Shown here piece after piece: positions 1 to 64,000 of a stretch of 64,000 bases of DNA (its first letter is position 1; every line of letters starts with the position of its first letter). The notes below the pieces were generated by a model. That model made no database searches. It was not told the DNA's origin and was given only the letters and a program-made list of their open reading frames with translations. This DNA comes from Gemmatimonadaceae bacterium. Its GTDB lineage: Bacteria; Gemmatimonadota; Gemmatimonadetes; Gemmatimonadales; Gemmatimonadaceae. The translations under genes were made by a program, and so were the position numbers. Location of the stretch: positions 124,001 to 188,000 of the forward strand of contig JALHNZ010000001.1 in NCBI GenBank assembly GCA_022843265.1, in the 5' to 3' direction.

Positions 1-325
1 CCTTGGGCGTTGGTTTGCGCAAAATGCCACCGTACAACTGCAAACCGAGCGACTCGATATTGAACCGTCCACCCAGCTCAGGCCAGTTCGGATACCGCTC
101 GCGGAGCTGCGCATCGGCGGCCTGCCAGAGCGCAACGAGGCGTGCGTACGGCACATCGTCGGTCGGCTGCACCGTGGCCAACTCGGTTGCGAGCGACGCC
201 GGCAACGCATCAAGTACGGCCTGTACACCGGCGGCACCAACGAGCTGGTGCAAAAACGCGAGCGTGCCACGAACTGTCGCCCCTTTTGTGCTGGCAACCG
301 CCGCCTCCATCAGATCCGATTTCAT
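1..325 (-). CDS. Unknown protein, 3' part beyond window edge
   Basis: This is the N-terminal part (108 codons) of a minus-strand gene that runs off the start of the window. It begins with ATG at 325, overlapping the stop of the upstream acyl-CoA synthetase in an ATGA junction, so it is the tenth gene of the LacI-headed run. The protein starts MKSDLMEAAVASTKGATVRG and looks soluble and mostly helical, with no signal peptide or membrane segment in the visible part. The VRGTLAFLHQL...GVQAVLDALP pattern resembles the opening of DUF2378/TIGR02265-type proteins known from myxobacteria, but that is a weak resemblance by eye. The function is unknown. Confidence 0.72.
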   Translation of the reverse strand, partial: MKSDLMEAAVASTKGATVRGTLAFLHQLVGAAGVQAVLDALPASLATELATVQPTDDVPYARLVALWQAADAQLRERYPNWPELGGRFNIESLGLQLYGGILRKPTPK

Positions 326-1860
326 GATGGCGCCACCGCGGCAAAGGCGGGCGGCGCATCAATGAGCGCACGCACCGCGGAGCGATCAATCTTGCCTGAG
401 CCCAGCTTGGGGACGTGGTCAGCAAACACAACGCGCTTTGGCACCTTGTAACCAGCGAGTTTCTGGCGTGCGGCCGCGATAATCGCGGCGTCATCCAGCG
501 CATCGTGCCCAGCCGCGCGTACCACGACCGCGCATCCCACTTCGCCCCAGCGCTCGTCGGGAACGCCGATCACGGCCGCTTCGGCTACTCCCACGCAGCC
601 GAGCAACGCCGCTTCGACTTCACCCGGGAACACGTTTTCACCGCCGGAGATGTACATCTCCTTGCGTCGCCCACGAATCGCCCACACACCGTCTTCGCGG
701 CGCAGTGCGAGATCGCCAGTGCGCAGCCACCCGTCTGCCGTCATCACGTCGGCCGTGAGCTGGGGCGCATTGAAGTACCCATCGAACAGCTGCGGGCCGC
801 GGAGTTGCAACTCACCGATAGCGTTCGCTTCCACCGCAACGCCGTCCTCATTCATGAGACGCATCTCAAGAAATGGCAGCGGGTGTCCCACCGTGCCTGG
901 ATTCGCGTGCGCGATGGCGTTCGTGGTGGTAAAACAATTGGGGCCGCACTCGGTGAGACCGTAGCCTTCGCGAAAATTGTATCCCGCATCCCACACCGCA
1001 TCACGCACGCGTTGCGGGCACGGCGCGCCACCGGCAATAAACCATCGCAACGACGGCAACGGTTCGCCCCATGCTGGTCGTTCACGCAACATATCCAGCT
1101 GGGTCGGCACGCCAAACGCCACGGTGATCGATTGTTCGCGCATGGTGTGCAACAACTGATCGGGATCAAAGCTGTCGAACATCACCATGCGTCCGCCGCA
1201 GAATAGCAACGGCAATGTGAACACGCCCCAGCCACCCGTGTGAAACAGGGGCGATGCCAGTGGGCCAACATCGTTCGGTCCAAGCTGCCACGCGACGTTC
1301 GTCGCAACCGCATTCCAGTGCAGCTGACGATGTGGCATCACCACACCCTTGGGGGTGCCCGTGCTGCCAGACGTGTAAAGCAATAGTGCGGCCATGTCGC
1401 CATCGACATGTGCACGATGCGCCGGTGTTGATGCCCGTTGCAGCAGCAGTGGCGCGTCGCGGTCGAGATCGCACCACACCGGGCTCGCACTCCCGGAGAG
1501 GCGAACCGCTTCCTCGGCAAGTGACGTGAATCGATCTTCACCCAACAACACGGTGGGTGATGCATCGAGCAACACACGCGCGAGTTCTCGCGCACTCAAT
1601 CGCCAGTTGAGCGAAACCAGCGAGGCGCCAAGTCGATTGGCCCCGGTGAGCGCCGGCACAAACTCCATGCGATTCTGCGCGAGTATGGCAACACGAGCGC
1701 CCGGTCCTACACCCAACAATGTGAGAACCGCGCTCCACTTGTTGGCAAGCTCATCGAGCGCGCCGTAGCTGTACTCCGCTCCACGCGACGGATCAGTTAC
1801 CGCCACTCGATGTGGATCGTGCGATCCCCACCACGCTAACGGATCGTACACCGTGCTCAC
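322..1860 (-). CDS. AMP-forming acyl/aryl-CoA synthetase
   Basis: An ANL-superfamily ligase (512 aa) that would activate a carboxylic acid to its acyl-adenylate and then its CoA thioester in the cytoplasm. The phosphate-binding loop LYTSGSTGTPKG lies at residues 161-172. The YGLTECGPN motif is near residue 300, the hinge-region motif WLRTGDLALRREDG follows, and GSGKIDRS carries the catalytic lysine near the C terminus. Length and motif order are normal for medium-chain or aryl-CoA ligases; substrate cannot be read from sequence. Its ATG overlaps the stop of the secreted esterase gene by ATGA, and its stop overlaps the next gene the same way. That fits activation of the acid released by that esterase. 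Confidence 0.93.
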   Translation of the reverse strand: MSTVYDPLAWWGSHDPHRVAVTDPSRGAEYSYGALDELANKWSAVLTLLGVGPGARVAILAQNRMEFVPALTGANRLGASLVSLNWRLSARELARVLLDASPTVLLGEDRFTSLAEEAVRLSGSASPVWCDLDRDAPLLLQRASTPAHRAHVDGDMAALLLYTSGSTGTPKGVVMPHRQLHWNAVATNVAWQLGPNDVGPLASPLFHTGGWGVFTLPLLFCGGRMVMFDSFDPDQLLHTMREQSITVAFGVPTQLDMLRERPAWGEPLPSLRWFIAGGAPCPQRVRDAVWDAGYNFREGYGLTECGPNCFTTTNAIAHANPGTVGHPLPFLEMRLMNEDGVAVEANAIGELQLRGPQLFDGYFNAPQLTADVMTADGWLRTGDLALRREDGVWAIRGRRKEMYISGGENVFPGEVEAALLGCVGVAEAAVIGVPDERWGEVGCAVVVRAAGHDALDDAAIIAAARQKLAGYKVPKRVVFADHVPKLGSGKIDRSAVRALIDAPPAFAAVAPS

Positions 1861-2885
1861 GGGCGTCCGCTTCTCGCCGCGAACGACTCCTGCTCCGCAA
1901 TGAACGCGAAGAGCATTGCTGTGGCGTCGGCACCGTCAGGATCCGTATACGTTCCCTCTTTCGCCCCGCCCGACCACGCGTGTCCTACATCGCGTACGCG
2001 CCAGTCCACCAGCCACGCGCGACCAGCCGCATCAGTTTCTGCGCGCAGTTGTGCCGTCTTTCCAGTACTCGCGCCTTGCAACCGTTCGCGCGGTCGAGCG
2101 AGCGACAGCACATCAAGCACATCGCTCCACTGCTGCACCAGAGCATCGGCGTTACGCGGGCTCACGACTGCATCGGTTGTTCCGTGCATCACGAGCAGCG
2201 GTATGGCTCGCTTCCGCTCACCCATCCGCGACAACACCACGGACGCACTCGTGCTTCCGTCACGCGGTCCGTTCCGCATGGCGAGCAGCGCATCCGGCAC
2301 CGTGGCCGCCGCGCCAACAGCCACGCCGCTGACAACGGTGAGCGAGGCCACCTGCTCCGGGTACGCTGTGGCGAAGAGCTGTGCCATGGCACCACCTGCC
2401 GACAGACCCGCGATGTGCACCCGGGACGCGTCCACGTTGTAGCGCTTGGAAATCATGGTGATCACCGACGACAACCAGGCGACTTCCCCCTCGTCACGAT
2501 GCTGGTGGCGCGGATCATACCAATTCCAGCACTTTTGCGGGTGCGCGGACGCTTCCTGCTCCGGCGCCAGCACAATCAGGCCCGCGCGCTCGGCGAACAT
2601 TTCCACCCGCGTGCCACGCATGAGATCGGCCGCGTCCTGCGTGCACCCGTGCAGGAAGACCAACATGGCCGTCGCCGCGCCGGGAGTTCGCGTTGATGGC
2701 TCGTACAGTCGCCAGTTTTTACTCAGCTCACCCAACCGATGGCGGCCCGTGCTGCTCTTGCCTGGCAAAGTGTCCCTCACGTCGGCCGCCTGCGCGATTG
2801 GTTCGCTCGCGTACTGCACGCCTGCCGCCACCGGAAGAATTCCGGTGACGGCAAGTGTCAGAACCAACGGCAGCACGTATTGCAT
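1857..2885 (-). CDS. Secreted PHB-depolymerase/feruloyl-esterase-like hydrolase
   Basis: An alpha/beta hydrolase of the LpqC/PHB-depolymerase family, 342 aa from the ATG at 2885. That start gives a clean signal peptide (MQYVLPLVLTLAVTGILPVA), whereas an upstream GTG at 2912 would spoil it. FLHGCTQDA supplies the oxyanion region near residue 79. The nucleophile elbow GLSAGG places serine at about residue 162, and a CWNWYDPRHQHRDEGE stretch is typical of this family. It probably cleaves ester bonds outside the cytoplasmic membrane, in polyhydroxyalkanoates or in aryl esters such as feruloyl esters. The TonB receptor lies 4 bases upstream and an acyl-CoA synthetase overlaps downstream. Substrate is inferred only. 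Confidence 0.87.
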   Translation of the reverse strand: MQYVLPLVLTLAVTGILPVAAGVQYASEPIAQAADVRDTLPGKSSTGRHRLGELSKNWRLYEPSTRTPGAATAMLVFLHGCTQDAADLMRGTRVEMFAERAGLIVLAPEQEASAHPQKCWNWYDPRHQHRDEGEVAWLSSVITMISKRYNVDASRVHIAGLSAGGAMAQLFATAYPEQVASLTVVSGVAVGAAATVPDALLAMRNGPRDGSTSASVVLSRMGERKRAIPLLVMHGTTDAVVSPRNADALVQQWSDVLDVLSLARPRERLQGASTGKTAQLRAETDAAGRAWLVDWRVRDVGHAWSGGAKEGTYTDPDGADATAMLFAFIAEQESFAARSGRP

Positions 2886-2889
2886 GAGA

Positions 2890-5445
2890 TCAAAGATCGA
2901 AGCGTACACCAAGGAATGCCATGGAGCCGATGGCCGGCATGTTCAGGAGCTCAATGTGCTCCCGACCAATGCCGCAGCCCCATCCACGACGATACCCTGA
3001 TGGCACGGCCGCGTTCAGGAACGCCGGCGCCGTGCTCGTACCACTCGTGCACACAAATGCATTCTGCACGGACAGGTTGATCTGGGCCCGCTGCGATGGC
3101 AACCGATAGCCTACGTTAAAATCAAGGCCAAGCAGCCCCGGAATGCGTCCGTTGTGCGCTCCGGACAGGAACTGGTAGTCCTTCACGAAGCGCATCGTGA
3201 AGCCACCAAACGAACCAAACGGCAGCGCCGTGCTCTCCATGCCCACCGTAAACTTGGCACTCGGGCTGTTCAGTGACGTGGCTTCGGCCGGGTCGCCCGG
3301 TGCGCGAATAATTGAGTCGAGTTGCATGAACGACATCGTGCCACTCGTGGTGAGTGACGGTGTGATCAGGTAGCGCCAGCCGGCATCGATACCCGAAAGT
3401 GTCGCCTTTCCGAGATTGAAGTAGGTGAGCGCAATCTGGTCGGCACCCGCGGCGTTCGTGTATTTGGTGTTCGTACGCGCGTTGAATGCAAACGACGCAG
3501 CGGCACCCGCAAACGGGTTTGCCACCACCACCAACGGGCTCAGGAAGCTCTCGTAGCGAGCCACCCAGCCGGCGACCTCCAGGAACAGCTTGTCGCCGAT
3601 CACACCCTTGTAGCCAAGCTCGATCGTGTTGTTCGATTCCGGTTCAACAGCCGCAAGCGTGCGCAACACCGTGCCTGCAGCGTTCTTCACCTGAATGCCG
3701 TCGCGATTGCCGAATACGCCAACGAACGGCGCAAAATCACGGAAGTAGAAGCTGGTCTGCAGAATGGACGGTGACTTGAACGCGCGATTGTACGTAATGC
3801 GGAACGTGTTGTTCTCGCTCGGCGAGATCAGCAGCGCTGCTTTCGGCGAGAACTGGTTGTCGTAGAACTCGGGTTTGTCATAACGAGCGCCGAGCACCAG
3901 CTTCGTGTGCTCGTTGATCGGCGTTTCGGTCTGTGCGTACGCGCCGATCTGCTGCAGCTCAAGATCCTCACCCGTGATCGCGTCTTCGAGCCATACGCGC
4001 CGCGAGGAAACCAGATCACGACGCGCCTGTGCGCCCCAGATCACGCGCGTGTTCAGCAACGCTGGCACCGTGAAGTTGTGCTGCGCTTCTGCGGCCATCA
4101 GGCGCCCGTCGGCGGGAAATGCCGAGGCCTGTTTTACCGAATCATCGCTGATGCCGTTGAAGCGCGCCGCCCGACGATTGGTGGAGAATCCGTTGATCGC
4201 GTACGTCTGTCCCGACAGCGACCGGGTCGCGTACACCTGCGCGAAGAACCGATCGCTGGTGAAACGCACCTGCTGATTCCAGTAGCCCCAATCCTTGAGC
4301 TGATTGCGGCCGGCGCTCGTAATGCCCACACCGTTCGACTTGCTCGCGCCGCCCTGATACTCCAGCCGTGCTCCACCATCGAAGTACCACACCAGCGCGC
4401 CACCACCACGCAAGTAATCGGTGTTCCAGTCAATCCCGATTTCCGGACTCGGCGTGGTGCTCGGCGCGACCGCGGCGTAGCGATTCACATTCTGCCAATC
4501 ATAGGCGTCGATCAGCTCACCGGTGACCTTGTAGCCGAGCCGCCCATTCAGGAGCACACCCGCGTGACGCCCCTGCACGTTCCTGAACGACACCGTACCC
4601 GGTGTTTCTTCACCGAAGCGGCTGATCGAGTTGCCGCCCACACTGAACTCCAGAATGGTGCCTGGGTACTGCTTGGGATCTTTGCTGAGCAGCGTGATCA
4701 CGCCGTTGGAGGCGTCCGGTCCGTAGAGCGCCGCGCCGGGACCGATCAACACTTCCACGCCGGCAATATCAACTTTCGGAATGGTTGTGAATACACCAAC
4801 CGGCAACCCGTTTTCAGGCAACACGGCAATGCGATTGTCTTCCATTTGCAGCATGCGATTGTTGAACGCGCTGTTGAATCCACGCGCGTTGATGCCAGCT
4901 GCCGCAATACCTGTCTGGAAGAAGTCCACACCCTTCACATCCTTGAGCGCCGCCGTGAACGAGTTGCCTACGGTGTTACGAATCATGTCCGCATCAATGC
5001 GCGACACGGTGGCGGGAGCGTCGGTGATTTTTTCAACACGGCGCGACGCAGACACGACATAACTGCCGATTTGCAGTGCGCTGGAAGACAGCTGCATATC
5101 CAGACGTGTTTCTTCGCCCGCCCGAATCACCGTACCCGCGAACGTGCGCACGACCGAACCGATGCGCTGCGCGCGGATTTCGTAGGTGCCTGCGGGAATT
5201 CCGGTAATCCGATAGCGCCCATCCGTACCGGAGGTGACAGCGAAGCGCGTGCCCATGAGGCCCACTTGCGTGCCGGGAAGCGCCTTGCCGGCGCTGTCTG
5301 CCACCACGCCAACGAGCGATCCAGTTTGCGCCTGCACCAACGCAGGAGTAGCCATTACCGCGGTAGCCAACACAAGCGCGCGACCGCAGACCGCGCGCCA
5401 GACGCGATCATTCGCGCGAGTGAAAAACGACATTGCGGGCGACAT
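2890..5445 (-). CDS. TonB-dependent outer-membrane receptor
   Basis: A large outer-membrane receptor (851 aa). A signal peptide ends near ALVQAQ. A carboxypeptidase-regulatory-like beta-sandwich follows (about residues 42-115, GSLVGVVADSAGKALPGTQV), then a plug domain (KITDAPATVSRID, NARGFN, GPGAALYGPDASNGVI), then a 22-strand-type barrel ending in the hydrophobic FLGVRFDL terminus. It would bring a large or scarce substrate into the periplasm using TonB energy; no TonB/ExbBD genes are in the window. It sits between the MaoC gene (TGATG overlap) and the secreted esterase, so its ligand is probably the ester handled by this locus. ATG at 5433 is an alternative start. Confidence 0.94.
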   Translation of the reverse strand: MSPAMSFFTRANDRVWRAVCGRALVLATAVMATPALVQAQTGSLVGVVADSAGKALPGTQVGLMGTRFAVTSGTDGRYRITGIPAGTYEIRAQRIGSVVRTFAGTVIRAGEETRLDMQLSSSALQIGSYVVSASRRVEKITDAPATVSRIDADMIRNTVGNSFTAALKDVKGVDFFQTGIAAAGINARGFNSAFNNRMLQMEDNRIAVLPENGLPVGVFTTIPKVDIAGVEVLIGPGAALYGPDASNGVITLLSKDPKQYPGTILEFSVGGNSISRFGEETPGTVSFRNVQGRHAGVLLNGRLGYKVTGELIDAYDWQNVNRYAAVAPSTTPSPEIGIDWNTDYLRGGGALVWYFDGGARLEYQGGASKSNGVGITSAGRNQLKDWGYWNQQVRFTSDRFFAQVYATRSLSGQTYAINGFSTNRRAARFNGISDDSVKQASAFPADGRLMAAEAQHNFTVPALLNTRVIWGAQARRDLVSSRRVWLEDAITGEDLELQQIGAYAQTETPINEHTKLVLGARYDKPEFYDNQFSPKAALLISPSENNTFRITYNRAFKSPSILQTSFYFRDFAPFVGVFGNRDGIQVKNAAGTVLRTLAAVEPESNNTIELGYKGVIGDKLFLEVAGWVARYESFLSPLVVVANPFAGAAASFAFNARTNTKYTNAAGADQIALTYFNLGKATLSGIDAGWRYLITPSLTTSGTMSFMQLDSIIRAPGDPAEATSLNSPSAKFTVGMESTALPFGSFGGFTMRFVKDYQFLSGAHNGRIPGLLGLDFNVGYRLPSQRAQINLSVQNAFVCTSGTSTAPAFLNAAVPSGYRRGWGCGIGREHIELLNMPAIGSMAFLGVRFDL

Positions 5446-5882
5446 CAGACGTCTCCAGAGGTGGGAGGAGAAAATGGAGGAGGGACCAGTACAACTGCTT
5501 CACCGTCGAGCACAACGGTGCCGTTCTGATTGCGACAGACCGTTGTCAACCGCACGCGTCGCGTACGTGCCATGATTTCCACGACTTCTATTCGCACCGT
5601 GATGGTGTCGCTGATGCGAACCGGCTGACGAAACGCGAGCGTTTGCGACAGATAGATCGCGCCTGGTCCGGGAACACCATTCGCGATCGCCGCCGAGATG
5701 AACCCGGCGGTCAGCATCCCGTGCGCGATGCGTCCACCAAAGCGACTCGCTGACGCTGCGACCTCGTCCACATGCACGGGATTGAAATCGCCGGTGATCG
5801 TCGCGTACTGCATGACATCCGCGTCCGAAACCGTTTTGCTCCACTCTGAGGTGACGCCTACCGAAATTGCATCAAACTCCAT
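5445..5882 (-). CDS. MaoC-like (R)-specific enoyl-CoA hydratase
   Basis: A hot-dog-fold protein of 145 aa from the ATG at 5882; the open frame extends upstream to 6050 but that part is antisense to the symporter. The hydratase signature is intact: YATITGDFNPVHVDEVAA gives Asp32 and His37 as the likely catalytic pair, followed by GRIAHGML. The family hydrates trans-2-enoyl-CoA or related thioesters, in beta-oxidation or polyhydroxyalkanoate precursor formation. It starts one base after the symporter stop and its TGA overlaps the TonB receptor ATG. With two CoA ligases and a FabH-like enzyme in the same run, a role in oxidising an acyl-CoA side chain is plausible. Confidence 0.88.
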   Translation of the reverse strand: MEFDAISVGVTSEWSKTVSDADVMQYATITGDFNPVHVDEVAASASRFGGRIAHGMLTAGFISAAIANGVPGPGAIYLSQTLAFRQPVRISDTITVRIEVVEIMARTRRVRLTTVCRNQNGTVVLDGEAVVLVPPPFSPPTSGDV

Positions 5883-5883
5883 G

Positions 5884-7404
5884 TCATGCCTCCATGACTG
5901 CGCGAACGTCTGACGAGAGTGTGGTCGCAGCTGTTGCGCGCGTAAACCACGACACCACAAAAAACACCAGCAGTGACGACACCAGCGCGATAGCCGACGC
6001 CGTGACACCAGATGGGAACGTGAACACTTTCTGAAAGGCGAGCGTCTCAAGCGCCAACGTGATCACGAGGCCTGTGGCGATCGAGCTCACCGCTCCGGCC
6101 CGCGTTGCGCCAGTCCAGTTGAGTCCAACCGCGAGTGCGGGCACGAGCGTGGAGGCGAACAATCCCCAGCCGAAGATCCCGAGAAACGCCACCAGTGTAC
6201 CCGAAGCCTGTGCCACGACCGCCGACACGAGCGCAATCACAACCGTCCAGATGCGGCCCCACTTCAGCTCGTTGCTCAGTCGCGTACCAAACGCCACTGG
6301 CAGATCATGCGTGAACGCGGCCGCGCCAATACTCATGAACGAGTTAACGGTGCTCATGATGGCCGCTGCCACACTCGCGAAAACAATCGCGGCGATGGGC
6401 ACGGGCGTGAAGTTGAGCAAAAAAACGGGCGTCGCGTCGTCCGCGAGGCGAAGCGGCGGCGTTGCGCCACTAAGCACAAGCGACTTCATGGCCAGTCCCA
6501 CACCTATGAAGAGCAGCAGTGAGACAAACAGCGCGCCGGTCATCAGCAGCGGAAACCATTTAAGTCGACGTGCATCGCGCAACATGAAAAACTTGTGCAC
6601 CACATGCGGCTGGCCGAGTGAACCGAGGCCAAACACGAAGTAAAACGAGAGCGCGGCAAGCGGGGTAAGTTTGCCCCATGGCGAGAGCAGCCCCGCGTCT
6701 GTGGAGAGAATCGTGCGCGACATGCCGGAGAATCCGCCGCCAGCCTCGAGCGCATACCAGAACACCACACCGGAGGCCACCGCCATCAACGTGCCTTGAA
6801 ACACATCGTTGTAGATGCCCGCGAGAATGCCTCCTGACACCGAATACGCGAGCACAATCAGCGTGCCAATCCAGATGGATGCCGCGAGCCCAGGCGCAAA
6901 AATCGCGTCAATGACCAACCCAAGCGCCAGGATATTGGTGGCCATGTAACCGATCACCGCGATGATGATCGCCACCGCGGAGAGCCCCTGCGCCGCGCGC
7001 GACTGGTAACGCGCACCGATTGCGTCGGGAATGGTCATCATCTCGCGAACTTCCGCGAGCAGTCGCAACCGCTTCGCCATGACCCACGCGCCCATGGAGT
7101 TGGTGAGCGCGGCGGGCAGCACGATGAACACCGCACCGAGTCCCACCGTGTACACAAGTCCGGGCCCGCCAATGAATGCAAACCCCGAGAGCGTGGCCGC
7201 CATTGACGCAATGGCCAGCGTGAAGAGACCAATCCCTTTGCCGGCCACAAAAAAGTCCGCCGCTGATCGTGTGCGTCGTGCTGCCCACGTGCCGATCACA
7301 GCAACCACCACGAAGTAGGCAATGGCGACCGCTCCGATGACAGGCTGTTTGAGCTCGGGCAAGGCCGTCGTCTGCAGCAGCGCGAACACAGGACTGATCT
7401 GCAT
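5884..7404 (-). CDS. Sodium:solute symporter (SSS family)
   Basis: A 506-aa integral membrane protein with about 13 hydrophobic segments and the SSS/PutP-type core: the ARRTRSAADFFVAGKG loop after the first helix, then FIGGPGLVYTVGLGA and GRIWTVVIALVSAVVAQ later. It would use the sodium gradient to move an organic solute, such as a mono-carboxylate, across the inner membrane. The gene overlaps the preceding small membrane protein by one base (TGATG), resembling the pairing of acetate permease ActP with a small partner protein. It is probably the inner-membrane step after the TonB receptor encoded downstream. Substrate unknown. Confidence 0.92.
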   Translation of the reverse strand: MQISPVFALLQTTALPELKQPVIGAVAIAYFVVVAVIGTWAARRTRSAADFFVAGKGIGLFTLAIASMAATLSGFAFIGGPGLVYTVGLGAVFIVLPAALTNSMGAWVMAKRLRLLAEVREMMTIPDAIGARYQSRAAQGLSAVAIIIAVIGYMATNILALGLVIDAIFAPGLAASIWIGTLIVLAYSVSGGILAGIYNDVFQGTLMAVASGVVFWYALEAGGGFSGMSRTILSTDAGLLSPWGKLTPLAALSFYFVFGLGSLGQPHVVHKFFMLRDARRLKWFPLLMTGALFVSLLLFIGVGLAMKSLVLSGATPPLRLADDATPVFLLNFTPVPIAAIVFASVAAAIMSTVNSFMSIGAAAFTHDLPVAFGTRLSNELKWGRIWTVVIALVSAVVAQASGTLVAFLGIFGWGLFASTLVPALAVGLNWTGATRAGAVSSIATGLVITLALETLAFQKVFTFPSGVTASAIALVSSLLVFFVVSWFTRATAATTLSSDVRAVMEA

Positions 7405-7889
7405 CAGTGCGACCCTTCGCGTGCGCCAATCGATTTCGTCTCGGGAAGCCGCGCCGCGCGTACACGGGCGATGTCTTCATCGCTCAGTGTGAGCTTGTCA
7501 AACGTCAGCGCATACACGATCGGCAACACAAACAGGGGCAACAGCCCCACGCCGAACAAGATCACTGCGGCACGTCTCGGCAGACCAAGCAGCAGAGGTG
7601 TGTCGACACTTTCCGGCGGCAGGGTGAGTGCGACGAGAAAACCACCCGCCACGAGCGCGAGCACGAGCACGAATGGCACCGCCAACGGACCGAGTCCGCG
7701 AACATCACGAACCGCGCCGAGAATCATCATCGCAAACATCGTCACGGGCATCATGACCGCCATCAACCACGGCCCCGCCTGGGAGAACGGCGCCGGCAAG
7801 AAGGCACTGGCGTAGGCCAGCGCGATGCACACCACGCCAAGCACCAGCGCACGCAGCGCCCAATCGCGAACCGATGTGGAAGGCGTCAT
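7404..7889 (-). CDS. Small four-helix membrane protein paired with symporter
   Basis: A 161-aa protein with four predicted membrane segments (about residues 13-32, 38-57, 68-88 and 107-128) and a charged C-terminal tail of about 30 residues (DKLTLSDEDIARVRAARLP). I do not recognise the family. Its start overlaps the upstream CoA ligase (ATGA) and its stop overlaps the symporter start (TGATG), so the two membrane proteins should be made in step. Small partner proteins next to SSS symporters are known (DUF485 with ActP, DUF4212), but this one is longer and has two more helices. A symporter subunit or assembly factor is a reasonable guess. Confidence 0.78.
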   Translation of the reverse strand: MTPSTSVRDWALRALVLGVVCIALAYASAFLPAPFSQAGPWLMAVMMPVTMFAMMILGAVRDVRGLGPLAVPFVLVLALVAGGFLVALTLPPESVDTPLLLGLPRRAAVILFGVGLLPLFVLPIVYALTFDKLTLSDEDIARVRAARLPETKSIGAREGSH

Positions 7890-9541
7890 GCTGACACCTG
7901 TTCCGACGGTTCGGCGTACAGTGCATCAAGCGCGTGCTGATACTGAGCGATGATCACAGGTCGCTTGAGTTTGAAGGTTGGTGTGAATTCGCCGGTCTCC
8001 ACACTCCACGGTGCGGTAGCAATCACAAACGCACGTACTTGTTCGGTACGTGACAGCGCACTGTTCACAACGTCCACGTGTGCCTGCACGGCCGTGCGTA
8101 TGGACGGAAGCGCTGCCACCGCTTCACTCTGCAGCTGCAGTACGGCGGAGAGAAAGCGGCGCCCTTCGCCGTAGCACATGGCCGACGCAATCAACGGCGA
8201 CGCGCATAACGCCGCTTCAATAGGGAGGGGCGCTACCTTTTTGCCCGTCGACAGGGCGATCAACTCCTTTCGCCGCCCGACGATACGCAGCGCACCGTCC
8301 GGTTCCAGCTCCGCCAGATCCCCGGTGTGCAGCCACTCGCCGTCGGCAGTAAAGGCCGACGCTGTCTCAAGAGGTTTTCCGAAGTAACCCGAGAACGTCA
8401 ACGCGTTGCGGCGCACCAGCAGCTCGCCATCGTCCGCGATGCGCACGTGCGTGCCCGGCATGACATGCCCCACGGTATCGAAGCGCTCCGCGCCAGGTTT
8501 GTTCATCGCCACACACAGGTGCTCCGTTTGACCATACGCACCAAGCACGGTCAGACCGGCGGCGTGCAACGTTTCGGCGACTGAGGGCGCAAGCGCCGCA
8601 CCACCGGACGTGGCGATTCGGCAGCGTGCCCCGAGCAGTGCGCGAATCGCGTGCGGCGCGTCTGATGAGGCACTCGGCAGCTGTGCGGCGCGTGCGAGCT
8701 TCTCAAACAGTCGGGGCAATCCACCGAACACGGTGGGCTCGAAGAGCCGTGTCGCGGTAAACACATCTTCGGGTGCTTCAACCAGCACGGCGCTCATGCC
8801 AACATGCAGTCGCACGTACAGTCCGAACACGCGTTCGGCCGCGTGACAGAACGGCAGAAACGACACGCCGGAATCGCTCGCGTGCAGCGACAGCGTTTGT
8901 GCAATGCTCTGCGCCGAGGCGAGCAGATATCGATGCGAAATGCGCGCACCTCGCGGTTCACCCGTAGAGCCCGAGGTGTAGATCAGCATGGCATCCTGAT
9001 CGAGCGAGAGCGACTCGAAGCGCGCGCGGAGCGCGGCATCAAGCGCCTCACGGTTGCCTTCGCCTTCGCCCAGAAAACTCGACCAGTCGGCTTCGAACGC
9101 TTCGAGCCCACCGCCGGCAAACGGTTCGTCTACCACCACGGTAAGATTCCACGAGAGCTGATCGCGAACGCTGCGCACGATATCGCGCCGAGCGTGGGTG
9201 TCAACGAACACCAGTTGTGCGCCGGAGTCGCGCAGCTGCGCGGCGATCTGTGCAGCGGCACTGGTTGGGTAGGCACCAACGCACACCACACCCGCCATGA
9301 GCGCGCCCAGGTCCACAATCGGCCACAACGGGCGATTGTCAGAGAACACCAGAATGCGATCCCCGACCGCGAGGCCGCGCGCGATAAGTGAACGCGCCAC
9401 AGACTCTGCGGCTCGCGCCCAATCACGCCATGTAATGGTGTCTCCAAGCACCGTTGCGCCTCGTGGCAGCACTCGGTACGCAACACCGTCTGGTGTCGCG
9501 GCCGCACGATCCAGCAGCTCATGCACCAGTGTGTGCGTCAT
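7886..9541 (-). CDS. Long-chain acyl-CoA synthetase (AMP-forming)
   Basis: A second ANL-superfamily ligase (551 aa), of the long-chain type by its layout. It has MLIYTSGSTGEPRGARIS as phosphate-binding loop, VLGAYGQTEHLCVAMN, GEWLHTGDLAELEPDG, and the long-chain-type GRRKELIALSTGKKVAPLPIE segment in place of the more usual GENVYP. The ATG at 9541 overlaps the FabH-like gene stop (ATGA) and begins MTHTLVHELLDRAAATPDG; the longer frame from 9577 is unlikely. Two different CoA ligases in one operon suggest either two acid substrates or successive intermediates. The C-terminal ETGEFTPTFKLKRPVI matches the family's usual ending. Confidence 0.92.
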   Translation of the reverse strand: MTHTLVHELLDRAAATPDGVAYRVLPRGATVLGDTITWRDWARAAESVARSLIARGLAVGDRILVFSDNRPLWPIVDLGALMAGVVCVGAYPTSAAAQIAAQLRDSGAQLVFVDTHARRDIVRSVRDQLSWNLTVVVDEPFAGGGLEAFEADWSSFLGEGEGNREALDAALRARFESLSLDQDAMLIYTSGSTGEPRGARISHRYLLASAQSIAQTLSLHASDSGVSFLPFCHAAERVFGLYVRLHVGMSAVLVEAPEDVFTATRLFEPTVFGGLPRLFEKLARAAQLPSASSDAPHAIRALLGARCRIATSGGAALAPSVAETLHAAGLTVLGAYGQTEHLCVAMNKPGAERFDTVGHVMPGTHVRIADDGELLVRRNALTFSGYFGKPLETASAFTADGEWLHTGDLAELEPDGALRIVGRRKELIALSTGKKVAPLPIEAALCASPLIASAMCYGEGRRFLSAVLQLQSEAVAALPSIRTAVQAHVDVVNSALSRTEQVRAFVIATAPWSVETGEFTPTFKLKRPVIIAQYQHALDALYAEPSEQVSA

Positions 9542-10566
9542 GGCGTTGCTCCAGCCGCGCCAGCACGTGTGCGCCATCGCATTGCCAACGAACCCATGGC
9601 CAGCCCGGCACCCGAGCCCGTGAAAACAATAAGGTCGCCGTCGTGCAACCGTCCCTGCTGCACCGCATCATCGAGCGCCATGGGCAGACACGCCGATCCC
9701 GTGTAGCCCCATTTGTGCATGATCGTGTGCGCCCGCTCCATTGGCACGTCGAGCCGCTGCATCACTTCCACAATCGTTGAACGATTTACCTGCGTCCAAA
9801 ACCAGAGCTGCACATCGTGTGGTTCAGCGCCAGCTCGGGCGAGTACCGACCGCACGATACGTGGCCAGCCTTCTTCATTCACGGAGGCCGGATACTTGCG
9901 TACAAAGCGCAACCGATTGCGCGCGCCTTCTTCCAGAACGCGCGCGGTGATCGGCTCATGTGAACCACCTGCGAACACGCCCATGTCGCGCGCGAGTGAT
10001 CCGTCGGCGTACAACTCACTCGCCAACACGCCGTCACGCGGACCACGCTCAAGCACCACGGCCCCTGCACCGTCGGCAAAGATGGTCACCGTCTTCTTGT
10101 CGAGCGGGTCGAGCCACCGTGACATGGTGTACGCGCCGATGACCAGCACGCGCTGATACCGTTCGTCGGCACGCACATATTTCCACGCAACGTCGAGTGC
10201 CGTCACGAAGCCCGCGCAGCCGGCGTTGAGATCGAACGTGCCCGCACGCGTGCATCCGAGCCGACCTTGCACTTCGGAACTCGTTGCCGGCGACACGTAT
10301 TCGGGTGTGTCGGTAGCCACAATGAGCAAATCAATTGTGTCTGGCTCGACACCCGCGGCGCGCATCGCGGCGTGGCCAGCACGTTCGGCGAGATCGGCGG
10401 TGCTTTCTCCCTCCGCACACCACCAGCGTTCGTCGATGCCCAGTGTTCCCGACACAAACGGTGCGATGTCTTCACCGAGCGCCGCACTCAGCTCCGCGTT
10501 CGTGACGCGGCGTGACGGGATGGCATGCCCCGTACCGGTAATGATCGCCGACGGAAACTGCATCAT
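9538..10566 (-). CDS. FabH-like ketoacyl synthase III with altered triad
   Basis: A thiolase-fold protein of 342 aa, the usual FabH length. The nucleophile is present in FDLNAGCAGFVTAL (Cys117). However, the position of the catalytic histidine motif HQAN reads TQVN (Thr258), and the position of the catalytic asparagine in GNTS reads GYTG (Tyr288). A standard decarboxylating KAS III reaction with malonyl-ACP therefore looks unlikely. Other thiolase-fold branches with altered triads perform acyl transfer or Claisen reactions on CoA esters. It is second in the run, overlapping the LacI-type regulator (ATGATG gives starts at 10566 or 10563) and the long-chain CoA ligase. A role as an acyl-CoA-handling enzyme of this locus is inferred. 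Confidence 0.9.
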   Translation of the reverse strand: MMQFPSAIITGTGHAIPSRRVTNAELSAALGEDIAPFVSGTLGIDERWWCAEGESTADLAERAGHAAMRAAGVEPDTIDLLIVATDTPEYVSPATSSEVQGRLGCTRAGTFDLNAGCAGFVTALDVAWKYVRADERYQRVLVIGAYTMSRWLDPLDKKTVTIFADGAGAVVLERGPRDGVLASELYADGSLARDMGVFAGGSHEPITARVLEEGARNRLRFVRKYPASVNEEGWPRIVRSVLARAGAEPHDVQLWFWTQVNRSTIVEVMQRLDVPMERAHTIMHKWGYTGSACLPMALDDAVQQGRLHDGDLIVFTGSGAGLAMGSLAMRWRTRAGAAGATP

Positions 10567-11627
10567 GACACGGCCCCCGCGGGCACTCGCGCGCTTGAAG
10601 CGCGCGACATCAGTCGCACCGGCAACGGGCGCGACAGTGCGCGACGCGCGGCCAGCGTTACAGGATCCGGTGGATCATCACGATGCTCGATGTACGACAA
10701 CAACAAGCGAGCCGCGCGAGCACCGAGTTCGCGCGCGGGAATCGCGATCGTGGTGAGCTCTGGTGTGATCAGTCGCGCCATATCAATGTCGTCGCACCCG
10801 ACAACGGAGAGTTGATCCGGCAGCGAGACACCCTGCGTCAAGCACTGTTTGACGGCGCCAATCGCCACCAGATCGTTCGCGCAGAAGACCGCAGTAGGTC
10901 GAGGGCGCAGGGCGAGCAACGCGCGCATGGCATGCTGCCCACCCGCGACGGTCGCGGGTTCGCGTCGCCAACGTTCGCTCGGCATCGACACCCCAGCCGC
11001 ACGAACCGTTTCCGCGAAGCCGCGCTCGCGCATGCGAAACGCGTGCACATCGGCCGCAGGACCGATAAAGGCAAACGTCCGATGCCCCAGCGCAAGCAGA
11101 TGTTCAGCGGCCAGTCGCCCTGCCGCGCGCGCGTCCGTGGCCACGCCAGGCCAGCGATCGGACGGTTCATCGATCAGCACCACGTTTACCCCGCGCAGCG
11201 CATCGTCCGGAAGCGCGGCCGCACCTGCCGCGTCCAGCAGCACGCCGTCGATCTGACGGGACAGCAGCGTTTCCAGGTGCGCCGCGGCGGGCCGCGCGGA
11301 CCGGTCGCACAGCAACACGGCGTAGCCCGCAGAAGATGCAACGCGCTCGGCGCCCGCGACCACGTCCATCACATACGGGTTTCGTAGATCGGGCACCACC
11401 ACACCGAGCGCGAACGAACGGCCCTGCACCAGCGATCGCGCCACCACGTTCGGTCGGTAGCCCAGGGCATGGGCGGCGGCGATCACGCGTTCCCGGGTGG
11501 CCGGCGCCACCCGCGCGCGGGGGTGTTTACCGAGCACCAGCGAGGCCGTGGGCTGGGACACGCCAGCGCGCGCGGCAACGTCGCGAATGGTGACTCGAGC
11601 GGAGGGCGGTTTAGGGGCGGGAGGCAT
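10563..11627 (-). CDS. LacI-family transcriptional regulator
   Basis: A 354-aa LacI/GalR regulator starting at the ATG at 11627; an upstream frame to 11720 would run through the promoter. The helix-turn-helix and hinge are typical: VTIRDVAARAGVSQPTASLV at about residues 12-31, then RERVIAAAHALGYRPNVVARSL. A periplasmic-binding-like sensor domain follows (FALGVVVPDLRNPY onward). It heads the run and its stop overlaps the FabH-like gene. A near-palindrome with a central CG, the LacI-family operator style, sits in its own upstream region (11661-11676), so self-control and control of the whole run is likely. Effector unknown. Confidence 0.94.
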   Translation of the reverse strand: MPPAPKPPSARVTIRDVAARAGVSQPTASLVLGKHPRARVAPATRERVIAAAHALGYRPNVVARSLVQGRSFALGVVVPDLRNPYVMDVVAGAERVASSAGYAVLLCDRSARPAAAHLETLLSRQIDGVLLDAAGAAALPDDALRGVNVVLIDEPSDRWPGVATDARAAGRLAAEHLLALGHRTFAFIGPAADVHAFRMRERGFAETVRAAGVSMPSERWRREPATVAGGQHAMRALLALRPRPTAVFCANDLVAIGAVKQCLTQGVSLPDQLSVVGCDDIDMARLITPELTTIAIPARELGARAARLLLSYIEHRDDPPDPVTLAARRALSRPLPVRLMSRASSARVPAGAVS

Positions 11628-11660
11628 GGGAGGGAAGAAGAAAATGCGCCGCGGCGTGGT

Positions 11661-11676
11661 GCTAATACGTATTGGC
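11661..11676. promoter_or_regulatory. Putative LacI-type operator
   Basis: The 16-base element GCTAATACGTATTGGC has a perfect 10-base palindromic core (AATACGTATT) with a central CG, and 14 of 16 positions are symmetric. LacI/GalR family operators commonly have this form. It lies 34 bases upstream of the regulator's ATG and overlaps the proposed -10 element, so a bound repressor would block polymerase. That it is the site for this regulator is inferred from position and symmetry. Confidence 0.6.
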
Positions 11677-11692
11677 AGCACGAAAATGTCAA
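11662..11692 (-). promoter_or_regulatory. Candidate promoter of the LacI-headed run
   Basis: On the minus strand TTGACA (11692-11687) is followed after 19 bases by TATTAG (11667-11662), a perfect -35 with a moderate -10 and a slightly long spacer. It is the only good sigma70-like pair upstream of the regulator gene. The -10 lies within the putative operator. The following leader has no clear Shine-Dalgarno sequence. Confidence 0.45.
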
Positions 11693-11736
11693 GCTTTTCC
11701 TTTCTGGGCGGCCCCTGCACCGCCTAGCTTGCCCAC

Positions 11737-12531
11737 ATGACCGCTCCCGCGCGGGCACCATTGCCCGTCGACCCGTTTAGCCGAACCCGGCCCAACCGGC
11801 CCATGCGCCGGCTCGTGCTGGCGCTGTCGCGGGCCTCCGTCGTGGCGCTCGTAATTGGCCTGACCGCCGCGGCAAGCGTGGTGTCCCCGATCGGCACACG
11901 TCGCATCGCCCGCGAGACCGCCGAGCGCGAGCTGAGCGCCCTGCTGGTGCCCGGTGAGCGCGTGATCGAGCGAACCTTTGCGTCGCAGCGTCGACCGTCA
12001 GATCTCTGGCGTTTGTCGCATGGCCTGCTCGTGGCAACCGATCGCCGCCTGCTCTACGTGGGCGCGCCACCGGTCACGCTCCTGCGCCCCGCCGACGGCG
12101 GACCGCTGGCGCTGTATCTGGAATCCTGGCCGTACGAGTCGGCCTTTGTCATGACCGTTGACTCGGCCAGCGACGCCAAGCGGGTCTTGCTGCGCACACC
12201 GGACCGCGCCGTGACACTGCGAGTGGACGCGAGTGCGCTCACGGCGACCGACGCGATTGCGCGCGTGTCGATGCGCGAACGTCGGCGCGTGAGTGATGAT
12301 GCCGCACGCGTGCAACGCTCGGGCATCGCGCCTGTGCAACCCGAGCGATACACCACGCACGTGATCGAGCGTGGACAGACACTCACGTCGATCGCGCGGC
12401 AGTACAACAGTTCAATCGACGTACTGCGTCAGCTCAATGGATTGCGCGACGACAATGTGCGTGCCGGGCAGCGACTGCGCGTTCCCGCGCTGCCACAAGC
12501 ACGCACTCCGGCGGTGGACTCGACGCCGTAA
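11737..12531 (+). CDS. Membrane-anchored LysM-domain protein
   Basis: A 264-aa protein with a positively charged N terminus and one hydrophobic helix (about residues 26-50), probably a signal anchor. A middle region (about 65-185) shows GERVIERTFASQRR and SHGLLVATDRRLLYVG, reminiscent of bacterial PH-like domains. A C-terminal LysM domain (about 205-255) contains ERGQTLTSIARQYNSSIDVL and GQRLRVP. LysM domains bind N-acetylglucosamine-containing glycans, so the protein probably docks to peptidoglycan outside the membrane. It stands alone, divergent from the LacI-type gene with a 109-base gap. The PH-like assignment is tentative. Confidence 0.82.
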   Translation: MTAPARAPLPVDPFSRTRPNRPMRRLVLALSRASVVALVIGLTAAASVVSPIGTRRIARETAERELSALLVPGERVIERTFASQRRPSDLWRLSHGLLVATDRRLLYVGAPPVTLLRPADGGPLALYLESWPYESAFVMTVDSASDAKRVLLRTPDRAVTLRVDASALTATDAIARVSMRERRRVSDDAARVQRSGIAPVQPERYTTHVIERGQTLTSIARQYNSSIDVLRQLNGLRDDNVRAGQRLRVPALPQARTPAVDSTP

Positions 12532-12550
12532 GGCGCCGGGTTGTCGCGAG

Positions 12551-13537
12551 TTACTGGCCGAGCACCAGCGCAAAAATCAGCGGCGCGACGATCGACGCGT
12601 CTGACTCAATGATGAACTTTGGCGTTTCAACGCCCAGTTTGCCCCACGTGATCTTTTCGTTGGGCACAGCTCCCGAGTACGAACCGTAGCTTGTGGTGCT
12701 GTCGCTGATCTGACAGAAATAGCCCCAGAGCGGGACTTCGGTGCGCTGCAAGTCCTGATGCAGCATGGGCACCACACAGATCGGGAAGTCACCCGCAATG
12801 CCGCCGCCGATCTGGAAAAATCCAATCGTCGTGCTGCGCGTTGTTTCCGTGTACCACTCCGCGAGGTGCATCATGTACTCGATGCCCGTGCGTACCGTGT
12901 GCACGTTCTTCACGCTGCCGTCGATCACATGCGATGCGAAGATGTTGCCGAGTGTCGCGTCTTCCCAACCAGGCACGTAAATCGGAAGGTTCGCCTGCGC
13001 GGCTGCGAGCAACCACGAGTTCTTCGGATCGATCTGGTAGTACTCCTCAAGCGCGCCGCTGAGAAGAATGCGATACATGAACTCGTGCGGGAAATACCGG
13101 GCGCCCGACTGATCGGCCGCCTGCCACTCGGCAAGAATCGCTTTTTCAATGCGACGAATCGCTTCTTCTTCCGGAATGCATGTGTCCGTCACGCGGTTCA
13201 GATGCCGCGCGAGCAACGCCTCTTCGTCTTGCGGCGTCAGATCGCGGTAGTTTGGCACACGCACGTAGTGATCATGCGCGACCAGATTGAACACGTCTTC
13301 TTCGAGATTGGCGCCCGTGCATGTGATCGCGTGCACCTTGCCCGCGCGAATCATGTCGGCGAGCGAGAGTCCAAGTTCGGCACTGCTCATGGCGCCGGCC
13401 AGCGTGACCATCATCTTGCCACCCGCATCGATGTGACGCGTGTAACCGTCAGCGGCATCAATAAGCGCGGCAGCGTTGAAGTGACGAAAATGATGACGGA
13501 GAAACGCCGAAACTGGCGCGGACGATGACTGAGCCAT
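12551..13537 (-). CDS. Deoxyhypusine synthase-like protein
   Basis: A 328-aa homologue of eukaryotic and archaeal deoxyhypusine synthase, which moves an aminobutyl group from spermidine to a lysine. The NAD-binding and active-site segments are recognisable: VTLAGAMSSAELG, ITCTGANLEEDVFN, IGGGIAGDF, SYSGAVPNEKITWGKL. The last holds the lysine corresponding to the enzyme's imine-forming residue, so the catalytic core looks intact. Bacteria lack eIF5A, the usual protein substrate; bacterial relatives have been linked to polyamine synthesis (homospermidine synthase-type or SpeY-type activity), which is the likelier role. The ATG at 13537 is preferred over 13564. It follows a 585-aa unknown gene on the same strand. 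Confidence 0.88.
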   Translation of the reverse strand: MAQSSSAPVSAFLRHHFRHFNAAALIDAADGYTRHIDAGGKMMVTLAGAMSSAELGLSLADMIRAGKVHAITCTGANLEEDVFNLVAHDHYVRVPNYRDLTPQDEEALLARHLNRVTDTCIPEEEAIRRIEKAILAEWQAADQSGARYFPHEFMYRILLSGALEEYYQIDPKNSWLLAAAQANLPIYVPGWEDATLGNIFASHVIDGSVKNVHTVRTGIEYMMHLAEWYTETTRSTTIGFFQIGGGIAGDFPICVVPMLHQDLQRTEVPLWGYFCQISDSTTSYGSYSGAVPNEKITWGKLGVETPKFIIESDASIVAPLIFALVLGQ

Positions 13538-13632
13538 GATCAGAACGGAAAACGGAAACGTCACGCCACGCGACGGCGCGGACGCGAGCGAACGAACAGT
13601 GAACCGACGGGGTTGCCGGATCAGCGCTCAAT

Positions 13633-15390
13633 CTAGCGTTGCTCGTGCTCCGATGTGACCTGCTCGATTGGCTGACGACGCTCGCGAGAGGCGGCGATCG
13701 AGCTTCGCAGTACGAGCCAGCTCGCACCGCCTGCAAGTGCGATCGACGCGATGCCGTAACCGGCCAACAGCGCGGCGAACGCGAGCGCCATGCACAGAAT
13801 CGCCAGTGAGGGGATCTGCGTCGCCACATTTTCGCGCGGGATGTGTTCTGCAGCGTCCTCGTTCGCCTGCGCACCGCCCGCGACAGTGGCCTGCCAGACG
13901 GGCGGCACCACCGCCCCCAGCGCCACACCAGGCGGTAGCTCGCGCGGATCCCGTGCAACGTCTGGTGCCGTGGCGAACACGTCCACTCGTGCAGCGCTCG
14001 CCGACGCATCACGCACTGCTGGCGGCGCGGCGGCGATCGTGGCGCGAGCCTCGTCGCGCGCTGACGCTTCCTGCAGCAGCGAGAGGCCAACACGAATGGG
14101 CACGAGCAGTTGGTCGTCGAGTCGTTCCTGCACCACGCCCGCCTTAACCGTATGCTCAACCGGCGCTTCGGCGCCCTCCAGCATCGTACGAAGCACCGAG
14201 GCCACGGCCTCGCCCTCTTTGGCGCCGGTTTCGGCCAGCAGCGCCGCGGCGGCGAGCAGATCGCCGGCGCGCAACGCGTGCAGCAACAGAGCACGCGGCC
14301 CGCTGCTCGGTGGCAGCGCATCGGCACGCACGCCAGGCCGCGCACTTGATGGCGTGAACGCCCAACGGCCGCGAGCATCGGCGGTCGCCTCGAGCGGTGA
14401 TGATGCCCGGGGCACGGCGCCAGGCTCTTCGCGCGCGAGCACGCCCAGCACAGCGACCAGTGCGCTGCGTACGGACAGCGCTTGCTCAGGGCGTACGGTC
14501 CCATCGAGCTGACCGCCCGGCGCGAGGCCTTGCAACATGGCCCGCACCTCAAGACGGACGTCCTGTGCGGATCCCGCCACGAGTTGCGCGCCCACTTTGC
14601 GAAGCGCCACATCAACCGGTGCGCTGGACCGCGCGCCCAACGCGGCGGCCGGCGCGCGCCCGGGGCGGAAGATCACGTCGTCTGGCATGTCCATCTCAAC
14701 AAGGCGCGAGAGGCTCGAAGTCCGCACATGCTGCGCGCCTGCGGCGGTCACGGCTTTGCGCGCCCAGGCAAGCACGGACGATTCCGGCTCTGCGTCGAGC
14801 AACGGTGCGAGCAGCGCGTGCGCGCCGGCGCGGTCACCGCTTCGTGCAAGCAAGACGGCCTGCCAGGAGACGAGCAGCGTGTGACCGGGCCGACGCGCGA
14901 GCGCGTTCGCCAGCGACTCACGCGCTCCCGCCGAGTCCGATTGAAAGTCGCGTACAACGGAGTGCAGAAAGTGCAGCGCCACCGATCCGCCTCGCGGGAC
15001 CAGCGCCTGGCTCAGCACGCGGTCCGCCTCTCCCGGCAGCCCCAGCAGCATCAGGGCGGCGGCGCGATAGTACCACCCACCTTCCGTGCGCGATGCGCCC
15101 TCCCAGCCGTCATCGAGTGCCGCCAGTGCTTCGCTCGGCAGCCCCCGGACAACCGCGGCTCGTGCCCGCTCCAGTACGTCACCCAGTGCCGTGGCCGTCG
15201 GCAGTTCGCGCACGACCAGCGAGTCCGCACCGCCCTCGAAGAGCGTCGTGAGATCAATTCCCGCGCGCGCGAGCTCGCCCAGCGCACTCGAAAGCGCCGG
15301 ATCAACCGGTCCGGCGGGACGCACCGCGGGCACCGGCGAACTACCGGAGCCAAGGTGAGTGATCCGCGTCTCGGGAATGCGAGGGAGCAT
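13633..15390 (-). CDS. TPR-like protein with C-terminal membrane segments
   Basis: A 585-aa alanine-rich protein I do not recognise. Residues 75-230 form helix pairs with TPR-like spacing (VLERARAAVVRGLPSEALAA, YYRAAALMLLGLPGEADRVL, RESLANALARRPGHTLLVSW). The middle is low-complexity and Pro/Ala/Ser-rich. Near the C terminus one or two hydrophobic helices (about 535-570, LAILCMALAFAALLAGYGIA then SIALAGGASWLVLRS) precede a short charged tail. It is probably a membrane-tethered scaffold with the repeats on one side. There is no signal peptide. It lies upstream of the deoxyhypusine-synthase-like gene with a 95-base gap, and no functional link is evident. Confidence 0.75.
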   Translation of the reverse strand: MLPRIPETRITHLGSGSSPVPAVRPAGPVDPALSSALGELARAGIDLTTLFEGGADSLVVRELPTATALGDVLERARAAVVRGLPSEALAALDDGWEGASRTEGGWYYRAAALMLLGLPGEADRVLSQALVPRGGSVALHFLHSVVRDFQSDSAGARESLANALARRPGHTLLVSWQAVLLARSGDRAGAHALLAPLLDAEPESSVLAWARKAVTAAGAQHVRTSSLSRLVEMDMPDDVIFRPGRAPAAALGARSSAPVDVALRKVGAQLVAGSAQDVRLEVRAMLQGLAPGGQLDGTVRPEQALSVRSALVAVLGVLAREEPGAVPRASSPLEATADARGRWAFTPSSARPGVRADALPPSSGPRALLLHALRAGDLLAAAALLAETGAKEGEAVASVLRTMLEGAEAPVEHTVKAGVVQERLDDQLLVPIRVGLSLLQEASARDEARATIAAAPPAVRDASASAARVDVFATAPDVARDPRELPPGVALGAVVPPVWQATVAGGAQANEDAAEHIPRENVATQIPSLAILCMALAFAALLAGYGIASIALAGGASWLVLRSSIAASRERRQPIEQVTSEHEQR

Positions 15391-15491
15391 TCGAAGGAGT
15401 CTCGGCCGCGTGGCAACCGTACTTGAGCGGGTCCGAACTGTTTCTCAGCGGCGCCGCGTTGCCACGTTCGTGCGTCGGCGGCAACGGCGAC

Positions 15492-15761
15492 TTACGCCAG
15501 CGCGTCTACCAGCGCATCGGTGAGTGCAACCGGGCTGTAGTGCTCCAGATCGGCATGCTGCCGATACGCGCGGCCATTGTCATCGAGGACGAGACGACGT
15601 CGTGTGCCCGTGTGTTCATACAAACGCAGCTGACCCACGTCAGCCGGGCCGTCAACAAACCCCACAAACCAGAACGCGCTGGCCGCTTCGCGCGCGGCCT
15701 CACCGTATTCACGAATGAGTGCACGTTCAAGCGGGATCCAGTCGGGCGGACGAAACACCAT
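15492..15761 (-). CDS. Hypothetical small protein
   Basis: An 89-aa protein from the ATG at 15761 (MVFRPPDWIPLERALIREYG). A GTG at 15800 with a GAGAAAG sequence just upstream would give 102 aa and cannot be excluded. The protein is soluble, with a short helix followed by beta-strand-like segments (ASAFWFVGFVDGPADVGQLR, RRRLVLDDNGRAYRQ). I know no family for it. The WFVGF and LYEHTGTRRRLVLDD pattern suggests a small alpha/beta domain. It stands between the 585-aa gene and the HSL-type esterase on the same strand without overlap. Confidence 0.6.
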   Translation of the reverse strand: MVFRPPDWIPLERALIREYGEAAREAASAFWFVGFVDGPADVGQLRLYEHTGTRRRLVLDDNGRAYRQHADLEHYSPVALTDALVDALA

Positions 15762-15825
15762 GATAAGCGAGTAAGAGAAGGAGTTGCTCCAGAGACGCAC
15801 GCTTTCTCACTCGGTCACGTGCGCG

Positions 15826-16860
15826 TTACACGTGAGGCACGGTTGTTTCGTTGTGCTTGTGTTTTCGCCGATTCACATGCGAATCATGTCGTGTGCGCAA
15901 TGCATCCAGCGTGTGCGCCGGTACGTGCTCGCGCACAAAAGCGAATGCGGCGTCCATGGATTCGCGCGCTTCTGGCAGCAGACCCACCAGAAACTGCCAC
16001 ACGTGTGGAACGCTCGACCAGGTGCGTACCGACACCATCACTCCAGCGGCACGCGCGCGCTCGGCGAGGCGTAATGAATCATCACGCAAGAGTTCGTCTT
16101 CGCTCACATGCACGCAGAGCGGTGGCAGCACTGACAGATCCGCAAGCAGCGGCGACACGCCCGGATCGTCGAGAGGAATACTGCCGGCGTAGAGCGCGGC
16201 GGCCGCTTGCAACTGCGTGGGCACGAACATCGCGCAGCGCTCGGCATTCTGCGTAAGCGAGTCCCCGCTACAGGTGAGGTCCGTCCACGGACTGAACAGC
16301 ACCAGTGCGCCAGGCATCGGCAGTCCCGCGTCACGACAGGCCAATGCCGCGGCCAGCGCGAGTCCTCCGCCGGCGGAATCACCGGCGAACACCACATGCG
16401 ACGGATCAACGCCAAGCTCGTTGATCACCCAGCGCCATGTCGCGAGCACGTCATCACGTCCGGAGGGGAACGCGTGCTCAGGGGCAAGTCGATAGTCAGG
16501 TACGACCGTCAGCGCACTCCATTCGCGCGCAATACGCGCCGCCATTGGCCGATGTGTGCCCGGCGAGCAGGCGATGTATCCACCACCATGCACGTACAGC
16601 ACCACGCGATGCAGCTCGGCGACGGAGCGTGTGTCGGGCGAGTCAGGAGCCGCCAGCAGCTCCACACGATGCGTACCGAGATCAACTTCGGTCCGATGCA
16701 CCGGCAGCGTAATCAGCCGACGCATCCACATGGGTCGCCCAATACGAGATCTGGCCCACGTCACATTCAGTGGACGCGACGCGTGTCTCTTAAATCGCCA
16801 ACGAATCGCCATGTCGGCCAATCGCAGGCGCAAGTGCATGGGTGCGTCAGTTTTTTTCAC
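15826..16860 (-). CDS. Alpha/beta hydrolase, hormone-sensitive-lipase family
   Basis: A 344-aa esterase of the HSL (family IV) type. The oxyanion motif HGGG is at residues 91-94, the nucleophile motif GDSAGG places the serine at about 162, DDSLRLAERARAAG follows the acid region, and the histidine is in SVPHVWQF near 301. The typical family function is hydrolysis of short- to medium-chain acyl esters. There is no signal peptide, so it is probably cytoplasmic or loosely membrane-bound. It is transcribed alone, 21 bases upstream of the LytTR regulator stop on the same strand. Natural substrate unknown. Confidence 0.9.
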   Translation of the reverse strand: MKKTDAPMHLRLRLADMAIRWRFKRHASRPLNVTWARSRIGRPMWMRRLITLPVHRTEVDLGTHRVELLAAPDSPDTRSVAELHRVVLYVHGGGYIACSPGTHRPMAARIAREWSALTVVPDYRLAPEHAFPSGRDDVLATWRWVINELGVDPSHVVFAGDSAGGGLALAAALACRDAGLPMPGALVLFSPWTDLTCSGDSLTQNAERCAMFVPTQLQAAAALYAGSIPLDDPGVSPLLADLSVLPPLCVHVSEDELLRDDSLRLAERARAAGVMVSVRTWSSVPHVWQFLVGLLPEARESMDAAFAFVREHVPAHTLDALRTRHDSHVNRRKHKHNETTVPHV

Positions 16861-16880
16861 TGACGCACCATGGGCACATG

Positions 16881-17729
16881 CTACGCCGCGCCGACTTGTC
16901 GCTCCACGCGATCGCGGTAGTGACGGCTGAGACGGAGGCGCGCTCCACTCTCAAGAATGACCACGTAGTCGCCACTGAACCACTGCTGCATCTCCCGCAC
17001 ACGATTGAGATTCACGATCGTCGACCGATGGATACGGGCGAACATGCGCGGATCAAGGGTCTCTTCGATATGACTGATGCGCTCTCGAATGGTATGCGCC
17101 GTTTTGCCCACGTGCAATCGCACGTAGTTGCGATCCGCCTCAATCCAGTCAATGTCGCCCACCTTCACAAAGAACATGCGACCATCGTGCTTGACCAGAA
17201 CCCGGCTCGCGTAGCGGGTGGCGCCGTTGGCCACCGTTGCCGTTGTGCTCTCACCAACCGGGGCGCTACCCAGCGCGATGTCGGCAGGAGACGGCGCGCC
17301 GCCGTCAGACACTCGACGCACGGTGTCGAGCAGTTGTCCAAGACGATCGGCGGCGGATGACTGCAGGTGCGCACGCCGTGCCCGGTCGAATGCGGTACGA
17401 AAACGATCGGCGTCGACAGGCTTCAGGACGTAATCGACGGCGTGTACATCGAAGGCACGCAACGCATGCTCATCATAGGCGGTCACAAACAAGACCTTGG
17501 GTGCGGGTGCACCGCCCAGCTGCTGCAACACACCAAACCCATCGAGCTCGGGCATTTGCACATCGAGGCAGACCACGTCCGGGGAGTGCTCACGGATTGC
17601 CTGGACCGCCTCCACGCCATTGGCGCATTCGCCGATCACTTCGGCGTCTGGCTCAGCCTGCACAAGGCGGCGGATTCGCTGGCGTGATAGCCCTTCATCG
17701 TCCACGATGAGCACTCGTACCTTCTGCAT
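16881..17729 (-). CDS. LytTR-family response regulator
   Basis: A two-domain regulator of 282 aa from the ATG at 17729, which has a good GGGGGAG ribosome-binding sequence; the frame upstream to 17927 is not coding. The receiver domain (residues 1-120) has acidic pocket DDE at 10-12, phosphoacceptor Asp56 in CLDVQMPELDG, and KPVD with the conserved lysine. The LytTR DNA-binding domain occupies the last 110 residues (GDIDWIEADRNYVRLHVG, HRSTIVNLNRVREM). Its divergent neighbour is a LytS-type histidine kinase gene starting 280 bases away, surely its partner. LytTR regulators bind paired direct repeats; none was confidently placed in the intergenic region. Confidence 0.93.
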   Translation of the reverse strand: MQKVRVLIVDDEGLSRQRIRRLVQAEPDAEVIGECANGVEAVQAIREHSPDVVCLDVQMPELDGFGVLQQLGGAPAPKVLFVTAYDEHALRAFDVHAVDYVLKPVDADRFRTAFDRARRAHLQSSAADRLGQLLDTVRRVSDGGAPSPADIALGSAPVGESTTATVANGATRYASRVLVKHDGRMFFVKVGDIDWIEADRNYVRLHVGKTAHTIRERISHIEETLDPRMFARIHRSTIVNLNRVREMQQWFSGDYVVILESGARLRLSRHYRDRVERQVGAA

Positions 17730-18009
17730 TGCTCCCCCGGTCAGGTGGTCCCGTTCCGCCAACGTGCGCCGGCGAAGTCTCGCCCGGCCGCGATATGCTC
17801 CCCTACGTACACACACGCCGTCAGTTTCTGCGTTCGAGTTGCTGGACCCTATACCCTCGCCGTGGCGTGGATCAGCGACTAACGTGCCGACTTGGACACC
17901 GCGACGTGCCGAGTCGTTGCTTTGCATCCGCGCGACTCACCGCGCCCGCGGCCGCAGAAATTCCTGACAGAACGCGTCCGCTCCGCTCGTCTCATTCAGC
18001 CAACGTTTC

Positions 18010-19212
18010 GTGACATCCTCGTCCGCTTCGTCCCCATCTGCCGATCGCAACACGGGAGCGCGTGGCACCTCAACGCCGGCGACCATCACCATTGCCGACG
18101 AGGGGAAACGGCTGCGTATGTGGACCCGCGTGCTGTTTGCGTCGATCTGGTTGATACCTGGCACGATCGCGGGATTTGCCGTCTGGTTCGCCGCGCGCGG
18201 CGCGCCGGGGGCGATTTCGCTCGGCGCCGCACTCGCCTGGCAGGTGTCATGTTGGATGGTGTGGGCGATCTGGTCACAGGCCATTCTGACACTGGTCGAT
18301 CGCGTGCCCCTGCGCGATGGCCGCGTGCGGGTGTGGCTGGCCACGCATTTATTTGCTTCTGGTGTGGTGATGGTCGCCAGCGCGATCATGATCGGCTGGC
18401 TGGACTGGCGCTTCACCCCATGGCGCGGTGTCATGCCGCAGTACGCCGATGTGTTTGTGCGCACCGCCGTGCGGCATCTCGATTTTCAGTTCATGATGTA
18501 CTGGGCCATACTTGGCGCCGCGTACATGGTGGAGTTCGTGCGCCGCTATCGTGAGCGCGATCGTGTCGCCACGGAACTCGAAGAGCGGTTGTCATTGCAA
18601 CAGTTGGAAGCGCTGCGCATGCAGCTGAATCCGCACTTTCTGTTCAATGCACTAAACTCGGTGACGGAGCTCATGGAAATGGATGTGCGTCAGGCGCAGC
18701 GCGCGCTGAGCTCGGTGAGCGATCTGTTGCGACTTTCGTTGCGCACGGCTGCATCGCCTACCATTCCGCTGTGGCGCGAGATCGAACTGGTGGAGCTGTA
18801 CCTGCAGGTGGCGCGCGTGCGCTACGGCGATGGCCTGTCCGTTGACATCGATGTGGATCCAGCCGCGGTGGATCTCGATGTGCCGAGCTTCGTGCTGCAA
18901 CCGTTGGTGGAGAATGCACTCAAGCACGGAATCTGGCCGGGACGCACCGGGCAGTCGGTTCAGGTGAGTGCACGAAGACTCGGCCCAATGCTCGAACTGC
19001 GCGTGGAAGACAATGGTCGCGGATTGGACGGACGCATTACGGACAGCGGACGATTTCTGGCGGCAACACCCAACGTGGATGGTCTCGGTATCGGTCTCAC
19101 GAACACGCGCACACGCCTGGCCATGTTGTACGGCGATCGATACGCATTCCGCATGACCAACTCCACCGGCGGTGGCTGCACCGTGGAGATCCGACTGCCT
19201 GTGCACGGGTAA
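18010..19212 (+). CDS. LytS-type sensor histidine kinase
   Basis: A 400-aa membrane kinase of the His_kinase (LytS/YehU) family starting with GTG at 18010. Four membrane helices occupy about residues 38-60, 70-92, 108-130 and 155-178. The phosphorylation site lies in RMQLNPHFLFNALNS near residue 208, followed by the ATPase boxes LQPLVENALKHGI, VEDNGRGLD and LGIGLTNTRTRLAMLY. It would phosphorylate the divergently encoded LytTR regulator. There is no extracytoplasmic sensing domain beyond the short loops, so the signal is probably sensed within the membrane or by a partner. Signal unknown. Confidence 0.92.
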   Translation: MTSSSASSPSADRNTGARGTSTPATITIADEGKRLRMWTRVLFASIWLIPGTIAGFAVWFAARGAPGAISLGAALAWQVSCWMVWAIWSQAILTLVDRVPLRDGRVRVWLATHLFASGVVMVASAIMIGWLDWRFTPWRGVMPQYADVFVRTAVRHLDFQFMMYWAILGAAYMVEFVRRYRERDRVATELEERLSLQQLEALRMQLNPHFLFNALNSVTELMEMDVRQAQRALSSVSDLLRLSLRTAASPTIPLWREIELVELYLQVARVRYGDGLSVDIDVDPAAVDLDVPSFVLQPLVENALKHGIWPGRTGQSVQVSARRLGPMLELRVEDNGRGLDGRITDSGRFLAATPNVDGLGIGLTNTRTRLAMLYGDRYAFRMTNSTGGGCTVEIRLPVHG

Positions 19213-19302
19213 CGCGCGCGGCGGTGGCTCAGAGATGCACCCGGATGCATTTGGTACCTCGCCGCGAGTGACAACACCGCCCGCGCTGGCTAACGTTCGC
19301 GT

Positions 19303-20238
19303 ATGCCACTGACCCGATCAACACCGCGCGTGCGCGCACGCCACACCACTGCGTTTGCACTTGTGATTGCGGCGCTGCTGCTCCCCTCTTCGATTTTTGC
19401 GTGGGGCGCCAAGGGCCATCGCATTGTTGGCGCGGTGGCGGCAGCATCGCTACCAGATTCCATGCCAGCCTTCTTCCGCGCGGCGGTTGATCAGCTCGCC
19501 TATCTCAACCCGGAGCCTGATCGCTGGAAGGCTCGCGCCGAGCGCGATCTCGATCCGGCGCTCGATGGGGCGTTCAACGCCGACCATTTTGTGGATCTCG
19601 AAATGGCAACGCCCGCGGTGCTGGCGGCTGCCCTCAAGGCACCGCATCGCTACGCCTACGCCGATACACTGCGCGCGGCGGGTGTCGACGCCGTGACGAT
19701 GGGATTCCTGCCGTTCGCCATGCTTGAGCTCACGCAGCGTTTGCGACAGGAGTTCCGCATGTGGCGGACCGCGCCCGACTCCGCAACCCGATCGTGGATT
19801 GAAGCGCGCATTTTGAATGATGCGGGCATTCTCGGGCATTACGTGGCCGACGCCGCGAATCCCGCGCACACCACGATTCACTACAACGGATGGGCCGGCG
19901 CAAATCCGAACGGGTACGCAACGGATCGCGCATTCCATGGTCGATTCGAAACCGCGTACGTACAAGCGCATATCGAGCAGACGGATGTCAAGCCACTTGT
20001 TCGCGCCGAGGCCGCGGTGCATCGCGATGTGCGCGCGGCGATCATCGCCTACATCAACGCGAGTAACGCGGAAGTCGAGCGGCTGTACGCGCTCGACAAG
20101 AATGACGCGTGGGGCATTGATTCGCGTTCCGCAGAGAACAAGCAGTTCACCGCCGCGCGGCTGGCCGCCGGTGCGAACATGCTGCGTGATCTCTGGTGGA
20201 CCGCGTGGGTGACAAGCGCGGGCTCGGCGCCGCAGTAG
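19303..20238 (+). CDS. Secreted S1/P1-family nuclease
   Basis: A 311-aa exported enzyme. The signal peptide ends at IFA, leaving a mature N-terminal Trp in WGAKGHRIVG; in this zinc-dependent family the N-terminal Trp and the nearby His are metal ligands. NADHFVDLE and GHYVADAANPAHTTIHY give further metal-binding His/Asp positions typical of S1/P1 nucleases and zinc phospholipases C. It probably degrades single-stranded nucleic acid (or phospholipid) outside the cytoplasmic membrane for phosphate or nucleoside recovery. It stands alone 90 bases after the kinase gene. Family assignment is firm; substrate choice is less so. Confidence 0.88.
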   Translation: MPLTRSTPRVRARHTTAFALVIAALLLPSSIFAWGAKGHRIVGAVAAASLPDSMPAFFRAAVDQLAYLNPEPDRWKARAERDLDPALDGAFNADHFVDLEMATPAVLAAALKAPHRYAYADTLRAAGVDAVTMGFLPFAMLELTQRLRQEFRMWRTAPDSATRSWIEARILNDAGILGHYVADAANPAHTTIHYNGWAGANPNGYATDRAFHGRFETAYVQAHIEQTDVKPLVRAEAAVHRDVRAAIIAYINASNAEVERLYALDKNDAWGIDSRSAENKQFTAARLAAGANMLRDLWWTAWVTSAGSAPQ

Positions 20239-20262
20239 TCGACCGCGTCGTAAGCGACCACG

Positions 20263-20760
20263 TTACAACCAGCGGCGTACGCGCTCACGGTAGGCGCGAT
20301 ATTCGTCGCCGAACAGCCGCTCGAGATACCGCTCTTCGCGCCCAATCACCGCCCACTGCAGCGCCGCGATGGTGAGCGGTAGCAAGACCAGCGCCCAGAC
20401 GTTCGGGCGGCCGAGAGCGTACGCGAGCTGGATGAGCAGGAACGCGAGATAGATGGGGTTGCGCGTGCACGCATACGGCCCAGCGGTTACGATGGCTCGC
20501 GTTTGTTTCCACGGCTCAACCGGTGTACGGGCTCGCCGAAACACCACAAACGCCCCAATCAGGAGCGCAATCGCCGCGAACAGCAGCCCCAGTGCGGCGA
20601 GCCAGCTCCATCGGAGCGCGTCCCACGGCGCGATGATGGGACGCACAGCGCGTGCAATCTCCGCGAGCACCACAACGAGTGCGGGAAACACAGGAGGCGG
20701 CGCCAGCACACCAGCGGTCACGCGTTTTTCGCGACCGCCGGTCACACACGCCCCCCACAC
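20263..20760 (-). CDS. Isoprenylcysteine/phospholipid methyltransferase-like membrane protein
   Basis: A 165-aa protein with about four membrane helices and the conserved C-terminal block of the ICMT/PEMT-like family: GPYACTRNPIYLAF (SAM-contacting loop), REERYLERLFGDEYRAY and a basic tail. Such enzymes use S-adenosylmethionine to methylate lipids or prenylated substrates at the membrane. The first codon is GTG at 20760, only three bases after the pilT stop, so it is probably cotranscribed with pilT. Substrate unknown; bacterial members are rarely characterised. Confidence 0.85.
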   Translation of the reverse strand: MWGACVTGGREKRVTAGVLAPPPVFPALVVVLAEIARAVRPIIAPWDALRWSWLAALGLLFAAIALLIGAFVVFRRARTPVEPWKQTRAIVTAGPYACTRNPIYLAFLLIQLAYALGRPNVWALVLLPLTIAALQWAVIGREERYLERLFGDEYRAYRERVRRWL

Positions 20761-20763
20761 GCG

Positions 20764-22347
20764 CTACGCACCAATCGCGTCACGCTGTCGCTGCATCACC
20801 GCCACATCAAAGCCCTTGGACTTGAGGCGTTCGGCGAGATTGCCTTTGTCGACCGCTTTCGTGTAGGCCTCCAGCGGATCCACTTCACCAGCATTCACCA
20901 GATCCATCAGCGCGTCGTTCAGCATGACCATACCGAGCCGCTTGTTGGTTTGAATGATGGACGGAATCTGTACCGTTTTTCCTTCGCGAATCAAATTGGA
21001 AATCGCGCTGTTTACGATCATGATTTCACGCGCCGCGATGCGGCCACCGCTGGTGCGCTTGAGCAGCGTCTGCGACACCACACCCTTCAGTGACTCGGCC
21101 AGCATCACGCGAATCTGCTCCTGACGGTCGGCGGGAAACTGATCAATGATTCGATCAACCGTACCGGCCGCCGTGGCCGTGTGCAGCGTACCGAACACCA
21201 GGTGGCCTGTCTCTGCCGTTTCAATGGCGATGGCCACGGTTTCAAGATCGCGCAACTCACCGACCAGCACAACGTCCGGGTCTTCGCGCAGCGCGGCGCG
21301 CAGAGCGCTCTTGAAGCTGGTGGTGTGCACCCCAACCTGCCGCTGCGTAATCAGGCACTGCTTGTTCTTGTGTACAAACTCAATCGGGTCTTCGATCGTA
21401 ATGATGTGATCATTTCGCGTGCGATTGATCAGATCAATCAGCGCGCACATGGTGGTGGATTTGCCCGAACCGGTGGGTCCGGTCACCAGCACCAGTCCCT
21501 TGCTCAGGTAGCACAGCTGTCGGACTTCCGGGCTGATGCCCATCTCGTCAACCGTAACAGTATCTGACGAAATGGTGCGCAGCACGGCGGCCGTGCCTTT
21601 TCGATCCTTCAGCGCGTTGGCGCGAAAGCGCGAAACACCTTCGATTTCGTACGCAAAGTCTGTGTCTGACAACTCGGCGAACTCGGCCTCGTTTTTGGGC
21701 GGCATGGCGGCCGTCACCATGGCGGTGAGTCGTGCGTCGTCGAGCGGCGGCTCGCCTGCCATGCGCTCAAGATCGCCACGCCGCCGCAGCACCGGCGGTT
21801 CGCCCACGCGCAAATGCAAATCGGCGGCGCCTACTTCCACCTGCTTGCGAAGCAAGCGTTCGAGCTCGGCGAGGGCGAGCGCACGCGTGGCGAACGGGCC
21901 CCACGAGTGGTCGGAAATGCGACGCGCGGGGTGCTGCACTGGCGACGGGGCGGCGACGGCATCAGAGGCGCGAAGCACGGGCTCTTGCATCAGGGCATCC
22001 GACGAAAGAGGGGTGGGCAGAGCCGGCGCGCCGCGCGGGGTGTCGCTGCGGCGACGAGCGAGCACCACTTCGAGGGGCTGGGTTGCATCGGCTGGCCCAG
22101 CAACGGCCACCGTGACACCGCGACCATCGGCCAGTGAAAACTCTGTGGGCCACGGTACGTCATTGCCGCTCGTGTGGTCGAGCATTCGGAGAATCTGCTC
22201 GCGACCGAGCACATCGCGACTCACCGGGAACGACTTGTCGCCTTTGCGCAGCTGTACAGGATCGCCCTCGCGCAGCAGGACGTCGTCCATACCGCGATCG
22301 TGCAGAACCTGGAGGATTGTTTCGAGCGAAGCGGTCAAGCGTGTCAT
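20764..22347 (-). CDS. pilT: PilT-like retraction ATPase with extra N-terminal domain
   Basis: Hexameric type IV pilus ATPase of 527 aa from the ATG at 22347 (AGGAC Shine-Dalgarno); normal PilT is about 345 aa. The C-terminal 365 residues are canonical: ADLHLRVGEPPVLRRRGDLE, Walker A GPTGSGKSTT near 289, Asp box, VVLVGELRDLET, His box GHLVFGTLHT, and AIRE-type motif GGRIAAREIMIVN. The first 100 residues (DVLLREGDPVQLRKGDKSF, REQILRML) look like a degenerate second copy of the PilT N-terminal domain, joined by a Pro/Ala-rich linker. The core would power pilus retraction; the extra domain is unusual. The only other pilus gene seen is the prepilin at the right edge. Confidence 0.92.
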   Translation of the reverse strand: MTRLTASLETILQVLHDRGMDDVLLREGDPVQLRKGDKSFPVSRDVLGREQILRMLDHTSGNDVPWPTEFSLADGRGVTVAVAGPADATQPLEVVLARRRSDTPRGAPALPTPLSSDALMQEPVLRASDAVAAPSPVQHPARRISDHSWGPFATRALALAELERLLRKQVEVGAADLHLRVGEPPVLRRRGDLERMAGEPPLDDARLTAMVTAAMPPKNEAEFAELSDTDFAYEIEGVSRFRANALKDRKGTAAVLRTISSDTVTVDEMGISPEVRQLCYLSKGLVLVTGPTGSGKSTTMCALIDLINRTRNDHIITIEDPIEFVHKNKQCLITQRQVGVHTTSFKSALRAALREDPDVVLVGELRDLETVAIAIETAETGHLVFGTLHTATAAGTVDRIIDQFPADRQEQIRVMLAESLKGVVSQTLLKRTSGGRIAAREIMIVNSAISNLIREGKTVQIPSIIQTNKRLGMVMLNDALMDLVNAGEVDPLEAYTKAVDKGNLAERLKSKGFDVAVMQRQRDAIGA

Positions 22348-22500
22348 TGCGTCCTGAGAGTAGAAGTCACACGGGGGACGCAAGGCGAGGGGCTGGCGTC
22401 ACACTCTTGGCCTGGTGCTCGGCACGGCCGTCACAGAATGGGCGCTTTGGCGTCAGCATTCTGGCACAGGGCGCAGGGTGTGATGGTCCGCGCCGGAGGG

Positions 22501-22534
22501 AAAACGCAACAGGGCCCGGTTTTCACCGGGCCCT
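22501..22534 (-). terminator. Terminator downstream of tRNA-Ile
   Basis: A perfect 10-base-pair stem (AGGGCCCGGT / ACCGGGCCCT) with a four-base loop at 22511-22534 is followed on the minus strand by GTTGCGTTTT. It lies 60 bases past the 3' end of the minus-strand tRNA-Ile and before pilT, so it would end the tRNA transcript. Confidence 0.7.
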
Positions 22535-22594
22535 GAGGCAACACCATACGACATCGATTTTTGGGCGAACGCGAACAGCGGCAGATGTCGGGTA

Positions 22595-22668
<74 letters not shown>

Positions 22669-22718
22669 GGCACCAGGTCCAGCACCGCAATAACAACGCG
22701 TTGCCGGACAGAACGATA

Positions 22719-22747
22719 ACGGTAACGGCCTGACGCCCCGTCGTCAA
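22719..22747 (-). promoter_or_regulatory. Candidate promoter of tRNA-Ile
   Basis: On the minus strand TTGACG (22747-22742), a 17-base spacer and TACCGT (22724-22719) make a reasonable sigma70-like promoter, placing a start about 44 bases upstream of the tRNA. It lies between the poly-Asp gene stop and the tRNA. The match is moderate. Confidence 0.42.
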
Positions 22748-22777
22748 CAAAGCGAGATCGACGGAGCGTCCGAAAGA

Positions 22778-23155
22778 TCAATCTTCGTCGACTGGACGGC
22801 CGGGACGATCATCCTCATCGTCGTCGACGTCGTAGTCATCGTCGAGATCGACAAAGAGATCATCCTCTTCGTCTTCGTCATCGTCGTCATCATCATCATC
22901 ATCCAGATCGTCGTCGTCGTCATCGTCGTCGAGATCATCATCGTCCAGATCGTCGTCCAGATCGTCGTCGTCATCATCGAGATCATCGTCATCATCGAAA
23001 TCGACGTCGTCATCTTCCTCGATCTGATCTTCTTCATCATCGTCGAGCGCAGCAAACGCGACAGCACTGCCGGCCACGAGCGGGTGTGTCAAGCGGAACG
23101 CAGCATCTTCATCATTCGATGCATCCCACGACCACGACCCGAACAGCTCCTGCAT
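22778..23155 (-). CDS. Poly-aspartate low-complexity acidic protein
   Basis: A 125-aa protein from the ATG at 23155, with GGAGA about nine bases upstream. After a normal-looking first 38 residues (MQELFGSWSWDASNDEDAAF, HPLVAGSAVAFAALDDDEED) the rest is almost entirely Asp/Glu, broken by single Leu, Phe or Val residues at intervals of 4-9, and ends RPGRPVDED. The run is coded by near-repetitive GAC/GAT triplets. It must be disordered and highly negative, so metal (calcium) binding, nucleic-acid mimicry or chaperoning of basic proteins are possible. No family is recognised. The Asp-rich frame is the only sensible one here: the antisense reading is Ser/Thr/Met-rich. Confidence 0.72.
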   Translation of the reverse strand: MQELFGSWSWDASNDEDAAFRLTHPLVAGSAVAFAALDDDEEDQIEEDDDVDFDDDDDLDDDDDDLDDDLDDDDLDDDDDDDDLDDDDDDDDDEDEEDDLFVDLDDDYDVDDDEDDRPGRPVDED

Positions 23156-23329
23156 GAGCGGATTCTCCAGAAGAGTGACAAAACACGGACATGCACAGCG
23201 CACCAGAAGCGGACGCTGCTTGTCCATCCTGCACCTGCTGGGGCGGTGGCGCAATGCCCCATGCGAGGCGCCGAGGGGGAGTATCGACAGATGCAGTGCG
23301 GGCCGCAACTACCCGACGGAGAAATGATG

Positions 23330-23769
23330 CAGGCTGAGCGATTTCGTGCCGGTGTTTTTTCCAGGGACGGCGAAGGGAATCCATTGATTTGGTGCGCGGC
23401 GACACACTCGCGCCGACATCTCGTCCGGCCGTTGCATACGGCGCGTCCACCGGTGCACCACCGAACGGCCAGTCCGCACTGGCGCGGGCAAAAACCGGTC
23501 GTGGCTGTGCGTACGCACGATGCGATGTACACCGCTTCGCCATTGACCACATTGGCGAGCTCCGCGCGAATCGCCGGAGCCCCCTGCCCCTACACCTTTC
23601 GTCCGTACGGCACACTACGCGAGAGAAAATCGAAGTACGACACCATCGCGCGCATCTGCTCACTGTCACTTGGCAACGCACGACCCGCGAGACTTCGCTC
23701 AAAACGATCTTTTACGCGATCTTCAGTTGGATTGATCACCGCGTTGCGCGTGCGATACCGAGGAAAGCG
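23330..23769 (-). pseudogene. Decayed TsdA/SoxA-type cytochrome c gene remnant
   Basis: Reading down the minus strand from about 23769, RFPRYRTRNAVINPTEDRVK is followed by DRFERSLAGRALPSDSEQMR and AMVSYFDFLSRSVPYGRKV. This matches the conserved region of thiosulfate-dehydrogenase (TsdA)/SoxA-like cytochromes just before the second haem. A TAG at 23592-23590 then interrupts the frame where a sense codon is expected. The same frame continues GQGAPAIRAELANVVNGEAV, YIASCVR, where a CxxCH haem motif should follow, but the site reads CVRT with an AGCCAC one base away in another frame: a frameshift plus Cys-to-Ser change. The N-terminal half with the first CxxCH is missing. The gene is therefore dead. 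The rest of 23156-23892 shows no other gene. Confidence 0.68.
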
Positions 23770-23892
23770 TGCGCGCCGCGAGCGTGAGCAGCAGCCCAGG
23801 CGATCGCGCGCGCTTGGAACCTTGGGAACACCTTCACCGCAGCGGGTACCAGCCTCAGAACCACGATTCGACCCCATTTCAGGTAGGCACCA

Positions 23893-24966
23893 GTGCAACA
23901 CACACCCGTTCTACCCGCGCGATCGCCGAGCGCATCGCGCTGGCGGCCAGCGGCCGTGCTCGCTTCCGGCGTGATGGCTTGGATGGTGTTCACTGCTTCG
24001 ACGGCATACGCGCAAACAGACTCGACCGCTACCGTGCGAGGCACAGTCAAGACAGCGACAGGCGCACCAGTTGCCGATGCCCTGGTGCTCATTGAGCAGG
24101 GCGGCGTCACGGTTTCTCGTGCCCGCACGCTCGATGCGGGTCACTTTGCGCTCCCGCGGCTTGTGCCAGGCACCTACACGCTGGTGGTGAAACGTCTGGG
24201 GTACACCAGCGATCGCCAGGAGCTGACGGCTGGGCGCGGCGTCACCCGTGTCGTCAGCGAACTGACCGAGTTGCCCCGAGTACTTGCCAGCGCGTCCAGC
24301 GAGGCGGCGGCGACCGGAGTTGGCGGAGTCGTGGGAGACTTCTCCCGTATGGAACCGCTCGACGGCGTGAAAATCTCCCTGGTGGGCGGCGATGAGCCGG
24401 TCCACACCGACATCGATGGCCGCTTCGTGGTGCCCACCAAATTCCCCGGTCCCGGCGCCATTCGCGTGGAGCGCGAAGGCTTCGCGCCTCGGCTGATTTC
24501 GTACTCGGTTGACGACGGCGATCGCGTGGAGCTGAGCGTGCTGCTCGACAGCGGAAAAGTATCGGAGAACAGCAAGTGGGTGTGGCGAGATCTTGATCTG
24601 CGCGCGAAGTGGCGTACGCCACGTACCGTGCGCGTGCCGCGTTCGGAGTTGGTGGCATCGGAGTCCACCAACCTGCTCGTCGCGCTCGAACAAGCGTCGA
24701 GCGTGCAAAAGAGCGGGTTGATCCTCACGCGGGTGGCGTGCGTGTTTGTTAATGGACAACCGCGACCGGGCTTTCCTATTGACGCGATCCGTGCGGACAA
24801 GGTGGAGTTTGTAGAAGCGTACGCAGCGCGCACGGATCTGTCGCGTACGCTGGCGCAACGTTGGCCACCCAATGGCATCTGCGGTGCACCGGGTGGAGAC
24901 ATCGCGGCGCGGCGCGCAATTGAGACGGGACAAGGCGTGCAGTATCTCGCCGTGTGGTTGCGATAA
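23893..24966 (+). CDS. Carboxypeptidase-regulatory-like periplasmic protein
   Basis: A 357-aa exported protein starting with GTG at 23893 (AGGTAGG just upstream) and a signal peptide ending at AYAQ. The first carboxypeptidase-regulatory-like domain covers about residues 46-125 (ATVRGTVKTATGAPVADALV, LPRLVPGTYTLVVKRLGY). A second, shorter sandwich is at about 140-220 (LDGVKISLVGGDE, HTDIDGRFVVPT). The C-terminal part (VFVNGQPRPGFPIDAIRADK, VEFVEAY) resembles the plug-like tail found in TonB-receptor-related proteins, but there is no barrel. It is probably a periplasmic or surface binding protein. It is followed by a strong terminator, so it is its own unit. Confidence 0.85.
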   Translation: MQHTPVLPARSPSASRWRPAAVLASGVMAWMVFTASTAYAQTDSTATVRGTVKTATGAPVADALVLIEQGGVTVSRARTLDAGHFALPRLVPGTYTLVVKRLGYTSDRQELTAGRGVTRVVSELTELPRVLASASSEAAATGVGGVVGDFSRMEPLDGVKISLVGGDEPVHTDIDGRFVVPTKFPGPGAIRVEREGFAPRLISYSVDDGDRVELSVLLDSGKVSENSKWVWRDLDLRAKWRTPRTVRVPRSELVASESTNLLVALEQASSVQKSGLILTRVACVFVNGQPRPGFPIDAIRADKVEFVEAYAARTDLSRTLAQRWPPNGICGAPGGDIAARRAIETGQGVQYLAVWLR

Positions 24967-24989
24967 CACCCGCTGCACGCACGAAAGAA

Positions 24990-25030
24990 AAGCGCGGCGC
25001 ACTCGTAGGGAGTGCGCCGCGCTTCTTTTT
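24990..25030 (+). terminator. Rho-independent terminator
   Basis: A perfect 15-base-pair stem (AAGCGCGGCGCACTC at 24990-25004 with GAGTGCGCCGCGCTT at 25010-25024), loop GTAGG, then CTTTTT. It ends the carboxypeptidase-regulatory-like gene 24 bases after its stop. The A-rich GAAAGAAA on the other side gives U-rich RNA on the minus strand, so it may also stop typA transcripts. Confidence 0.88.
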
Positions 25031-25039
25031 GCAATCTAC

Positions 25040-25099
25040 GCGTGACGCGCGATTGCGTGACGCGAGATTGCGTGACGCGAGATTGCGTGACGAGAGATC
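25040..25099. repeat. 15-base tandem repeat beside typA 3' end
   Basis: Four head-to-tail copies of a 15-base unit (GCGTGACGCGAGATT; starts 25040, 25055, 25070, 25085) with one or two changes in the outer copies. A fifth, more diverged copy (25100-25114) runs into the last codons and stop of typA. It probably arose by duplication of the typA tail. There are no spacers, so it is not a CRISPR array. Confidence 0.85.
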
Positions 25100-25102
25100 G
25101 CT

Positions 25103-26932
25103 TTACGCGCGATCGCGCTTGGCTTCGCGATTCGTACGCTTGCGGTCGCTGGCGAGCAGCGTGCGCTTGCGCAAACGAATGCTCTGCGGCGTGATCTCAA
25201 TGAGCTCATCTTCTTCGATGTACTCAAGCGCCGACTCAAGCGTGAGAATGCGGGGCGGCTCAAGGATCATCGCTTCGTCCGACGACTTGCTGCGCATGTT
25301 CGTGAGCTTCTTTTCTTTGGTGGGATTCACGTCCATGTCGCCCGGACGCGCGTTCTCACCAATGATCATGCCCTCGTACACGGCCGCGCCCGGATCCACG
25401 AACAACACCGAGCGTTCCGCGAGACTCCACAGGGCGAACGCCACCGTGACACCGTGCTCCATGGAGACGAGCGTGCCGCGCATACGTCCTGCCAATGGAC
25501 CCGCCCACTCCCCGTACTCCAGGAACCGGTGATGCATGAGGCCGGTGCCACGCGTATCGGTCAGAAACTCGGAGCGATATCCGAACAGACCACGCGCTGG
25601 AATCTTGTACTGCAAGCGCACGAGGCCCTGACCGGGATTACGCATCTCGATCATTTCGGCTTTGCGCGGTCCAAGCTTTTCGAACACCACACCCATGTAC
25701 TCTTCGGGCACGTCGATCGACAGCTCTTCGTACGGCTCAAGCTTCTGACCGTTGTCGCCTTCGCGCAAAATCACCTTGGGGCGTGACACCTGAAACTCGA
25801 AGCCTTCGCGACGCATGGTTTCCATGAGAATGGAAAGATGCAGTTCGCCGCGGCCGGCAACGCTCCAGGTATCCGTCGCGTCGGTCTCTTCCACACGCAG
25901 TGCAACGTTGCGTTCGAGCTCCTTGAACAAACGCTCACGCAGCTGACGCGACGTGACGAACTTGCCTTCCTTGCCCGCGAACGGTGAGTTGTTCACGAGG
26001 AAGTCCACGGAAATCGTGGGCTCTTCGACGGTGATGCCTTCCAGACGATCGGGGAACCCCGGATCGGTGACCGTGTCACCAATGTCGACGCCTTCGAGTC
26101 CGGCCAGACACACAATCTCGCCGGCACCCGCCGAATCGGTTTCCACGCGCTCAAGACCCGAGAAACCGAAGAGCTTGGTCACGCGCGACTGCTCAGGCTT
26201 TTTCGTGGTATCCATGGAGTTGAGCAGCACCTGCTCGCCCACTTTAACCGTGCCACGCTCGATACGACCAATCGCGATACGACCAACGAACGCGTTGTAG
26301 TCGATCGTGGACACCAGCATCTGGAACGGCCCGGTGCGATCGCTCGGCGGTGGCGGCACCATCTTCACAATCGTTTCGAACAGCGGCGTGAGATCCTGTA
26401 GCGGCTGATCGAGTTCCATCGTGGCCGTACCGTCGCGACCTGAGCCGTAGACCGTCACGAAGTCCAGCTGCTGATCATTCGCTTCGAGTTCGATGAAGAG
26501 CGATAGCACTTCGTCGTGCACACGGTGCGGATCCGCACCGGGGCGGTCGATCTTGTTGATCATCACGATCGGCGTGCGACCAAGCTCGAGCGCCTTGCGC
26601 AGCACGAAGCGCGTCTGCGGCATCGGACCATCGAACGCATCGACTACGAGCAACACGGCGTCGACCATGCGCAGAATGCGCTCAACCTCGCCACCAAAAT
26701 CGGCGTGGCCCGGTGTGTCGACAATGTTGATTTTCGTGTCGCGCCACACGACGGAGGTGTTCTTGGCCAGGATCGTAATGCCACGCTCTTTTTCGAGCGC
26801 GTTCGAGTCCATGACACGTTCTTCAACGACCTGGTTGTCTCGAAAGGCACCAGCCTGGCGCAGCAATTTGTCGACAAGGGTGGTCTTCCCGTGGTCGACG
26901 TGCGCGACGATTGCGATATTGCGAATTTCCAT
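25103..26932 (-). CDS. typA: Ribosome-associated GTPase TypA/BipA
   Basis: A translational GTPase of 609 aa from the ATG at 26932, the normal start ([20 protein letters not shown]). It has G1 AHVDHGKT at 10-17, the switch [15 protein letters not shown]4 NKIDRPGA, and the BipA-specific C-terminal region ([48 protein letters not shown]). It binds 70S ribosomes and helps assembly and stress adaptation. The basic tail [20 protein letters not shown] ends in the tandem repeat region. It is transcribed away from the small gene at 27060. The longer frame to 27037 lacks support. Confidence 0.97.
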
Positions 26933-27059
26933 AGCCTTAATTGATAACCTACCCAGTGGTCGGGTGGCAGTGGGGGGCCTCTTGTGTAACGGTCGTGCTT
27001 GCGAAGCCAGCCAGCGAGTCGTAGCGTGAAGTACCACTCGTCTTCATGGAGGATTTCCG

Positions 27060-27251
27060 ATGCACGAGAAGGACCAGATCGCCAGTGCCCCCCGCTATCC
27101 CACCGGTCGTGGATATGGTCACGACCTGATGCGCGGAGGGGAGGTGTTCGGTGGGTATGGCTATGCCGAACGCCCTGAGTACGAACGTCGACGCGGTGAG
27201 CAGAGTGCCGCCGCCGACCCGCTGCCCCCGCCCGACACGCCCGCCAGCTGA
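27060..27251 (+). CDS. Small Gly/Tyr-rich hypothetical protein
   Basis: A 63-aa protein with a strong ribosome-binding sequence (GGAGG, 8 bases before the ATG), which argues that it is real. The sequence is polar and probably disordered: MHEKDQIASAPRYPTGRGYG, then GGEVFGGYGYAERPEYERRR, ending in a proline-rich tail DPLPPPDTPAS. There is no signal peptide, helix or known domain. It is divergent from typA, with a 127-base shared upstream region, and is followed by a strong hairpin. Function unknown. Confidence 0.7.
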   Translation: MHEKDQIASAPRYPTGRGYGHDLMRGGEVFGGYGYAERPEYERRRGEQSAAADPLPPPDTPAS

Positions 27252-27270
27252 GCACACCACCCCGCGGTCA

Positions 27271-27308
27271 GAAAACGCCCCGCAACGTCTGGATACGTTG
27301 CGGGGCGT
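27271..27308 (-). terminator. Terminator between pdxA and small gene
   Basis: A perfect 14-base-pair stem (ACGCCCCGCAACGT at 27275-27288 with ACGTTGCGGGGCGT at 27295-27308) and six-base loop. On the minus strand it is followed by TTTTC, so it is a good terminator for pdxA, whose stop is 8 bases away. On the plus strand it could also end the 63-aa gene, though its U-tract there is weak. Confidence 0.85.
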
Positions 27309-27315
27309 TGTGTAG

Positions 27316-28230
27316 TCAGGGGGGAGACCGCCGCACAATCGATGCCGCCAAACGGACCGCCTCGCGAAAACTCGATGGATCAGCGAGGCCCTTGCCTGCG
27401 ATGTCAATCGCGGTGCCATGATCCGGCGACGTGCGGGGAAACGGCAACCCCAACGTGATGTTCACCCCGCTGCCGAACGACGCAACCTTAATGGCCGTCA
27501 TGCCGACGTCGTGCACTGGAGCCAGCACCGCATCAAACTCGCCGCGCATCGCGCGTACGAACACGGTGTCGGCAGGAAACGGACCGGCAATACCCGCCGC
27601 ACGCGCAGCGGGTGCCAGCACGGTGTCGTCTTCATTGCCAAAACGTCCGCCGTCACCGAGATGCGGATTCAGTCCGCACAACGCCAGTCGGGGCTCGGCA
27701 ATGTTGAACACCTGCTGCAAGCCAGTGCGCGTGCGTTCGGCTGTTCCCACAATGAGCGCATGCGTGGTTGCATCCGACACATCGCGCAGCGGAATGTGTG
27801 TCGTGACCAGCACAACGCGGAGCCGATCACTCGCCAGCATCATGGTGGTCTCGCAGCCCGTCAGCGCGGCGAGCATCTCGGTGTGACCGGGATAGTCGTA
27901 GCCGCCGTCGGAGAGCGCACGTTTGTCGATGGGCGCAGTGACAATGCCGCTGACTGTTTCAGATAACGCGAGCGCAACGGCGCGTTCAATCGCTCGACCG
28001 GAAAAGCTGCCGGCCTGCGCGCGATCGGCGTTTTCATCACCGCTGGGATTCCACTCGCCGAGCGACTCATGCACGGCGCAGGTGGCTTGCGAGGGACCAA
28101 TCACCATCGGCGAAATGTCATCACCACCTACGAGGTCACGCCAGACCGCTGGCTCCAACACACTGGCCACGAGCTCCGGACCGATGCCGCGTGGATCACC
28201 AAGCGTGAGTGCCAGAACACGACGGCGCAT
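27316..28230 (-). CDS. pdxA: 4-hydroxythreonine-4-phosphate dehydrogenase (PdxA family)
   Basis: A 304-aa NAD-dependent metal enzyme of pyridoxal-phosphate synthesis. It has LALTLGDPRGIGPELV at the start, CGLNPHLGDGGRFGNED, SGVNITLGLPFPRTSPDHG and AIDIAGKGLADPSS. The three metal-ligand histidine positions are kept (TTHIPL, PVHDVG, SPDHGTA). The usual YHDQG reads VHDVG and the usual AGE after NPH reads LGD, so the substrate pocket is not quite standard; a PdxA-like side branch is possible. It lies 34 bases downstream of the first parvulin gene and may be cotranscribed. Confidence 0.88.
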   Translation of the reverse strand: MRRRVLALTLGDPRGIGPELVASVLEPAVWRDLVGGDDISPMVIGPSQATCAVHESLGEWNPSGDENADRAQAGSFSGRAIERAVALALSETVSGIVTAPIDKRALSDGGYDYPGHTEMLAALTGCETTMMLASDRLRVVLVTTHIPLRDVSDATTHALIVGTAERTRTGLQQVFNIAEPRLALCGLNPHLGDGGRFGNEDDTVLAPAARAAGIAGPFPADTVFVRAMRGEFDAVLAPVHDVGMTAIKVASFGSGVNITLGLPFPRTSPDHGTAIDIAGKGLADPSSFREAVRLAASIVRRSPP

Positions 28231-28264
28231 GCTTACCTGACGAGACGCTCGTCGCGCCGCCGCA

Positions 28265-29647
28265 TCAGAAACGCACAGACACGTATGTCTGCTTGCGCAT
28301 GGCGTCGAGCATGCGACGGAAGCTGTACGCTTCTTGCATGCTGCGCCGCAAGTTTCGGCGCGCTTCGTCCAGGCTCATTTTGCCCGCGGGTTGCATGCGT
28401 GTGAGGCGCAGCACCACAAACTTGCGCGTGCCGGACGCCTGATCTTCAATCGCAAACGGGCCGATAAGCGTACCTACCGGAGACGAACCGATCGCGGTCG
28501 CGTACGCCGGTGGAAGATCTGATGCCGCGACTTCCGGAATGATCGCATCTTCGCCGCTGCGTTCGTCATGATAGCGCGTGCGCAGGGAGTCAAAGGACAA
28601 TCCACTGTCCCACTGTGCGCGCACGCTGTCCGCAATCTGCGTTGCCCTGAGTTCGTCGGCAGAATCCGTGGCCGCACGAATGAGAATGTGGCGTGCCTTG
28701 ACTTCAGCCGGTTGCACACGATCCACGCGAATGAGATGCCAGCCGTAGCGTGACTCAACAGGAGGACTGACCACGCCCGGATTCAGCATGAACATCACAC
28801 GGTCGAACTCCGGCACCATGTTGCCGCGACGATTCCACCCCAGATCTCCACCGTTCTCGGCCGATCCGTCCTGCGAAAACTTGCGTGCCGCTTCTTCGAA
28901 CTCAGACGGCTTGTCCTGCAAGGCGAGGAATAAGGAATCGATCAGGCTCCGGGCACGCTTGCGTGACTCTTCGCCCGGCACGGTTGGAACCACGATCTGC
29001 TGGAAGCCCAACATTGCCGGACGATCGGGCAACTGATCACCCATTTTTTCCATCTCGGCATTCACATCCTTCTCGCTCACGTTCACCGTCACGAACTTTC
29101 CGTTCCGACGCAGCTCGGCAATGTACGTCTCCTGCATCTGCCGACGCCGGATTTCGATCACCTGCTTTTCGCGATAGTCGTCGGGCGTACCAAAGCCAGC
29201 TTCGACGAGCGCGTCGCGATACTCTTTGTCCGTGGGGAAATTGCCGCGCACCTTGGCGATTTGAGCATCGGCCAACTGCTGAATCTCAAGCTCGTCAATC
29301 ACCAGCGACGTGTCCTTTTCGGCGCGCTGAATCAGCACTTCCACATCGATGAGCTGATCAAGTACAGCGCGCTGCAGAGTTCGACGCTCGGCCGAATCGG
29401 GCGGCATTGGTGTTTGCTGCGCCGCAAGCGCTGCTTCGATATCCGAAACGAGGATCACCTTGGCGCCGACAACGGCCGCGATGCGGTCGAGCGGCAGGGC
29501 GCCAAGACTTGGGGCGCCTGGCGCGCGTTGCACAGGATCCTGTGCGCCAGCCGCCGCACTGGCTCCACCGAGCAGCGCGACAGCACCCAAACCAATCGTG
29601 AAATGTCGAGCAGAGCGAAAGAACATGCGAGTCTGAAAACGAGTCAT
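28265..29647 (-). CDS. surA: SurA-like periplasmic parvulin isomerase
   Basis: An exported peptidyl-prolyl isomerase/chaperone of 460 aa (ATG at 29647; ATG at 29626 also possible), with a signal peptide ending near AAGAQ. The N-terminal helical chaperone part (AVVGAKVILVSDIEAAL, LDQLIDVEVLIQRAEKD) is followed by two parvulin domains. The first contains KFSQDGSAENGGDLGWNRRG and YGWHLIRVDRVQPAEVKARH; the second lies between ARHILIRAATDS and KFVVLRLTRMQP and is more degenerate. It probably escorts outer-membrane proteins, such as the TonB receptors, through the periplasm. It sits between pdxA and a second parvulin gene, and mfd lies further upstream. pdxA next to surA is a known association. Confidence 0.9.
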   Translation of the reverse strand: MTRFQTRMFFRSARHFTIGLGAVALLGGASAAAGAQDPVQRAPGAPSLGALPLDRIAAVVGAKVILVSDIEAALAAQQTPMPPDSAERRTLQRAVLDQLIDVEVLIQRAEKDTSLVIDELEIQQLADAQIAKVRGNFPTDKEYRDALVEAGFGTPDDYREKQVIEIRRRQMQETYIAELRRNGKFVTVNVSEKDVNAEMEKMGDQLPDRPAMLGFQQIVVPTVPGEESRKRARSLIDSLFLALQDKPSEFEEAARKFSQDGSAENGGDLGWNRRGNMVPEFDRVMFMLNPGVVSPPVESRYGWHLIRVDRVQPAEVKARHILIRAATDSADELRATQIADSVRAQWDSGLSFDSLRTRYHDERSGEDAIIPEVAASDLPPAYATAIGSSPVGTLIGPFAIEDQASGTRKFVVLRLTRMQPAGKMSLDEARRNLRRSMQEAYSFRRMLDAMRKQTYVSVRF

Positions 29648-29706
29648 GAGGGAGAATCTACCCAGATACGACACCGCGCGGCAGCAAAACGTGCCCAGAA
29701 CGCATC

Positions 29707-29731
29707 AGGGACCGCCTGATGGGCGGCCCCT
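29707..29731 (-). terminator. Possible weak terminator between parvulin genes
   Basis: AGGGACCGCC and GGCGGCCCCT form a 10-base stem with one mismatch and a five-base loop, 27 bases after the stop of the lipoprotein parvulin gene. No clear U-tract follows, so it may only attenuate or protect the message end. Confidence 0.4.
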
Positions 29732-29757
29732 GCGCGTTCTTCACTGCGTAACCCGCG

Positions 29758-31191
29758 TTAGTTCGACGGCGGCGGCGTGGTGCCGCTGTCGGTGGGCAGC
29801 GGCGTGCTCATGCCGGGAACGGCTGGCGGCGCCGCTGAGTCTGTCGCAGCCCGAAGCGCCTTGGCAGCTTCGACGGCACGCTCGAGACCAACGTCATTGA
29901 TGTTGAACGTGTACTTGGACTGCAGCGCGCGAGCGACCGGGTACGCGACATCGGCGAACTGCACTTCGTTCTTGACGAGCTTCTGGAAATACGCGTTGAT
30001 GCGACCGCCCACGAGCGTCTCACGCTCCGCGGGGGTTTTGGCTGAATCGCTGAGCGAAGCCGGCTCAACACCCATGGTGGTCCACGCCATGGTGAGGTTG
30101 TTGCGGAACGCCATGCGGAGATTGGTGAGCTCCGCCGTGTCGACGGCAATCTTTGCACTGTCGGCCATCTTGAGCAGCAGTTCATTGCGAACGATCTGAT
30201 CCACGAACTTTTCCGCGATGCTGTCGGGCGCCGAAATGAGCTGTGGACGCAGCTGTGCCTGCGGCGGGTACGCCGCCACCCAATCCGCGAGACGCGCGGC
30301 GGTCAGCTTGCCGCCCTTGAACTCGGCCAAGGTCGAGTTGTTGGTGCGAAAGCCAAGGGGATTGCGCGCAATGTCCTTGACCGTGCCAGCCGCGTTGTCG
30401 CTCAACTTCACGCCGGCCGCCTGCTCCATCTTGGCCAGGTAGAGGCTCTCTGCCACCACCATGCCACGCTGATTCGCCTGCGCCTCAACTTCACCGGCCA
30501 CTTCCGAGTACGGCTTGCGATAGATCACGTGAAAGCCAAACGACGTGCGCACGACCGGCGAGATTTCGCCTGGCTTAAGCGCCAACACTGCCGTTTCGAA
30601 GTCAGCAACCATGGCGCCCTTGGGGAACACGCCGAGGTCTCCGCCACGATCGCCGGCTCCGGGCTCATCGCTGCGCGCCGCGAGGCGCACAAAGTTTGCC
30701 GGTGTAGCTTCAGCGCGAATGCCCTCCGCCTTCTTGCGCGCGGCTTCAACGGCCGGACCTTCCGCGTCCTGCGCTACCTGCACGAGGATGTGACGAGCGG
30801 ACATCAACTCACCGCTGTCGTAGCGCGCCTGCGCGGAAACACTCGTATCGGGCGCCCACGACTTGGAGACCTGCTCATAGAGCGTCTTCACGCGCATGTT
30901 GTCGATGGCCGACCACAGTCCCGCGTCCATTTCGGCGGGGCTCGCGACGGTGTCACCGCGCGCGGCGGCGATTCCGGCCAGCTGGTAATTCACCCAAAGC
31001 TCCGCAATGCTGCGCGCGACTTCGGTTTCCAGCGGCGCCTGCGACGTGCTCATGATTTCGGCGAGCTGCGTCGTGGTGAGCTCCTGCGTACCAACTTTGG
31101 CAGCCGTATCCGCGCCACCATCTGCACCACACGCTGCTGCAATGGTCGCAGCGGCGAAAACCGCCACAACAGGAACACGATACCGTTTCAT
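29758..31191 (-). CDS. Parvulin-type isomerase lipoprotein
   Basis: A second exported peptidyl-prolyl isomerase (477 aa). The ATG at 31191 has GGAG eight bases upstream and gives MKRYRVPVVAVFAAATIAAA followed by the lipobox cysteine (AAAC). A single parvulin domain sits at about residues 125-230 (ELMSARHILVQVAQDAEG, DEPGAGDRGGDLGVFPKG, VVRTSFGFHVIYRKP). A long helical C-terminal region and a Pro/Thr-rich end follow. It resembles PrsA/PpiD-type foldases but is lipid-anchored. It would act in the periplasm alongside the SurA-like protein encoded next to it. Confidence 0.88.
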   Translation of the reverse strand: MKRYRVPVVAVFAAATIAAACGADGGADTAAKVGTQELTTTQLAEIMSTSQAPLETEVARSIAELWVNYQLAGIAAARGDTVASPAEMDAGLWSAIDNMRVKTLYEQVSKSWAPDTSVSAQARYDSGELMSARHILVQVAQDAEGPAVEAARKKAEGIRAEATPANFVRLAARSDEPGAGDRGGDLGVFPKGAMVADFETAVLALKPGEISPVVRTSFGFHVIYRKPYSEVAGEVEAQANQRGMVVAESLYLAKMEQAAGVKLSDNAAGTVKDIARNPLGFRTNNSTLAEFKGGKLTAARLADWVAAYPPQAQLRPQLISAPDSIAEKFVDQIVRNELLLKMADSAKIAVDTAELTNLRMAFRNNLTMAWTTMGVEPASLSDSAKTPAERETLVGGRINAYFQKLVKNEVQFADVAYPVARALQSKYTFNINDVGLERAVEAAKALRAATDSAAPPAVPGMSTPLPTDSGTTPPPSN

Positions 31192-31285
31192 CGACACAAC
31201 TCCGAATTCCGGGGATTGGGCGGGACAGGCCGCGCCCGACCACTAAGGCCCGTGGTGGGAAAGGACGTACACTGAATTGAACAGA

Positions 31286-34200
31286 TCACACGTTCAGCGC
31301 GCGCAAAGCACGCACCAAACCGTCGAGCATTTCCGCGCCGCCGAGCCGGGTAAGTTTGAGCGCAAGCGGATTGGTCCGCCGCACATCTACCTGAAACTGC
31401 ACGTCGTGGAAGGCGGCGGAGAGCCCCTTGAGTCGAGGCACCGCATCGGCGCGAAAGTTAACACGGGCATCGGACCCTCGCACAAGCACCCCGTCCACTC
31501 CGATCGCCGCTCCGAGCACACGCAACAGCGTGCTGGCAAAGAGGCTCTCGGCCGGCGGCGGCAGCGGACCAAAGCGGTCCCGGGTCTCGGCCCGAAGTTC
31601 GTCGATCGCGCCGGCCGTGCGACACGCCGTCAGCCGGCGATAGATGTCGAGCTTGGCGTCCTGGGCCGGAATAAAGTCGTCCGGCAGATAGGCGGGTTGA
31701 TCCAGCGAGACATCGGCCGGTACAAAAGGCCGGGCGCCATCTTCCTGCGACAACTGCCGGACCGTCTCGTCGAGCAACCTGAGGTACAAGTCGAAGCCCA
31801 CCGAATGCACAAAGCCCGACTGCTCGGCGCCAAGCAGGTTGCCCGCCCCGCGCAGCTCCATGTCCTTGAGGGCCACTCGATAGCCAGAACCCAGTTCCGT
31901 GTGATGCTCTAGGACCTGCAGGCGGCGCTCGGCATCGATATCGATCTGATCCGGTGCAATCAGATAACAGTACGCGCGGCGATGCGAGCGACCCACACGT
32001 CCACGAAGCTGGTAGAGTTGCGCCAGGCCGAAATGATCGGCGCGGTTCACGAACATGGTGTTCGCGTTCGGCACGTCGAGGCCACTCTCCACGATCAGCG
32101 TGGACACCAGAATATCGACCTCGCCCGACACGAACTTTTTCATGACTGCTTCGAGCTCGCGCTCCTTCATTTGCCCGTGGCCCACGGCAATGCGCGCGCG
32201 TGGCACAAGCCGCTGCAGGTGATCGGCGATCGCAACGATGGTTTCAATGCGATTGTGCACAAAGAACACCTGTCCGCCGCGATCGAGCTCGCGCGAGATG
32301 CCCTCCTCAAGCAAACCATCGTCCCACGGCTCCACAAACGTGAGAACGGGCGACCGATCGCGTGGCGCGGTCTGCATGAGCGTCATGTCGCGCAAACCCG
32401 CCAGCGATTGATGCAGCGTACGCGGAATCGGGGTGGCCGTCAGCGTGAGCACGTCGGTCTCAAGCTTGAGTTGCTTGAGACGCTCTTTGTGCTTTACGCC
32501 AAAGCGATGTTCTTCGTCAACGACAATTAATCCGAGACGTGAGAACGACACATCGGGCGACAGCAGTCGATGCGTACCGATCACGATGTCGATCTTGCCA
32601 GACTTGAGCGCGTCAACAACGGCCGATTGCTCCTTGGCCGTTTGAAAACGTGACATGACTTCCACGCGAACCGGGAAGTCGGCCAGTCGATCGCTGAAGC
32701 TGCGTCCGTGCTGCTCGGCCAGAATCGTTGTTGGCACGAGCACCGCCACTTGCCGCCCGTTCTGCACCGCCTTGAACGCGGCGCGGATGGCGATTTCCGT
32801 TTTGCCGTACCCCACATCACCCACCAGCAAACGATCCATTGGGCGCTCGCCTTCCATATCGCGCTTGACATCATCGGTCGCCTTGCGCTGATCGGGCGTG
32901 TCTTCGAACAAGAATGAACTTTCGAGTTGACGCTGCCACGCGCCATCGGCCGAGTGAGCGGGCCGCGCGGCGACTTTGCGACGGGCGTACAGCTCAAGGA
33001 GCTCCTGCGTCATTTCGAAAATTGCCGCGCGCGTTTTGTCGCGCTGCTGCGCCCACTTCTTGCCGCCAAGTCGGTGCAGGCGCGGCGGCGGCATATCGCC
33101 ACCGAGATCGCTGGCCGAACGATAGCGTTCGATCTGATCAATGCGGTATAACGGAATGTTCAGGCGATCGCCGCCCTCGTATTCGATGACCGCGGCTTCA
33201 ATGGTCTGTTCGCGAAAGAAGACGCGCTCGATACCACGGTAAATGCCGATGCCGTGCTCAAGATGCACGACATAGTCACCAATCTTGAGGGCGCCAATGG
33301 TATCGAGTGCGGCGCCCGTGCCGTAGCGTCGCGCACGACGCAGGCGACGATCACGACGGAAAATTTCGTGGTCGGTGAGCACGCGCAAACGCCCCGGCAC
33401 GACAAATCCACCGTCGAGCACACCAATCGTGAGCGCGGCCGGTGTGGGGCCGTCTTCACCCAGCAGTTCATCAAGACGCTCGGACTGACCGGCGTTGTCG
33501 CACAGAATCACCGTGGGCAACCCGTCGCGCACCAATCGGCGCAAGACGCGCAAATCACGCGAGATGGACTCCGGCGCGCTCAACGCAAAACGAACGTCTG
33601 GCCTGAGAACCTCATCTGATGCCTGCGCAACCGGTGCGTCTTCATCATCACGCGACCGGCGAACGGGCCTGGTACTCGAGGCGGTGGCAGAACCAACCAC
33701 ACGAAGCGTACTGAATCGGGAAAGTGCGCCGCTTATTTCGTGCGGGCTGCGAAAGAGCACGTCGCGCGGCGGCGCTTCTTCGCCCCGACGCCGCGCAAGC
33801 TCGATGTGGTGCGCGCTTTCATCCCATGTACGCTGCAGTTCCGGCCGCACTGACGTGCCCGCGGGCAGCACGACGATGGTATCCGGCCCGAACAGCTCGA
33901 CGAGCGACACACGCTCCGTGCCGCCCTCCATTTCTTTTACACGCCCGTCAACCGGCAGAACGAGCGCAAACTGCGCCGGTCGCGTGGTTCGCTGCGTGTT
34001 CAGATCAAAATGGCGAAGCTCCGTGATTTCATTGCCCCAGAACTCGAGGCGCACCGGCTCCGCCATGCCAAAGCTGTACACATCAAAAATTCCGCCGCGC
34101 ACCGAAAACTGCGCGACATCCTCAACCATTGACACCCGCTCAAAACCAATCGATTCCAGATGCGCCGCGAGATCCTCGGGACGGCGCACGTCTCCCTTAC

Positions 34201-34630
34201 GCAGCTCCACGCGCGCACCGCGTAACGCACCAGGCAGCGCGGTACGCTCGAGCAACGCGCGAGACGTCGTCAGCATGACGCGCACATCGCCGCGCCCCAG
34301 GCGTTCCAGCGTTTCCACGCGCTCACCGGCGACTTCGGCGTGCGGCTCCACCTCGCCGAACCCTTCACGCGGCGGATAGAGCGCGACGGGCACATCGTCG
34401 ACCAGCGTTTGCAGATCGGCCAGCCAGCGTTCCGCTTCAGCCAGCTGATCGGCCACAACCACGAACGCGCGCTGCGGCAGCGCGCGCGCGAGGGCAGCGA
34501 CCAGCACCGCATCGGCCGAGCCAACGAGTCCGCCAATACGAAGCTCGTGTCCGGCGGCCGGTAGCTGATCACGAGTTTCATGAAACGCTGGCAATCCGGC
34601 CAGCACATCGATCAAGCGAGGAAGCGCCAC
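31286..34630 (-). CDS. mfd: Transcription-repair coupling factor Mfd
   Basis: DNA translocase of 1114 aa that removes RNA polymerase stalled at lesions and recruits UvrA, whose gene is also in this window. The N-terminal UvrB-like module is followed by the RNA-polymerase-interacting domain near residue 455 (GDYVVHLEHGIGIYRG). The helicase core has Walker A LLVGDVGYGKTEIA near 603, DEEHRFGVK near 703, TATPIPRTL, and QLRGRVGRSHRRAYCYL. The C-terminal TRCF domain includes DFIPAQDAKLDIYRRL. The start codon is GTG at 34630. Length is slightly below the E. coli protein but complete. Confidence 0.97.
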   Translation of the reverse strand: MALPRLIDVLAGLPAFHETRDQLPAAGHELRIGGLVGSADAVLVAALARALPQRAFVVVADQLAEAERWLADLQTLVDDVPVALYPPREGFGEVEPHAEVAGERVETLERLGRGDVRVMLTTSRALLERTALPGALRGARVELRKGDVRRPEDLAAHLESIGFERVSMVEDVAQFSVRGGIFDVYSFGMAEPVRLEFWGNEITELRHFDLNTQRTTRPAQFALVLPVDGRVKEMEGGTERVSLVELFGPDTIVVLPAGTSVRPELQRTWDESAHHIELARRRGEEAPPRDVLFRSPHEISGALSRFSTLRVVGSATASSTRPVRRSRDDEDAPVAQASDEVLRPDVRFALSAPESISRDLRVLRRLVRDGLPTVILCDNAGQSERLDELLGEDGPTPAALTIGVLDGGFVVPGRLRVLTDHEIFRRDRRLRRARRYGTGAALDTIGALKIGDYVVHLEHGIGIYRGIERVFFREQTIEAAVIEYEGGDRLNIPLYRIDQIERYRSASDLGGDMPPPRLHRLGGKKWAQQRDKTRAAIFEMTQELLELYARRKVAARPAHSADGAWQRQLESSFLFEDTPDQRKATDDVKRDMEGERPMDRLLVGDVGYGKTEIAIRAAFKAVQNGRQVAVLVPTTILAEQHGRSFSDRLADFPVRVEVMSRFQTAKEQSAVVDALKSGKIDIVIGTHRLLSPDVSFSRLGLIVVDEEHRFGVKHKERLKQLKLETDVLTLTATPIPRTLHQSLAGLRDMTLMQTAPRDRSPVLTFVEPWDDGLLEEGISRELDRGGQVFFVHNRIETIVAIADHLQRLVPRARIAVGHGQMKERELEAVMKKFVSGEVDILVSTLIVESGLDVPNANTMFVNRADHFGLAQLYQLRGRVGRSHRRAYCYLIAPDQIDIDAERRLQVLEHHTELGSGYRVALKDMELRGAGNLLGAEQSGFVHSVGFDLYLRLLDETVRQLSQEDGARPFVPADVSLDQPAYLPDDFIPAQDAKLDIYRRLTACRTAGAIDELRAETRDRFGPLPPPAESLFASTLLRVLGAAIGVDGVLVRGSDARVNFRADAVPRLKGLSAAFHDVQFQVDVRRTNPLALKLTRLGGAEMLDGLVRALRALNV

Positions 34631-34664
34631 AGTCAGTTGCCCGGCAATCGAATCGTTGACCGAA

Positions 34665-36557
34665 TCACGCGTGCACCGGGTGTGATGTGCGAGGTGCGAA
34701 GACTCCCCGTGCGATCAGCGCTTCAGCGACCAGCGCAAGTGAAGCCAACAGAACAAGGGGCCACGTTAACGAGCGCCCGCCCGAGCGATCGAACACCGCT
34801 TCCGCAACATTTGCCGCACGCGGCTCCAACTGCACGTCGCTGCCAGCGATTCGGTCCTTCCAGATATCTCCACCCCACGCCGCCACGTCTGATTCCTCGA
34901 CTTCCGCGTTGACTACCAACGCGCCCACGGTGCGCGCATCTCGCCGAAAAAGGTAAACGCCGGTGGCCTCGGGCACGACGAGGCGGCCGCTACCGAGCGG
35001 TATCTGCGTGCCGTCCGGAAACCGCAGCGAATCTGCCTGCACCGGCATGGCGATCGTGTCATTCGGAGCCGCGGCCGCCAACGTAGCGCCATCGCTCAGC
35101 CGCTGCGTGACCACGTCACGCAGCCACGGCACGAAGGCGGCGAGTACGGGTGCGTTCGTCGCGGCGACATGCAGCGGCGATCCAATCAGCACGTAGTTGC
35201 TGCCGGCCACAATCCAGGGTTGCCCACCAGCGGTCGCAAGCACCACACCGGAATCTGCGGATGCCGAGGTCGCGACACGATCCAGTCGATATCGCATGGT
35301 GACACGTGTGCCTGAGAGATGTGCGCTCGGCTGCGGTTGTGCGTTCTGTAGCGCGTCGTCCACCAAAACGGTATCGCGACGCACCGCGCCAAATCTCCAG
35401 GGAATTCCGGCACGCTCAAGCGCACGATTTGCCGAGACGATCTGCAATGGGTCCAGCGGCGCGAGGCGAAGCGACGCGCGCGACACTTCGTCGACGGCGC
35501 TTGTTATTACCACCGACGCTCCCGAGGGCGATGCGCTGCGACGAAGGCGACCATCAGACACGAGTACATCAACCGCCGCGTCAACAAAGGGACCAGCCGA
35601 CGGCTGTACGACAACAGACGGCGGAGCACCGGAGAGCACCGCAAAAGCGCGTGCGTCGTTGCCAGGAAAGTCGTCCGCATCCATTTCAACACGCCCGGCC
35701 AGCCAACCCGAATCTTCGGCCTGCGCGACGACGGTGATCTGCTGCGGCGAGGAAAACTCCGACGCGGGTGCAACGCCACGAGACACGGTCCGATCGCCAA
35801 GAACCACGCGCCACGCGGCCGAGTCCGGCGCACTGAGCGAGATCACAAGTCGTCCCCCCGGTACCCATCGCGCAGGCTCAACCTGCACATCATGGACGAC
35901 GCGATTCGGCGGAATCGTGACGACGGGCGCGTGCACCACAACGGCGGTGTTGTTCACAGTGATCGCGGTGTCGAGTGCGGCATGCTGCCCGTCCGTGAGC
36001 ACGACCACGACTGGCGTACGCGGGGCACCCGCGGCAACTAATGCGGCGGCACGCCGAACCGCGCCGCTGAGATCACCAGCACCTGCCAATGGCTGCAGCT
36101 CGGCGATTTCGCGGTTCAGTGTGGCCCCGTCGCCGGCCACGACCATGCCGCCATTGGTGACAAGCCACGCGCGATCATCGGCCGAGAGTTGCGACGTCAC
36201 GCTTTGGGCCGCCTGCTGGAGTCTGGAGAGCATCGTGCTGCCATCAATCACAGCGCGCGTACTCATGGATTGGTCAAGCACGATCGCCACGGCAAGCGGC
36301 GGGTGTCCGGTTCCGCCGAGGCTCGCCATCGGACGCGCTGCCGCCGCAACGAGTGCGAGTACTGCCAACAGACGCAGCAGCAACAACAATCGATTACGCA
36401 CGGCGCGTTCGCGACTGTGTTCACGTTGCGTTTGCAACAGAAAACGCACGGCCGGGAACTCGACACGTCGCGTAACCCGACGTCGCAAGAGATGAACGAG
36501 CAGTGGCACACCAGCGAACGCCGCCAGTGTCAACAGCAACGGGGCAAGAAACGTCAC
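34665..36557 (-). CDS. BatA-like membrane protein with von Willebrand A domain
   Basis: A 630-aa membrane protein starting with GTG at 36557, which overlaps the DUF58 stop (GTGA). The BatA-type N terminus has a first helix (FLAPLLLTLAAFAGVPLLVH), the LLRRRVTRRVEFPAVRFL segment and a second helix (LLLLLRLLAVLALVAA). A vWA domain follows with a metal-site motif in AIVLDQSMSTRA. A long beta-rich region and a last helix near the C terminus (WPLVLLASLALVAEALI) complete it. Related proteins work with DUF58 and MoxR ATPases in envelope stress or chaperone systems. A MoxR gene is not in view. Confidence 0.87.
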   Translation of the reverse strand: MTFLAPLLLTLAAFAGVPLLVHLLRRRVTRRVEFPAVRFLLQTQREHSRERAVRNRLLLLLRLLAVLALVAAAARPMASLGGTGHPPLAVAIVLDQSMSTRAVIDGSTMLSRLQQAAQSVTSQLSADDRAWLVTNGGMVVAGDGATLNREIAELQPLAGAGDLSGAVRRAAALVAAGAPRTPVVVVLTDGQHAALDTAITVNNTAVVVHAPVVTIPPNRVVHDVQVEPARWVPGGRLVISLSAPDSAAWRVVLGDRTVSRGVAPASEFSSPQQITVVAQAEDSGWLAGRVEMDADDFPGNDARAFAVLSGAPPSVVVQPSAGPFVDAAVDVLVSDGRLRRSASPSGASVVITSAVDEVSRASLRLAPLDPLQIVSANRALERAGIPWRFGAVRRDTVLVDDALQNAQPQPSAHLSGTRVTMRYRLDRVATSASADSGVVLATAGGQPWIVAGSNYVLIGSPLHVAATNAPVLAAFVPWLRDVVTQRLSDGATLAAAAPNDTIAMPVQADSLRFPDGTQIPLGSGRLVVPEATGVYLFRRDARTVGALVVNAEVEESDVAAWGGDIWKDRIAGSDVQLEPRAANVAEAVFDRSGGRSLTWPLVLLASLALVAEALIARGVFAPRTSHPVHA

Positions 36558-37468
36558 GCGATCGGCATCCCGCCGCGGCCTGTCGCGCGCACCAGCGCGC
36601 GCAGCGCCTGTCCAAACGGTTCGTCCGTCATGGCGAGTGCGTAACGCGCACCAACTTGCAGGAGTCCGGTGCGCCACTCATCGAGCGCCTGTCGCACGGT
36701 GTCCTGATATTCGGCGCGAATCTCACCGGGTGTCGCCGCGATCGATGCGCCGGATTCCGGGTCGGTGAACACGGCCTCGGCGCCTTCCGGAAAATCGCGT
36801 TCCACGGGATCAAGTACGTGCAGCACTAACACTTCATGGCCGCGCGCTCGTATCGTCCGCAGCTGTTCGATGACCGGCGCTGGCTCCACCAGCAAATCCG
36901 AGACGAGCACAACGAAGCCGGGGCGACGCACCAGATGCGCCGCCTGCGACAAGGCGGGCACAAGGTCCGTGCCTGTGCCCCCGCCCGGCTGTGCCAGCGC
37001 TGCGGCCAGACGAAACCACTGGCCGGTGCGGGTGGATGGCATAACGACCGATCGCAGACTATCGTCGGCGCGCACAAGCCCGACCGCATCTCGCTGGCGG
37101 AGCAGCAGGAGCGCGAGGGCGCCCAGCAAGTGCTCCGCATACGCCAGCTTCGTGAGTCGGGCCGCCTCGCCCGTCCATCGCATGGAGGCACTCACATCGA
37201 GCACCAGCATGGCGCGCGTGTTGGTTTCTTCTTCGAACTGCTTGACGACCCACCGATCCGCACGGGCGGCGATTCGCCAGTCGAGATAGCGCAGATCATC
37301 GCCCGGCTGATACGGGCGGTGTTCCGCGAACTCAACGGAAAACCCCTTGCGGGGCGAACGGTGAAGTCCCGTAAGAAAGCCGTCCACAACCCAGCGCGCG
37401 ACCAGCTCGAGGTGACCGAGGGCAGCGAGCGCGGAGGGATCCAGTAAGTCGGCGCGAGAGGCGGGCAT
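36554..37468 (-). CDS. DUF58 domain protein
   Basis: A 304-aa DUF58/vWA-like protein (ATG at 37468). The hallmark is FAEHRPYQPGDDLRYLDWRI followed by AARADRWVVKQFEEETN; a degenerate vWA fold then carries LVLDVSASMRW as the DxSxS-type site. Such proteins are usually encoded with MoxR ATPases and BatA/BatB proteins. Here it is directly followed (GTGA overlap) by the BatA-like gene. It is cytoplasmic and probably acts as an adaptor in that system. The upstream 186 bases are shared with a divergent DUF4384-like gene. Confidence 0.92.
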   Translation of the reverse strand: MPASRADLLDPSALAALGHLELVARWVVDGFLTGLHRSPRKGFSVEFAEHRPYQPGDDLRYLDWRIAARADRWVVKQFEEETNTRAMLVLDVSASMRWTGEAARLTKLAYAEHLLGALALLLLRQRDAVGLVRADDSLRSVVMPSTRTGQWFRLAAALAQPGGGTGTDLVPALSQAAHLVRRPGFVVLVSDLLVEPAPVIEQLRTIRARGHEVLVLHVLDPVERDFPEGAEAVFTDPESGASIAATPGEIRAEYQDTVRQALDEWRTGLLQVGARYALAMTDEPFGQALRALVRATGRGGMPIA

Positions 37469-37654
37469 GAGGACGGGAATAGTGGCGACCTGTACCGCGT
37501 ACTCCAAGGGACCGTGCCACCTTGGGCAAATTCTGTGTCAAAACGCACGAAATCGGGATCACCTGCCCGGACCGGGGGTATTCGAATAAGTTCCGTCTAT
37601 CACGCATGGGAGTTCTTACCCGTGCGGTTGTGTCCCCCGCCTGAGGTCCGAGAC

Positions 37655-39043
37655 ATGGCACTGCCTCCCTCGTTGAACGTTCGACTGCTTGCCATCGCTG
37701 GGCTCCTGGTGGCCTCGGCCGCGCCGAGCGCAACTGAGGCGCAGCCGCAGAGCTTCCCCAAAGTTGAAATCCGTCAGGATCCCGGTATGGGTCCGGGGTC
37801 ACCGGCGTGGGGAGCGGCCGCTCGCGTTCGTCTGGATCGCGATGCGTTTCTGGTGGTGGTCGAGCTCGGCGTAGACGGCCGAGCGCGCGTGGTCTTCCCG
37901 GAGTCGCCGCGCGAGAAAGCGTTTGTGCGGGCATCGCGCAACTTCCTGGTCCCGCTGCCGAGCGCTGACGTGATGTTCGTCAACGTGAGTCAGGCGCGCC
38001 GCCCAACAGTGGTCGCGTTCGCGTCGGACATGGCACCGGACCTGAGCGAGTTTACGCGGAACGGCAACCGCTGGGATTACCAGTTTGCCATGGAGTACGA
38101 TCAGAGCACGGAGAACGTCATTCGCGATTTGGCCACGTTGATTTACGGCGATCCGGACATGCCGTTCAGCGTAGCGCAGACCCGTGTTGCGCCCGTGCTC
38201 TCGGCGTTTGCGCAGCGCGCCCTGATCGATTGCGGCTACAGCCTCGGCGGCTTGACGTCGGCGGATTTCATGGATTTTCTCTGGGATGTGTACGGGCCGT
38301 ATCAGTTCCACGGCGTCGGGCGTTGGGGCAGTCGTATGGACGGCAGCAATGTGTACTGGGGCTACATGGGCAGCAGCTACTATATGCCCTTTGGTACCAC
38401 ATCGTTTGGTCGTTTCACCACACGGAGTTTGTGGAACCGCTATGGAGCGGGCTGCGGCGGTTGGAATTTCCAGCGTCCGTCCATTCTCGCAATCTATAAT
38501 CCTCCGCCCGACGGCGACGCAGCGCCCGTAGACACCGTGGGTGGAAAGGACACGCCGAAGGATCGCCCGGCTGACAAGCCGAATGACAAGGTGGATGGCG
38601 TAGGCATCATCCCCGCAACGCCAGAGGCGATGCAGCGTCGCGAGACCAAGGTCACCACGCTCGTGGCCGCCAACGTTGTGGCCAACACCAATCTTTCGCG
38701 TGAAGCCGCCAAAGACCTGTTGCAGCGCCGCGATGTCGCGAACGCACTACAGATGCTCGCGATGCAGCGCGTCACGGGACTGAGCGCGGAGCAGCTGGAG
38801 TCGCAAATGCGTCGGGCGCAGACGTCGAACGGCGGAATCGCTCGCCGTGCGCCCAGCAGCCGCGGGGATTCCAAGTCCACGGGGTCGTCCTTCGGCTCCG
38901 GCATTGGTGGCTCGATGGGAAGCGGAGGCGGTGGATCGAGCGAGGTCGGCGGATCGGGCGGTGCCGGCGCGTCTGGTGAAGCCCGCGGTGGCTCGGCGGG
39001 CGGCGGACGCGGAGGCAGCGGTCGCGTGCCTCCCGGTCAGTAA
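37655..39043 (+). CDS. Exported DUF4384-like protein with Gly/Ser-rich tail
   Basis: A 462-aa exported protein from the ATG at 37655 (GAGG eight bases upstream), with a signal peptide ending near ATEAQ. The N-terminal domain (AARVRLDRDAFLVVVELGVD, GRARVVFPESP) resembles DUF4384. Next is a unique region rich in Tyr, Trp and Gly (GRWGSRMDGSNVYWGYMGSS). A Lys/Asp/Pro linker (KDTPKDRPADKPNDK), a helical segment and a C-terminal run of about 60 Gly/Ser residues follow. It is probably on the cell surface or in the periplasm. Function unknown. It ends in a strong terminator, so it is monocistronic. Confidence 0.8.
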   Translation: MALPPSLNVRLLAIAGLLVASAAPSATEAQPQSFPKVEIRQDPGMGPGSPAWGAAARVRLDRDAFLVVVELGVDGRARVVFPESPREKAFVRASRNFLVPLPSADVMFVNVSQARRPTVVAFASDMAPDLSEFTRNGNRWDYQFAMEYDQSTENVIRDLATLIYGDPDMPFSVAQTRVAPVLSAFAQRALIDCGYSLGGLTSADFMDFLWDVYGPYQFHGVGRWGSRMDGSNVYWGYMGSSYYMPFGTTSFGRFTTRSLWNRYGAGCGGWNFQRPSILAIYNPPPDGDAAPVDTVGGKDTPKDRPADKPNDKVDGVGIIPATPEAMQRRETKVTTLVAANVVANTNLSREAAKDLLQRRDVANALQMLAMQRVTGLSAEQLESQMRRAQTSNGGIARRAPSSRGDSKSTGSSFGSGIGGSMGSGGGGSSEVGGSGGAGASGEARGGSAGGGRGGSGRVPPGQ

Positions 39044-39066
39044 AGAACGCTCGCGTTCTGCATGAG

Positions 39067-39110
39067 AGTGGCCCCACCTGCTTGGATCTGCGGGTGGGGC
39101 CACTAGTTTT
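39067..39110 (+). terminator. Rho-independent terminator
   Basis: A 15-base stem with one G-U pair (AGTGGCCCCACCTGC at 39067-39081 with GCGGGTGGGGCCACT at 39090-39104), an eight-base loop and AGTTTT. It ends the DUF4384-like gene and separates it from lepA. Confidence 0.85.
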
Positions 39111-39209
39111 CCAAGGCTAGGCTCCTGCGCGGTGCGTCTGCCCGCGAGCGGCGCCGATGGTCAGAAATGCGCTTTGATTTCCGACCTTGTCCCATCGCAC
39201 CAAGAGTCC

Positions 39210-41006
39210 GTGCAGCTCGATCGCATCCGCAACTTTTGTATTGTCGCCCATATCGACCACGGGAAATCCACCCTGGCCGACCGCCTGATCGAACACACAG
39301 GCACGCTGCAAAAACGCGAAATGAAAGCGCAGATCCTCGACACGCTGGACCTCGAGCGAGAGCGCGGCATCACGATCAAACTGAACGCGGTGCGCATGGC
39401 GTACACCGCGGCCGACGGCACGTCGTACGAGTTGAACCTGATCGACACACCAGGCCACGTGGACTTCACCTACGAAGTGTCGCGCTCGCTCGCTGCGTGC
39501 GAAGGCGCGATTCTGGTGGTGGATGCGTCGCAGGGCATTCAGGCGCAGACGCTGTCGAATCTGTTTCTGGCACTCGATGCAGGCCTGGAAATCATTCCGG
39601 TGCTCAACAAGATCGATCTTCCCGGCGCCGAGCCCGAACGGCGTCGCGCCGAAATCGTCGAGTTGATCGGCTGCCTGCCGGAAGACGTCTTGTCAGTGAG
39701 TGCGAAAGAAGGGATCGGCGTGCCCGAGCTGCTCGCGCAAGTTGTCGAGCGCGTGCCACCACCCAAGGGCGATCTCGACGGCCCACTGCGTGCACTTATT
39801 TTTGACTCGTACTACGACAAATACCGCGGCGCCATTCCGTCGATTCGTGTCGTCGACGGCGTGATCAAGAAGGGCATGAAGATCACGTTCGGTACGTCGG
39901 ATAACGTGTACGAAGTCTCGGAAGTCGGTTCGCTACAGCCCAAGCAAACACCAGTGCCGTCGCTCGGCGCGGGCGAAGTGGGCTATGTGATTGCATCGGT
40001 GCGCTCCGTGCGAGAAACACGCGCTGGCGACACGATTTTCGATGCGGCCAATCGCGCGACGGAAGCGTTGCCGGGTTACCGCGAAGTGCGCAGCTTCGTG
40101 TTCGCGGGCATCTTTCCGACCGACACGCAGGCGTACGAAACGTTGCGTGACGCGCTTGAGAAAATGAAACTCAACGACGCGTCGCTGCAGTACGAGCCGG
40201 AAACATCAACCGCGCTCGGCTTTGGCTTCCGCTGCGGGTTTCTCGGCCTGCTGCACATGGAAATTGTGCAGGAGCGTCTGGAACGTGAGTACGATCTCGA
40301 CCTCGTGACCACCGTGCCAAGCGTGGAGTACGTGGTGCATCTGACGGACGGCACCACGATCAGCGTGGAGAATCCCGCGCTCATGCCGCCCGCCGTTACG
40401 ATCTCGAGCATTGAAGAGCCGTACGTGAAGGCCCGCATCATGTGTCCGTCCGAGTATATCGGCGCGATCATGACGCTCGGCAATGACCGTCGCGGCATCT
40501 ACAAGAATATGACGTACCTCGACACCGCGCGTGTTGAGTTCGACTGGGAGTTTCCGCTCGGCGAAATCATTCTCGATTTCTTTGACAAACTCAAGAGTGT
40601 CAGCCGCGGCTACGCGTCGCTCGATTACGAGCTGATCGAAAATCGCGTGAGCAAGTTGGTGCGTCTCGACATGCTCATCAACGGCGATCCGATTGACGCG
40701 TTCTCGGTGATTACGCACGCGGACAAGTCGTACGAGTGGGGCCGCAAGGTGGCGGAGAAGCTGCGCGAGTTGATTCCGCGTCAGCTCTTTGAAGTGGCCA
40801 TTCAAGCGACGATCGGACAGAAGGTCATTGCGCGTGAAACCGTGAAGCCGCTGCGAAAGGACGTGCTCGCCAAGTGTTACGGTGGCGACATTTCACGGAA
40901 GCGCAAGCTGCTCGAGAAGCAGAAAGAAGGTAAGAAGCGCATGAAGCAGGTCGGCAGCGTGGAGATTCCCCAGGAGGCGTTCCTCGCCGTCCTGCAGGTG
41001 GATTGA
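39210..41006 (+). CDS. lepA: Elongation factor 4 (LepA)
   Basis: Ribosomal back-translocase GTPase, 598 aa from the GTG at 39210, which matches the usual length of about 599; an in-frame GTG at 39132 would add 26 residues of unlikely sequence. G1 is AHIDHGKST, switch [14 protein letters not shown], and G4 NKIDLPGA. The LepA-specific C-terminal region includes [40 protein letters not shown] and [20 protein letters not shown]. It remobilises stalled ribosomes. The next gene starts within its stop codon (TTGA), so lepA heads a long plus-strand run reaching nfo. Confidence 0.97.
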
Positions 41007-42079
41007 TCGCGTCGCCCGTGGCTTCGCTCGTCATTCAAACTTCCTTTCTCGGCGACATGGTGCTCACCACGCCGCTGCTTGATCGTCTCGCGCAGCGTGG
41101 CCCCGTCGACGTGGTTGCCACGCCTCAGTCGGCGCCACTGCTGGCGGGGCATCCCGCGGTGCGTGATGTGATTGTGTACGACAAGCGCGGCATCGCGCGT
41201 GGCTGGCGCGGCATGTTGCGCACGGCACGCGCGATTCGCTTTCGCGAAGCCGACGTGCCGCGAGGTGCGCAGGTCGCGTACATGGCGCAGGGCTCCTTGC
41301 GCAGCGCCACGCTCGCGGCAGTCGCGGGTGTGCCGTCGCGCGTGGGATTTGCCACGTCAGCAGGGCGAGCGCTGTACACGAACACGGTGCCGTATCAGGC
41401 CGATCAACACCACGCCACGCGTTTGTGGAGTCTGGCGTCGACGGACGAAGAGGACAGACGGCCGTTGGCGCCACTGCATCCGCGCTTGTTCCCGTCATCC
41501 AACGACCACGCGGCCGCGGCCGCGTTGCTGAGTTCGGCGGGCGTTGTGCCGGGCTCCTCGTTGCTGGTGCTGGCCCCCGGAAGCGTGTGGGCCACCAAAC
41601 GCTGGCCGCATTATCCGGCGCTGGCCGTGGCCTTGCAGCGTGATCCGCGCACTGCCAACGCACGCATCGTGATCGTTGGCGCGGCCGCCGACGGCGCCAT
41701 CGCCCGCGATGTTTCGGAAGCGGCGCAGGCAGCCGGGCTGCCGTTACCGATTGACGCCACGGGGCGATTATCGTTGTTGTCGTCGGCCGCGCTGCTCGCG
41801 CGTGCGGGCGCAATCGTGACGAATGACTCGCTCCCGTTGCATCTCGCCAGCGCCATGGGCATTCCAACCGTCGCCTTATTTGGCCCAACCACACTGGCGC
41901 TCGGATTTGGTCCGCTGGCACCGCACGCGGAATCGCTTGGTCTCGACGCGTTGCCATGTCGTCCGTGTCATGCACACGGACCGGCGACCTGTCCGCTGGA
42001 ACACTGGAAGTGCATGCGTGAACTGCCCGTTGCACGCGTTGTTGATGCGGTCGCCGATGTTATGCGTGTAGCGCGCTGA
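41003..42079 (+). CDS. waaF: ADP-heptose:LPS heptosyltransferase (GT9)
   Basis: A glycosyltransferase family 9 enzyme of 358 aa that adds heptose to the LPS inner core at the cytoplasmic face of the inner membrane. It has [20 protein letters not shown] at the N terminus, the nucleotide-binding [40 protein letters not shown] and ALFGPTT. A Cys-rich [14 protein letters not shown] region is typical of WaaF-like proteins. The TTG at 41003 overlaps the lepA stop; a GTG at 41018 is the alternative. This supports an LPS-type outer membrane. The WaaF name rests on motif likeness. Confidence 0.9.
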
Positions 42080-42114
42080 CCATCCTTCACTCTTCATCAC
42101 TCTGCCATTCCCTC

Positions 42115-43107
42115 ATGTCCGCTTCGACCACGACGTTTGTTCTTGGTGTTGATCTCGGCGGTACGAACATTGTGGTCGGCGCCATGCCTGCCGACGGCAG
42201 TATGATGCATGCGGTGCGATCAGAACCCACGCGTGCTGAAGATGGCGCGGACGGCGTCACCGCTCGCATCGTTCGCCTCATCGAAGACTGCATCGCGGAC
42301 ACGATCCGCATCACCGGTGCAACGCGTGCGAACTTTGCCGGTGTCGGGATCGGCGCCCCCGGCCCGCTCGATCGCGAAACGGGCATCGTACTGATCACTC
42401 CCAATCTGGGTTGGACCGACTATCCGCTACGAGATCGAGTGTCCAATGCCGTGAACCTGCCGGCCGCGCTCGATAATGATGCGAACTGCGCCACACTCGG
42501 CGAATGGTGGATCGGTGCAGCGCGCGGATCGACGCATGCCATCGGGCTCACGATTGGCACCGGCATTGGTGGCGGACTGATTCTTGATGGGAAACTGTAC
42601 CACGGGGCGTCTGGTATTGCGGGAGAGCTCGGTCATACATCGATCGATGCAAACGGTCGACGTTGCAAATGCGGTAACTACGGGTGCCTCGAGGCATACG
42701 CATCGGGACCCGCGATTGCCGTGCGGGCGCGCGAGGCGCTCGGTGGTGACGAGACGTCGCTGTTGCCTGCGTTGGTGCACGGCGATCTCGACCGCATTAC
42801 GGCCCAGACGGTGTTCGAAGCGGCGGAGCGTGGGGATCAGCTGGCGCGCCATGTTGTGCGCGACACGGCGCACTTTCTCGGCACCGGCATTGCCAACCTG
42901 CTGAACATCTTCAATCCCGAGGTGGTGGTGATCGCCGGTGGCGTCACGCAAGCCGGCGACGCGCTTTTTGAACCGCTGCGCGCCGAAGTGCGCCGTCGCG
43001 CGTTCAAGCCGGCGGTCGCGGTGTGCCGTATTGTGCCGGGTGAACTGCCGGGCACAGCAGGTGTCGCCGGCGCGGTGGCAATCTTCAAGGCGTGGGCCGG
43101 CGTGTAA
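42115..43107 (+). CDS. ROK-family glucokinase
   Basis: A sugar kinase of 330 aa: ATP-binding GVDLGGTNIVVGA, GIGAPGPLDRETGIV, DNDANCATLGEWW with the catalytic Asp region, GTGIGGGLILDGKLYHGASG, GELGHTS, and the ROK zinc motif CKCGNYGCLEAY. It probably phosphorylates glucose or an N-acyl-hexosamine using ATP. There is no DNA-binding domain, so it is an enzyme rather than a repressor. It lies 35 bases after the heptosyltransferase and 28 bases before a PfkB-type kinase. Confidence 0.93.
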   Translation: MSASTTTFVLGVDLGGTNIVVGAMPADGSMMHAVRSEPTRAEDGADGVTARIVRLIEDCIADTIRITGATRANFAGVGIGAPGPLDRETGIVLITPNLGWTDYPLRDRVSNAVNLPAALDNDANCATLGEWWIGAARGSTHAIGLTIGTGIGGGLILDGKLYHGASGIAGELGHTSIDANGRRCKCGNYGCLEAYASGPAIAVRAREALGGDETSLLPALVHGDLDRITAQTVFEAAERGDQLARHVVRDTAHFLGTGIANLLNIFNPEVVVIAGGVTQAGDALFEPLRAEVRRRAFKPAVAVCRIVPGELPGTAGVAGAVAIFKAWAGV

Positions 43108-43135
43108 TGACCATGTGCTGTGGGCGAATGCACGC

Positions 43136-44158
43136 ATGAACGACGGGGCGAGCGTTCGCAAAAAACGCGTCGGCGTGATCGGCTCGTTCGTGTGGGATGT
43201 GATCCACGGGCGCGACAAGCGTGCCGTGCCGGTTGAGGAATGGGGCGGCATTACCTACGCCCTGGCCGCGCTCGACGCGGGCTTGTCTGATGACTGGGAA
43301 ATCGTGCCGCTGCTCAAGGTGGGCGATGATCTGGCCGATCGCGCGCGACACTTCATTCGTGGACTGCGGCATATGGCACCCGACGCCGCGCTCGTCGCCG
43401 TGCCCTACCCCAACAATCGTGTGGAGCTGCGATATCACGATGCCGAGCGGCGGAGCGAGTTCCTGAGCGGAGGCGTGCCTGGCTGGACATGGCTCGGCCT
43501 CAAGCCACTGCTTGAATCAGCAGAACTCGATGCGCTGTATGTGAACTTTCTGAGCGGCTGGGAGCTCGATCTCGAAACGGCGCAGTTGCTGCGCGCGCAT
43601 TTTCCCGGACCGATCTACTGCGATCTGCACATGCTCGTGATGGCGGTGCAACCGGACGGTCTGCGTGTGCCGCGTCCGCTTCCCGACGTTGCGGCATGGT
43701 GCGCGTGCTTTGATCTGCTGCAAGTGAATGAAGAAGAGATGGCCATGATGGCGCCGGATCCGATGATGCTCGCGGCCACGGCCATGGCAGCCGGTGTGTC
43801 GTGTCTGTCCGTCACCCTCGGCAGTCAGGGCTCCATTTACGTGGCGGCGCCGGGCTTTCACACGATTCATGACATTGCGCCGCGCCGTGCGCTGGCGACC
43901 GGCCCGCGCGGTGGCAGCAGCGCGCTGGGTGCATTGCGTACAGCGCGCGCGCCGGCGGTGATCGCGAACGTCCAGGGAGACGGTGATCCCACTGGATGTG
44001 GTGATGTGTGGGGCGCGACCCATTTCTCGCGACTGCTCTCCGGTGATAACTTGGAAACGGCGATGCGCGCGGCAGCACAGGCGGCGGCGCGGAACGTTGA
44101 GCATCGCGGGGCGACCGGCCTCGCTTCCTATCTTCGGGGAGAACTGCACATCTCGTGA
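43136..44158 (+). CDS. PfkB-family carbohydrate/nucleoside kinase
   Basis: A 340-aa ribokinase-fold protein from the ATG at 43136. The N terminus VGVIGSFVWDVIHGRDKRAV and EWGGITYALAALDAG, and the C-terminal GDGDPTGCGDVWGATHF with the catalytic Asp (anion-hole motif TGCGD rather than TGAGD), place it in the family. The middle is divergent, with a Met-rich segment (MAMMAPDPMMLAATAMAAG), and substrate cannot be told. Its TGA overlaps the GTG of the HATPase gene. That coupling links it to a signalling-type trio, which is unusual for a metabolic kinase. Confidence 0.87.
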   Translation: MNDGASVRKKRVGVIGSFVWDVIHGRDKRAVPVEEWGGITYALAALDAGLSDDWEIVPLLKVGDDLADRARHFIRGLRHMAPDAALVAVPYPNNRVELRYHDAERRSEFLSGGVPGWTWLGLKPLLESAELDALYVNFLSGWELDLETAQLLRAHFPGPIYCDLHMLVMAVQPDGLRVPRPLPDVAAWCACFDLLQVNEEEMAMMAPDPMMLAATAMAAGVSCLSVTLGSQGSIYVAAPGFHTIHDIAPRRALATGPRGGSSALGALRTARAPAVIANVQGDGDPTGCGDVWGATHFSRLLSGDNLETAMRAAAQAAARNVEHRGATGLASYLRGELHIS

Positions 44159-45090
44159 CGACTGTGATCAACGTGCCACCGTCGCTCGATGAGCAATCGT
44201 TCGAACAGATTGTTGAGCAGCTCGCACCGCTGCCCCCCGATCAGAAAGTGCTGTTTGACGCACGGCGTGCGCGCTGGGCGTCTCCGTTTGGACTCACCGC
44301 ACTGTTGTGCGCCGCGCAGTCGCGAACGGAACGGGCTGACTTTGCGGTGCCCGAGCATCCGGACACGGCATCGTACTGGGCGCGCACCGGCTTTTTTCGT
44401 CACGCCGCCGATGTCTTCACGCTGCACGGACACGTACCCCGACCGCGCGATGGGCAGGACTCCGACGTGTTGCTCGAGATCACGCCGGTGATCCAGAGCG
44501 ATGATGTCCACACGGTCGTGACCCGCATTCAGCACAAGGCGGCCGAGATTCTCCATGGTCAGCTCAAACTGGAGACGGCGGCCACGATGGGGTTTGGCAT
44601 GATGCTCAGCGAAGCGTGCCAGAACATCGTGGAGCACGCGGGGCGCGGCGGCTGGGTGGCGGTGCAGACCTACAATTTCCGTCAACGACTCGGCCGTCGT
44701 GTGGTTGTGATTGCGGTATGCGACGCCGGCGTCGGCTTCCGGCAATCGCTGGAAAGCGACCCCTCGCATCGACGTGATGATCGGTGGGGAGATGCGCGCG
44801 CGCTTGAGTCTGCTGTGCTGCACGCCATGAGTCGGTTCAAGGCGCGCGATGCGGGTCGCGGACAGGGTCTCGCGGGCATTCGTCGCTTCTGTGCACGCTG
44901 GGACACAAAACTTTCGGTACGAAGTGGCACAGCACGCATTGCGCTTGTGCCTGCATGGGACGAAGATGAAGCGTTGCAACAACGCTTGCCATACTTTCCC
45001 GGTGCTCAGGTGCAAATCATGATTCCGGAGCGTCTGGCCTCAGATCCGCCGTCGGCAGCTCGCTCGCGCTCCACGGAGCGTGCGAGATGA
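44155..45090 (+). CDS. HATPase protein with N-terminal STAS-like domain
   Basis: A soluble 311-aa protein. Residues 1-95 look like a STAS-like segment (KVLFDARRARWASPFGLTAL). Residues 110-275 are a GHKL ATPase domain: N box MMLSEACQNIVEHA at 149-162, G1 box VCDAGVGF at 188-195, G2 box GRGQGLAGIRRFC at 234-246. There is no phosphoacceptor histidine or membrane segment, so it is more like an anti-sigma/serine kinase (SpoIIAB/RsbW relatives) than a sensor kinase. It is joined by GTGA to the PfkB gene and by ATGA to the next gene, which has a STAS-like domain. The pair suggests partner-switching control. Confidence 0.82.
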   Translation: MTTVINVPPSLDEQSFEQIVEQLAPLPPDQKVLFDARRARWASPFGLTALLCAAQSRTERADFAVPEHPDTASYWARTGFFRHAADVFTLHGHVPRPRDGQDSDVLLEITPVIQSDDVHTVVTRIQHKAAEILHGQLKLETAATMGFGMMLSEACQNIVEHAGRGGWVAVQTYNFRQRLGRRVVVIAVCDAGVGFRQSLESDPSHRRDDRWGDARALESAVLHAMSRFKARDAGRGQGLAGIRRFCARWDTKLSVRSGTARIALVPAWDEDEALQQRLPYFPGAQVQIMIPERLASDPPSAARSRSTERAR

Positions 45091-45650
45091 TGCATCACAT
45101 CGATGTGAGCACCGTGTTGCGAGGCGCCGTCTGTGAGCTGTATTCAAATCTCGTGACGCGTCCCACGGGCGCGGCGGTACGCACGGCGATTGAGGCCCTG
45201 CTGGCCGAAGGACAGCCCCCCACGATCACCACGATCGATTTTTCACACGTCAATCTGATTGATTTTTCCTGTGCCGACGAGATCGTGGCCAAACTGCTCC
45301 TGCAACACGTCGCGACGACGCACGAAGAGGCGCGCTACGTATTCTTTCGCGGCATGCGCGAAGATCATCTGGATGCGGTCGAAGCGGTGCTTGAACATCG
45401 TGAACTCGCGCTCGTGTGGGATCGCGATGGCCGACCCGAGCTGCTCGGTCGCGTAGACGACGACGAACGCCTTGCGTGGAATGTGGTGCGTACGGTGGGA
45501 CCGGTGTGGGCGCCGCACGTGGCGAGCTCCATCGGAGCCAGTACGGACCACGCCGAGTTCCAGCTTACCCGACTCTGGCATCGTCGTCTTGTCATGCGAC
45601 AAAGTGATGGATACGTGGTGCCCGGAGTGGTGCGCGGAGTCGCGGCCTGA
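45087..45650 (+). CDS. STAS-like/winged-helix regulatory protein
   Basis: A 187-aa protein. The first 110 residues resemble a STAS-like domain of the DUF4325 type (TTIDFSHVNLIDFSCADEIV, AKLLLQH). The C-terminal part (EFQLTRLWHRRLVMRQSDGY, VVPG) looks like the recognition helix and wing of a winged-helix domain. DUF4325 proteins are known partners of GHKL ATPases. Its ATG overlaps the stop of the HATPase gene and its stop overlaps the next start (TGATG), so the two proteins should interact or act together. The DNA-binding role is tentative. Confidence 0.75.
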   Translation: MMHHIDVSTVLRGAVCELYSNLVTRPTGAAVRTAIEALLAEGQPPTITTIDFSHVNLIDFSCADEIVAKLLLQHVATTHEEARYVFFRGMREDHLDAVEAVLEHRELALVWDRDGRPELLGRVDDDERLAWNVVRTVGPVWAPHVASSIGASTDHAEFQLTRLWHRRLVMRQSDGYVVPGVVRGVAA

Positions 45651-45988
45651 TGACGGACAAGAAGGATCCGGGAGCGCCGCGCATCGGGCGCGGCATCTTC
45701 TCCGGGATGGCACCCCCGCTGCAAATCGTCGGATACATTGGCACGCGCCGCGGTGATCCGGATCGCGGCCCGCTCATTCGCATGCGTCCAGACGACGCGC
45801 TGATTCGGCTGCTGTCTGATGGAGAGCTGGTGCGCATCATGGGTCCAAGGCGCAGCGAGTTTGCGCAGCTGGTGCTTGACGAATCGCTTCCACGCGGCGG
45901 CGTGGTCGTGCGCGATCTGGCGGGTGTGACCGTCACTGAAATCGTGCGTGTTATCAAAGCAGACTTCGATTCGCCCCGTACGACCTGA
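45650..45988 (+). CDS. Hypothetical protein coupled to HATPase/STAS pair
   Basis: A soluble 112-aa protein, translationally coupled (TGATG) as the third member of the trio. After a flexible start (MTDKKDPGAPRIGRGIFSGM), residues 60-108 show alternating strands (DGELVRIMGPRRSEFAQLVL, GGVVVRDLAGVTVTEIVRV), reminiscent of a double-psi beta-barrel such as those of molybdopterin-binding or aspartate-decarboxylase-like domains. I do not recognise a family and give no function. The stop lies 23 bases before the PLP-enzyme start. Confidence 0.72.
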   Translation: MTDKKDPGAPRIGRGIFSGMAPPLQIVGYIGTRRGDPDRGPLIRMRPDDALIRLLSDGELVRIMGPRRSEFAQLVLDESLPRGGVVVRDLAGVTVTEIVRVIKADFDSPRTT

Positions 45989-46011
45989 TTGGTTTCACTC
46001 CCCTGCACCGA

Positions 46012-47184
46012 ATGTCAGACTCTCCAGACGACACGCCACGCGCCGCCCTGAAGCTTGCCTCGCTCGCCATTCACGGCGGTCGCCCCCACGCGGCGCCCGG
46101 CGACGCAGTGGTCCAGCCGCTCGTGCAGTCGGTGAATCATGTACAGCCGACCGGAACGCCGGATGGCGTGATGTACACCCGGTACGCCAATACGCCGAAC
46201 GCACAGATCGTACAACGCCGCATCGCGCTGCTCGAAGGTGCGGAGGCGTCGCTGGTGTTGTCGAGCGGTATGGGAGCGACATCGTGCACCATGCTCTCAC
46301 TGCTGCGCCCTGGTGATCATCTCATCACCAGCGCCTGGATTTACGGCGGCACGCGCAAGCTGTTCGACAATGAGCTGCCCGCCATGGGCGTCACTGTGAC
46401 CACGGTTGATCCGCTGGAATCGCGGGCGTGGCGTCGGGCCGTCAACAAGAACACGCGGGTGATTTTTCTCGAGTCGCCGGTGAATCCCACGACGCGGGTG
46501 CTCGACATGCGTCCGCTCGTCGCGCTGGCCAAGGAGTTTGGTCTGGCGCTCGTGATCGATGCAACGTTCGCGAGTCCCATCAACTACCGGCCCATTGAGC
46601 ACGGCGCCGATGTGGTCATCCACTCGGCGACCAAATATCTCAACGGGCACCACGATATTCTGGCCGGCGTGGTGAGCGGTACCGAATCGGTTGTGGAAGA
46701 AGTGCGACAGAAAATGATGGTGTGGGGCCAGGCGCCGGATCCGTTCGCGCTGTGGCTGCTCGAGCGTGGCATGAAAACGCTCGACGTGCGTGTGCGTCGC
46801 CAGAATGAATCGGCGCAGCGTGTGGCCGAGTGGGCAGAAACCCATCCGGCAATCTCACGCGTGCACTACCCTGGATTGGCATCGCATCCCGATCATGCGC
46901 TCGCGAAGGCAACGCTCGACGGATTTGGCGGCATGCTGGCGATTGAACTCGCGGGCGGCGGTGACGCGACGCCGCGGGTGCTGGAACGACTCCGCCTGAT
47001 CACACACGCGCCGAGCCTTGGTGGTGTGGACTCGCTGGTGAGTGAGCCGCGATATACGTCGCACGCCGCGATGACATCAGAGGCGCGCGCGGCGATTGGT
47101 ATTCCCGATGGTTTCCTTCGCATCAGTATTGGTCTGGAAGACGCCGACGACTTGATCGCGGATCTTTCGCAGGCGCTGGAGTAA
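46012..47184 (+). CDS. Cys/Met-metabolism PLP enzyme (cystathionine synthase/lyase type)
   Basis: A 390-aa fold-type I PLP enzyme. YTRYANTPNAQIVQRRIALL and LVLSSGMGATSCTMLSLL are the phosphate-binding regions, VIDATFASPINYRPIEHGAD is the DNTF-type motif (here DATF), and the PLP lysine is Lys208 in SATKYLNGH. It could be cystathionine gamma-synthase, beta/gamma-lyase, O-acetylhomoserine sulfhydrylase or methionine gamma-lyase; sequence alone does not separate these. It lies 23 bases after the 112-aa gene and 4 bases before ftsE. No other sulfur-amino-acid genes are nearby. Confidence 0.92.
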   Translation: MSDSPDDTPRAALKLASLAIHGGRPHAAPGDAVVQPLVQSVNHVQPTGTPDGVMYTRYANTPNAQIVQRRIALLEGAEASLVLSSGMGATSCTMLSLLRPGDHLITSAWIYGGTRKLFDNELPAMGVTVTTVDPLESRAWRRAVNKNTRVIFLESPVNPTTRVLDMRPLVALAKEFGLALVIDATFASPINYRPIEHGADVVIHSATKYLNGHHDILAGVVSGTESVVEEVRQKMMVWGQAPDPFALWLLERGMKTLDVRVRRQNESAQRVAEWAETHPAISRVHYPGLASHPDHALAKATLDGFGGMLAIELAGGGDATPRVLERLRLITHAPSLGGVDSLVSEPRYTSHAAMTSEARAAIGIPDGFLRISIGLEDADDLIADLSQALE

Positions 47185-47188
47185 CCGC

Positions 47189-47887
47189 GTGTCGGGAGTA
47201 CTGCGGCTTGACGCCGCCACCAAAGAGTATCCACGCACCGGTGTGGCACTCAAGGATGTCTCGTTCGAAGTGCAGAAGGGCGAGTTTGTCTTTCTCACTG
47301 GGGCGAGTGGTTCGGGGAAGAGCACATTGCTCAAGCTGCTGTCGTTCGCCGAGCGCCCCACGCGCGGCGAGGTGAAGGTGAGCGGCTTTTCGAGTGCGAC
47401 ATTGCGCGATGGAGACATTCCGCAACTGCGCCGCCGTCTCGGAATTGTGTTTCAGGATTTTCGACTGCTGACCGATCGCACGGTCGAGGCGAACATTGCG
47501 TTCGCGCTCGAAGTCACGGGCACACCTGCCGCAGCGATCAGCCCCAAAGTGGGCCGACTGCTCACGCAGGTTGGACTGGCGTCGAAAGCCACCGCCATGC
47601 CACATGAGCTCTCAGGCGGCGAGCAACAGCGTGTGGCCATCGCACGGGCGTTGGCCAACGATCCGTTCCTGCTGCTCGCCGACGAGCCCACAGGAAATCT
47701 CGACGAGCGCGCGACACGTGGCATTGTGCAGTTGCTGCGTGAGATTAATGCGCTGGGCACGGCAGTGATCATGGCGACGCACGATCTGTCGTTGATCATG
47801 CGTAGCGGGTATCGGTACATCGAGCTTGAACGTGGCGACGTGTTGTATGACGGCACCGACGCGCGCCGACTGGCGAGGCACCAGTGA
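47189..47887 (+). CDS. ftsE: Cell-division ABC ATPase FtsE
   Basis: ATP-binding subunit of the FtsEX complex, 232 aa, starting with GTG at 47189. It has Walker A TGASGSGKST near 38-46, RRLGIVFQDFRLLTDRTV (the FtsE-type Q-loop), signature LSGGEQQRVAIARAL, Walker B LLLADEPTGNLD and the switch His in MATHDLSL. With FtsX it controls septal peptidoglycan hydrolysis through EnvC. The stop overlaps ftsX (GTGA). Confidence 0.95.
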   Translation: MSGVLRLDAATKEYPRTGVALKDVSFEVQKGEFVFLTGASGSGKSTLLKLLSFAERPTRGEVKVSGFSSATLRDGDIPQLRRRLGIVFQDFRLLTDRTVEANIAFALEVTGTPAAAISPKVGRLLTQVGLASKATAMPHELSGGEQQRVAIARALANDPFLLLADEPTGNLDERATRGIVQLLREINALGTAVIMATHDLSLIMRSGYRYIELERGDVLYDGTDARRLARHQ

Positions 47888-48744
47888 GGCTCGCCATCCG
47901 TGAAGCCCTGCTGGCTTTTCGTCGCGCCCCGCTGCTCAGTGCGCTGGGCATTACCACGATTGCATTCTCCCTGTTCGCGTTTGGGCTATTCGGACTGGTC
48001 GCGATCAATATCCGCGAAGCGCTGCGGGCGGTTGAGGATCGGGTCGAGCTGCGCGCGTTTCTGGTAGATGGTGCGACAGAAGAATCAATGTCAGCGCTGC
48101 TCGGAGACATTGCCGCCTTCCCGGAGGTGCGCGAAGTCGGATACGTGAGTCCGGATTCCGCGCTTGCGCGCTCGCGCGAGGAGCTTTCGGAGTTCCGCGA
48201 TGTGTTTGATGCGAGTGTCTTGCCTGGTTCGTTCGAAATCCGCCTGAATGACGACTATCGTGATCCTGTTGCCGTGCAGTCGCTTGCGGATCGCATTACC
48301 TCGTATCCGGATATCGAAGATGTCCGCTTTGGACAGGAATGGGTGGCCAAGCTGTATCGCGTGCGCACGATCTCTGTGTTTGTCGGAACGGGACTCGGCA
48401 TTGTCTTTGCACTTGTTGCGGTAATGATCATTGGCAGCACCATTCGCATGGCGGTGCTGGCGCGTGCGCGAGAGATCGAGATCATGCGACTGGTGGGTGC
48501 GACCAACGGCTTTGTGCGATTGCCGTTTCTCATTGAGGGCCTGCTGAAAGGCGCACTGGGCGGTTTGCTCGCCGCGGCGCTTACGTGGGCCACGCATACG
48601 GTCGTGTCCCGTTCGTTGTTTGAGACGGTGTTCTTTACACCGACGCAAGTGATGATCGGTGTGCTCGCGGGTGCGGCCATTGGATTTCTCGGGAGCTTGC
48701 TCTCGGTCGGGCGACATTTGCGCGCCGTGTGGCGGGACGCGTGA
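47884..48744 (+). CDS. ftsX: Cell-division protein FtsX
   Basis: Membrane subunit of FtsEX, 286 aa, with four helices: an N-terminal one (about 22-45), then three in the C-terminal half (about 165-190, 215-240, 255-278). The large extracytoplasmic loop after the first helix (VELRAFLVDGATEESMSALL, EVGYVSPDSALARSREELSE) normally binds EnvC. The cytoplasmic ARAREIEIMRLVGATNGFVR motif is typical of FtsX/MacB-like permeases. GTG at 47884 overlaps ftsE; the stop overlaps the EnvC-like gene. Confidence 0.94.
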   Translation: MRLAIREALLAFRRAPLLSALGITTIAFSLFAFGLFGLVAINIREALRAVEDRVELRAFLVDGATEESMSALLGDIAAFPEVREVGYVSPDSALARSREELSEFRDVFDASVLPGSFEIRLNDDYRDPVAVQSLADRITSYPDIEDVRFGQEWVAKLYRVRTISVFVGTGLGIVFALVAVMIIGSTIRMAVLARAREIEIMRLVGATNGFVRLPFLIEGLLKGALGGLLAAALTWATHTVVSRSLFETVFFTPTQVMIGVLAGAAIGFLGSLLSVGRHLRAVWRDA

Positions 48745-49946
48745 TTCGGCGCATTACCCTGATCGCATGTTTCGCGATTGGTGGTGCGGTCACCGGTGGG
48801 GTCGGTGCGCTGCACGCGCAGGCAACCAATACAGACGCGCGGCTTCGCCAACAGCAGCAGGAGTTGCAGAAGCTGCGCCAGGAACGGGAGCAGCTCGAAC
48901 GGCGCATGGGCGACCTGCAGCGCAGTGCGCGTACGCTGGCCGATGAAGTCGTCAATCTGGACCGCCAGGCGGAGGCGACCGCGAAGCTCGTGACGGTGCT
49001 CGAGCAACAACTGGCGGAAATCACGGCAGAAGTCGATTCGGCCACTGGGCGCCTCGTACGTGCCGAAGATGAGTTGTTAAGCAAGCGCGCGGTGCTGCAG
49101 CGGCGTGTTGTCGACATCTACAAGCGCGGCCCGCTCTACTCGGCGGAAGCGATGTTGTCCGCGCGCTCGTTCGGCGAGCTGGTGGCGCGCTACAAATATC
49201 TGTACGAGGTGGCGCGCAACGATCGCGGACTGGTGTCTCGGGTCGAAACGCTGCGCGACCAAATCGCCGGCCAACGCACGCTGTTGGTGCGTCTTCAGGA
49301 CGGCATCAGTCGCAATCGGATTGAGAAGACGGCCGAGGAACAACGACTGCGTACGCTCGAGCAGCAGCGCACCCGTCGACTGACGGTGGTGCAGCGTGAT
49401 GCGACACAGACGCGCGCTCGGCTAACGCAGCTGGCGCGTGACGAAGCGCGCTTGTCCAACCTGATCTCCACGCTTGAAGAAACACGCCGCCGAGCAGAAC
49501 TCGCGCCCAATGCCAAGCCGGCCGCGCCATCAACGCTCAAGACATCTGACTTCGGCAAGCTGGATTGGCCGGTTGACGGCGACATTCTGTATCGGTTTGG
49601 CCGTGTCGTGAATCAGAACAACACCACGACACGGTGGAACGGACTCGGAATTGCCGCGCGCGCCGGCACGAGTGTGCGATCGGTGGCGGCGGGCGAGGTG
49701 ATGGTGGCGGAAGCCATCGGCACGTACGGGCTCACGGTGATTGTGCAGCACGGCGGCGGTGACTATTCCGTGTATGGATCGCTCGCCGGACTCAGCGTAC
49801 GCAAAGGTGCCACGATCTCGAAGGGGCAAGTCATCGGCACGGTTGGTGCCGCCGATCCCGAGTTGCCGCCCCATCTGCATTTTGAAATGCGCCCGCGCGG
49901 TCGCGCGGTCGACCCTCTGGAATGGCTTCGCGCACAACGTCCATGA
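48741..49946 (+). CDS. envC: EnvC-like amidase activator (degenerate LytM)
   Basis: A 401-aa exported protein; the GTG at 48741 overlaps the ftsX stop (GTGA) and gives a signal peptide ending at ALHAQ. Two long coiled coils (about 30-100 and 165-255) match EnvC. The C-terminal LytM/M23 domain is degenerate: the HxxxD metal motif reads WNGLG near residue 300, while the later HLHFEMR is kept. Like E. coli EnvC it should not be a hydrolase but should activate cell-wall amidases under FtsEX control. Gene order ftsE-ftsX-envC fully supports this. Confidence 0.93.
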   Translation: MIRRITLIACFAIGGAVTGGVGALHAQATNTDARLRQQQQELQKLRQEREQLERRMGDLQRSARTLADEVVNLDRQAEATAKLVTVLEQQLAEITAEVDSATGRLVRAEDELLSKRAVLQRRVVDIYKRGPLYSAEAMLSARSFGELVARYKYLYEVARNDRGLVSRVETLRDQIAGQRTLLVRLQDGISRNRIEKTAEEQRLRTLEQQRTRRLTVVQRDATQTRARLTQLARDEARLSNLISTLEETRRRAELAPNAKPAAPSTLKTSDFGKLDWPVDGDILYRFGRVVNQNNTTTRWNGLGIAARAGTSVRSVAAGEVMVAEAIGTYGLTVIVQHGGGDYSVYGSLAGLSVRKGATISKGQVIGTVGAADPELPPHLHFEMRPRGRAVDPLEWLRAQRP

Positions 49947-50971
49947 CCCCTGCACGCAAAGTGGCGCCTACGAACGCCGACACGTCGGCCAGCAAGCGCG
50001 CTACCACGCCAGCCGCCAAAGTGGCGCCGAAAAAGTCCGGCTTAAAAAAGGCGACCCCGTCGGCATGGACGGACCACGAAATCGGCGAGCCACATCCACT
50101 GGCGAGCTCTCCGGCGAACGACCGCGCGCCGCTCGGCGCGCACGTGTCCATCGCGGGCGGCACGGCACAAGCGGCGTTGCGCGTACGGGAGATCGGCGCC
50201 AGCGCGGCACAGATTTTTACGAAACAGGCGAACCGATGGCTTGAACGCGACGTGGACGCCGCAGAAGCGGCGGATTTTCGCGCCGCGTTCGCCAACACTC
50301 CATCACGCTGGATCTGCGCGCACGATAGCTACCTGATCAATCTCGCGTCCCCTGATCCGGAACTGCGCGCACGATCCATCAGCAGTTTTCGCACTGAACT
50401 GCGTCGCTGTCACGCACTCGGGTTGCAGGCGCTGGTGTCGCACCCTGGCAACTTCATGGATGACCGAGCCAGCGGTCTCGCCCGCAATGTTGACGCGATT
50501 GTTGAAGCGCTTGAGGCCGAGCCCGGCGCGACCATGCTGCTCATGGAACTGACCGCGGGACAGGGCACGGTACTCGGCGGGACCTTCGACGAAATGGCGG
50601 CGCTTGTGGGTGCGATCCCTCGCGAGCTCGCATCGCGCGTGGGCGTGTGTCTCGATACCGCGCACATCTGGGCGGCCGGTTACGACCTCGCCACGCACTA
50701 CGACGACGTGTGGGCACAGTTCGGCGATACGATTGGCTTCGAGCGTCTCGGCTGCCTGCATCTCAATGATTCCAAAGCCGCACTCGGTTCGCATCTCGAT
50801 CGTCACGAACTGATCGGAGAGGGTACGATCGGCGGTGAGGCGTTCCGCCGTATCATGACGGACGAACGCCTCGCCGCGGTACCGCGCATTATTGAAACGC
50901 CCAAGGGCGACATGCCGGCCGCAACCGACTCCCGCATGCTCTCATTGCTGCGCTCGTTCAGCGCCGCTTGA
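49943..50971 (+). CDS. nfo: Endonuclease IV with basic N-terminal extension
   Basis: An AP-endonuclease of 342 aa that cuts DNA at abasic sites. The ATG at 49943 overlaps the envC stop (ATGA); an ATG at 49922 is less likely. The zinc-cluster residues are present: LGAHVSIAGG, HDSYLINLASP, LVSHPGNFMD, LLMELTAGQG, VCLDTAHIWAAGYD, HLNDSKAALGSHLDRHELIG and IIETPKGD. About 63 residues precede the catalytic domain, Lys/Ala/Pro/Thr-rich in the first 40 (TPARKVAPTN, KVAPKKSGLKKATPS), like histone-H1-type tails; normal Nfo lacks this. The tail may add unspecific DNA binding. The gene end overlaps the convergent hydrolase gene by 14 bases. Confidence 0.95.
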   Translation: MTPARKVAPTNADTSASKRATTPAAKVAPKKSGLKKATPSAWTDHEIGEPHPLASSPANDRAPLGAHVSIAGGTAQAALRVREIGASAAQIFTKQANRWLERDVDAAEAADFRAAFANTPSRWICAHDSYLINLASPDPELRARSISSFRTELRRCHALGLQALVSHPGNFMDDRASGLARNVDAIVEALEAEPGATMLLMELTAGQGTVLGGTFDEMAALVGAIPRELASRVGVCLDTAHIWAAGYDLATHYDDVWAQFGDTIGFERLGCLHLNDSKAALGSHLDRHELIGEGTIGGEAFRRIMTDERLAAVPRIIETPKGDMPAATDSRMLSLLRSFSAA

Positions 50972-52379
50972 ACACCACGCCGAGTGCGCGCGAAATGCTT
51001 GCCGTAAAGCCGCTCACGCGACCATTGCTGTCACGCGTGTAGCGCAACAGCAAACCGCCGGGCCCGGCAAATGCGTCGGTATCGGTGGCGCGCAGCGGCG
51101 CTACGTCACCGCGCCAGCGGCTGAATGTGAGACCCGACTCACCGGCGGTGATCAACCATTCAGCGTCGGCCTCTTCACTGACAAACACTCCGCCATACTC
51201 GCCAAACTTCTTCGCGTCGTACACGATGCGCGTTGGTGTGACCGGCGCTGAAGGCGCCGGGGCTGAGGATGTCGAGAACGGTAGCATTTCACTCAGCAGG
51301 CGGCGCGAAAGTCCTTCCGGATTTGCGTCGGCCCGATTGCAGAGCAACGCAAGACGCAACCCGCTCTCAGGAAAGTACGCCAGAAAGGCGCGGTAGCCCG
51401 CGGTCGCACCACCGTGATATACCGCGCGTACTCCTGACACGTCGTCGAGAAAGAGGCCGCCGCCGTACCCCGCCGGCGCGCCGCTCGTCAGTTTACCTTC
51501 GTCGCGCATACGCTTTGATACATCGGGCGATCCGATCCTGCCGGCGATCAGCGCGTCGTTCCATGTTTGCAGATCACCCACGGTGGTGAGCAGTCCGCCA
51601 TTGCCATGCACGTGCTCAAACGGCATCGAGAGAATGAACGCACCGCTCGCGTTTGGCGCGTACGCTTGCGCTCGTCCGCGAACAAGGCGAGCCGGGTCAT
51701 CACGCCAACTGGTGCTGCGCATACCAAGCGGCTCGAAGAACTCCTTGCGCGTGAATTCGGCGAACGTTGTCCCACTGAGTCGGCCGACGAGAATCGCGAG
51801 CAGGTTGTAGCCGGTATTCGTGTAGCTGAACTCGGCGCCAGGCGCGTGATTCAAGGCGCGTTGACGTGACGCAATCGTGAGCGCGTGCTCCTGACGGTGG
51901 TCGCGTGTGCCGCGAGGCCACCCTTCAAGCTGCGCCACGGCACCCCAGTCTCGCAGGCCGCTCGTATGCTGCATGAGATGCCGAAGGGTGATGGGCGCAC
52001 CGTACGCAGGAATCTCCGGAAACCAGCGTTGCAGCGTGTCGTCGAGCGAAAGCATGCCGCGTTGCTCGAGCAACAACACGGCGGCGGCCGTGAACTGTTT
52101 GGACACCGACCCGGCTTCGAAAATGGTGCCGACCGCAATCGGTATCGCGTGCTCCATCTCCGCGAGCCCCCAGGCGCGCGCGAGCAACACGTCGCTCCCG
52201 CGTCGAAGATCCACCGCACAGCCGGGCGACTGGGGACCGGCGAAGCGACCGAAGATGCTATCGGCGCGCGCCGAAATGGGCGTGGTCTGTGCCTCAAGGC
52301 GCGACGTGGAATGCGTGAGCAAGCCACTCGGTATGGTCGATATGGAGGCGACGAAGGCAATCCGAATGGAGAAGCGCAT
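50958..52379 (-). CDS. Secreted beta-lactamase-family serine hydrolase
   Basis: A 473-aa exported protein from the ATG at 52379 (signal peptide, RLEAQ cleavage region). The class C beta-lactamase/penicillin-binding fold has SVSK at 91-94, tyrosine motif EFSYTNTGYNLLAI near 168, and HGGATAGYRAFLAYFPESG as the third motif (HGG in place of KTG). A C-terminal lipocalin-like domain (GEYGGVFVSEEADAEWLI...ALGVVFKRR) is found in D-aminopeptidase/Pab87-type esterases. It is probably a peptidase or esterase rather than a true beta-lactamase. It is divergent from pckA, with 228 bases between the starts. Confidence 0.9.
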   Translation of the reverse strand: MRFSIRIAFVASISTIPSGLLTHSTSRLEAQTTPISARADSIFGRFAGPQSPGCAVDLRRGSDVLLARAWGLAEMEHAIPIAVGTIFEAGSVSKQFTAAAVLLLEQRGMLSLDDTLQRWFPEIPAYGAPITLRHLMQHTSGLRDWGAVAQLEGWPRGTRDHRQEHALTIASRQRALNHAPGAEFSYTNTGYNLLAILVGRLSGTTFAEFTRKEFFEPLGMRSTSWRDDPARLVRGRAQAYAPNASGAFILSMPFEHVHGNGGLLTTVGDLQTWNDALIAGRIGSPDVSKRMRDEGKLTSGAPAGYGGGLFLDDVSGVRAVYHGGATAGYRAFLAYFPESGLRLALLCNRADANPEGLSRRLLSEMLPFSTSSAPAPSAPVTPTRIVYDAKKFGEYGGVFVSEEADAEWLITAGESGLTFSRWRGDVAPLRATDTDAFAGPGGLLLRYTRDSNGRVSGFTASISRALGVVFKRR

Positions 52380-52607
52380 TAGAATGAAGGGAAGGATGTC
52401 CAACGTCTTTGGCAGGAGCGCGTTTCGCTCTTGAGGGGAAGTCGTCTGGTCGTCATGTTTGTTTGATCGGCACAGGTGCCGAACCGAACACAAACCGTCA
52501 GGGGTGACGCGCACTGTGCGCGATGGTCCCCTTCTATTTCTTGGTCCTACGGTGGCGTGCCGGCCTGAGTGCCATACGTTGCCACTTTTCAGAGGGTCGC
52601 ACCACTT

Positions 52608-54227
52608 ATGGCCACAGGCAGCAATGCTGGTACTCAGCCCCGCGGTAGTGCAGACGGACTGTCCAAACAGGGCCTTGCACCCTCTGGTCAGGTGCATTGG
52701 AATCTCATTGCGGCGGAACTCGTCGAAGCATCGATCCGTCGCGGCGAAGGACGTCTCGCGGCGATGGGTCCTTTTGTGGCCGTTACATCACCACACACCG
52801 GCCGCTCTCCCAACGACAAGTTCGTGGTGCGTGAAGCCAGCAGCGAAGCCGATGTAGACTGGGGCAAAGTGAATCAGCCAATCACGCCTGAGTTCTACAC
52901 CGTACTGCTCGCCGATGTGAAGGCGTATCTGAATGAGCTGCCGGAGTTGTTTGTGCAGGATCTGTACTGCGGTGCCGATCCCGCATCGCGACTCAGTGTG
53001 CGCTACATCCTGCCCAATGCGTGGCACGGAAATTTTGTCCGCAACATGTTCATTCGTCCGGCGCTCGAGGAGCTGGCGGGATTCGCGCCAAACTTCACGG
53101 TGTATCATGCGCCCGAGTTTCAGGCCGACCCCGCACGCCACGGTACGCGTACCGGCACGTTCATCGTCTTGAACCTTGCCGAACGCACCATCCTGATCGG
53201 TGGAACGCGCTACGCGGGTGAACTGAAGAAGTCCATGTTCACGGTCATGAACTACCTGCTCCCCAAGAGCGGTCAGCTCTCGATGCACTGCTCGGCGAAC
53301 ATTGGCGCGAATGGTGATACCGCATTGTTCTTTGGCCTCTCCGGCACGGGCAAAACCACCTTGTCGGCCGATCCGGAACGCAGCCTGATCGGCGACGACG
53401 AACACGGCTGGAGCCCGGAAGGCGTGTTCAACTTCGAAGGTGGCTGTTACGCCAAGGCGATCAATCTGTCGCCGGAGCAGGAGCCGGACATCTACGCGAC
53501 CACGCGTATGTTCGGCACGGTGCTGGAAAACGTGGTGCTCGATCCCGTCACGCGAGAAGTGCAGTTCGATGATCAGTCGATCACCGAAAACACGCGCGTA
53601 TCGTATCCGCTTCCGTACATTCGCAATCATGTGCCGAGCGGACGCGGTGGACATCCCAGGCACGTTGTGTTCCTGACGGCCGATGCGTTCGGCGTGCTGC
53701 CGCCGATTTCAAAGCTCACGCCCGAACAGGCGATGTTCTACTTCCTCTCGGGCTACACGGCGAAAGTCGCGGGCACCGAGCGCGGTGTCACCGAGCCGCA
53801 AGCCACGTTCTCGGCCTGCTTCGGCGCGGTGTTTCTGGTGTGGCATCCCACGAAGTACGCCGAAATGCTCGGCCGGTTGCTCTCAGAGCACAACGTGCAG
53901 GTGTGGTTGGTCAACACCGGATGGAGTGGCGGCGCCTATGGCGTTGGCAAGCGCATGAAGCTGGCGCACACTCGCTCCATGGTGCGGGCAGCTGTTGCGG
54001 GTCAGCTCGATGCAACGACCACCGTCCCGCATCCGATCTTTGGCCTCGCCATTCCCACGCACATTGACGGCGTGCCAGATGACGTGCTGGATCCGCGACG
54101 CACCTGGAGCGACGGCGCAGCGTATGATGCACAAGCCACAAAACTTGCCGGCATGTTTCACGAGAACATCAAGAAGTTTGGCGACGCGGTGAAGCCAGAA
54201 ATTCTTCAAGCCGGACCGAACCGCTAA
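52608..54227 (+). CDS. pckA: ATP-dependent phosphoenolpyruvate carboxykinase
   Basis: A 539-aa gluconeogenic enzyme converting oxaloacetate and ATP to PEP, CO2 and ADP. The ATG at 52608 has GAGGG upstream. It has TGRSPNDKFVVRE, the Walker-type kinase-1a loop GLSGTGKTTLSADP near 243, GDDEHGWSPEGVFNFEGGCY with the metal-binding Asp, and RTWSDGAAYD. The length is normal for the ATP-dependent type. Gluconeogenesis from acids would suit an organism that lives on fatty or aryl acids like those expected for the first locus. Confidence 0.96.
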   Translation: MATGSNAGTQPRGSADGLSKQGLAPSGQVHWNLIAAELVEASIRRGEGRLAAMGPFVAVTSPHTGRSPNDKFVVREASSEADVDWGKVNQPITPEFYTVLLADVKAYLNELPELFVQDLYCGADPASRLSVRYILPNAWHGNFVRNMFIRPALEELAGFAPNFTVYHAPEFQADPARHGTRTGTFIVLNLAERTILIGGTRYAGELKKSMFTVMNYLLPKSGQLSMHCSANIGANGDTALFFGLSGTGKTTLSADPERSLIGDDEHGWSPEGVFNFEGGCYAKAINLSPEQEPDIYATTRMFGTVLENVVLDPVTREVQFDDQSITENTRVSYPLPYIRNHVPSGRGGHPRHVVFLTADAFGVLPPISKLTPEQAMFYFLSGYTAKVAGTERGVTEPQATFSACFGAVFLVWHPTKYAEMLGRLLSEHNVQVWLVNTGWSGGAYGVGKRMKLAHTRSMVRAAVAGQLDATTTVPHPIFGLAIPTHIDGVPDDVLDPRRTWSDGAAYDAQATKLAGMFHENIKKFGDAVKPEILQAGPNR

Positions 54228-54241
54228 TTCCCAGGGCACCC

Positions 54242-55525
54242 TTGGATATCCTGCGCGACCCGCTCTGGAATAACATTCGGTTGGATGCACTCGCGCTGGC
54301 GCTGCTCGACACTCTTGTCGTGCAGCGCTTGCGCTATGTGCGTCAACTCGGCCTCGCGTATCTCGTGTATCCAGGCGCGACGCATTCGCGCTTCGAACAC
54401 GCGCTTGGCGCACATCATCTGGCGGGCGAAGCGCTGCGCCTGCTCGATGAACAGGGCCAGCTCGCCGACGTGGCACCGGATGAGCCGGCCATCGTTCGCG
54501 CCGCGGCGTTGCTGCATGACATCGGTCACTATCCGTTCTCACACGCGCTGGAAGAAATCGGCGCGATCCATCATGAGGAAGTGGCGCGTCCGTTGTTGTT
54601 GAGCGGACCGATCGCCGAGATCCTCCGCGCACATCTGGGGCACGACGCGCCGGAACGCGTATTCGCGCTCATTACCGGAACCAGTGACAGCCCGCTGCAG
54701 GGACTCATTTCCGGCTCGCTGGACCTCGACAAGATCGAGTATCTCAAGCGCGATGCACACATGTGCGGCGTGCCGTACGGCGAGATCGATGTGGACCGAC
54801 TACTCAACTCGCTGGTATTACTGCGTTCGCCGAGCACCGGCGCCCGTGGTATTGGCGTGCGTGAAAAAGGATTGTCAGCACTCGAGTCGTTGCTGTTTGC
54901 GAAATATCAGATGTTTCGCAATGTGTATTGGCATCACGCGGTGCGCAGTGCCACGGCCATGTACAAGCGACTCGTCGCGGAAGCGCTGGCGGCGGGTCTG
55001 GTGGAGCCGACGCAAGTCGCGCGATTCACTGATGAAGGCTTGTTGCACCACCTCGATGCCCTTCCCCTGCCTCCCGTTGCGCGTGCGCTGCTCGACGCGC
55101 TGCGCCGGAGACGCTTGCATAAGCGAGCACTTGAGCACCCCGCCGCACTGCTTGGTGAAAACGTAGGGGAGTGGCTTGCCTCTGACTACGCGCTAACCCG
55201 TCGCGTTGAAGACGCGCTCGCGATCGAGCTCGATATGGCGCCAGGCTCGCTGCTGCTGGACTATCCGGTGAAGACGCAAATGCTCGGCCTCGATCTGCCG
55301 CTGGTCCGACGCAATGGCACGGTTGAACAGCTCACGGAACAGGGCGGCGAAGGCTCCATCAATCTGCCGCGGCTTAGCGATGAGCTGTACCAGTCGGCTC
55401 GTCGACTGCGCGTGTTCACCACAGATCGTGCGCCGGTGCCCGAAGCGGCGATCATGGCGCTCGTCGCGCGCTCGGCGGATGATGTGCGCGCGCTACTCGG
55501 TCGGGGCGGCAGCCTGCTCGGCTAA
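54242..55525 (+). CDS. HD-domain phosphohydrolase (dGTPase/SAMHD1-like)
   Basis: A 427-aa enzyme starting with TTG at 54242, 14 bases after pckA. The metal site is complete: H48 in GATHSRFEHALG, H92-D93 in AALLHDIGHYPFSH, and the distant Asp in SGSLDLDKIEYLKRD. This pattern matches SAMHD1-like dNTP triphosphohydrolases and related HD proteins. It might tune dNTP pools or cleave another nucleotide. The C-terminal part is family-specific and helical. The stop codon overlaps the convergent 65-aa gene. Confidence 0.9.
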   Translation: MDILRDPLWNNIRLDALALALLDTLVVQRLRYVRQLGLAYLVYPGATHSRFEHALGAHHLAGEALRLLDEQGQLADVAPDEPAIVRAAALLHDIGHYPFSHALEEIGAIHHEEVARPLLLSGPIAEILRAHLGHDAPERVFALITGTSDSPLQGLISGSLDLDKIEYLKRDAHMCGVPYGEIDVDRLLNSLVLLRSPSTGARGIGVREKGLSALESLLFAKYQMFRNVYWHHAVRSATAMYKRLVAEALAAGLVEPTQVARFTDEGLLHHLDALPLPPVARALLDALRRRRLHKRALEHPAALLGENVGEWLASDYALTRRVEDALAIELDMAPGSLLLDYPVKTQMLGLDLPLVRRNGTVEQLTEQGGEGSINLPRLSDELYQSARRLRVFTTDRAPVPEAAIMALVARSADDVRALLGRGGSLLG

Positions 55526-55719
55526 CCCGGACGCTGTGCGCCGCGATCAGCGGCACGTGCTTCGGCGAGCTTGCGCGCGACGCCGCGATAAAACGCGGCC
55601 TCTTCCTCTTTGTGTTCTTCATCGAGCGCCATGGCGCAGCGCTCGATCGCGAAGAGGATGTTGCCCAGATACAAATCGGCGACCGCACCCACTGCTGCGG
55701 ACGCCATTTCGTCAGCCAT
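55522..55719 (-). CDS. Small helical hypothetical protein
   Basis: A 65-aa protein starting 8 bases inside the end of the PP2C gene on the same strand, so probably coupled to it. It is helical and acidic in the middle: MADEMASAAVGAVADLYLGN, then FAIERCAMALDEEHKEEEAA and FYRGVARKLAEAR. There is no known domain and no signal peptide. Its stop overlaps the convergent HD gene stop (CTAA shared). The coupling suggests a function tied to the phosphatase. Confidence 0.62.
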   Translation of the reverse strand: MADEMASAAVGAVADLYLGNILFAIERCAMALDEEHKEEEAAFYRGVARKLAEARAADRGAQRPG

Positions 55720-56506
55720 GACTGGCCACGGGATGTTCGTCCGTAGTTGGGCGGGTGCTCGGCGCTGGAGAGACCGAGAGCACCTGCACGACGATGGCCG
55801 TGATGTTATCGAGTCCGCCGCGACGATTCGCGTCGGTGATCATGGCGCCGATCTGCTGACCGGGCGTGCCACGCGTCTCCATGAGCTTATGGAGATGCGA
55901 GTCGTCCACCATGCCCGTCAGCCCATCGGACGCGAGCAGGAAGGCATCACCAGGCAACAATTCGCCATGCAGAATGTCGGCTTCCACCGCGGCGTTTGCG
56001 CCGACGCATCGTGTGATCACGTTGCTGTACGGATGATACCGAGCCTGTTCCGGCGTCAGGAATCCCGCGTCGACCTGCTCCTGCACATACGAATGATCTT
56101 TCGTCACCTGACGGAACACGCCGTTCCGTAGCAGGTAGATACGAGAGTCACCGATGTGACCGATCACCCAGTGCGACTGACCAAGCAACAGACATGAAGC
56201 AGTAGTGCCCATGCCCTGCTTGTCGGCTTCTACAATAGTGCGCTCAAAAATGGCGCGATTAGCCTGACGGAGCGCTTCGGCCATGACTTGCATGGCCTGC
56301 GCACTGGCGACATCACGCACTTCGGCAAGTTCGCGTGCAACGATCTGCACGGCCATTTCGCTGGCAACTTCACCAGCGGCATGGCCTCCCATGCCATCTG
56401 CGACGATGAAGAGCCCACGCTCTTGATCGGCGTCGGCGTAGAGACTGTCTTCATTGCCTGCGCGGATTCGCCCGACATCAGTGCCGGCGGCGACGGATAG
56501 CTGCAC
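55712..56506 (-). CDS. PP2C-family Ser/Thr protein phosphatase
   Basis: A soluble 264-aa PPM-type phosphatase. Metal-site motifs are complete: AGNEDSLYAD, FIVADGMGGHAAGEVAS, VIGHIGDSRIYLLRNG, LLASDGLTGMVDDSHL, and RGGLDNITAIVVQV. It would reverse Ser/Thr phosphorylation, probably by kinases such as the zinc-ribbon kinase encoded at 61.7 kb. It has no sensor domain. It stands 120 bases downstream of the ABC exporter gene and overlaps the 65-aa gene. Confidence 0.94.
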   Translation of the reverse strand: MQLSVAAGTDVGRIRAGNEDSLYADADQERGLFIVADGMGGHAAGEVASEMAVQIVARELAEVRDVASAQAMQVMAEALRQANRAIFERTIVEADKQGMGTTASCLLLGQSHWVIGHIGDSRIYLLRNGVFRQVTKDHSYVQEQVDAGFLTPEQARYHPYSNVITRCVGANAAVEADILHGELLPGDAFLLASDGLTGMVDDSHLHKLMETRGTPGQQIGAMITDANRRGGLDNITAIVVQVLSVSPAPSTRPTTDEHPVASHG

Positions 56507-56626
56507 GAGGTTGGTCGATCGGGTCCCGGTACGGAGGGCTGCGAGGCAGTGAGCGGCCCCGAAGGCCCCGCTCGCTGCTCGCTCTCTACGCCGAACTTAC
56601 GGGCTAGTCGCGTGAGTTGGCAAGCG

Positions 56627-58537
56627 TTACGAGGTCGGCACTTGCAGCGCCGCTGGGAAAGCGACGCCGCTTTCGAGCCGGAAGAGCCGTTCGTACTGGC
56701 CGGCCGCCGCCAGCAGCGCTCGGTGGGCGCCCCGTTCTACCACCTCGCCGTGATGCAGGACCAGAATCTCATCGGCGTCGGCAATGGTGCTCAGCCGATG
56801 CGCGATCGCGATCGTGGTGCGTCCCTGCATGAGCGTGGCGACGGCCCGCTGGATGTCCGCCTCGATCTCCGAATCCACCGCGCTGGTGGCCTCATCGAGA
56901 ATGAGCAGCGCCGGATCAGCGGCCACGGCACGCGCAAACGCCAGCAACTGCCTCTCTCCCACCGAGATTCCCGCACCGCGCTCGGAGAGCTCGTGCTCCC
57001 ATCCCCCCGGGAGGCCGGCAATGATCCGGTCCGCGCCCACGCGAGCGGCTGCGCGCTCAAGTGCCGCCTGATCCAGTGGGGCCGAAAGACGGATGTTGCC
57101 CGCCACATTACCCGCGAAGAGAAAGATGTCCTGCTGCACGTACCCCATGACGGCCCGCAGCACGTCAAGCGGGATCTCGCGAATGTTGGTGCCGTTCAGC
57201 AGCACGCGGCCCCGCTGCGGTTCATAGAAGCGCAGCAGCAGGTTCACAATCGTTGACTTGCCGGCGCCGGTATGGCCTACCAGCGCGATCGTCTCGCCAG
57301 GTGCCACGGTGAACGACACGCCACGCAGAACCCATCGCACGCCCTCGTTCACGGGCCCACGGGCATCAGGCCCACGGGCATCGGGCCCACGGGCATCGGG
57401 CCCGATCGCATCGTCGGATACGCCCTGCGCGCTCTCGTAGTGGAACCAGACGTCGTCGAAGGTGATGGTCACTCCGCGCTCACGAATACTTGCCACCCGG
57501 GCGTCCCGATCGCGGGTCGTCTCGGTGCCGGGCGCCGCCGGCGTATCGATCAATGTGAAAATCCGTTCTGAGGCCGCCATGGCCGCCTGCAGAATGTTGA
57601 ACTTTTCCGAGAGATCCTGCAGCGGCTGAAAGAACCGTCGTACCAGCTGCAAAAAGGCGGCGACCGTACCGACTGTGAGCGCGCCCTCCTGCACCCGAGT
57701 GCCGCTCGACACAATCAGGCTCGCCAGCGCCAGCGTGGTGAGAAACTCAATGGCGGGAAAGTACAACGCGTACACACGAATCGACTTGAGATGCGCGTCG
57801 AGATGCGAGGCGTTCAGCTCGTCGAAGCGCGCGCGTTCATCGCGCTCACGGCCGAACAACTGCACCACGCGAACGCCCGCCAGTCGCTCTTGCAGGAACG
57901 CATTGAGCTGAGCCAGCCGCGTACGGATTTCGCGATACGAGCTGCGCACGTACTTCTGGAACACACGCGACACGAGAAACACCAGCGGGATGACCAGGAA
58001 CGCCGCCAACGCGAGTTTCCAGTCGATCCAAAGCATGACCACGCTGATCGCGGCAAGCGTGAACAAATCTCCAAGCCCGGCCACGACTCCAGATGTGAAC
58101 AGCTCGTTCAGCGCCTCCACATCACTCGTCGTGCGTGTCACCAGTCGGCCGACGGGTGATCGATCGTAGAAGCTCACCGGCAGCCGTTGCATGTGCGCGA
58201 AGAGCTCCTGTCGCAAATCTCGCATGACGCGCTGTCCCAGCAGCGCGGTCAGCAGCGTCTCGCCGTATGTGATGGCAAACTGCACCACCAGCACCAGGGC
58301 AAATGCCGCCGCTGCCATTGTCACGACAGTGGTGTCACGTGCGGGCAAGGCGGTGTCAATGACCCATCGCGTGAGCAGCGGGCCAACGAGTTGCAGTCCC
58401 GCCTGAATCGTGATCAGCACCACCGCCGCGACCACCAATCCACGCCACGGACGCACGTACGCGAACAGCCGACGCGCCAGTCGCGCGTCGTACGCCCGGC
58501 CCCGTGTTTCGTCGTCCGCCAAAGTTCTCGCTGCCAT
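56627..58537 (-). CDS. ABC exporter, fused permease/ATPase (MsbA-like)
   Basis: A half-transporter of 636 aa: six membrane helices (about residues 30-310) then an ATPase domain with Walker A LVGHTGAGKSTIVNLLLR, signature ISVGERQLLAFARAV, Walker B LLILDEATSAVDSE and AHRLSTI. It acts as a dimer exporting lipids, drugs or peptides. An in-frame tandem repeat (GPDAR three times, then GPVNE) lies at the start of the ATPase domain between the FHYES strand and WVLRGVSF, extending a loop that is normally a few residues. It is divergent from uvrA with a 53-base gap. Confidence 0.93.
   Translation of the reverse strand: MAARTLADDETRGRAYDARLARRLFAYVRPWRGLVVAAVVLITIQAGLQLVGPLLTRWVIDTALPARDTTVVTMAAAAFALVLVVQFAITYGETLLTALLGQRVMRDLRQELFAHMQRLPVSFYDRSPVGRLVTRTTSDVEALNELFTSGVVAGLGDLFTLAAISVVMLWIDWKLALAAFLVIPLVFLVSRVFQKYVRSSYREIRTRLAQLNAFLQERLAGVRVVQLFGRERDERARFDELNASHLDAHLKSIRVYALYFPAIEFLTTLALASLIVSSGTRVQEGALTVGTVAAFLQLVRRFFQPLQDLSEKFNILQAAMAASERIFTLIDTPAAPGTETTRDRDARVASIRERGVTITFDDVWFHYESAQGVSDDAIGPDARGPDARGPDARGPVNEGVRWVLRGVSFTVAPGETIALVGHTGAGKSTIVNLLLRFYEPQRGRVLLNGTNIREIPLDVLRAVMGYVQQDIFLFAGNVAGNIRLSAPLDQAALERAAARVGADRIIAGLPGGWEHELSERGAGISVGERQLLAFARAVAADPALLILDEATSAVDSEIEADIQRAVATLMQGRTTIAIAHRLSTIADADEILVLHHGEVVERGAHRALLAAAGQYERLFRLESGVAFPAALQVPTS
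57353..57412. repeat. 15-base tandem repeat inside ABC exporter gene
   Basis: Three near-perfect copies of GGGCCCACGGGCATC (57353, 57368, 57383) and a diverged fourth (57398-57412). The unit keeps the reading frame and encodes GPDAR repeats on the minus strand. It expands a surface loop of the ATPase domain. Length variation between strains is likely. Confidence 0.85.
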
Positions 58538-58590
58538 GGCCGGAATCTAGCGCGTGCTCCCGATAGTTTTCTTCGGGTGGAGACAACTTC

Positions 58591-61494
58591 GTGAAGGACT
58601 TCATCCGAATTCGCGGTGCCCGTCAGCATAACCTGCGCGGCATCGATGTAGACATTCCGCGCGCTGCGCTCACCGTGATTACCGGACTCTCTGGATCCGG
58701 CAAATCGTCACTGGCGTTCGACACGCTGTACGCTGAAGGCCAGCGCCGGTACGTCGAATCGCTCTCCGCGTATGCGCGCCAGTTTCTTGAGCGCATGGAG
58801 AAGCCCGATGTGGATTACATCGAGGGCATCTCACCGGCCGTGGCGATTGAGCAAACGAACCCCACGCGGTCATCGCGTTCAACGGTGGGTACGGGCACGG
58901 AGATCTACGACTACTTGCGACTGTTGTGGGCGCGCGTGGGACGCACCTATTGTCGCGTGTGTCATCGTGAGTTAAATCCGGATTCGGTCGAATCGGTATG
59001 TACGGCCGTGCTGAGCCTCCCGACCGGAACGCGGTTTTTGGTCGCGGCACCGCTGATTCGGTCGGAGCTGATCACGCACGATGTGCTCGTGGAAAATCTG
59101 CGAGCGCGCGGATTTGTGCGCGTTGCTGTTGAGGGCACGGTCATGCACCTCGATGAGCTGGGCGATCGGGATCTTGCCGCGTCAAAAGACGTGCTCGTGG
59201 TCATTGATCGACTCTCGGTTGATCCCGAGCAGCGGGGCCGCCTAGCCGATGCCGTGCAGACCGCGTTTCGAGAAGGCGATGGCGACGTCGTGCTGCTGTT
59301 TCCTGAAGCGGTGACGGCACCGGCCGGACACAGCGGACGGGATGCGGATCAACTCGTCACGCGACTGCGCTACACCGAGCGTTTTGAATGTCCAGATGAC
59401 GGCACGCGCGCGCCGCAGCCCACGCCCCAACTCTTTTCGTTCAATAATCCGCGCGGCGCGTGCGCGACATGCAATGGTTTTGGTGCAGTCCTCGGCTACG
59501 ACGAAAAACTGATCGTGCCCGATCATGAGCGATCGCTGCGCGACGGCGCAATCGACCCTTGGACAAAACCGCGCTACGAGAAACAACGCCGACTCGTCCT
59601 CGATTTCGCGCGTACACTCGGCGTAGATCCTGACGTGCCATGGCGAACGCTGCCGCAGTCGGCGCGTGATCAGTTGCTGCGCGGCAGCAAGCGGCCATAC
59701 GTTGGCATCGTGCCGTTTCTCGTGGCGCTCGAAGAGAAGCGTTACAAGCAGTACATTCGCGTGTTCCTGCGTCAGTACCAAAGTGCAACGCCCTGTCCAG
59801 ACTGTGGCGGCGCGCGCTTGCAACCTGATGCCCTCGCCGTGCGCGTGAACAACCAGCGCATCAGCGATGTCACGCTGTTGCCGATTGACGCGCTGCACCG
59901 CTGGTTCGAGACGTTGGAGTTCACGCCCTCGGAACAGAAGGTGGCCGACACTGTCCTGCGCGAAGCACGCGCGCGCACGCGCTTTCTGTGTGACGTGGGG
60001 CTGACCTATCTCACGCTTGATCGAGCCACGCGCACACTATCGGGCGGCGAAGCGCAGCGTATCAGTCTGGCCAATGCGTTGGGCGCCGCGCTGGTTGATG
60101 CGCTGTACGTGCTGGATGAGCCATCGATTGGTCTGCATCCGCGCGACATGGAACGGCTGCTCGGCTTGCTGCACCGATTGCGTGATGGCGGCAACACTGT
60201 CGTCATGGTTGAGCATGACCTCGACGCGATTCGCACTGCGGATCACATGATCGAGCTCGGCCCCGGCGCTGGCGAGCACGGTGGACAAGTGGTGTACAGC
60301 GGTCCGCTATCACTCGCGGGCGAAAGCCCGCTTACTGGACAGTATCTCACCGGCGCGCGAACAATTCCGTTGCCGGAGGTTCGCCGAGCCGCGGGCCCGC
60401 GCTGGCTCACGCTCACCGGCGCGACCGCGCACAACCTGCACGGCGTTGATGTGCAAATTCCACTTGGCGCTTTGACGGTCGTGACCGGCGTGAGTGGGTC
60501 CGGCAAGAGCACCCTGGTGCATGACGTGCTCTATCGCGCCCTCGAGTCGCACTTCGATGGTGAGAGTTCTGCGAAAGAGCACCTCGGCGAAACGGTCGGT
60601 ACGTACACCACGCTTGAAGGGGTGGAAGCACTCGACGCTGTCGTCCTTGTTGATCAGAGTCCGATCGGACGATCACCGCGCTCGAATCCCGTTACCTACG
60701 TGAAAGCGTATGACGATATTCGCAAGCTGTTCGCGGATGCACCGCTCGCACGTCAACGCGGTTACGGTCCCGGACACTTTTCGTTCAACGTGGCCGGTGG
60801 GCGCTGCGACACCTGTGAGGGCGCGGGAGCACTTGAGGTGGAAATGGTCTTCATGGCCGATGTCTTTGTGCCGTGTGAAGCGTGTGGCGGTCGACGCTTC
60901 AAAGCGGAAGTACTCGAAGTCACTGTGCGTGGTCGCAACATTCACGACGTATTGCAGCTAACCGTCGACGAAGCGATTCGCGCGTTCCCTCGCGAAGACA
61001 AGCTGGCGCAAGCGCTGTGGCACGTGCAGCAAGTGGGGCTGGGCTACTTACGTCTTGGACAACCGGCCACCACACTGTCTGGTGGTGAAGCGCAGCGGTT
61101 GAAAATCGCGCGTGAACTGGCGCTCACGGCCAAAAGTGCGGGCAAACGTCTGTACATCATGGACGAGCCCACAACGGGCCTGCATCCGGAGGACATCCGG
61201 CGGTTGAGCACCGTGTTTGATCGACTGCTTGATCATGGGCACACGCTGTTGCTCGTGGAGCACAATCTCGATGTGATCAAACTCGCCGATTGGATTATTG
61301 ACATGGGGCCGGAAGGCGGGAGCGGGGGGGGCACGCTCGTGGCCATGGGTCGACCTGAGGCCGTGGTTGCAGATGCACGATCTTATACAGGTCAGTGGCT
61401 GCGTACCGTTTTGCCTGCGGGCGGTGTGCCCGCGCCCACGTTGGCGACACGCTCGCCGGTGTCACGTCGCACGACATCACGCCGCAACGCTTGA
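58591..61494 (+). CDS. uvrA: Excinuclease ABC subunit A
   Basis: DNA-damage sensor of nucleotide-excision repair, 967 aa, starting with GTG at 58591 (GGAG 10 bases upstream). There are two ABC modules: Walker [13 protein letters not shown] near 31-40 and [13 protein letters not shown] near 632, signatures [16 protein letters not shown] near 483 and [15 protein letters not shown] near 828. Zinc-binding pairs include [17 protein letters not shown] and CDTCEGAG...CEACGGRRF. It acts with UvrB and is recruited by Mfd, also encoded here. Length and order are normal. tRNA-Asn follows 34 bases after the stop. Confidence 0.97.
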
Positions 61495-61528
61495 CGAGGA
61501 CGCGTCGGTTGATGACTATTCGGAATAT

Positions 61529-61601
61529 TCCCGAGTAGCTCAGCTGGTAGAGCAGGTGACTGTTAATCACCGGGTCGGCGGTTCGAGTCCGTCCTCGGGA
61601 G
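61529..61601 (+). tRNA. tRNA-Asn (GUU)
   Basis: A full cloverleaf of 73 bases: acceptor TCCCGAG with CTCGGGA, D arm GCTC...GAGC, anticodon loop CTGTTAA (anticodon GUU at 61562-61564), T arm with GGTTCGAGTCC, and discriminator G as expected for Asn. No CCA is encoded. It lies between uvrA and the protein kinase gene. Confidence 0.97.
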
Positions 61602-61717
61602 CTTTATATGAGACGTCTGGTATTGCTCAGGCGTCTGGCACGGTAGAGTGGGGCGTTCGCCACGGCGGGCGCCCCACTGTGCTTCGGCTCCGAAGCCCCC
61701 TCCCCTACCCTCTCGAT

Positions 61718-63508
61718 GTGAACACCTGTCCGCGCTGCGGCGATCGGTTCGAGAATGACGTCGCGTTCTGTCCGAAGGACGGAGCGCGTTTGTCATCCGC
61801 TCGCGGCGAGGCAGAGCTGATCGGCACCATCATCGCAGATCGGTATCGCATCACGTCGCGCCTCGGCGGCGGCGGCATGGGGCAGGTCTACAAGGCCGAA
61901 CACATTCGCATGAAGCGGCAGTGCGCGATCAAGGTGCTGCGCGCCAACCTGTCGGGCGACCCTGAAGCCACGCAGCGATTCCAGCGTGAAGCCGAGAATG
62001 CGAGTCAGCTAAGCCACCCGAACGTCGCACAGATTTACGACTTCGGCGAGCACGACGGACTCGTGTACCTCGCCATGGAGTTCATTCCGGGCGAGTCGCT
62101 CGCCGCGATGCTGCAACGCCAGGCCGCGATTCACCCCGATATCGCGGCGGACATCATTGCGCAGTCGGCCGCGGCACTCGAAGCGGCCCACGCGCGCCAC
62201 TTGCTGCATCGCGACGTCAAGCCCGACAACATCATGCTGGCAACCAATGCCGATGGCACCTACCAGGTGAAACTGGTGGACTTCGGCATCGCACGCGCCA
62301 TGACGAGTGACGAGCAGCGCGTCACGCGCACGGGTCTGGTGATTGGCACGCCAGAGTTCATGAGTCCCGAGCAGATTGCGGGTGAAGAACTCGATCCGCG
62401 CAGCGACCTGTATGCACTCGCTCTCGTCGCGTTTCAGTGCCTCACGGGCAAAGATGCGTTTCCCGCGACGTCATCCAAGCAGAATTTGATCATGCGACTC
62501 ACGAGTCGGCCGCGTACCTTGGCCGAAGTTCGTGATGACATGCCGTGGCCCACATCACTGCAGACCGTGTTTGACAAAGCACTCGCGCCAGATCCGGGCG
62601 AGCGTTACAGCTCCATTGGTCTGTTTGCCGAAGAGTTGTCGACGGCGATCAGCAGCATGACGCCGTCGGAGACGTCGGCGCTATATCGCAAGGCGCTGGA
62701 TCAGCGGGTGGTGAGCGTCGCGTCGCGAACGCCCCACGGCGATCTCGGCGCGATTTCAAATCCGGTGGGCATGCCAACCGCCGGAATCCGCGACCAGAAT
62801 GACCCTTCCGTGCGACCAACGGTGGAGGTGCCGCCGGTAGGCGCGGGTCACACACCGCCGGTCGGCGCACCGACAGGATATCCACCGGGATATCCGCCAC
62901 AGTACCCCGCTGGCCCGCCAACCGGTTATCCGGCAGGCCATCCGGGGCCGGGTTATGTGCCCGCGGGTTACCCGCAGACGGGATACCCACCCGCTGGCTA
63001 TCCCGGCGCGCCGTACCCAACGCCGACACAACCGGCGGGGGTCTACAGCGGCTACGCCCCCAACCCGACGCTCAACACACCAGCGAGCGGACGTGGTGAG
63101 ATACCGCTGCCCAAGCTCAAGCGTCGCCCCCGCGTAATGCCGTGGCTGATGATGCTGGCCATTGCAGGCTGGGCGTACATCGTGGCGACAGGCCGTACCG
63201 CGGAAGCCAAAGACGCGATCAGCGAAGTGGTGGGGAATGTGAAAGGCCTGATGGGCATGAGGACAAAGCTCATCGATGCGGGCACGGAGGCGGACACGCG
63301 GCAAGCCCGCCCCGCCCCGCGCAACTCCGGCACCGCACCCGCAGCGTCGCCAGCAGACTCCGCGGACGCTGCGTCGAACGCGGCTGACGTGCAGAATACG
63401 CTCCCGGCTGATGCAGGAACGGGCGTACTCAATGCACCCCCACCAGCCACCCGTTTGCCAACGGGTGCGGATTCGCTGGTGCGACCACCCGTTCCGCCCA
63501 CGAGTTAA
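61718..63508 (+). CDS. Zinc-ribbon Ser/Thr protein kinase with Pro-Gly-Tyr repeats
   Basis: A 596-aa Hanks-type kinase from the GTG at 61718; the frame is open back to 61298 but passes through tRNA-Asn, so that part is not coding. The N terminus is a zinc ribbon (CPRCGDRF...FCPKDG). Kinase motifs are complete: LGGGGMGQVYKAEH, AIKVLRA, LLHRDVKPDNIM, KLVDFGIARA, GTPEFMSPEQ. A linker of about 70 residues follows, made of GYPPGYP/PAGYP-type repeats. One membrane helix (PWLMMLAIAGWAYIVATG) and an Ala/Pro-rich extracytoplasmic tail of about 110 residues complete it. It is a membrane-anchored signalling kinase; the signal is unknown. Confidence 0.9.
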   Translation: MNTCPRCGDRFENDVAFCPKDGARLSSARGEAELIGTIIADRYRITSRLGGGGMGQVYKAEHIRMKRQCAIKVLRANLSGDPEATQRFQREAENASQLSHPNVAQIYDFGEHDGLVYLAMEFIPGESLAAMLQRQAAIHPDIAADIIAQSAAALEAAHARHLLHRDVKPDNIMLATNADGTYQVKLVDFGIARAMTSDEQRVTRTGLVIGTPEFMSPEQIAGEELDPRSDLYALALVAFQCLTGKDAFPATSSKQNLIMRLTSRPRTLAEVRDDMPWPTSLQTVFDKALAPDPGERYSSIGLFAEELSTAISSMTPSETSALYRKALDQRVVSVASRTPHGDLGAISNPVGMPTAGIRDQNDPSVRPTVEVPPVGAGHTPPVGAPTGYPPGYPPQYPAGPPTGYPAGHPGPGYVPAGYPQTGYPPAGYPGAPYPTPTQPAGVYSGYAPNPTLNTPASGRGEIPLPKLKRRPRVMPWLMMLAIAGWAYIVATGRTAEAKDAISEVVGNVKGLMGMRTKLIDAGTEADTRQARPAPRNSGTAPAASPADSADAASNAADVQNTLPADAGTGVLNAPPPATRLPTGADSLVRPPVPPTS

Positions 63509-63597
63509 CGGCGGATTCGGCGCGCGGAAACACGCTGTGACGCTACGCGCTCACGCTGTGACAACCGTGCACTAGTGGAGCGTTGCAGGACACTGTC

Positions 63598-64000
63598 ATG
63601 GTTCGTCTGAGCAACATGACCATGTTCGCTCCGCTTGACATTTCCGCAACCCGAGTGCATCCCGTGCGATCAAATCGCCTGGCGTTCACCATGATCGAAA
63701 TACTGCTCGTGGTAACGGTAGTCGCCGCGCTGTTCGCGTTGGCCGTACCAAAGTTCACCACGATGCGGGAATCGACCAGCGCACGATCAAGTCGCTTGCA
63801 ACTTGGTGCAGCCTTCTCGAGCGCGCGCGCCGCGGCCGTACAGAAGGGACAACCCGCCACGATCACGATTGACGGATACACCGTGACCGTCACGGTGCTT
63901 TCCGGCCTGAACCGCCAGGAAGTCGTCGTTGCCGGTCCCATGCGCTTTGACGGCACGACCGGCGCGAAACTGACGTCGATCGACGGTGTGTCCAGCATTG
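63598..64000 (+). CDS. Type IV prepilin-like protein (GspH/FimT type), truncated by window end
   Basis: An open frame from the ATG at 63598 that leaves the window without a stop. The type III signal sequence is clear: after a basic leader (HPVRSNRLA) comes FTMIEILLVVTVVAALFALA, with the conserved Glu at position 5 of the mature protein. Cleavage by the prepilin peptidase would be after Ala rather than the usual Gly. The helix continues into VPKFTTMRESTSARSSRLQL and a beta-rich start (QPATITIDGYTVTVTVLSG), typical of minor pseudopilins of the GspH/FimT type. It probably works with the type IV pilus to which the PilT in this window belongs. Confidence 0.85.
   Translation, partial: MVRLSNMTMFAPLDISATRVHPVRSNRLAFTMIEILLVVTVVAALFALAVPKFTTMRESTSARSSRLQLGAAFSSARAAAVQKGQPATITIDGYTVTVTVLSGLNRQEVVVAGPMRFDGTTGAKLTSIDGVSSI

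Follow-up and report, generated by a model that had tools for sequence, protein, structure and literature searches.

A CapK-like kinase and a STAS-winged-helix protein form a conserved gene pair in the class Gemmatimonadetes

The overlapping genes and their products

The window, the whole stretch of 64,000 nucleotides analysed from a Gemmatimonadaceae bacterium, contains four same-strand open reading frames (ORFs), each overlapping the next (Table 1). The shared nucleotides are GTGA between PfkB and HATPase, ATGA between HATPase and STAS, and TGATG between STAS and P4, and the ORF coordinates agree with the overlaps named in the original prediction. The four ORFs are real genes because they are under purifying selection against a relative of the same genus, with low dN/dS values for PfkB (0.13), HATPase (0.08), STAS (0.21) and P4 (0.09). 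The gene order in the window is lepA, a GT9 glycosyltransferase, a ROK kinase, PfkB, HATPase, the STAS-like gene, P4, a Cys/Met-metabolism PLP enzyme, ftsE, ftsX and an envC-like gene. The names lepA, ftsE, ftsX and envC-like were assigned by reading, and the other neighbours were named from a Pfam search. The gaps within the run are short, with 28 bp upstream of PfkB and 35 bp upstream of ROK. No sigma-factor gene was seen in the lepA-ftsEX run, and the genes beside the pair (lepA, GT9, ROK, PfkB, the PLP enzyme and the ftsEX-type genes) include no immune operon. No PIN domain was found among the seven window proteins scanned with Pfam.

Table 1. Genes of the overlapping run, with positions in the window and the basis of each assignment.
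Gene	Product	Coordinates	Strand	Basis
PfkB	PfkB-family (ribokinase-like) small-molecule kinase	43136..44158	+	Pfam PfkB, catalytic motifs
HATPase	STAS-GHKL protein kinase, CapK-like but lacking the N-terminal HTH	44155..45090	+	Pfam, fold, CapK alignment
STAS-like	STAS + winged helix, CapS-like putative substrate	45087..45650	+	fold, CapS alignment
P4	small protein found in one family	45650..45988	+	ORF, dN/dS, family distribution

The HATPase matches the Pfam family HATPase_c_2 just above its cut-off (27.7 against 27.4). The AlphaFold2 model, built on the class alignment, has a pLDDT of 88.5 and a kinase fold closest to that of SpoIIAB (Z 14.5, rmsd 2.5 over 134 residues), whereas ordinary histidine kinases score Z of about 9-10. 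The protein is composed of a degenerate STAS domain (residues 1-93) and a SpoIIAB-like GHKL kinase (residues ~103-295). The N-terminal segment matches STAS domains in the structure search (1vc1, Z 9.9), as had been foreseen for this gene, and the kinase profile matches the SpoIIAA-like PDB chain 4hyl over the same segment (E=0.0019). The alignment retained 96 of 101 rows (window included) after length filtering, and in all of them the N-box residues Glu153 and Asn157 and the G-box glycines (DxGxG and GRGxG) are invariant. Position 44 of the kinase's own STAS segment is Pro in 96/96 and position 45 is mostly Tyr (60/96), so that no phosphoacceptor serine is evident there. The window kinase also matches phrog_3364 over residues 14-292 (E=5.9e-15).

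The STAS-like protein is a STAS domain (residues 1-121) followed by a winged helix (residues 122-180). Its AlphaFold2 model, also from the class alignment, reaches a pLDDT of 93.9 and finds structural matches to both STAS domains and winged helices. The DUF4325-like STAS domain with a winged helix that had been proposed is therefore recovered at the level of the fold, and neither of the two folds, whose absence would have spoken against the proposal, is missing from the model. The Pfam signals are fainter. The window protein gives a weak STAS_2 match (E=0.041) and none to DUF4325 (PF14213) at E up to 1, a family matched by 6 of 46 relatives at that threshold (best E=0.0012); TrmB, MarR and IclR also appear among the matches of the relatives. 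The residues T24, R25, T27, G28, R32, D51, D59, S61, C62, A63 and E65 are 100% conserved in 101 rows. Ser61 is thus present in 101/101, even among the 12 proteins whose winged helix is reduced or absent, and D59 is likewise kept in all 12. The invariance of Ser61 and its alignment to Ser54 of CapS point to this residue as the putative phosphoacceptor.

PfkB scores 32.5 bits against a Pfam cut-off of 25.8, and its catalytic motif is intact. In the 87 of 95 rows (window included) that passed the length filter, DPTGCGD and NxxE are invariant or nearly so and D-x-TGCGD is invariant. P4 bears a weak resemblance to Molydop_binding, under the Pfam cut-off (E=0.00045).

Distribution and linkage of the pair

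The STAS-like protein was found in 141 of 150 genomes of the phylum, as a single gene in each; the two matches in genome G125 are pieces of one gene. The class Gemmatimonadetes, a group of soil and water bacteria, accounts for 144 of the genomes searched and carries the protein in 141 of them, the exceptions being G131, G096 and G097. G131 has a fragment like the winged-helix part (E=4.2e-7), and its absence may be an assembly loss. The six phylum genomes outside the class gave no STAS protein, no kinase-profile match at E up to 1e-6 and no PfkB-profile match at E up to 1e-10.

Linkage was counted at the loci fetched for 100 of the 141 genomes with a match. The HATPase and STAS genes lie on the same strand in all 100, with a gap of at most 110 bp in 97 and of exactly -4 in 62. 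This linkage is far above chance. The co-occurrence that the original prediction proposed to examine is conserved, with the kinase beside the STAS gene in these 97 loci, but it does not extend to P4. The three wider-spaced loci have either a cyclophilin gene between the kinase and STAS genes (L063 and L065) or a gap of 357 bp (L109). A PIN-like ORF lies upstream of the pair in L063. In families other than that of the window, the STAS gene often directly adjoins the PLP-enzyme gene. Within the class Gemmatimonadetes the pair belongs to the core genome, occurs in single copy and is inherited vertically.

PfkB and P4, which had been placed within the core set, are both accessory. PfkB was found in 94 of the 100 loci. 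In 92 of these it lies ahead of the HATPase gene at no more than 110 bp, and in 73 of the 94 the gap is -4. Two of the six loci without it (L039 and L066) end at a contig edge and their genomes have PfkB; the four others belong to G110, G122, G035 and G032. G032 keeps the pair and has PfkB relocated elsewhere in the genome. G110, G122 and G035 also keep the pair, and no PfkB of this family was detected in these genomes, which rules it out as an obligatory partner. PfkB is a usual but dispensable operon partner. P4 occurs at all 32 loci from the family of the window (f1) and at none of the 68 others. This confinement excludes it from the core; P4 is a family-specific, translationally coupled gene outside the pair. 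In two genomes of 2.0 Mb (G110 and G122) the kinase gene directly follows lepA, and both ROK and PfkB are gone from there. The retention of the pair in such genomes without these neighbours argues that it has an important role of its own.

Kinship with CapK-CapS and the state of the winged helix

Chambers et al. (EMBO J 2026, PMC13373217) describe CapK as an HTH-STAS-GHKL kinase whose HTH is dispensable. CapK phosphorylates CapS, a STAS-wHTH protein (structure PDB 9Z71), on Ser54, after which the CapS dimer is broken and released from DNA. CapS contacts DNA through N145 and K151, and ssDNA activates CapK through the stacking residue W68. CapKS, presented there as a mobile, immunity-linked, DNA-damage kinase switch, adjoins an immune operon in 348 of 443 cases. 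VapK and VapS are related to CapK-CapS, and VapS restrains the VapC nuclease (PMC13373217). The original prediction knew of no described system with this set of genes, but the kinase and the STAS-winged-helix protein share the domain plan of CapK-CapS.

The CapK and CapS sequences used for alignment were taken from an E. roggenkampii plasmid, the CapS accession being that of PMC13373217. With hhalign, the kinase profile matches CapK over 243 columns, starting at residue 36 (E=1.5e-10). The STAS profile aligns to CapS over 138 columns and places Ser61 on Ser54, with a probability of 46% and an E value of 2.1e-4 in a comparison where one side is a single sequence; its match to the CapS structure 9Z71 is weak (E=0.032). 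Intermediates are found among DUF4325-winged-helix proteins. The STAS protein matches one on a Janibacter plasmid (E=1e-10) and one in Nostoc (E=4.5e-9), each adjoining a STAS-GHKL gene. The Janibacter pair lies near a ThiF gene and a possible JAB gene, and a Marinitoga phage carries a further such pair. The Janibacter and Marinitoga members match DUF4325 (E=2.1e-6 and 3.9e-16, respectively). On the basis of the hhalign matches and of the Janibacter, Nostoc and Marinitoga intermediates, the sequence relationship to CapK-CapS has good support on the kinase side and reasonable support on the substrate side. The weak DrmA match of the window kinase in PADLOC (E=4.9e-8) is read as a shared ATPase fold, as is that of CapK (E=8.5e-5).

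Among 84,980 species genomes, a pattern-based scan with a Nostoc-led alignment gave 150 relatives; it samples kinases sharing one of two short peptide patterns and covers part of the family. The best 80 of these relatives comprise two from Nostoc, three labelled 'uncultured bacterium' and, for the rest, Gemmatimonadota-type names. A tblastn search of the 'plasmids' collection returned no match to the window STAS protein itself.

The likeness to CapK-CapS lies in the homology of both proteins, the STAS-GHKL core of the kinase, the invariant STAS serine aligned to Ser54 and the order of the genes, with the kinase gene directly before the STAS-wHTH gene (both present in 100/100 loci). On the other hand, the window kinase lacks the N-terminal HTH, begins at the STAS strand and has 311 aa against 368 aa in CapK. 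The site of CapK W68 is placed at position 10, where W/F/Y occur in 3 of 96 sequences, in a weak alignment anchored by eye on LDE/IDE, the hhalign match beginning only at residue 36. The CapS contacts N145 and K151 are not kept in the Gemmatimonadota proteins, and the pair resides in a chromosomal core operon inherited vertically across the class, without an adjacent immune operon. VapK-VapS-VapC, in the same description, also combines a STAS-GHKL kinase without HTH with a STAS protein and sets a precedent for an output through protein rather than DNA. Unlike that system, the window pair has no VapC/PIN gene beside it, and most members keep the winged-helix fold where VapS has a short tail.

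More distant likenesses extend to the classical partner switches. SpoIIAB-SpoIIAA and RsbW-RsbV share with the pair the kinase fold, the N-box Glu/Asn, the G boxes and a STAS substrate serine two residues after an Asp, whereas here the kinase carries an extra STAS domain, the substrate a winged helix and the run no visible sigma factor. The SpoIIAB-like fold, the N-box and the homology to CapK and CapS bear out the assignment of the two proteins to the partner-switch type of kinase and substrate. The DUF4325 pattern of TR..G, DF and S..DE is recognizable in the window protein, which nevertheless has no Pfam match to the family. The SiaB-SiaC system of Pseudomonas aeruginosa has a SpoIIAB-like kinase as well (Foldseek match 6kko). 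This partner switch acts on an enzyme and not on a sigma factor, and SiaC belongs to a different STAS-like family and is not known to carry a winged helix.

The state of the DNA-reading surface was assessed in the 89 of 101 STAS proteins with at least 170 aa. The site of CapS N145 holds Asn in 1 of the 89, and that of K151 holds Lys/Arg in 8 and Asp/Glu in 52. The net charge of the helix at 152-165 is negative in 64 and positive in 12, with a median of -1, compared with +3 in CapS, +3 in Janibacter and +2 in Nostoc. Conservation of the exposed recognition helix is 0.164 across 30 genomes against 0.886 for LexA, the single control, with usable sequence from 17 of 30 loci. The pooled dN/dS of 45 within-genus pairs rises from 0.08 in STAS to 0.51 in the exposed recognition helix, with 0.24 in the remainder of the winged helix, values to be read with a high pS of about 0.5-0.6 and with few codons for the helix. 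A single pair gave a dN/dS of 2.4 on 11 codons, but positive selection is rejected by the pooled value, and the sequences indicate that the recognition helix is under relaxed constraint only. Erosion or loss of the winged helix affects 12 of the 101 proteins: those of 10 family f2 genomes have it shortened (143-152 aa), and those of two genus g5 genomes lack it altogether (120 aa). Most members keep the winged-helix core (L160, L163 and the RR pair at 166-167), which indicates that the domain has some function. Direct DNA binding, the output originally proposed, is not supported and is rejected as the conserved output in view of the absence of the CapS contacts, the mostly negative and unconserved helix and the erosion or loss of the domain. 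With the DNA-reading surface apparently lost and the whole domain dispensable in two lineages, the switch probably does not act by binding promoters through its winged helix.

Possible outputs of the switch and their meaning

The pair is interpreted, with moderate confidence, as a kinase-substrate switch of the CapK-CapS/VapK-VapS type that is fixed in the core genome of the class and has a protein rather than DNA as its output. The kinase would engage the STAS protein in the way SpoIIAB engages SpoIIAA, judging by the fold and the published CapKS data. A signal sensed by the STAS-GHKL unit would lead the kinase to phosphorylate Ser61, as the invariance of this residue and its alignment to CapS Ser54 suggest. 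Phosphorylation would then change the partner of the STAS face, which may be the protein itself or a target protein. A VapS-like output fits best, with the STAS domain holding and then releasing a protein target, a part for which PfkB can be a candidate only in genomes that possess it. We infer, in short, a kinase acting on Ser61, an altered binding at the STAS face and a protein target. The canonical STAS/HATPase/SpoIIE cluster located elsewhere in the genome (G000 C9:23848-26205) might supply the phosphatase. A SpoIIE-type phosphatase was detected in 65 of 70 genomes carrying the pair, and no SpoIIE domain was detected in G085, G110, G120, G122 and G132, which also have the pair and show a completeness of 89-93%, so that a phosphatase of this type may or may not be obligatory.

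Two considerations count against a protein output: orthologous regulators that bind DNA may come to recognise different sites, and the winged-helix core is conserved in most members. In a CapS-type repressor, a STAS-winged-helix dimer would repress promoters until phosphorylation of Ser61 by the kinase frees them, an idea that follows the original prediction and the CapKS model. The domain and gene order are those of CapKS, the winged helix matches MarR/ArsR-type regulators and the wHTH is kept in 89/101. A repressor is nonetheless unlikely given the missing contact residues, the mostly negative recognition helix, its lack of conservation beside the LexA control, the eroded or lost domains and the short gaps before PfkB and ROK.

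Still less probable is a three-gene enzyme switch, whereby the STAS protein would restrain PfkB and phosphorylation would free it, tying the flux through a sugar/nucleoside kinase to the signal. The order PfkB-HATPase-STAS with its -4 overlaps, the strict invariants of PfkB and the restraint of VapC by VapS in VapKSC are all in its favour, but the pair persists in the three genomes without a detected PfkB and in G032, where PfkB lies elsewhere. A classical anti-sigma partner switch, with the kinase holding a sigma factor that the STAS protein sets free, is very improbable. It would suit a kinase fold closest to SpoIIAB/RsbW and the retained phosphoacceptor serine, whereas the run shows no sigma-factor gene, the canonical cluster already exists separately, and the additional STAS domain and the winged helix set the pair apart from RsbW/RsbV.

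The switch with a protein output can be extended, tentatively, to an evolutionary scenario. A phospho-switch family of the immune type (CapKS/VapKS) may have been captured once by an ancestor of the class and become a core regulator, in which the STAS protein has ceased to read DNA and gates a protein target, while its winged helix persists as a scaffold in decay or in a new use. In the open-access literature, no paper was found on partner switching in Gemmatimonadetes, on Gemmatimonas STAS/anti-sigma proteins, or on the combinations of STAS domain, winged helix and partner switching and of wHTH, STAS domain and HATPase.

The pair opens regulation in Gemmatimonadota to experiment. A serine that never varies, next to a DNA-reading surface in decay, constitutes a clean test of switch outputs other than the promoter. 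If the single capture is true, it would show a mobile defence regulator turning to housekeeping. The presence of a single-copy CapKS relative in a housekeeping operon across the class, even in genomes of 2 Mb, implies that this kinase-STAS family serves a basic function in the cell.

Gene context in Gemmatimonadota

Additional genes accompany the pair of STAS-GHKL kinase and STAS-winged-helix protein in some relatives (Table). The PIN-domain-like ORF is reminiscent of VapKSC, a related kinase/STAS pair with a VapC (PIN) nuclease, and its genome is the one in which the usual PfkB gene is relocated. Both loci with the pair split by a cyclophilin-type gene belong to a single family of the phylum (f6). 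P4, the small protein encoded 3' of the STAS gene, is confined to the family of the window and has a weak likeness to a molybdopterin-dinucleotide-binding domain. The genome of the window also contains, beyond the window, a canonical partner switch with consecutive STAS, RsbW-type HATPase and SpoIIE phosphatase domain.

Features around and related to the pair (L, fetched loci)
Feature	Coordinates	Location
PIN-domain-like ORF	L063:2426-2893	G032, upstream of kinase
Cyclophilin-type peptidyl-prolyl isomerase gene	L063:5418-5957	between kinase and STAS genes
Cyclophilin-type peptidyl-prolyl isomerase gene	L065:6579-7046	between kinase and STAS genes
P4	45650-45988	window
Partner-switch cluster	C9:23848-26205	G000 (genome of the window)
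STAS-GHKL kinase and DUF4325-only STAS gene	L223:2402-3755	Marinitoga phage MPV1
STAS-GHKL relative	L140:4173-6014	Phaeobacter plasmid
STAS-GHKL and DUF4325-winged-helix pair	L142:2053-6399	Janibacter melonis plasmid

Relatives on mobile elements

The phage kinase corresponds to phrog_3364, and its STAS partner contains DUF4325 without the winged helix. On the Phaeobacter plasmid, a HEPN/RES-like protein precedes the STAS-GHKL relative, which is followed by a recombinase, and the annotation of the locus includes no obvious STAS partner. On the Janibacter plasmid, the pair is transcribed divergently from a gene for ThiF and another that may encode a JAB domain; this arrangement resembles CapKS (the immunity-linked kinase/STAS-wHTH switch) beside a Bub-like immune operon.
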